A stretch of 22,021 nt of DNA from a virus, in IMG/VR virus record IMGVR_UViG_3300008459_000465, positions 1 through 22,021 of that record; one strand, given 5' to 3'. Below are positions 1 to 22,021 of the stretch, in pieces. The position numbers and the translations under genes are program-made. The notes under the pieces are model-generated. The model did not search any database and was not told the DNA's origin. It saw only the letters and a list, made by a program, of their open reading frames with translations. The first letter of the stretch is position 1, and each line of letters begins with the position of its first letter.

Positions 1-7
1 GGAGAAT

Positions 8-1888
8 ATGCAAGTCAAAAAAGATGTATCATATATTAATAAGGATTTCAGTTCATTTCGTAAAAACTTAATTGATTTTACGAAACAATACTTTCCTACA
101 ACATATACTGATTTTAATGAATCATCGCCTGGAATGATATTTTTGGAAATGGCATCATATGTAGGCGATGTATTATCATATTATGCAGATAGCAATTTAA
201 AAGAATCATTATTAGAACAAGCATCGGAACGAGGCAGTATTTATGATATATCAAAAACATTAGGATATAATCCAAAAAACGTTGTTCCTGCATATGTTAC
301 ATTAGATATATATCAACTATTACCAGCAACGGGTTCTGGTGCAAATGTAGCGCCAGATTATAATTTTGCATTGTCTATCAAACCAGGGATGCGAATCAAA
401 CAAAATAATGGCAATTCTACATTTAGAACATTAGATTCGGTTGATTTTACATATTCATCATCAATTGATCCAACCGAAGTAACTGTATATCAAACTGACA
501 CTTTAAATAATATTCCTACTTATTATCTTTTAAAGAAACAAACAAAAGCAGTATCAGGCGATGTTAAAACAGCTACATATACATTTGGCACTCCGGTTCC
601 ATATGATAAAATTGTTTTACCTGATACTAACATTATAGAAATAATTTCAATTACAGAATCAGATGGCGATAATTGGTTTGAAGTTCCATATTTAGCACAG
701 GATACAATTTTTGAATCAGTTCCAAATTTAGCAGAAAATGATCCAGATTTAGCACCATATCGTTCATCATCACCAAGCTTGTTAAAATTAAAGAAAACGG
801 CAAAACGTTTCATAACAAGATTGCGTAGTGATAATAAATTAGAAATACAATTTGGCGCAGGTATATCTGATAATAATGATGAAGAAATTGTTCCGAATCC
901 AGACAATGTAGGTAATGGATTAACTGGTATTCGCAGAGCAGTTAATATTGATATTGATCCATCAAATTTTTTATATACTAGAACATATGGACAAGCACCA
1001 TCGAATACAACATTAACAGTAACATATACAATAGGTAATGGCGTATCTGATAATGTTCCTGCATCAGTATTAACCAATGTTAATTATATCGAATTTGATG
1101 ATGATATTAATTCTACAATTAGTACGCCAGCTTTAAATTTTATTAAATCTACAATAACTGTAAATAATCCAATGCCAGCAATTGGAGCTAAATCTGCAGA
1201 TTCTTTGCAAGACATAAAAAATGCAGCACTAGCTAACTTTGCAACTCAGAATCGTTTAGTTACTAGAGAAGATTACATTGTTCGATCATATTCGATGCCA
1301 GCTAAATTTGGTAGCGTTTCAAAAGCATATATTGTTCCAGATGATCAAATTGCCCAGTCGGATTACCAAGGAACGCGAGTTCCTAATCCATTAGCAATGA
1401 ATATGTATGTTTTAGGTTTTAACGAAAATAAACAATTGGTTGCATTAAATGACGCAGTAAAACAAAATTTAAAAACATACTTAGATTACTATAGAATTCT
1501 AACAGATGCTATCAATATTAAAGATGCATTTATTATTAATATTGGAATACAATTTGAGATTATTGTTCTTTCAAATTATAATAGCAATGAAGTTTTATTG
1601 AAATGTATTAATGAACTTAAAAAATATTTTGATATTGATAGATGGCAAATAAATCAACCAGTAGTTAAATCAGAAGTTATTAACACTATAGCAAATGTAG
1701 CAGGAGTTCAATCAGTAGTTAATGTTGTATTCAATAATTTATATGATACGTCATTAAATTATTCCGGAAATGTTTATGACTTACCGACTGCAACACGTAA
1801 TGGTGTAATTTATCCTTCATTAGATCCTAGTATTTTTGAAGTTAAATTTCCAAATCAAGATATTAAAGGTCGCGTAGTAAATTATTAA
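8..1888 (+). CDS. gp6: Baseplate wedge protein, T4 gp6-like (Baseplate_J family)
   Basis: Predicted structural subunit of the contractile-tail baseplate wedge. The 626-residue length is close to T4 gp6 (about 660). The N-terminal ~100 residues (KDFSSFRKNLIDFTKQYFP, then a FLEMASYVGDVLSYYAD segment and the LGYNPKN motif) are typical of gp6-like wedge proteins in marine T4-type phages. Around residues 416-424 the RLVTREDY motif is the hallmark of Baseplate_J proteins, followed by a C-terminal alpha/beta region (about 525-575) with VINTIANVAGVQSVVNV. The start is preceded by GGAG at 1-4. The gene heads a run of same-strand tail genes, 8 nt ahead of the next one. In T4, gp6 forms the inner dodecameric ring with gp7 and gp53; that role is inferred from the family. 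I am confident of the family and less so of exact orthology. Confidence 0.86.
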   Translation: MQVKKDVSYINKDFSSFRKNLIDFTKQYFPTTYTDFNESSPGMIFLEMASYVGDVLSYYADSNLKESLLEQASERGSIYDISKTLGYNPKNVVPAYVTLDIYQLLPATGSGANVAPDYNFALSIKPGMRIKQNNGNSTFRTLDSVDFTYSSSIDPTEVTVYQTDTLNNIPTYYLLKKQTKAVSGDVKTATYTFGTPVPYDKIVLPDTNIIEIISITESDGDNWFEVPYLAQDTIFESVPNLAENDPDLAPYRSSSPSLLKLKKTAKRFITRLRSDNKLEIQFGAGISDNNDEEIVPNPDNVGNGLTGIRRAVNIDIDPSNFLYTRTYGQAPSNTTLTVTYTIGNGVSDNVPASVLTNVNYIEFDDDINSTISTPALNFIKSTITVNNPMPAIGAKSADSLQDIKNAALANFATQNRLVTREDYIVRSYSMPAKFGSVSKAYIVPDDQIAQSDYQGTRVPNPLAMNMYVLGFNENKQLVALNDAVKQNLKTYLDYYRILTDAINIKDAFIINIGIQFEIIVLSNYNSNEVLLKCINELKKYFDIDRWQINQPVVKSEVINTIANVAGVQSVVNVVFNNLYDTSLNYSGNVYDLPTATRNGVIYPSLDPSIFEVKFPNQDIKGRVVNY

Positions 1889-1896
1889 GGAAATAA

Positions 1897-3012
1897 ATGT
1901 TTAGAATATTTTATGCAAATAAAGATACAACGTTATATGAATCATATCCAGATTACAATACTGGATTAGATGAAATATTAGAAATTGGAAAACGTTTGGG
2001 CAATGACGGTTCAACGTTATTAAAATCTAGAGCGATTGTTAAATTTGATATGTCTGAAATATCAGCATCATTATCTACATATAACAAATCAGTAACTGAT
2101 TGTAAATTTGTATTGCAATTATATACTTCCCATGCAAAAAATCTGCCATCTGATTATTCTGTGTTTGCAAAAATGCTAGGACAAGATTGGGTTAATGGTA
2201 CAGGCTATTTATCAGATTTAACTACAAATGGCGCAACCTGGTCAGGATCAATGTCAGCTTCTGCTTGGATATCGGGTAGTCAACAACAACAAATTGGCAC
2301 GAGTAGATTGTATATATCAGGTTCTGGTGCCGGTGGTAATTATCTATATTATTCAGGATCAGGAACTGCACCTGTATTAACCACGTCAGAATCATTTTCA
2401 TATCGAACAACTGATATCAATATTGATGTAACCAGTCAAATAAGAATTTGGTTAAGTGGTAGCAATAACAATACAATTCCAAATTATGGATTCTTAATAC
2501 AATTATCTGACTCAGATGAAGTTAATAATAACGTTCAAGGTTATATTAGATATTTTAGTCGCGAAACTCATACTATATACGTTCCTAAGTTAACGATGTA
2601 CTGGGATAATAGTGCTTTTACGACGGGATCAATGTCTGCAGTTAATCTAGAGTCATTTGCAATTTATACCAACGTTAAACCGGCTTATAAAGACACTGAA
2701 ATTTCTAAAATAAGAATATATTCTCGTGATAAATATCCTAGAAAATCGCCAACAAATTTATTTCCTATAGAAACAGTTAATTATTTACCAACAACTACTT
2801 ATTATTCGATTTTAGATGCAGCAACGGATGAAGTCATAATTCCTTATGACAATATTTATACTAAAGTAAGTTGCGATAGCACAAGTAATTATATTTACAT
2901 TGATATGAATGGTTTTATGCCGGAGCGTTATTACCGTTTGCAATTAAAAATAGTAGATGGATTTACTGAGCAATATGTCGACGATCAAATATATTTTAAA
3001 GTAGTTAGATAA
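1897..3012 (+). CDS. Tail/baseplate protein with CBM96/DNRLRE-like domain
   Basis: No T4 counterpart recognised. Residues 1 to about 236 follow the pattern of the DNRLRE/CBM96 beta-sandwich: an opening ANKDTTLYESYPDYNTG, a strand RAIVKFDMS, a Trp-rich middle (QDWVNGTGYL, ATWSG), then DVTSQIRIWLSG, NYGFLIQLSD, an FSRE segment and a closing PKLTMYWD. This fold occurs in carbohydrate-active or surface-binding proteins. The remaining ~135 residues look like an Ig/FN3-type beta domain (RYYRLQLKIVDGFTEQY near the end). There is no signal peptide or membrane segment. The start has a good AAGGA site at 1888-1892. The stop overlaps the next start (TAATG), so the two are probably translationally coupled. 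By position it is likely a baseplate or tail-appendage subunit; sugar binding is inference from the fold. Confidence 0.6.
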   Translation: MFRIFYANKDTTLYESYPDYNTGLDEILEIGKRLGNDGSTLLKSRAIVKFDMSEISASLSTYNKSVTDCKFVLQLYTSHAKNLPSDYSVFAKMLGQDWVNGTGYLSDLTTNGATWSGSMSASAWISGSQQQQIGTSRLYISGSGAGGNYLYYSGSGTAPVLTTSESFSYRTTDINIDVTSQIRIWLSGSNNNTIPNYGFLIQLSDSDEVNNNVQGYIRYFSRETHTIYVPKLTMYWDNSAFTTGSMSAVNLESFAIYTNVKPAYKDTEISKIRIYSRDKYPRKSPTNLFPIETVNYLPTTTYYSILDAATDEVIIPYDNIYTKVSCDSTSNYIYIDMNGFMPERYYRLQLKIVDGFTEQYVDDQIYFKVVR

Positions 3013-3848
3013 TGGCAGATAGCGTTTCAATTCAACAAAATGCAAAGTATGATCAAAACGGTTTAACCGTACTGTCAAATGATACATCTGTTAATGAACG
3101 TGATTCAAACGGCAATATTATTGTACATACTACATCATCGCTGTTAGTAATTGAAGCTATTACAACTAATTATTTAACAGAATCGATTTTACCATTAATA
3201 GATACGCAATTTAATTATTTTAAATTTCCGGCTCGAACTACGGTTATTGATGAAACAGCTGATTTAGATTTAGATTTAGATTTAGATTTTTCAATTTCTG
3301 ATTTACAAATTCCAGGAGCTACAACGTTATTGCCACTCCCATCAGAATATAAACCTTCCGAAAATCAAAGAGTTCCGTTAGGTGGCTGGGGTAATCCTTC
3401 AATAATAGATTTTTCTACTGTTATACTCGGTCCTAACCAGACTCAACCTAATAGTTTAGTAGTTACGCAAGAACTTATAGACCAGTTAGAGGCATTAAAA
3501 ACAGATACAGATATTCCGATAATAAAAGTAACCGGTGTTATACAAACTACATATAATTCAAATAATAATTCAGCTTTAGGTTTTTCTTTAGGTTTAGCCA
3601 ATAGAGCAATAAGATATACTTTATCTGACCCAGATGCTAATATAAAAAATTCTGGTGAAAATGTATTTGCAACTAAAAAAGGCGTTTATAATACAAACTT
3701 AGATTCGACAATATACTTAGATGATATATATGTAGGACAAGAATTACAGATACGCGGTTGGGCTGATGAAAGTTCAGATAATAGAAATCATGAAATTTCT
3801 GCCGCTGATAGTTTTATAAGATTTGAATTAGGAGTAGAGACGGTATAA
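3012..3848 (+). CDS. Hypothetical structural protein with Asp-Leu repeat
   Basis: I do not recognise this 278-residue protein. It begins at the A of a TAATG overlap with the preceding stop and has no Shine-Dalgarno of its own, so it is probably coupled to the gene before it. It is acidic, with no Cys-rich, membrane or signal segment. Its striking feature is a DLDLDLDLDF run near residue 84, encoded by four perfect GATTTA hexamers plus GATTTT. The region after it (LPLPSEYKPSENQRVPLGGWGNPSIIDF) looks like an extended linker. The C-terminal half (YTLSDPDANIK, YLDDIYVGQELQIRGW) looks like a beta domain. Its place between two large tail proteins suggests a minor baseplate or tail component. Confidence 0.6.
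   Translation: MADSVSIQQNAKYDQNGLTVLSNDTSVNERDSNGNIIVHTTSSLLVIEAITTNYLTESILPLIDTQFNYFKFPARTTVIDETADLDLDLDLDFSISDLQIPGATTLLPLPSEYKPSENQRVPLGGWGNPSIIDFSTVILGPNQTQPNSLVVTQELIDQLEALKTDTDIPIIKVTGVIQTTYNSNNNSALGFSLGLANRAIRYTLSDPDANIKNSGENVFATKKGVYNTNLDSTIYLDDIYVGQELQIRGWADESSDNRNHEISAADSFIRFELGVETV
3261..3290 (+). repeat. In-frame hexanucleotide repeat (GATTTA)4 + GATTTT
   Basis: Four perfect GATTTA units (3261-3284) followed by GATTTT (3285-3290), encoding alternating Asp and Leu and ending in Phe. The 6-nt unit keeps the reading frame whatever the copy number, so slippage would change protein length without a frameshift. A second, shorter copy lies at 11596-11619 in an unrelated gene. Confidence 0.9.
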
Positions 3849-3850
3849 AC

Positions 3851-6800
3851 ATGTTAACTCAATATAAAAATATCACACAAATTGATGCTTCTAGAAATTC
3901 AATTTCTGGACAACGATTTACTACACATCAACTTGATTTAGTTTCATATCCGACCTTTACTCAAAAATATCCAATTGTTAATTCAATTGTAGAAAATGAC
4001 GGTGATACGAGATTAGAATTACATGTTTATTCTTCGGAGTCGTGGATTACTGGTAATCATAAAGTTCAACAACTAACTAAAATACCAAAATTTACTGATA
4101 AGATTACTAATAAAAAAATTAATCTTAATAATCCATTAGCAATAGATTTACGTAAAGAATTTGATAGTTTAAAATTATCTGCTGGTACTTTTCGAATAGT
4201 TGTTAACTTCTTTAAAAATTTAATTGGAAGTTATGAACAACAATATCTTTGTATTGATGAAATTTCAACAGATCGTACTGAAATACGTTTACGAGCAATT
4301 GATGGTAATAATTTAGCATATTTACAACAAATTACCAATTTCATTCAAACAGTTGATCAAACGTCAATAGTTGATCGTACAGTAGAACAAGTTAGTTCAG
4401 AAAAAACACAAACGCCGATTTATAATATTATTGAAAGTCCGTCGTTATTTAAAACATATCTATTAAATTTTAGTAGAAATCAAAATTTTCAATTTGTTAA
4501 TAGTGTAGTTGTTGGCGATTATTTATATGTAAAACTACAAAATCCATTACCGAATGAATTTGATATAAACTTTAGATGTTGGATTGTAGAAGAATTAAAA
4601 AATCCATATATTGATAATGTTTTTATTGAACATGAACAACCTATAATTTCATTCAATAAATTAGCAGGTCCTAATTGGCAAGCAAATTATTCATATGATA
4701 CATCTACTGACACTGGATTAAAAAGTTGGACTGATTTATTAGGTTCTTCAACACAAACATCACAACAAATTGTAGATGCATATTTTTCTGGAAGTCTGTC
4801 TGGTATACAATTAAACATTGATTATTCAGATTTTAACAACTTTATATTTTATAGTTCAGCAACCGAACGTTTAGAAAATTTTAAATATAAATTACAATTA
4901 TTAGAATTATATACATCACAAAGTATTGCAGTGTCTCAAATTTCAGGAAGCGAAGCTGCTACAAATGCACAAGACTTCTTGCAATTAAAAACAACATTAG
5001 TTGGCGGGTTTGATGCATTTGAACAATATTTGTATTATCAATCATCATCAAAACTAACAACATTTGATATACCGGTAATCGGAGCAACAGTACCTGAATT
5101 AACTGGCAGTTATATACAACCAGTACCTAAAATTAATTCTACGAAACCATATGCATTATATTCTATTTCTAGTAGTCAATTTAATTCGTGGTATGATACA
5201 TTATATACATCAGCATCATTTTATGATACTTATAATTTAAATTCATTAATATCTACAGTACCAGATCATATTAAATATTCTGCAACAAGCGATCAATTGG
5301 TAACATTTGTTAACATGTTAGGTCATCATTATGATATACTTTATACGTATATTAATCATATGACTAAAATCAATACGCGCGAAGAAAATCCTAAGTTAGG
5401 TATGCCGAATGAATTGTTATATTCTGTAGCAAAACAATTCGGATGGAATTTAACAGATGGCAATCAATATCAGGATCTTTGGGAATATGTTTTAGGAACA
5501 AATGAAACAGGTGTACCATTAACCGGTTCTATATCAATAGGTGATCCTTCAGTTTCTGGCCAGAATATGACATATGCAGTTTGGCGCAGAATTGTTAACA
5601 ATTTGCCACTGTTACTTAAATCTAAAGGAACTAAAAGAAGTGTTCAAGCATTACTATCATGTTATGGTATTCCGCAATCTTTAATTAGTATCAAAGAATA
5701 TGGTGGTCCTAGGATTGATAGGGCACCTATTTATGAAAAATTAAATTTTGACTATGCATTAGATTTAAGTAGTAGTTCAGCTGGCAATGTACAAATAAAT
5801 TATACACAACCTATTAATAGTGTAGAACTTCGTTTCCGAACAGATGATGTTGTGAATAACCCATCGATGCCGAACACGATGAACTTATATACAATAGGCT
5901 CTAATGCAGTAACAATTGATTTTAGTAGTGGTAATATGGGTACAATTAAAATTAATGGTACTGGCTCTGCTAAAATTGAAATGTTTAATGGCGATTGGAT
6001 ATCAACCGTTCTTAGAAAAAATGGTACTAATTTAGATTTAATTGCTAAAAAATCTAAATATGGAAAAATTGTTGCAGCAGTTTCTGCATCAGCAACAGCT
6101 TCTATTACATCACCCGGTACAATGGTATTAGGCGGCACTTCATCAGGTGCAAGTAGATTAGTTGGTCAATTGCAAGAATTAAGATTTTGGACTTCAAGTT
6201 TACAAGATTCTGCTTTTGATAATCACGTAAAAGCACCGGGCGCATATGATGGTAATGTTGATGCATATTCTGAATTGATGTTTAGATTGCCATTAACACA
6301 AAAAATAAATCATTCACAAACTGCTAGTTTGCAAGGCGTTCAACCTATATCATCTAGTTTGTCTGCATCATTTGCAAGTTGGACGTTAGCAACACCGTAT
6401 AATTCAATTGAAGAAACATATTATTATGATTCTATTTCATTAGGTGCAGGAACATATGATGATAACAAGATTCGTTTAGAAAATAATGAATTAGTTGGGG
6501 CGTTAGATGTTAAAACTAGAGCTGAACGCAGTCAATTTGATAAAGCACCATTAGATAGTAAAAAATTAGGCGTATATTTTTCACCTCAAACAATGATTGA
6601 TGAAGATATCATTGCTCAATTAGGATTCACAGAATTAGATGATTATATCGGCGATCCAGGGGAAACGGAGAAAAAATCATATCCGGCATTAATACAAGTT
6701 GCTGATTCATATTGGAAAAAATATCAATCTAGAAATGATATTAATGCATATATTAGTATATTTACATTGTTTGATTTGTCATTTTTTAAACAGTTAGAAC

Positions 6801-7438
6801 AATTATTGCCTGCGCGAACTAATAAATTAACAGGGATATTAATACAACCAAACATATTAGAACGAAGCAAAGATACAATCTTACCAGAAATTAAAAGATT
6901 TGATTCTACTTATAATTCAATAATTGAATCTATAGTTCCGACTGCGTCAGGTTTATATTCAATGTATGATGCAAATATGGATGGTCGAATACTAACAGTT
7001 TCTGCAATCGATGATGATCAATGGCAATCATATTTAACGGCATCTAATTATGAAAAATATGGTGGTTTTGCATATTCATATGAATATTTAATTTATTCTG
7101 GTAGTCAATTCATAACAGCATCTACTCCATATTGGATGAGTCAAGCAGTACAACCTACTTATATTGTTTCGATACCATCAACTAATTATTTATCATCCGG
7201 ATCTATGTTTATGACATCATCTGGAACATGGTCTGGTAGTGCTGCTCAAATACAAGATTTTTTACCGAAAGGTACTGCAAATCATAGATGGGTTGGGTGT
7301 AAACTTACATCACCTGGATTCAATATTAATTCTACACAAACTATCGATGGCGGCCCGGTTGTTGAATGGACCACTTCTAATCCTAATCAGTTGATTTATC
7401 AAAATGTAGGACAACAAGGTAGTTTTGTATTAGTATAA
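3851..7438 (+). CDS. Large tail/baseplate structural protein with LamG-like domain
   Basis: A 1195-residue protein, among the largest products here and in a position that could match the large T4 wedge protein gp7 (about 1030 residues), though I see no sequence proof. About residues 480-620 hold a helical segment (MLGHHYDILYTYINHM, ELLYSVAKQFGW, WRRIVNNLPLLLKSKGTKRS, ALLSCYGIP, KEYGGP). It resembles tail-completion proteins of the P2 gpI kind, which sit at the baseplate. About residues 630-800 form a concanavalin/LamG-like beta domain (VELRFRTDD, then LQELRFWTSSL). The Ser/Thr/Tyr-rich C-terminal ~180 residues contain many SGS and YSGSQF strands. The start lies 2 nt after the previous stop with no clear Shine-Dalgarno. 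Structural role is well supported; the exact subunit is not. Confidence 0.68.
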   Translation: MLTQYKNITQIDASRNSISGQRFTTHQLDLVSYPTFTQKYPIVNSIVENDGDTRLELHVYSSESWITGNHKVQQLTKIPKFTDKITNKKINLNNPLAIDLRKEFDSLKLSAGTFRIVVNFFKNLIGSYEQQYLCIDEISTDRTEIRLRAIDGNNLAYLQQITNFIQTVDQTSIVDRTVEQVSSEKTQTPIYNIIESPSLFKTYLLNFSRNQNFQFVNSVVVGDYLYVKLQNPLPNEFDINFRCWIVEELKNPYIDNVFIEHEQPIISFNKLAGPNWQANYSYDTSTDTGLKSWTDLLGSSTQTSQQIVDAYFSGSLSGIQLNIDYSDFNNFIFYSSATERLENFKYKLQLLELYTSQSIAVSQISGSEAATNAQDFLQLKTTLVGGFDAFEQYLYYQSSSKLTTFDIPVIGATVPELTGSYIQPVPKINSTKPYALYSISSSQFNSWYDTLYTSASFYDTYNLNSLISTVPDHIKYSATSDQLVTFVNMLGHHYDILYTYINHMTKINTREENPKLGMPNELLYSVAKQFGWNLTDGNQYQDLWEYVLGTNETGVPLTGSISIGDPSVSGQNMTYAVWRRIVNNLPLLLKSKGTKRSVQALLSCYGIPQSLISIKEYGGPRIDRAPIYEKLNFDYALDLSSSSAGNVQINYTQPINSVELRFRTDDVVNNPSMPNTMNLYTIGSNAVTIDFSSGNMGTIKINGTGSAKIEMFNGDWISTVLRKNGTNLDLIAKKSKYGKIVAAVSASATASITSPGTMVLGGTSSGASRLVGQLQELRFWTSSLQDSAFDNHVKAPGAYDGNVDAYSELMFRLPLTQKINHSQTASLQGVQPISSSLSASFASWTLATPYNSIEETYYYDSISLGAGTYDDNKIRLENNELVGALDVKTRAERSQFDKAPLDSKKLGVYFSPQTMIDEDIIAQLGFTELDDYIGDPGETEKKSYPALIQVADSYWKKYQSRNDINAYISIFTLFDLSFFKQLEQLLPARTNKLTGILIQPNILERSKDTILPEIKRFDSTYNSIIESIVPTASGLYSMYDANMDGRILTVSAIDDDQWQSYLTASNYEKYGGFAYSYEYLIYSGSQFITASTPYWMSQAVQPTYIVSIPSTNYLSSGSMFMTSSGTWSGSAAQIQDFLPKGTANHRWVGCKLTSPGFNINSTQTIDGGPVVEWTTSNPNQLIYQNVGQQGSFVLV

Positions 7439-7452
7439 ATTTTATATCATTG

Positions 7453-7466
7453 ATATTTATTTAAAA
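7453..7466 (+). promoter_or_regulatory. Candidate AT-rich promoter motif ATATTTATTTAAAA
   Basis: Lies in the 45-nt gap before the gene at 7484, about 18 nt upstream of its ATG and just before its AAGGA ribosome site. It belongs to a set of four similar gap motifs (also at 9495, 17161 and 17777). T4-group late promoters are single AT-rich boxes, so a late-promoter role is plausible, but this is inference from recurrence and position only. Confidence 0.35.
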
Positions 7467-7483
7467 ATAAAAGGAAACATAAC

Positions 7484-8134
7484 ATGGGTTATCTAGATAA
7501 TTCAAGCGTTACGGTCGACGCGATTTTAACATTAAAAGGCCGTGAACTATTAGCAAAAGGTGGAAGTTCATTTAATATTACGCAATTTGCTATTGGTGAT
7601 GACGAAGTTGATTATACTTTATGGAATCCAGATCATCCACTTGGAACTAATTATTACGGTACTATTATTGAAAATATGCCAGTAACAGAAGCAATACCTG
7701 ATGAAACGCAAGCATTGCGTTATAAATTAGTAACGTTGCCGAAACAAACAACAAATATTCCAGTAATTAATGTTGGTAATACTTCAATCACATTAGCTGC
7801 TCCTGGTAATAGTGCAATTATTTCTCCAAATACGAGTAATTTCCAAGGTGGTAATGCTAATTTAGGATATACAGCTATTCTTTCTGATTCATCTGTTGCA
7901 GATATTTTAGTTACACGAGCATTACAAAATTCAGTACTTCCAACAACACCTCGTTTTATCGGAGATAATGAAGACGCACAAAGTATTGCGGTAGCAGGAT
8001 TTGAATTCCGAATTGTTGCAAAAACACAATTAATTGAAGATAAAACAGCAACAATTACAGTTGTTGGTAACGAAACTGGTGGTAGTGTTACTATTAATTT
8101 AACAGTTAAAAAAGCAACGACTGCAACACTATAA
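7484..8134 (+). CDS. Phage structural protein, GYLDNSSVTVDAILT family
   Basis: A 216-residue protein starting MGYLDNSSVTVDAILTLKGR and continuing with FNITQFAIGDDEVDYTLWN. I recognise this opening from tail-cluster proteins of marine T4-like phages, where it has no experimentally assigned name. The rest (about residues 95-216) is beta-rich and repetitive, ending in an Ig-like strand pattern (TATITVVGNETGGSVTINLTVKK). A strong AAAAGGA site precedes the start, and the gap before it carries a candidate promoter motif, suggesting this gene begins a well-expressed transcript. Likely a virion protein made in many copies, but whether it belongs to tail, baseplate or neck cannot be told from sequence. 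Confidence 0.6.
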   Translation: MGYLDNSSVTVDAILTLKGRELLAKGGSSFNITQFAIGDDEVDYTLWNPDHPLGTNYYGTIIENMPVTEAIPDETQALRYKLVTLPKQTTNIPVINVGNTSITLAAPGNSAIISPNTSNFQGGNANLGYTAILSDSSVADILVTRALQNSVLPTTPRFIGDNEDAQSIAVAGFEFRIVAKTQLIEDKTATITVVGNETGGSVTINLTVKKATTATL

Positions 8135-8147
8135 TATAGGTAAAAAC

Positions 8148-9467
8148 ATGAAAATGAATAATTTCATTAAAATTTTAAAACAACAACCGAAACAAGGCGG
8201 CGTTCCAGTAACTAATAATTTATTAGCGGCAGTTGGACAAGCAAATCAAGCGGCTAGACAAACAACGAATGTTGTGACGCCGGCGCCTGCGGCTGCGGGT
8301 GTGTCGGCAGCTGTTAATCAACAAGTACAACAGTTGGCACAACAATTGGCTAATGAAATGGTTGCACAACAACAACAATCTCAGATATTAGCAAGAAACG
8401 GACGTGTATTTACAAAATTTGATGCAGTTAATGATATTGTAAAAAATCAAACAGAAGTGGTTACTGCTGGGTTATGGAGCAATGGTGTTGCTGGATTAAA
8501 AACATATTTTACATCATCAACACAAACTACAACTCAAAGAAAATATTACATTGATGTTTATCAAGCAACTCCGACAGCAACTGGTTCTGCAGTACAATAT
8601 TCATTAGCATTCGGACATGCATTAGGTAGTGGATCTGATTCGCAAGGTCAACTTAATGATTCGCCATCAAAAGCAATTTATTCACAATATCGTCAACTTT
8701 TACTTAATCCAAATGACAGTCGTTTTACCACTGCCGGGTCTGGTTCAACTGATTATGTTTATGTTGTTAATTTTAAACGTGATAGAGTAAAAGAACGTTT
8801 AGATGCAGGTAATTGGGAATTGCCATTACGAACTATTTCAAGTTCTAGACCTGCAAATGCAACGGGAAGTGTTAATGTATCTGGTACTACAGTTATTCAA
8901 TTAATTGATGATTCAACTATTTCAAATGGGTCTAATACAACATCTGGAAAAGTTTATAATATCGTATCAGGGTCGTTAAATGGTGGCGTATTTAATGTAT
9001 CAGCACCACAATATTATGGTATAGCTTATCCAGACCACGGCGTATTAGTGTTAGATGGTAAAATGTTAGATCAAAAATTAAATTTCCAAACTAATACTGG
9101 TTCTAGTTCAGAAGGTAATAATCATTTTGCATTATATCATTCAATATCAGGATCTGCATTACTTACCAATACTGCAACGGGAGATGCATATAGTTTCTTA
9201 GCAAGAAATTCTGAAAAAGTTACAAGCACACATTATTTTGTAAGAATTAAAAATGCTGAATATAATTTTTCAAATAATCCATCATACGTAACTGGGTCAG
9301 TTGGTGAAATTGCAGAATCAACATTTATTGGAGATCCTAAAACATATATTACTACGGTAGGTTTATATAATGACAGCCAAGAATTATTAGCGGTAGCTAA
9401 ACTTTCTAAACCGTTGTTGAAATCATTCCAAAGAGAAGCTCTTATACGAGTTAAATTAGATTTCTAA
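8148..9467 (+). CDS. Hypothetical structural protein with Gln/Ala-rich N-terminus
   Basis: A 439-residue protein with three visible parts. Residues 1 to about 80 are low-complexity and rich in Gln, Ala and Asn (VQQLAQQLANEMVAQQQQ), probably helical or coiled coil; inside it a PAPAAAG stretch is encoded by unusually GC-rich DNA (8274-8313). The middle is beta-rich (YYIDVYQATPTATGSAVQYS, YVYVVNFKRDRVKERLDAG). The last ~45 residues (TYITTVGLYNDSQELLAVAKLSKP, ending LIRVKLDF) match the C-terminus of the protein encoded at 9530-11104. No T4 orthologue recognised. A weak AGGT precedes the start. It is followed by a strong terminator, so it ends a transcription unit. A virion role is inferred from the neighbours. 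Confidence 0.6.
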   Translation: MKMNNFIKILKQQPKQGGVPVTNNLLAAVGQANQAARQTTNVVTPAPAAAGVSAAVNQQVQQLAQQLANEMVAQQQQSQILARNGRVFTKFDAVNDIVKNQTEVVTAGLWSNGVAGLKTYFTSSTQTTTQRKYYIDVYQATPTATGSAVQYSLAFGHALGSGSDSQGQLNDSPSKAIYSQYRQLLLNPNDSRFTTAGSGSTDYVYVVNFKRDRVKERLDAGNWELPLRTISSSRPANATGSVNVSGTTVIQLIDDSTISNGSNTTSGKVYNIVSGSLNGGVFNVSAPQYYGIAYPDHGVLVLDGKMLDQKLNFQTNTGSSSEGNNHFALYHSISGSALLTNTATGDAYSFLARNSEKVTSTHYFVRIKNAEYNFSNNPSYVTGSVGEIAESTFIGDPKTYITTVGLYNDSQELLAVAKLSKPLLKSFQREALIRVKLDF

Positions 9468-9487
9468 AAAATTCTTAATGAATTAAG

Positions 9488-9523
9488 CCCCGGTATATTT
9501 ATATTAAATGTATCGGGGTTTTT
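9488..9523 (+). terminator. Rho-independent terminator
   Basis: CCCCGGTATA (9488-9497) pairs with TGTATCGGGG (9509-9518), allowing two G-U pairs, followed by TTTTT at 9519-9523. The 11-nt loop can close further (TTTA with TAAA around TAT), giving a hairpin of up to 14 bp. It lies 21 nt after the stop at 9467 and only 6 nt before the next start codon. It is the only clear terminator in the window. Confidence 0.85.
9495..9508 (+). promoter_or_regulatory. Candidate promoter motif ATATTTATATTAAA inside terminator hairpin
   Basis: This 14-mer is identical to the one at 17777-17790, which also precedes a large tail gene. Here it forms the apex of the terminator hairpin and lies 22 nt before the ATG at 9530. 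If it is a late promoter, initiation would fall in or just after the right arm of the hairpin. The role is inferred from the exact repeat and its position. Confidence 0.35.
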
Positions 9524-9529
9524 ACTAAC

Positions 9530-11104
9530 ATGGCAGAAATAAGATTACAACATACTGAAAATCCTTATAACGGAACATATCCTACTGTTTTTAAAAAAAT
9601 AGATATTTCTGATATAGGTGTTTCTCCATTTCAAGTTTATAAATCTTGGACAATTGTATCTGGTAGTATTACATCAAGTTTATTGCCCTTGCAAGGTATA
9701 TATTCAAATGTATTGCCAGATTTGGATACAGAATTAACATATAATGATGCATCTAATATTGATGGCAGTTTACAATCTGTTATATATTATTCTATTAATC
9801 ATTTATTCTATAAATACAGAACGCAACCAATAAATACATTCGGTCCGAATGATGTCAATAAAACTAAAAAAGGATTATTTCAAACCGCATCTGTTTTTTC
9901 TATACCACAAGTAAAGATTGGCGAAGGAATAAAACCAGCATCATTTACATTTACATCATCTGTATCAGGATCATATTCAAGTGATAGATATGGTAATATT
10001 ATTAACACCGCATTTAATACTTCTTCAATTGTTACCGATGTAAAATTTTATGAAGGCTTCAATGAATATTTTGATACTTCTAGAATTACATATAATTCAG
10101 AGGGAGTTTCATATATTCCAGGTATTACTACCACAACTGTGCAAAAACGTAGTTTAGGTCATGCTGCAAAATTTGATGGTTCGGGTTATATTAAACAATC
10201 GATTGACGGAAATTATGATCGTGATCATAATTATGCGATATCATTTTTTATTAGTGGAGCAAATGCAACTACTTCTAATCAATTGATATTAGCAAAAGCA
10301 TCTAGTTCATTATCTCCAGTATATCCATTTAAAATTGAATTGAGCGGTAGTAATCAGTTGATTTTTTCTGCTGCAGGTAGTACTACATTTAAAGCACAAA
10401 TTACATCATCAATTGTTGTTACTGGTTCATGGTATCATGTAACTTGTCAAAAAGTTAATAATACATTAGCAATGTTTATTAACGGAACATTGCATTCTGC
10501 TGTAACTAGTTCATTGCTTCAAAGATCATCATCGCCATTTACTGCTTCTGCTAGAATTGATAATTTTGATTCATTATCTATCGGAGGCTATTCTGCAACT
10601 AGTTTTAATTTGCAAGGCTGTATAGACGAAATACGAATATTTAATAAATCATTAACTAACACTCAGGTAACTAATTTAGCTAATAGATCTGAAGGCGGTT
10701 CTGCATTGCAAACTCAATATGTAGGAAATGTATTTGGACAACAAGGAATTATAGTATTCTCATCGCCAGATTATCGAGTTAATGATTTATTGAAAACACC
10801 GTATACTGCATCATATCGTAGTACAAAAACTTTGTATGAAATGAATGTTGTAACACGTTTAGATTCTGGAGATTTTAATATGTCATTGAATCCAACTATT
10901 ACACAAGATAACAATGAAACATATTTACCATTTGCATCAAGTAGTGTATTTGCTCCTTATATAACAACGATTGGGTTGTATGACAATTTTGGTCAACTTT
11001 TAGCAATTGGAAAATTAGCACAACCAATTCGCAAACGTAATGATGTTGATATGAACTTCTTAATTCGTTTAGATTTAGATAAAGATATAACATTTAAAGG
11101 ATAA
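9530..11104 (+). CDS. LamG-domain tail protein
   Basis: A 524-residue structural protein. About residues 215-385 make a clear LamG/concanavalin-A-like jelly roll: AAKFDGSGYI, YAISFFISG, GSWYHVTCQ, LAMFINGTLHS, DSLSIGGYS and CIDEIRIFNKSLTNTQV. This is the pattern of LamG_3 domains, which commonly bind glycans or ligands. The C-terminal ~50 residues (PYITTIGLYDNFGQLLAIGKL, then LIRLDLD) match the C-terminus of the protein encoded at 8148-9467, so the two may share a docking or assembly element. The gene starts 6 nt after a terminator and has no Shine-Dalgarno; the stop overlaps the following ATG. Likely a tail or baseplate appendage that touches the cell surface. Confidence 0.7.
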   Translation: MAEIRLQHTENPYNGTYPTVFKKIDISDIGVSPFQVYKSWTIVSGSITSSLLPLQGIYSNVLPDLDTELTYNDASNIDGSLQSVIYYSINHLFYKYRTQPINTFGPNDVNKTKKGLFQTASVFSIPQVKIGEGIKPASFTFTSSVSGSYSSDRYGNIINTAFNTSSIVTDVKFYEGFNEYFDTSRITYNSEGVSYIPGITTTTVQKRSLGHAAKFDGSGYIKQSIDGNYDRDHNYAISFFISGANATTSNQLILAKASSSLSPVYPFKIELSGSNQLIFSAAGSTTFKAQITSSIVVTGSWYHVTCQKVNNTLAMFINGTLHSAVTSSLLQRSSSPFTASARIDNFDSLSIGGYSATSFNLQGCIDEIRIFNKSLTNTQVTNLANRSEGGSALQTQYVGNVFGQQGIIVFSSPDYRVNDLLKTPYTASYRSTKTLYEMNVVTRLDSGDFNMSLNPTITQDNNETYLPFASSSVFAPYITTIGLYDNFGQLLAIGKLAQPIRKRNDVDMNFLIRLDLDKDITFKG

Positions 11105-11673
11105 TGATGATACGATTAAAACAATTACTTTATGAAATGACTGATCAGGAATTAGCTCAAATTGGCAGAAATATCGAGAGCAGCCGATTCCGATTCGTTG
11201 GTCAAGGTGATAACGGTCGGGTCTATAAATTAAATGATGAAGATTTAGTTTTTAAAATGACAACAAGTACAGATGAAATAGAAGTTGCACGTAAAATACA
11301 AAATAAAATAACAGAATATTCTACATTTATTCCAGTTTATTATGTTGGTGATTTACGTGGCGTAACATCTGTATATGAAGATGTTATTTTAATGGCAAAT
11401 GCTGATAAATTACCGTCAGCATTAAAACGTGGTATTGATCGCATTGTTGAAAAATACAATCAATATTCATATGAGCAAGGCGGAGAAGTTTCTTTGTTCG
11501 ATTTTGTTAACGCAGCTGGATTGAAACGTGTTGACCCGATCATAATGAATTTTATTAAAGCACTTCAAATAGATATTAACAAACTAGGAATCCCGGATCT
11601 AGATTTAGATTTAGATTTTAAATCTTCCAACATTATGATTTGGTCTGGAAAAATGGTCATGGTTGATTGGTGA
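11104..11673 (+). CDS. Minimal protein-kinase-like protein with putative capsid-targeting N-terminus
   Basis: A 189-residue protein with a recognisable but truncated kinase-like fold. Visible elements are a glycine loop GQGDNG (G33, G35, G38) before VYKL, an ATP-lysine candidate K51 (VFKMT), a hinge-like ILMANADKLP, a catalytic loop D171-F-K173-S-S-N176 (cf. HRDLKxxN), and VDW at residues 187-189 in place of DFG. The protein stops there, so the activation segment and C-lobe are absent. A DLDLDLDF repeat directly precedes the catalytic loop. The N-terminus MIRLKQLLYE is nearly shared with the next gene and ends in L-x-E, like prohead-protease sites of T4-type phages. Tandem ATGs lie at 11104 and 11107; the second has better spacing from AAAGGA (11096-11101). 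Activity is uncertain. Confidence 0.6.
   Translation: MMIRLKQLLYEMTDQELAQIGRNIESSRFRFVGQGDNGRVYKLNDEDLVFKMTTSTDEIEVARKIQNKITEYSTFIPVYYVGDLRGVTSVYEDVILMANADKLPSALKRGIDRIVEKYNQYSYEQGGEVSLFDFVNAAGLKRVDPIIMNFIKALQIDINKLGIPDLDLDLDFKSSNIMIWSGKMVMVDW
11107..11136 (+). other. Putative capsid-targeting peptide (MIRLKQLLYE)
   Basis: Ten codons whose first 15 bases (ATGATACGATTAAAA) are identical to those at 11688. The peptide is basic and hydrophobic and ends in L-Y-E, matching the (L/I)-x-E consensus at which the T4 gp21 protease cuts internal head proteins and Alt. The capsid role is inference. Confidence 0.4.
11596..11619 (+). repeat. In-frame hexanucleotide repeat GATCTA(GATTTA)2GATTTT
   Basis: Encodes DLDLDLDF immediately ahead of the kinase-like catalytic loop, sharing its last codons with that loop. 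Same unit and same GATTTT ending as the run at 3261-3290. It is in frame, so copy-number change would only alter loop length. Confidence 0.85.
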
Positions 11674-11687
11674 TAAAAAAGGAAATA

Positions 11688-11717
11688 ATGATACGATTAA
11701 AAAATTTTTTATTAGAA
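11688..11717 (+). other. Putative capsid-targeting peptide (MIRLKNFLLE)
   Basis: Second copy of the MIRLKxxLxE leader, ending L-L-E before AAP, again matching the (L/I)-x-E prohead-protease consensus. The proteins differ completely after the leader, which suggests the leader is a detachable targeting signal rather than evidence of gene duplication. Confidence 0.42.
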
Positions 11718-12389
11718 GCAGCTCCATTGGATAATGAATATTCATATGAGTATCCAAATGATACAATGTATGTATATGCATTTAAAGATAATAAATGGTG
11801 GGCAAAAAACATTAAAACAGGTAAAACCTTTAATATATCAGACGATACTAGATTTGCTGACAGTATTAAAAAATTAAATACATACTTTAAAAAATTAGAT
11901 ACTCCAGCTGATCAAGACACTAATATTCCTGAAGGAGATAAATTATTTCGTATGGAAAATGGTTTTTTAATTAATACTACAGCATACGAATCTATTAAAA
12001 CATCTTTTAAGATGGGTGATTTTGTAACAAGTGCTGCATTAAAATTATTAACATATGATAAATCATATAAAATACGTACTGGGATACAAGACAGTGTATT
12101 TCGAGGATTTGAAGCAGTAACAGTTGATCAGATAAATAAATCAAATGGTTCTATTAGCAGCGGATTTTTATCAAAGAATCAATCGGATTATAAGATAATA
12201 AATGCTAAAATTGGCGATATAATATCAGATCAAATTAAAGGCAATAAAATTTATGTAGCAAATAATTGGAAACAATCGGTAAATAAAAAACCAATTATTT
12301 ATACATATTTCTATATTAAAAGTAGTTCTAAATTTGAAGGTAAACCGAAATATTATTGGCTTCCAGGCAATTATATTGATGTAATTTAA
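11688..12389 (+). CDS. Putative capsid-targeted protein, weakly ADP-ribosyltransferase-like
   Basis: Start placed at 11688 because AAGGA sits at 11679-11683 and because the resulting MIRLKNFLLE matches the N-terminus of the gene before it; an in-frame ATG at 11667 would overlap that gene. The product is 233 residues. About 20-65 is a small Trp-rich module (YVYAFKDNKWWAKNIKTGKTF). The C-terminal half faintly follows the R-S-E layout of ADP-ribosyltransferases: VFRGFE (R139), SSGFLSKNQS (S162) and a terminal YYWLPGNYIDV (222-232) where active enzymes have ExE before LLPPG. The catalytic Glu residues are absent (Tyr instead), so the protein is either an inactive relative or unrelated. T4 packages Alt, an ART cut at its N-terminus, which makes the analogy attractive but unproven. 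Confidence 0.5.
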   Translation: MIRLKNFLLEAAPLDNEYSYEYPNDTMYVYAFKDNKWWAKNIKTGKTFNISDDTRFADSIKKLNTYFKKLDTPADQDTNIPEGDKLFRMENGFLINTTAYESIKTSFKMGDFVTSAALKLLTYDKSYKIRTGIQDSVFRGFEAVTVDQINKSNGSISSGFLSKNQSDYKIINAKIGDIISDQIKGNKIYVANNWKQSVNKKPIIYTYFYIKSSSKFEGKPKYYWLPGNYIDVI

Positions 12390-12408
12390 AAAATACTTAA
12401 AATAAGTT

Positions 12409-12891
12409 ATGAGAAAAAATCATTTTCACAGCTCAGGAAATTCAAAACGAGCTAATGCTTTAAAACATGGTTACAAATCAGGATTAGAACTAACAGTTTC
12501 AGAACAAATAAAAAGTACTGATTATCCTTTGAATTATGAGACAGAAACACTAAATTATATAGTACCTGAACGCAAAGCAAAATATACTCCGGATTTCGTT
12601 TTCGTTAAAAAGAATGGTAGCTTCATGTTTGTAGAAACAAAAGGACGATGGACTAGTGCTGATCGTTTAAAAATGAAACATGTATTAGCATCTAATCCTG
12701 GAATTGATATACGCATGGTATTTCAAGCACCTACTCAAAAAATATCAAAAGGTAGTCAAACTACATATGAAATGTATGCAAATAAGCTAGGTATAAATCA
12801 TGTTGCAAAAAAATCTATACCTGAAGAATGGATGGCAGAATGCTTGAAAAAAGACGAAAAACCAATCGATGTTAAAAAATTCTTTGTGTAA
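12409..12891 (+). CDS. Holliday-junction resolvase, T7 endonuclease I family
   Basis: A 160-residue nuclease very close in layout to phage T7 endonuclease I (gp3, 149 residues). It cuts four-way and branched DNA, trimming recombination intermediates before packaging. The PD-(D/E)xK catalytic set is intact: E27 in YKSGLE, D62 in YTPDF, and E76-T-K78 in VETKGRW, matching T7 E20, D55, E65 and K67. Further matches are IDIRMVF, KISKGSQTTY and the C-terminal IPEEWM. T7 endonuclease I works as a domain-swapped dimer. There is no Shine-Dalgarno before the ATG. It is followed by a 182-nt gap and then primase and Mre11-Rad50-like genes, consistent with a recombination module. T4 itself uses the unrelated endonuclease VII, so this is a different solution in a T4-like setting. 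Confidence 0.9.
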   Translation: MRKNHFHSSGNSKRANALKHGYKSGLELTVSEQIKSTDYPLNYETETLNYIVPERKAKYTPDFVFVKKNGSFMFVETKGRWTSADRLKMKHVLASNPGIDIRMVFQAPTQKISKGSQTTYEMYANKLGINHVAKKSIPEEWMAECLKKDEKPIDVKKFFV

Positions 12892-13073
12892 GGTTGGAAT
12901 TACGAAAAATTTTTAATATATTCATGAAGATTAATGAAATTTATTTAATTAATAGATTGATTCATTTATTGAATCGATCGTTAAGCCAGGAATGTAATGT
13001 ATGTGCTTAACTATAATATATTATTAATATTATTATTAATTGGATTCCTTACAGAATTTTCATATATTATAAT
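12892..13073 (+). other. Structured intergenic region (182 nt)
   Basis: The longest gap in the window. It holds a 10-bp hairpin (12955-12964 with 12970-12979, loop TTTAT, one G-T pair), directly followed by a 7-bp stem GTTAAGC/GCTTAAC (12980-12986 with 13005-13011) with an 18-nt loop. AGGAAT in that loop can pair with ATTCCT at 13044-13049. TGTAAGG at 12887-12893 can instead pair with CCTTACA at 13047-13053, so the two pairings compete. The remainder is nearly pure A/T (about 13012-13040). No terminator T-run follows either hairpin. It may be a regulatory leader for the primase, an origin-like element or a small RNA; I cannot tell which. Confidence 0.45.
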
Positions 13074-14018
13074 ATGAAGAATCTTAAACTTCTACAATTA
13101 TTAGAATCGGTACTAGGTAAAGGTAAAACTACTTCTGGTAATAATATTGCATTCTTCTCGCCATTTACTTCACACTATAAACCTAAATTAGAAATTGATA
13201 TCAATACAAATCATAATGGAGAAAATCCATGGCATTGTTGGATATCTGATAAAAAGGGTAGAACTATTTCTAGTTTGTTTAAACAAATGGGTTTACCAAA
13301 AGAACGTTTTGAACAACTAGCTAAAATAATTGAATCATCTAAGTATAGAAATCATGATGATAAAAAAGAAGTAACACAAACAATACAACTTCCTGCAGAA
13401 TATATTCCGTTGTGGAATAAAAAAAATACACCGGACTTTCGCAATGCAATTCATTATTTATCGTCTAGAGGCGTTACAATATTTGATATTTTAAAATATA
13501 GAATTGGTTATTGTGAATCCGGAGAATATTCCGGCAAAATTATTATACCGAGTTATGATTGCGATGGTCAATTAAATTATTTTGTTAGCAGAGCATTTTA
13601 TAAAGCTGATAAATTTAAACATAAGAATCCTAAGATATCAAAAGATATTATTGGTTTCGATTTAACTATAAACTGGTCACAGCCTATAGTTCTATGTGAA
13701 GGTGCATTTGATGCAATTGCAATTAAAAGAAATGCAATACCTTTATTTGGTAAAATTATTCAACCAGCACTTCAAAAAAAAATTATTGAAAAACGAGTAC
13801 GAGACATTTATATTTGTCTGGATGCTGATGCATTACGTAATGCAATACAGATTGCAGAACGTTTTATGGCAGAAGGATTAAATGTATATTTCGTAGAATT
13901 GCAAGATGATGATGCATCCGAATTAGGTTTTCGACAAATACGAGAAATATTAAATGAAACGGATGTATTAACATTCGAACGAGTTATGCAACTCAAAATG
14001 GATATGATATGGAAATAA
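13074..14018 (+). CDS. DNA primase, gp61/DnaG-like Toprim, degenerate zinc finger
   Basis: A 314-residue protein arranged like T4 primase gp61 (about 340 residues), which makes RNA primers for lagging-strand synthesis with the replicative helicase. The Toprim core is visible: E209 in LCEGAFDAI, D250-A-D252 in CLDADA, and a later DDDASELG. Upstream, RGVTIFDILKYRIGY and the KIIIPSYDCDGQLNYFVSRA segment match the linker and core of this family. The N-terminal zinc-finger position (about residues 23-75) keeps the spacing of CPxC...HCxxC (SPFTSHYK, then PWHCWISDKKGRTISSLFK) but only one Cys remains. It starts without a Shine-Dalgarno after a long AT-rich gap and overlaps the next gene by 10 nt, implying coupled expression. 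Confidence 0.78.
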   Translation: MKNLKLLQLLESVLGKGKTTSGNNIAFFSPFTSHYKPKLEIDINTNHNGENPWHCWISDKKGRTISSLFKQMGLPKERFEQLAKIIESSKYRNHDDKKEVTQTIQLPAEYIPLWNKKNTPDFRNAIHYLSSRGVTIFDILKYRIGYCESGEYSGKIIIPSYDCDGQLNYFVSRAFYKADKFKHKNPKISKDIIGFDLTINWSQPIVLCEGAFDAIAIKRNAIPLFGKIIQPALQKKIIEKRVRDIYICLDADALRNAIQIAERFMAEGLNVYFVELQDDDASELGFRQIREILNETDVLTFERVMQLKMDMIWK

Positions 14019-17000
14019 AACAAATAGATTCACACATTACTAAAATTGATAAAATTTTTCATGTTTCAGATATACATATTCGAACATTAAAACGTCATCG
14101 AGAATATCGTCAAGTATTTGAAAATCTATTTAATTATATTGAAACTCACGCAACAGGCAATAGTGTTGCAGTAGTTACTGGTGATATTGTTCATAGCAAA
14201 TTAGATATGTCTCCGGAACTAGTTCAAATGCTAGTAGATTTTTTTAATGGCTTTACGATTCCTACCGTTGTTATTTTAGGTAATCATGATATGAACCTAA
14301 ACAATATGCATCGTGTAGATGCAGTCTCACCCGTCTTAGATGTTATCAAGAATCCTAATATACATTTTATTAAAGAAAATGGTTTATTTGAATTAGGAGG
14401 CGCTACATGGAATCATATGGCTGTTGATAAGACTCCTGCAGATTATATTCGAGCAAAAGATTTTGATGCTACATATAAAATTGCAATGCATCATGGCGCT
14501 GTAAATACTGCTAAAACGGATATTGGGTATCAAATATCAAATGAACATGTTGGTATTGATTTGTTTGAAGGTCATGACATTACATTGTTAGGAGATATTC
14601 ATAAACCAGCACAGTTTTTAGATGCTGAAAAAACAATTGCATACCCAGGTTCATTGATTCAACAAAATCACGGAGAAGCATTAGACCATGGAATATTAAT
14701 TTGGGATCTAGAACGACGAACTGCAGATTTTGCTGAAATTGAAAATGAGTATGGATACGTAACAATTGAAACTCAAGGTTCTTCAATAGTTAATGCCCCA
14801 GCACGTATGCCGAAACGTCCTAGAATTCGTATTAAATTTAATGATACATCTGCATCGGATATGAAAAAACTTATTGCATCATTGCGCAAAAAGTATTCCG
14901 TAGAAGATATTACAATTCAAAGAACAATTGGCAGTTCGGCAACAGCAGCATCATCATCATTAGCAATAGGAAATGTACGTGATGTTGAATATCAAAACGT
15001 ATTATTAACAGAATATATTGACAATCATTTTCCACAAGCAACATCAGCAGAGATTGATGCAATTCGACATATTAACAGAACTATCAATTCAAAACTGCCA
15101 GCAGTAGAATCAGTACGGCATACAACATGGCATCCTATATCTTTTGAATTCGATAATATGTTTTCATATGGTGAAGGTAATATTTTAAATTTTGAAAATT
15201 TACAAGATGTATGTGGTTTATTTGCTGCAAATACATCTGGTAAGTCTTCATTGCTTGATGCAATTACTTATACTATTTTTGATAAATGTAGTAAAACAGG
15301 CAAAGCAAATGAAGTATTAAATAATAAGAAAGCTTGGTTCCGCGGAACGTTTAAATTTGAAATGAATGGTACAGTATATACTATCGAAAGACGCGGCACT
15401 CAAAATAAGAAAAAAGAAACACACGTTAAAGTAGATGTTGATTTTTATACCGATTCGGAAAATTTAAATGGCGAAGAGCGTAGTGAGACAAATAAAAATA
15501 TTCGTCGTTACTTAGGTACATATGATGATTTTATTTTAACTGCATTTTCATTGCAAGCTGATAACAATAATTTTATTGAAAAGTCTCAACGAGAAAGAAA
15601 AGATTTATTATCACAATTTTTAGATATTACGGTATTTGAACAACTTTATCAACTTGCTGCAGATGAAATTAAAGAAACAGCTGGAAAATTAAAAGAATAT
15701 AAGAAAACAGATTTTGCACAAATCATAATAGACGCCGATGCTATTATAAATGAAAATCACGAAACTATTCAATCTTTAGAAACTCAAGAAGATGAATTTC
15801 AAGAGCATCGAAATGATTTACAAAATCGTATTGTAACTTTAATTGAATCTAAATTACCAACTACATACGATGGTCCAGATATCGAAATATTAGAACAACA
15901 AGAAACTGGTTTAGTTGAAAAGATTGAAACATTGCAGTTAGATATTGAAACTGCAGAGCAACGAATATTTGAGTTAAAACAACAAAATGCTTCGCAGAAG
16001 TCTATCATTCAATCTCAATATAATTTAACAGAAATACAAACAAACATTGAAACGCATAAAAAACTGATTAAAATTCATAACGACCTCAGTGCGCGTATAA
16101 AAGAACAAAAAGGAATAATTGATGCAAAAGAAGAAAAAATTAAGCATCTTGAATCTCATGAATATGATCCAAACTGTAAATACTGTACATCTAACGTTTT
16201 CGTGCAAGATGCAATCGAAGCCCAAGATACGATTGATCAAGATAGAGCAATATTAACAGAGTTAGAACGTCGCTTTGATGAGTTAGAAACGGAAATTGAA
16301 TCAGTTTCTATATATCAAGTCCAATATGATGAATTGACACAATATTCGCAAACTATTAGAACAACGGCGACTAATATTGAACGCAAAGAACTTCAATTAC
16401 AACTTGCAGAATCTGAATTACAAACTCGAGAATCTGAATTAGAAACTGTTTTAGAACGACAAGATTCATTTAGAAAAAATGAAACAGCAATACTTCATAA
16501 TGCTCAAATTGATGTAAAAATTACATCTTGCAAACAAAACATAGAATCATTTAGTGAACAAATAAAAACAATACAAGAACAAATTAAATCATTGTTTGGT
16601 GCCATTGAAGTTGCAAAAACAAAACGAAGTGCGGCGATGTCACAACTAGATTCATATCGTCAACTGGAAACTGAATATAAAGCATATGAATATTATTTAG
16701 AATCAGTTAAACGAGATGGTGTTCCATATGAAATAGTAGCAAAAGCTCTTCCAAAAATTGAAGCAGAAATAAACAACGTGCTTAATCAAATTGTTGATTT
16801 TAACATGGTAATGAATACAGATGGTAAAAATATCAACGGATATATTATTTATGATGAAGATAATTTTTGGCCATTAGAATTAACAAGTGGAATGGAACGA
16901 TTTGTTTCATCATTAGCAATCCGCATTGCACTTATCAATGTGTCTGCTTTGCCTCGTCCAAATTTCATTGCAATTGATGAAGGTTGGGGAAGTTTAGATG

Positions 17001-17158
17001 CAGAACATATTTCATCAGTTGTAAATCTATTTGATTATTTTAGAACTAAATTTGATTTTTCAATTATTATTTCACACGTTGATTCTATGCGAGATATGGT
17101 AGATAATTTAATTGAAGTAAACAAACAAAACGGATACAGCCAGATTAATCATTCCTGA
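14009..17158 (+). CDS. Single-chain Mre11-Rad50 (SbcD-SbcC, gp47-gp46) fusion nuclease
   Basis: One 1049-residue reading frame joins both halves of the recombination nuclease usually encoded by two genes. The Mre11/gp47 half (1 to about 270) has all metallophosphoesterase motifs: D21-x-H23, G58-D59, GNHD at 91-94, HHG at 161-163 and GDIH at 195-198. The Rad50/gp46 half begins near 370 with Walker A AANTSGKS (406-413; the first Gly is Ala). A long coiled coil follows, with the zinc hook C723-K-Y-C726 near its middle, then signature SGME (960-963; usual SGGE), Walker B FIAIDE (986-991) and H-loop H1023. It should resect DNA ends in an ATP-dependent way to start recombination-dependent replication. 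It overlaps the primase by 10 nt and precedes a homing endonuclease gene. Confidence 0.9.
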   Translation: MEIKQIDSHITKIDKIFHVSDIHIRTLKRHREYRQVFENLFNYIETHATGNSVAVVTGDIVHSKLDMSPELVQMLVDFFNGFTIPTVVILGNHDMNLNNMHRVDAVSPVLDVIKNPNIHFIKENGLFELGGATWNHMAVDKTPADYIRAKDFDATYKIAMHHGAVNTAKTDIGYQISNEHVGIDLFEGHDITLLGDIHKPAQFLDAEKTIAYPGSLIQQNHGEALDHGILIWDLERRTADFAEIENEYGYVTIETQGSSIVNAPARMPKRPRIRIKFNDTSASDMKKLIASLRKKYSVEDITIQRTIGSSATAASSSLAIGNVRDVEYQNVLLTEYIDNHFPQATSAEIDAIRHINRTINSKLPAVESVRHTTWHPISFEFDNMFSYGEGNILNFENLQDVCGLFAANTSGKSSLLDAITYTIFDKCSKTGKANEVLNNKKAWFRGTFKFEMNGTVYTIERRGTQNKKKETHVKVDVDFYTDSENLNGEERSETNKNIRRYLGTYDDFILTAFSLQADNNNFIEKSQRERKDLLSQFLDITVFEQLYQLAADEIKETAGKLKEYKKTDFAQIIIDADAIINENHETIQSLETQEDEFQEHRNDLQNRIVTLIESKLPTTYDGPDIEILEQQETGLVEKIETLQLDIETAEQRIFELKQQNASQKSIIQSQYNLTEIQTNIETHKKLIKIHNDLSARIKEQKGIIDAKEEKIKHLESHEYDPNCKYCTSNVFVQDAIEAQDTIDQDRAILTELERRFDELETEIESVSIYQVQYDELTQYSQTIRTTATNIERKELQLQLAESELQTRESELETVLERQDSFRKNETAILHNAQIDVKITSCKQNIESFSEQIKTIQEQIKSLFGAIEVAKTKRSAAMSQLDSYRQLETEYKAYEYYLESVKRDGVPYEIVAKALPKIEAEINNVLNQIVDFNMVMNTDGKNINGYIIYDEDNFWPLELTSGMERFVSSLAIRIALINVSALPRPNFIAIDEGWGSLDAEHISSVVNLFDYFRTKFDFSIIISHVDSMRDMVDNLIEVNKQNGYSQINHS

Positions 17159-17160
17159 TA

Positions 17161-17173
17161 ATATTTATTTATA
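17161..17173 (+). promoter_or_regulatory. Candidate AT-rich promoter motif ATATTTATTTATA
   Basis: Fills the 16-nt gap between the Mre11-Rad50 fusion and the HNH gene, ending one base before the ATG at 17175. It resembles the motifs at 7453, 9495 and 17777. The spacing to the start codon would imply a nearly leaderless message if it is a promoter, so this is the weakest member of the set. Confidence 0.22.
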
Positions 17174-17174
17174 T

Positions 17175-17777
17175 ATGAATTATAAAAATATTCATGATTT
17201 AATTATTGATCGAGCTAAAAATCGAAATATAACAATATATACCGAAAAACATCATATTATTCCAAAATGTTTAGGCGGATTAAATACTGATGATAATATC
17301 GTTAGATTAACTGCTAAAGAACATTTTTTAATACATAAATTGCTATGTGAAATATATCCAGATAATAATAAGTTACACTACGCATTATGGAGAATGATGA
17401 ATCCGCAAAGTAAACGACATGAGCGAAGTTATAATATCAGTTCAACTGAATATGCTAGAAGACGAGAAATTCAACGCGAAGAAATACGTAAATTGGGCTT
17501 ATCTAATAAAGGTAAAAAACAAACTGCAGAATCAGTTGCAAAAAGAATTATATCAAATACTGGTAAAAAACGTACATCTGAAACTATAGAAAAATTAAAA
17601 CAACGTCCACAATCTACAAAAGGAATAAAAAAATCTACGCCTTGGAATGTAGGGAGAGTTCACTCAGATGAAACTAAACAAAAAATGTCAAATTCTCAAA
17701 AAGGTAAAATTACATCAGCCGAAACTCGTCGTAAAATTAGCGAAAGCGTTAAACGATATAAGAACACTCTTAACTAA
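17175..17777 (+). CDS. HNH homing endonuclease with NUMOD3 repeats
   Basis: A 200-residue free-standing homing endonuclease. About residues 24-57 form the HNH nuclease motif: EKHHIIPKCLGG (H26, H27), DNIVRLT (N41) and KEHFLIHKL (H50, H54). The C-terminal half is basic and carries several NUMOD3-type DNA-binding repeats (GKKQTAESVAKRI, GKKRTSETIEKLK, VHSDETKQKMSNSQKGK, TSAETRRKISESVKRY). Such genes cut allelic sites in related phages and spread by repair. The gene sits in a gap between a recombination gene and a tail gene, not inside an intron that I can see. No Shine-Dalgarno precedes the start. It is flanked on both sides by the AT-rich motif, so it may be a mobile insertion into a former single gap. 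Confidence 0.88.
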   Translation: MNYKNIHDLIIDRAKNRNITIYTEKHHIIPKCLGGLNTDDNIVRLTAKEHFLIHKLLCEIYPDNNKLHYALWRMMNPQSKRHERSYNISSTEYARRREIQREEIRKLGLSNKGKKQTAESVAKRIISNTGKKRTSETIEKLKQRPQSTKGIKKSTPWNVGRVHSDETKQKMSNSQKGKITSAETRRKISESVKRYKNTLN

Positions 17778-17790
17778 TATTTATATTAAA
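17777..17790 (+). promoter_or_regulatory. Candidate promoter motif ATATTTATATTAAA
   Basis: An exact 14-nt match to 9495-9508, located 15 nt before the ATG of the tail gene at 17806 and overlapping the last base of the HNH stop codon. A late-promoter role is inferred from the exact repeat ahead of two tail genes. Confidence 0.38.
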
Positions 17791-17805
17791 GAATGTAAGT
17801 AGCGT

Positions 17806-20232
17806 ATGAAACGCAAAGAAGCTGTATACAGAGGTTTAGAATACATCGATGTTTATTTTCAAGATAATTCGGCTACATCCCCGGATTATTTCCAAATATC
17901 AGAATTTCCATTACGTTTAACAGCTGGCAAAAATTTATTTAAACTTCGAGGTCATCCTACCAATTTAAAAGTTGGCGGCGTTTTAAACTTCGAAGTTTTA
18001 GATTATAATGGCGATCCGATTTACACTGAGGTTATTAATTATATCGATGAAGATAAAAGCCGTGTAATTGCAATTTATGTTTATGAAGATACATCGCCAG
18101 GTGATTGTACCATAACATTATTAGCAGAAGCTGCTGTTATTAATGGTGCTCCTGCTCCAGCTGAATGGCAAGGACGAGCAAATGTAAAATGGACTAGAAC
18201 AGTTCCTGTTAATCCAAATATTTCTAATGTATCAGAAATTATTTTTGAACAAGAACCAGATGTAACAGTTACGGAATTAATAGGGGTACAACTAGATAGA
18301 AGATATCCTAACAATACACAATTCCCAACATACACTACTGGCACTGTGCGTTATTTTACTTATAATAATCAACCTGCAGTACAAATACAAGGCGGCACAT
18401 TTACAAGTGATATGTCATCTGGCACAATTACTATAGCGTCGCCAATTAATCCATCGCCTACGCCTAATTTCCCTATATCTACAACGGCGTACGTGGCCAC
18501 GATAAAAAAGATATTAAACCCAACTACGGCATTATTAGATACAGAATATACGGCGTATAGCAGCCAGAGCATTTCTAAACATACATATACAAATTTTGAT
18601 TATTCTGCATTTTCTTTGTATTATGAACAATCACCTACATACATTGAAACACAAAATTCAGAATCATTTGCATTCATACAAGTTAAAGGATTAGAACCAG
18701 CAACTGGAGATGTATCTCGCATCAAAGTTTTTACTAATAATAATGGTACAATTGGAACATGGGAATTAATTAATGATGTTGAATTAATAGAAACAGAAAT
18801 ATTTGTTCCTAGCACATCATCATTATATCCAGATAAATCTATAGGAATATTTACAACTCAAAGCATTATCAATACATATTGGGAAGGAATTTCATATAAT
18901 GGTGTTGTTACATCAACAGCTCCAACATTAACATGGACTACATCATCAATTGAAAATGGAATGTTGATAACAAATGCTATAAATTTAGATGCATCTAGTT
19001 CCGTTTCGATTGCACAAATTAAATCTGCATATGCTGGAGTATTTTTAGGAGATTCTGCATATAAACTTTCAATTGATGCTATTGGTACGCAATCAGGGAG
19101 TCTTGCACCAACATTAGCAATTTATTTATCAGGTAGTTCGTTTTACCAAGATCCAACTGATTATTTTAATCAAACATTTTCTAAGAAATTAGGTAAACGA
19201 ATTGGCCAATTAACAGTAAACGGCAGTGCTCAGCGTTTTGATGACCAAATATTTAATTTTGATGCAGATTATGATGGTACTGGTACTTTGTTGCTTGTTG
19301 TAGAACATGGAACATGGATAGTTTCTGATATACATGTTACATCTGATAATGACCCTGGTTATTCTCCGAATTATACTAGAATTAAATCTTTTGTACCAAC
19401 AACACATAAAATCAACAATCAAATATCTTTTAAAGTTGAATATTATAATGTAAACGGCGAAAAAAGCAAACAGACATCATACGTTTATAATAAAGATTGG
19501 GAGGGCGGCAATCGATATATTGATGGTAATTATTCAATGATTACTGGATCTTTATATGTTGCTGATTCATTAAATAGCGGTATTGCAATTAGCGGGTATC
19601 CTAGTGCCGGTTGGATTCGATCATTAGGATATCAAGGGTTCGATGCAGGCTATCCAGGATTATTAATATGGTCTGGTTCTGCTTTACCCGGAGCAACATC
19701 TAAAGGTCTTCCTTATTCAGGCGTTGGAATAGAACTTTATGCAAACTCATCAAGTTATTTTAGATATAGTACAGCTGATTCTGAAATAGATGTTAGAACC
19801 GATAAATTCTTTTTCGGAAATCCTAATACTGCATATATCAGTGGTAGTAATGGATTAATTGAAATTTCATCATCTAAATTTCACTTAACAAATCAAGGAA
19901 ATTTAACTGCAAGTAATGCATTATTTTCCGGAAATGTTACTGCAGTTAATTTCTCAAAACGAGTAGTTACTGTTACAGATGCCAATTCTGGATCATATTT
20001 ACGAACAGTAACTGGCGGCAAAAATTTAGTATTCAATGGTTCTTTAGGCGGACAAATTACAGCAGAGATGGCAATTAATACGGTAGGTAGTTTTGTTATT
20101 AAAGATATTGAATTACCTAATACCGGATCAACTGTAAACAATGAAGTTAATGTATATATACAAACACAAGGAGTTCAATTCGATGATGCAACAATTAAAC
20201 CAGCAATACCAAATGCATATCCTGCAGCATAA
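17806..20232 (+). CDS. Tail-fibre or tail-appendage structural protein
   Basis: An 808-residue beta-rich protein. The N-terminal ~130 residues (LEYIDVYFQDNS, LTAGKNLFKLRGHP, VLNFEVLDYNGDPIYTEVINYID, CTITLLAEA) look like an Ig-like attachment domain. The middle is Ser/Thr/Gly/Tyr-rich with several beta-sandwich-like stretches. The C-terminal ~200 residues have fibre character: short SGS turns, YFRYSTADSEIDVRTDKFFFGNPN, and GNLTASNALFSGNVTAVNFSKR, a motif common in trimeric phage fibres. It opens the tail-appendage block after the HNH gene, with the candidate promoter motif upstream and only a weak GTAAG before the start. No T4 orthologue is recognisable. It probably connects to or precedes the receptor-binding fibre encoded next. 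Confidence 0.6.
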   Translation: MKRKEAVYRGLEYIDVYFQDNSATSPDYFQISEFPLRLTAGKNLFKLRGHPTNLKVGGVLNFEVLDYNGDPIYTEVINYIDEDKSRVIAIYVYEDTSPGDCTITLLAEAAVINGAPAPAEWQGRANVKWTRTVPVNPNISNVSEIIFEQEPDVTVTELIGVQLDRRYPNNTQFPTYTTGTVRYFTYNNQPAVQIQGGTFTSDMSSGTITIASPINPSPTPNFPISTTAYVATIKKILNPTTALLDTEYTAYSSQSISKHTYTNFDYSAFSLYYEQSPTYIETQNSESFAFIQVKGLEPATGDVSRIKVFTNNNGTIGTWELINDVELIETEIFVPSTSSLYPDKSIGIFTTQSIINTYWEGISYNGVVTSTAPTLTWTTSSIENGMLITNAINLDASSSVSIAQIKSAYAGVFLGDSAYKLSIDAIGTQSGSLAPTLAIYLSGSSFYQDPTDYFNQTFSKKLGKRIGQLTVNGSAQRFDDQIFNFDADYDGTGTLLLVVEHGTWIVSDIHVTSDNDPGYSPNYTRIKSFVPTTHKINNQISFKVEYYNVNGEKSKQTSYVYNKDWEGGNRYIDGNYSMITGSLYVADSLNSGIAISGYPSAGWIRSLGYQGFDAGYPGLLIWSGSALPGATSKGLPYSGVGIELYANSSSYFRYSTADSEIDVRTDKFFFGNPNTAYISGSNGLIEISSSKFHLTNQGNLTASNALFSGNVTAVNFSKRVVTVTDANSGSYLRTVTGGKNLVFNGSLGGQITAEMAINTVGSFVIKDIELPNTGSTVNNEVNVYIQTQGVQFDDATIKPAIPNAYPAA

Positions 20233-20244
20233 TAAATAACAAAT

Positions 20245-22021
20245 ATGGCAAATATAAATTTAACACCCGGAGAAAGATATACATTTGGTAGATTGAACAA
20301 TGTATCTGTAATTACAGATAGTACCGATAATGCACAATCACCGAAGTATATTAGAAATATATTGTATGTAACATCATCTACTAGTCCTGCTTTATATGTC
20401 AAAGGAGGCAGTAGTAGTGGAAATTCAACATTAAATATAGAATCAGAAGGTAGTTCCGATCCAATACTTCGTTTATCAGTAGGTTCGCCGGCTGCAGAAA
20501 ATTGGGTTGTTGGTATTGATAATAGCGATAATGATACATTTAAAATACATAACGGAACTTCAATTGGCTCTGCTGCTACATTAGCATTAGCAATTGATAT
20601 AAACGAAAATATATCAATACCCGGTAACGTTTCAATTTCAGGATCATTTGCATTAGGTGGTATTGCAAATACAGTAACTACAAATGCTTTATATTACAAT
20701 CCTACAACTAAACAAGTAACATATGGTGCATCCGGATCAGGAGGAGGCGGAGGAACACCGGGCGGATCTGACACACAAATTCAATATAACAACGCCGGGG
20801 CTTTCGGCGGCGTGTCTGTATTAACATGGGATGGTACAACACTTCGAGCAACCGGATCATTTACTGGTTCGCTAACGGGTATTGCTACAAGTGGTTCATC
20901 AATTTTAGTTTCAAATACTCCATCAACTGCTGGAACGTATTATCCAGTATTTGTTAATGGTATTACTGGATATCGCACGGCATTAGTTGATAATTCAACA
21001 TTCACATATGATACAACTACTAACACATTAACTGTTACGGCATCATATGCAACAAATGCATTAACTGCATCAATTGCAACTACGGCATTAACTGCATCAT
21101 ATACATTAACTGCATCATATTTTAGTGGAAGTATTGCAAATTCAATTAATACTGATAACATTAAAATTACCGATAATCCAACATATGGCGGAGTTACTTA
21201 TTATCCAACATTTGTAGGTAATACATCTGGTTATACATCGGTGCTAGTTGATAGTTCATTGTTTACATATAATCCGAGTACTAACATATTATCAACAACA
21301 TCATCATATGCTATAACTGCATCATATGCAGAAACTGCATCATTTTCATTAGCAACAACTGAAAATCGCGTTTTAGCTTTAAATCAATCCGGAAATACCA
21401 TTTCGAAAGGAGTTGTAGTTCGTATTACTGGTTCAAATACATCAAGTGACATTCCACGTATTGTAACAGCATCATATGAAAATGATAACAATTCAGCAAA
21501 TACTTTAGGTATTACTTTTGAATCGATTGCGAACGGAGCTACAGGTTTTGTAACTACAGAAGGTATTTTAGCTGGGGTTAATACAAATGCATTCGTTTCA
21601 GGTCAATTAATATATTTAGGTGCAACTGGTTCGATTATAGGAACGGCACCTCAATCACCACTTCATTCAGTTCGATTAGGTGAAGTTGTTCGTCATCAAA
21701 CAAATAACGGTTCAATTTATGTTCGTATAGATAACGGATATGAAATAGAAGAATTACATGATGTTTTAATCACAAGTGCGTCATCGGGTGATTTACTTGT
21801 TCGTTCCGGAAGTGTATGGACAAATTCAAAACAACTTTCTGGCTCGTATGCTATAACAGGTAGTTTAACATCAACCTCAATTACAACATCCAATGCTACA
21901 ATTTCCGGCAATGTAACAGTATCAGGCACTGCCTCTATTAACACATTAATTGTAAACCAAATTGGATATTCATCTGGCTCAAACCAGTTAGGTGATGCTG
22001 TAAACGATACACAAACACTTT
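20245..22021 (+). CDS. Tail-fibre protein, partial (runs off the window)
   Basis: The frame opened by ATG 20245 has no stop to the end of the window, giving at least 592 residues. It begins MANINLTPGERYTFGRLNNV. It has a Gly-rich hinge (SGSGGGGGTPGGSD) followed by TQIQYNNAGAFGGVSVLTWD, a module I recognise from many tailed-phage fibres. Then come two 38-residue repeats starting YYPVFVNG and YYPTFVGN, and TASYA-type micro-repeats. After that the LNQSGNTISKGVVVRITGSN region and the AGVNTNAF, GQLIYLGATGS segment resemble a beta domain often found near fibre tips. It lies 12 nt after the preceding fibre gene with no Shine-Dalgarno, though ATAAATA occurs at 20232-20238. Likely a trimeric receptor-binding or distal fibre. 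Confidence 0.75.
   Translation, partial: MANINLTPGERYTFGRLNNVSVITDSTDNAQSPKYIRNILYVTSSTSPALYVKGGSSSGNSTLNIESEGSSDPILRLSVGSPAAENWVVGIDNSDNDTFKIHNGTSIGSAATLALAIDINENISIPGNVSISGSFALGGIANTVTTNALYYNPTTKQVTYGASGSGGGGGTPGGSDTQIQYNNAGAFGGVSVLTWDGTTLRATGSFTGSLTGIATSGSSILVSNTPSTAGTYYPVFVNGITGYRTALVDNSTFTYDTTTNTLTVTASYATNALTASIATTALTASYTLTASYFSGSIANSINTDNIKITDNPTYGGVTYYPTFVGNTSGYTSVLVDSSLFTYNPSTNILSTTSSYAITASYAETASFSLATTENRVLALNQSGNTISKGVVVRITGSNTSSDIPRIVTASYENDNNSANTLGITFESIANGATGFVTTEGILAGVNTNAFVSGQLIYLGATGSIIGTAPQSPLHSVRLGEVVRHQTNNGSIYVRIDNGYEIEELHDVLITSASSGDLLVRSGSVWTNSKQLSGSYAITGSLTSTSITTSNATISGNVTVSGTASINTLIVNQIGYSSGSNQLGDAVNDTQTL
20938..21051 (+). repeat. 38-residue fibre repeat, copy 1
   Basis: Encodes YYPVFVNGITGYRTALVDNS and 18 further residues ending TASYA. 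It aligns without gaps to the unit at 21199-21312, starting 261 nt (87 codons) later. Conserved positions include YYPxFV, GY, LVDxSxFTY, STN/TTN and SYA. Confidence 0.8.
21060..21118 (+). repeat. Short ATTAACTGCATCA direct repeats (three copies)
   Basis: ATTAACTGCATCA occurs at 21060, 21087 and 21105, encoding LTAS units in a LTASI...LTASYTLTASY stretch between the two 38-residue repeats. A related ATAACTGCATCA follows the second repeat near 21312. These short in-frame repeats could support recombination between fibre alleles. Confidence 0.75.
21199..21312 (+). repeat. 38-residue fibre repeat, copy 2
   Basis: Encodes YYPTFVGNTSGYTSVLVDSS and 18 further residues ending SSSYA. Gapless match to copy 1, with clear divergence at the DNA level, so the duplication is old or maintained by selection on the fold. 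Confidence 0.8.

Follow-up and report, generated by a model that had tools for sequence, protein, structure and literature searches.

A candidate T4-type capsid-targeting leader on a kinase-like protein, its variable neighbour and many unrelated proteins of T4-like phages

The DNA analysed here, referred to as the window, is the complete IMG/VR record IMGVR_UViG_3300008459_000465 (22,021 bp), a fragment of a T4-like phage. Its gene order runs from a baseplate wedge protein through tail-fibre-like genes to two leader-bearing ORFs, followed by endonuclease I, a primase-like Toprim protein and a fused SbcD-SbcC-like protein. The leader genes lie between tail-fibre and replication genes, outside the head operon. 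They occupy a slot bounded on the left by a tail-fibre-like protein with a concanavalin-A-like lectin domain (9530-11104, + strand; PF13385, E 5.7e-15) and on the right by a T7 gp3-like phage endonuclease I (12409-12891, + strand; PF05367, E 3.5e-32), both syntenic in relatives. The nearest named complete genome is that of Microcystis phage Mel-JY01, whose baseplate protein is 53% identical to that of the window. Two leader-bearing records of 160-169 kb are collinear with the window gene for gene, with 58-88% identity for most tail and replication proteins, 45-47% for the kinase-like protein and about 33% for one short tail gene. Phages that encode bS21 and have a similar head gene order were predicted to infect freshwater Bacteroidetes (PMC9723584).

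The first of the two ORFs starts with MMIRLK at 11104 or, more likely, with MIRLKQLLYE at 11107, because homologs share the latter start, and its stop codon ends at 11673. The second begins with MIRLKNFLLE at 11688 and its stop codon ends at 12389. The leaders, identified by pattern match on the + strand, span 11107-11136 and 11688-11717 and end in L-Y-E and L-L-E, respectively; both endings conform to (L/I)-x-E, and cleavage is predicted after E10, i.e., between bases 11136 and 11137 and between bases 11717 and 11718. The first 15 bases of both genes, ATGATACGATTAAAA, are identical, and the parts after the leader are unrelated. The original prediction of a common leader ending in a protease-type motif on two otherwise different, adjacent proteins is therefore borne out. 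A degenerate leader pattern matches the window only at these two positions and has no match in 100 shuffles.

The first protein (11107-11673, + strand, alternative start 11104; 188 aa) had been described as kinase-like, and this description is upheld by conserved residues, an AlphaFold model and Foldseek matches. The Gly-rich loop GDNGRVY is largely conserved in its homologs, and K50, E57, D170, N175 and D187, to which kinase roles were given by motif order, are invariant in 32 homologs sharing 43-84% identity with the window protein. In the leader, L4 is invariant and residue 7 is L or I in these homologs, which were gathered with the leader pattern, and L8 and E10 are retained. The AlphaFold model has a pLDDT of 82, with residues 1-8 disordered, and Foldseek retrieves kinase folds, headed by APH(2'')-IVa (E 5.8e-4) and including CK2alpha (probability 1.00); TM-scores are only 0.3-0.47, and probabilities are mostly 0.8-1.0 among the best matches. 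No Pfam family matches the protein, and no homolog is found in 50,697 annotated phage isolate records. The Gly-rich loop, Lys, Glu, catalytic Asp, Asn and metal-binding Asp of APH(2'') and CK2alpha are all present, but the window protein differs from these enzymes in its small size, its lack of a Pfam family and its very short C-lobe, which ends at the metal-binding Asp-Trp. Sequence and model together support a minimal kinase fold, in which the catalytic residues are conserved; kinase activity is predicted.

The second protein (11688-12389, + strand; 233 aa) is a candidate cargo protein of a hypervariable slot, as indicated by its homologs and by slot comparison. Full-length homologs occur in close relatives only, and L4, L8, E10 and A11 of the leader are kept in the three close homologs. 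Residues 18-51 resemble a small module of otherwise different phage proteins. The protein has no match by Pfam, PHROGs or PDB profile search, and its AlphaFold model has a pLDDT of 37. The suggestion that it has an ADP-ribosyltransferase (ART)-like layout is not supported, because R139 and G140 are invariant in four homologs and no conserved Glu follows them. With neither the R-S-E order nor support from Pfam, PHROGs, PDB profiles or AlphaFold, the ART assignment was set aside. One other leader protein, unrelated to this one, matches an ADP-ribosyltransferase family, and this match is the sole ART support.

Relatives conserve the kinase gene: of 86 distinct proteins among the matches listed, 81 carry E10 and another four have LLE at residue 9. 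The interval that separates this gene from endonuclease I may be as short as a few bases or as long as 2.4 kb, and the proteins encoded in it differ. Among 46 distinct N-termini of slot inserts, taken mostly from the first insert ORF of each locus, 45 carry [LIVMF]-x-E at residues 7-22. Since a 16-residue stretch can carry such a site by chance, the evidence lies less in this count than in the two recurring classes into which the sites fall: one near residue 10 and one near residues 14-17 (MxxLLEQIIRxxLFE/Q, with the slash at the predicted cut). Other occupants of the slot include a 600-residue protein (L357) and a peptidase-like protein (L006), which has weak Pfam matches to the extensin-like and M15 families (E 0.003-0.03, below cut-offs).

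A scan for MIRLKxxLxE, proposed as a check in the original prediction, yields only these two N-termini in the window and many further ones in IMG/VR. DNA-pattern scans of IMG/VR for MI[RK]LKxxLxE gave at least about 120 stretches each, so that the counts are lower bounds, and related contigs among them are not independent of each other. Pooled with other loci, the scans show that the leader opens at least 297 distinct ORFs with lengths of 60 aa or more. A stop codon lies within 10 codons upstream in 224 of 277 matches (ORFs of at least 60 aa, among the matches listed), and the leader is therefore N-terminal. After removal of the first 12 residues, the leader ORFs form at least 122 BLASTP clusters, 88 of them single proteins, although such clusters may separate distant homologs. 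An alignment of 120 leader proteins, in which most clusters are represented by one protein and some further members are included, agrees only at M1, I2, L4, K5, L8 and E10; most of these invariant positions are imposed by the search pattern and are thus not evidence by themselves. Below an E-value of 0.01, the same 120 proteins have matches to 50 Pfam families, including hydrolases (Phage_lysozyme2, Phage_lysozyme, Hydrolase_2, LysM) as well as Zeta_toxin/AAA_33, RimK ATP-grasp, NUDIX, RNase_T, 2'-5' RNA ligase, HD, ADPrib_exo_Tox and DnaJ. PADLOC gives five scattered matches among the leader proteins, without a defence theme.

This distribution bears on two simple explanations of the shared start. 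The adjacency of the two genes and their nearly alike starts would fit coincidence or a recent partial duplication of a gene start into its neighbour, but no match is expected by shuffling, the leader is present on at least 122 unrelated clusters and it is kept in homologs of both window genes; this explanation is barely credible. The identity of 15 bases could also reflect a pure nucleic-acid signal, such as a translation-initiation or recombination site, which encodes a peptide by accident. At least 345 leader genes, however, contain 307 distinct 30-mers and 161 distinct peptide leaders, and every codon varies synonymously while the residues stay constant. The leader is therefore conserved as a peptide, and a DNA-level signal is very improbable; synonymous variation rules out both such a signal and a recent duplication. 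The 15-base identity itself is unremarkable, because ATA, CGA, TTA and AAA are the usual codons for the leader.

The residue at the predicted cleavage site was examined with a pattern, MIKLKD[LIFM]L, that leaves residue 9 onward unconstrained. Among the matches listed in IMG/VR, 105 distinct N-terminal ORFs were obtained, and 95 of them carry E10. Elsewhere in the same ORFs (residues 9 and 11-19) the frequency of Glu is 3-12%, and when every gene predicted in five related genomes or genome parts is counted, Glu occupies residue 10 in 5-12%. Eight of the ten viral ORFs lacking E10 retain [LIMVF]-x-E at residues 9-16, which matches the pattern that a protease site is predicted to produce, namely a kept residue with a shifting register. 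In bacterial and archaeal genomes the same search gives 27 N-terminal ORFs among 115 matches listed, and only four of the 27 have E10 (Fisher P = 4e-14 against the viral set). Together with the shuffles, this control rules out chance. These frequencies demonstrate, by computation on the sequences, selection on the Glu of the predicted cleavage site.

The register of this site agrees with that of T4 head proteins. The leaders in the T4 record (MKTYQEFIAE in IPII and IPIII, MELITELFDE in Alt and MAKINELLRE in gp24) can be aligned to the window leaders without gaps, and IPIII, Alt, gp24 and the window leaders share hydrophobic residues at positions 4, 7 and 8 and Glu at 10. According to a review of work on IPIII and its mutants, the first 10 residues suffice for packaging, with residues 4 and 7 mainly required for targeting and residues 8 and 10 for processing (PMC9026906). 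Propeptides of the T4 internal proteins comprise 10-19 residues, whereas Alt loses 7 residues (PMC9026906); the match with Alt is therefore weaker than that with IPIII, and Alt may be cut before residue 10.

A prohead protease, whose presence the original prediction had made a test of the idea, is encoded by relatives of the window phage. Mel-JY01 encodes a Peptidase_S77 protein (E 6e-30). Among the matches listed, 29 large leader-bearing records were examined; a gp23-type capsid gene is present in 13, and a gp21-family S77 protease accompanies it in all 13. Three further records contain S77 without a gp23-type capsid gene, and the remaining 13, possibly fragments or different phages, lack both. 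His85 and Ser140 of T4, which we take to be the catalytic residues of the protease, are kept in the S77 proteins of the relatives. The 22-kb window fragment contains neither S77 nor head genes, and the protease of the window phage itself is thus postulated by synteny; in the two syntenic 160-169 kb records, S77 is located about 18-19 kb from the kinase gene. The capsid proteins of the relatives contain [LIV]-x-E followed by A or S close to where mature T4 gp23 begins in the alignment, and the sites QLLDE/ATRTG, QLISE/ANRTG and QLVKE/ATSTG lie directly before the aligned region.

Leader genes are also part of the head operon. Among 288 leader proteins at the loci listed, 51 share a locus with S77, and all 51 are encoded on the protease strand. 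Downstream of S77, 35 leader genes start within 0-1.5 kb and 42 within 0-3.2 kb; for 1.5 kb of a 160-kb genome, the expected number is about 3. One leader family (L209) belongs to the head-operon leader genes and directly follows the protease gene, and the leader protein of another (L217) is encoded between the protease gene and the capsid gene; the Mel-JY01 homolog of the latter starts with MYEYVEYILE.

This concentration next to the protease also weighs against a reading of the leader as a general virion-assembly or tail/baseplate tag, or as an inner-membrane anchor, by which the tagged enzymes would act at adsorption, as tail lysozymes do. Such a tag would be consistent with the lysozyme and cell-wall-hydrolase families that bear the leader and with the tail-fibre genes that adjoin the leader genes in the window. 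However, a tail or membrane tag would need neither Glu10 nor [LI]-x-E, which obey the protease rule and are kept even where the register shifts, and the leader agrees in register with T4 head propeptides; such a tag is considered distinctly unlikely. The presence of the leader on several peptidoglycan hydrolase families, better known from tails and lysis, nevertheless complicates the picture: these enzymes are possibly ejected from the head, or the tag may also serve the tail.

A leader that directs proteins to the head could still be a purely structural prohead-core tag on proteins that serve as filling or scaffold of the head rather than as host effectors. One tagged family is indeed a core-like head-operon protein, and gp22, gp67 and gp68 of T4 are precedents of scaffold proteins that are consumed. 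A structural role is difficult to reconcile with cargo that includes enzymes (kinase-like, NUDIX, RimK ATP-grasp, exonuclease, 2'-5' RNA ligase family, HD and ADP-ribosyltransferase family) and that varies fast at one locus, like the injected internal proteins of T-even phages (PMC12373910). A purely structural tag is therefore regarded as unlikely.

MIRLKxxLxE is thus, with good confidence, a T4-type capsid-targeting sequence carried by injected cargo that can be swapped, although docking, packaging, cleavage and injection are argued here by analogy with T4 and the host targets are predicted. This part of the original prediction is strongly supported by every computational test run (recurrence of the leader, conservation of Glu10, T4 register, protease and head operon), while its ART-like component was not sustained. 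Docking of the 10-residue leader to the scaffold core of the prohead would be mediated by its hydrophobic residues 4 and 7, as in T4. The gp21-family S77 protease would then cut after E10 at (L/I)-x-E, leaving the mature protein free inside the head, from where it would be injected together with the DNA. As cargo, the conserved minimal kinase may phosphorylate a host target as infection starts, and the second protein, the cargo of the hypervariable slot, may have an anti-host or counter-defence role.

A broader proposal, towards which the evidence tilts only slightly, is that one leader grammar with two length classes labels the complete set of proteins injected by a large, mostly uncultured T4-like group, comprising more than 100 families including a conserved injected kinase, with cargo swapped at dedicated slots. 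Injected phage proteins act ahead of phage gene expression, and some inhibit host defences; to our knowledge, they have so far been known for a few cultured phages only. With a leader that is readable from sequence, lists of candidate injected proteins, many without a known function and some with enzyme domains, could be drawn from metagenomic T4-like genomes, and, if the proposal is true, sequence alone would reveal which proteins these viruses inject. The leader would also serve as a ready-to-use tag with which proteins could be loaded into such phages.

In the literature covered, which excluded subscription journals and preprints, no report was found of a capsid targeting sequence in environmental T4-like phages, of cleavage or injection data for this group, or of virion proteomics for its cultured members Flavobacterium phage immuto and Microcystis phage Mel-JY01. 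Judged mostly by their titles, papers that use the term 'capsid targeting sequence' appear to deal with T4 or phages engineered from it, P1, SPN3US or P22. The term is known from T4, P1 and SPN3US, and no earlier use of it for this phage group was found in that literature. The closest likeness is to the capsid-targeting sequences of T4 (IPI, IPII, IPIII and Alt) and the gp24 propeptide, with which it shares a short N-terminal leader on unrelated proteins, an (L/I)-x-E site and an S77 protease. It differs from these in its consensus, MI[RK]LKxxLxE instead of MKTYQEFIAE, in being known from sequence alone, in the number of protein families that bear it, which far exceeds the handful of T-even phages, and in the second, longer leader class with a site near residues 14-17. 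The T-even internal-protein loci with anti-GmrSD inhibitors are likewise variable and encode unrelated proteins that share only the leader (PMC12373910), whereas here one conserved leader-tagged kinase marks the slot. In SPN3US and phiKZ, inner-head propeptides are removed by the prohead protease after x-x-E, as proposed here, but most of these propeptides are longer than 100 residues, and SPN3US uses an A-x-E motif (PMC5694885). A similar idea is found in P1, in which an N-terminal tag loads the anti-restriction protein DarB into the head; that tag, however, comprises more than 9 and fewer than 30 residues, lacks a consensus among the Dar proteins and belongs to another phage lineage (PMC9024508).

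The replication-side genes of the window include an SbcD-like phosphoesterase and an SbcC-like ATPase joined in a single chain of 1049 amino acids (14009-17158). Full-length matches to this chain are found in only a few related phages, and the majority of phage matches are restricted to its C-terminal part. An HNH/NUMOD3 homing endonuclease gene (17175-17777; phrog_655, E 4.5e-47) separates the next structural gene from the SbcDC-like gene, and is absent from the equivalent site of the 169-kb relative. Elsewhere in the window, two adjoining tail-fibre-like proteins (8148-9467 and 9530-11104) have similar C-terminal segments (TTVGLYNDSQELLAVAKLSKPL... versus TTIGLYDNFGQLLAIGKLAQPI...), as if both carried a common C-terminal module.

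In the 368-kb record G003, the matches to the S77 prohead protease and to the major capsid protein gp23 (at 71514-72392 and 91495-93003) are both split in two, with one internal TAA in that to gp23. Because both matches are split and one includes this stop codon, inserts, introns or a recoded stop are suggested.

Other shared N-termini occur in related phages. In the two syntenic relatives, several unrelated proteins start with an extended leader, MxxLxxILAENMxRFGTKNLxE, containing two L-x-E-like sites; such proteins lie at 16011-17364 and 87353-88873 of the large record G001 (loci L320-L328) and at locus L332. The cultured Flavobacterium phage immuto, which has an annotated prohead protease, shares the N-terminus M(x)nF(D/N)L(K/R)xFL(V/T)EN(K/R)LTxN among at least four proteins (loci L014-L016).

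In Microcystis phage Mel-JY01, a protein starting with MQFKQYILGE (52405-53691; L011:2405-3691) is matched at E 4e-10 by PF23780, the family of S-adenosylmethionine lyases; this would be a leader-tagged anti-restriction enzyme, possibly an injected one. The recorded source of Mel-JY01 (loci L010-L013) is Microcystis elabens. This host record may be questionable, given that the head operon contains a bS21 gene, as in the Bacteroidetes bS21 phage clade.
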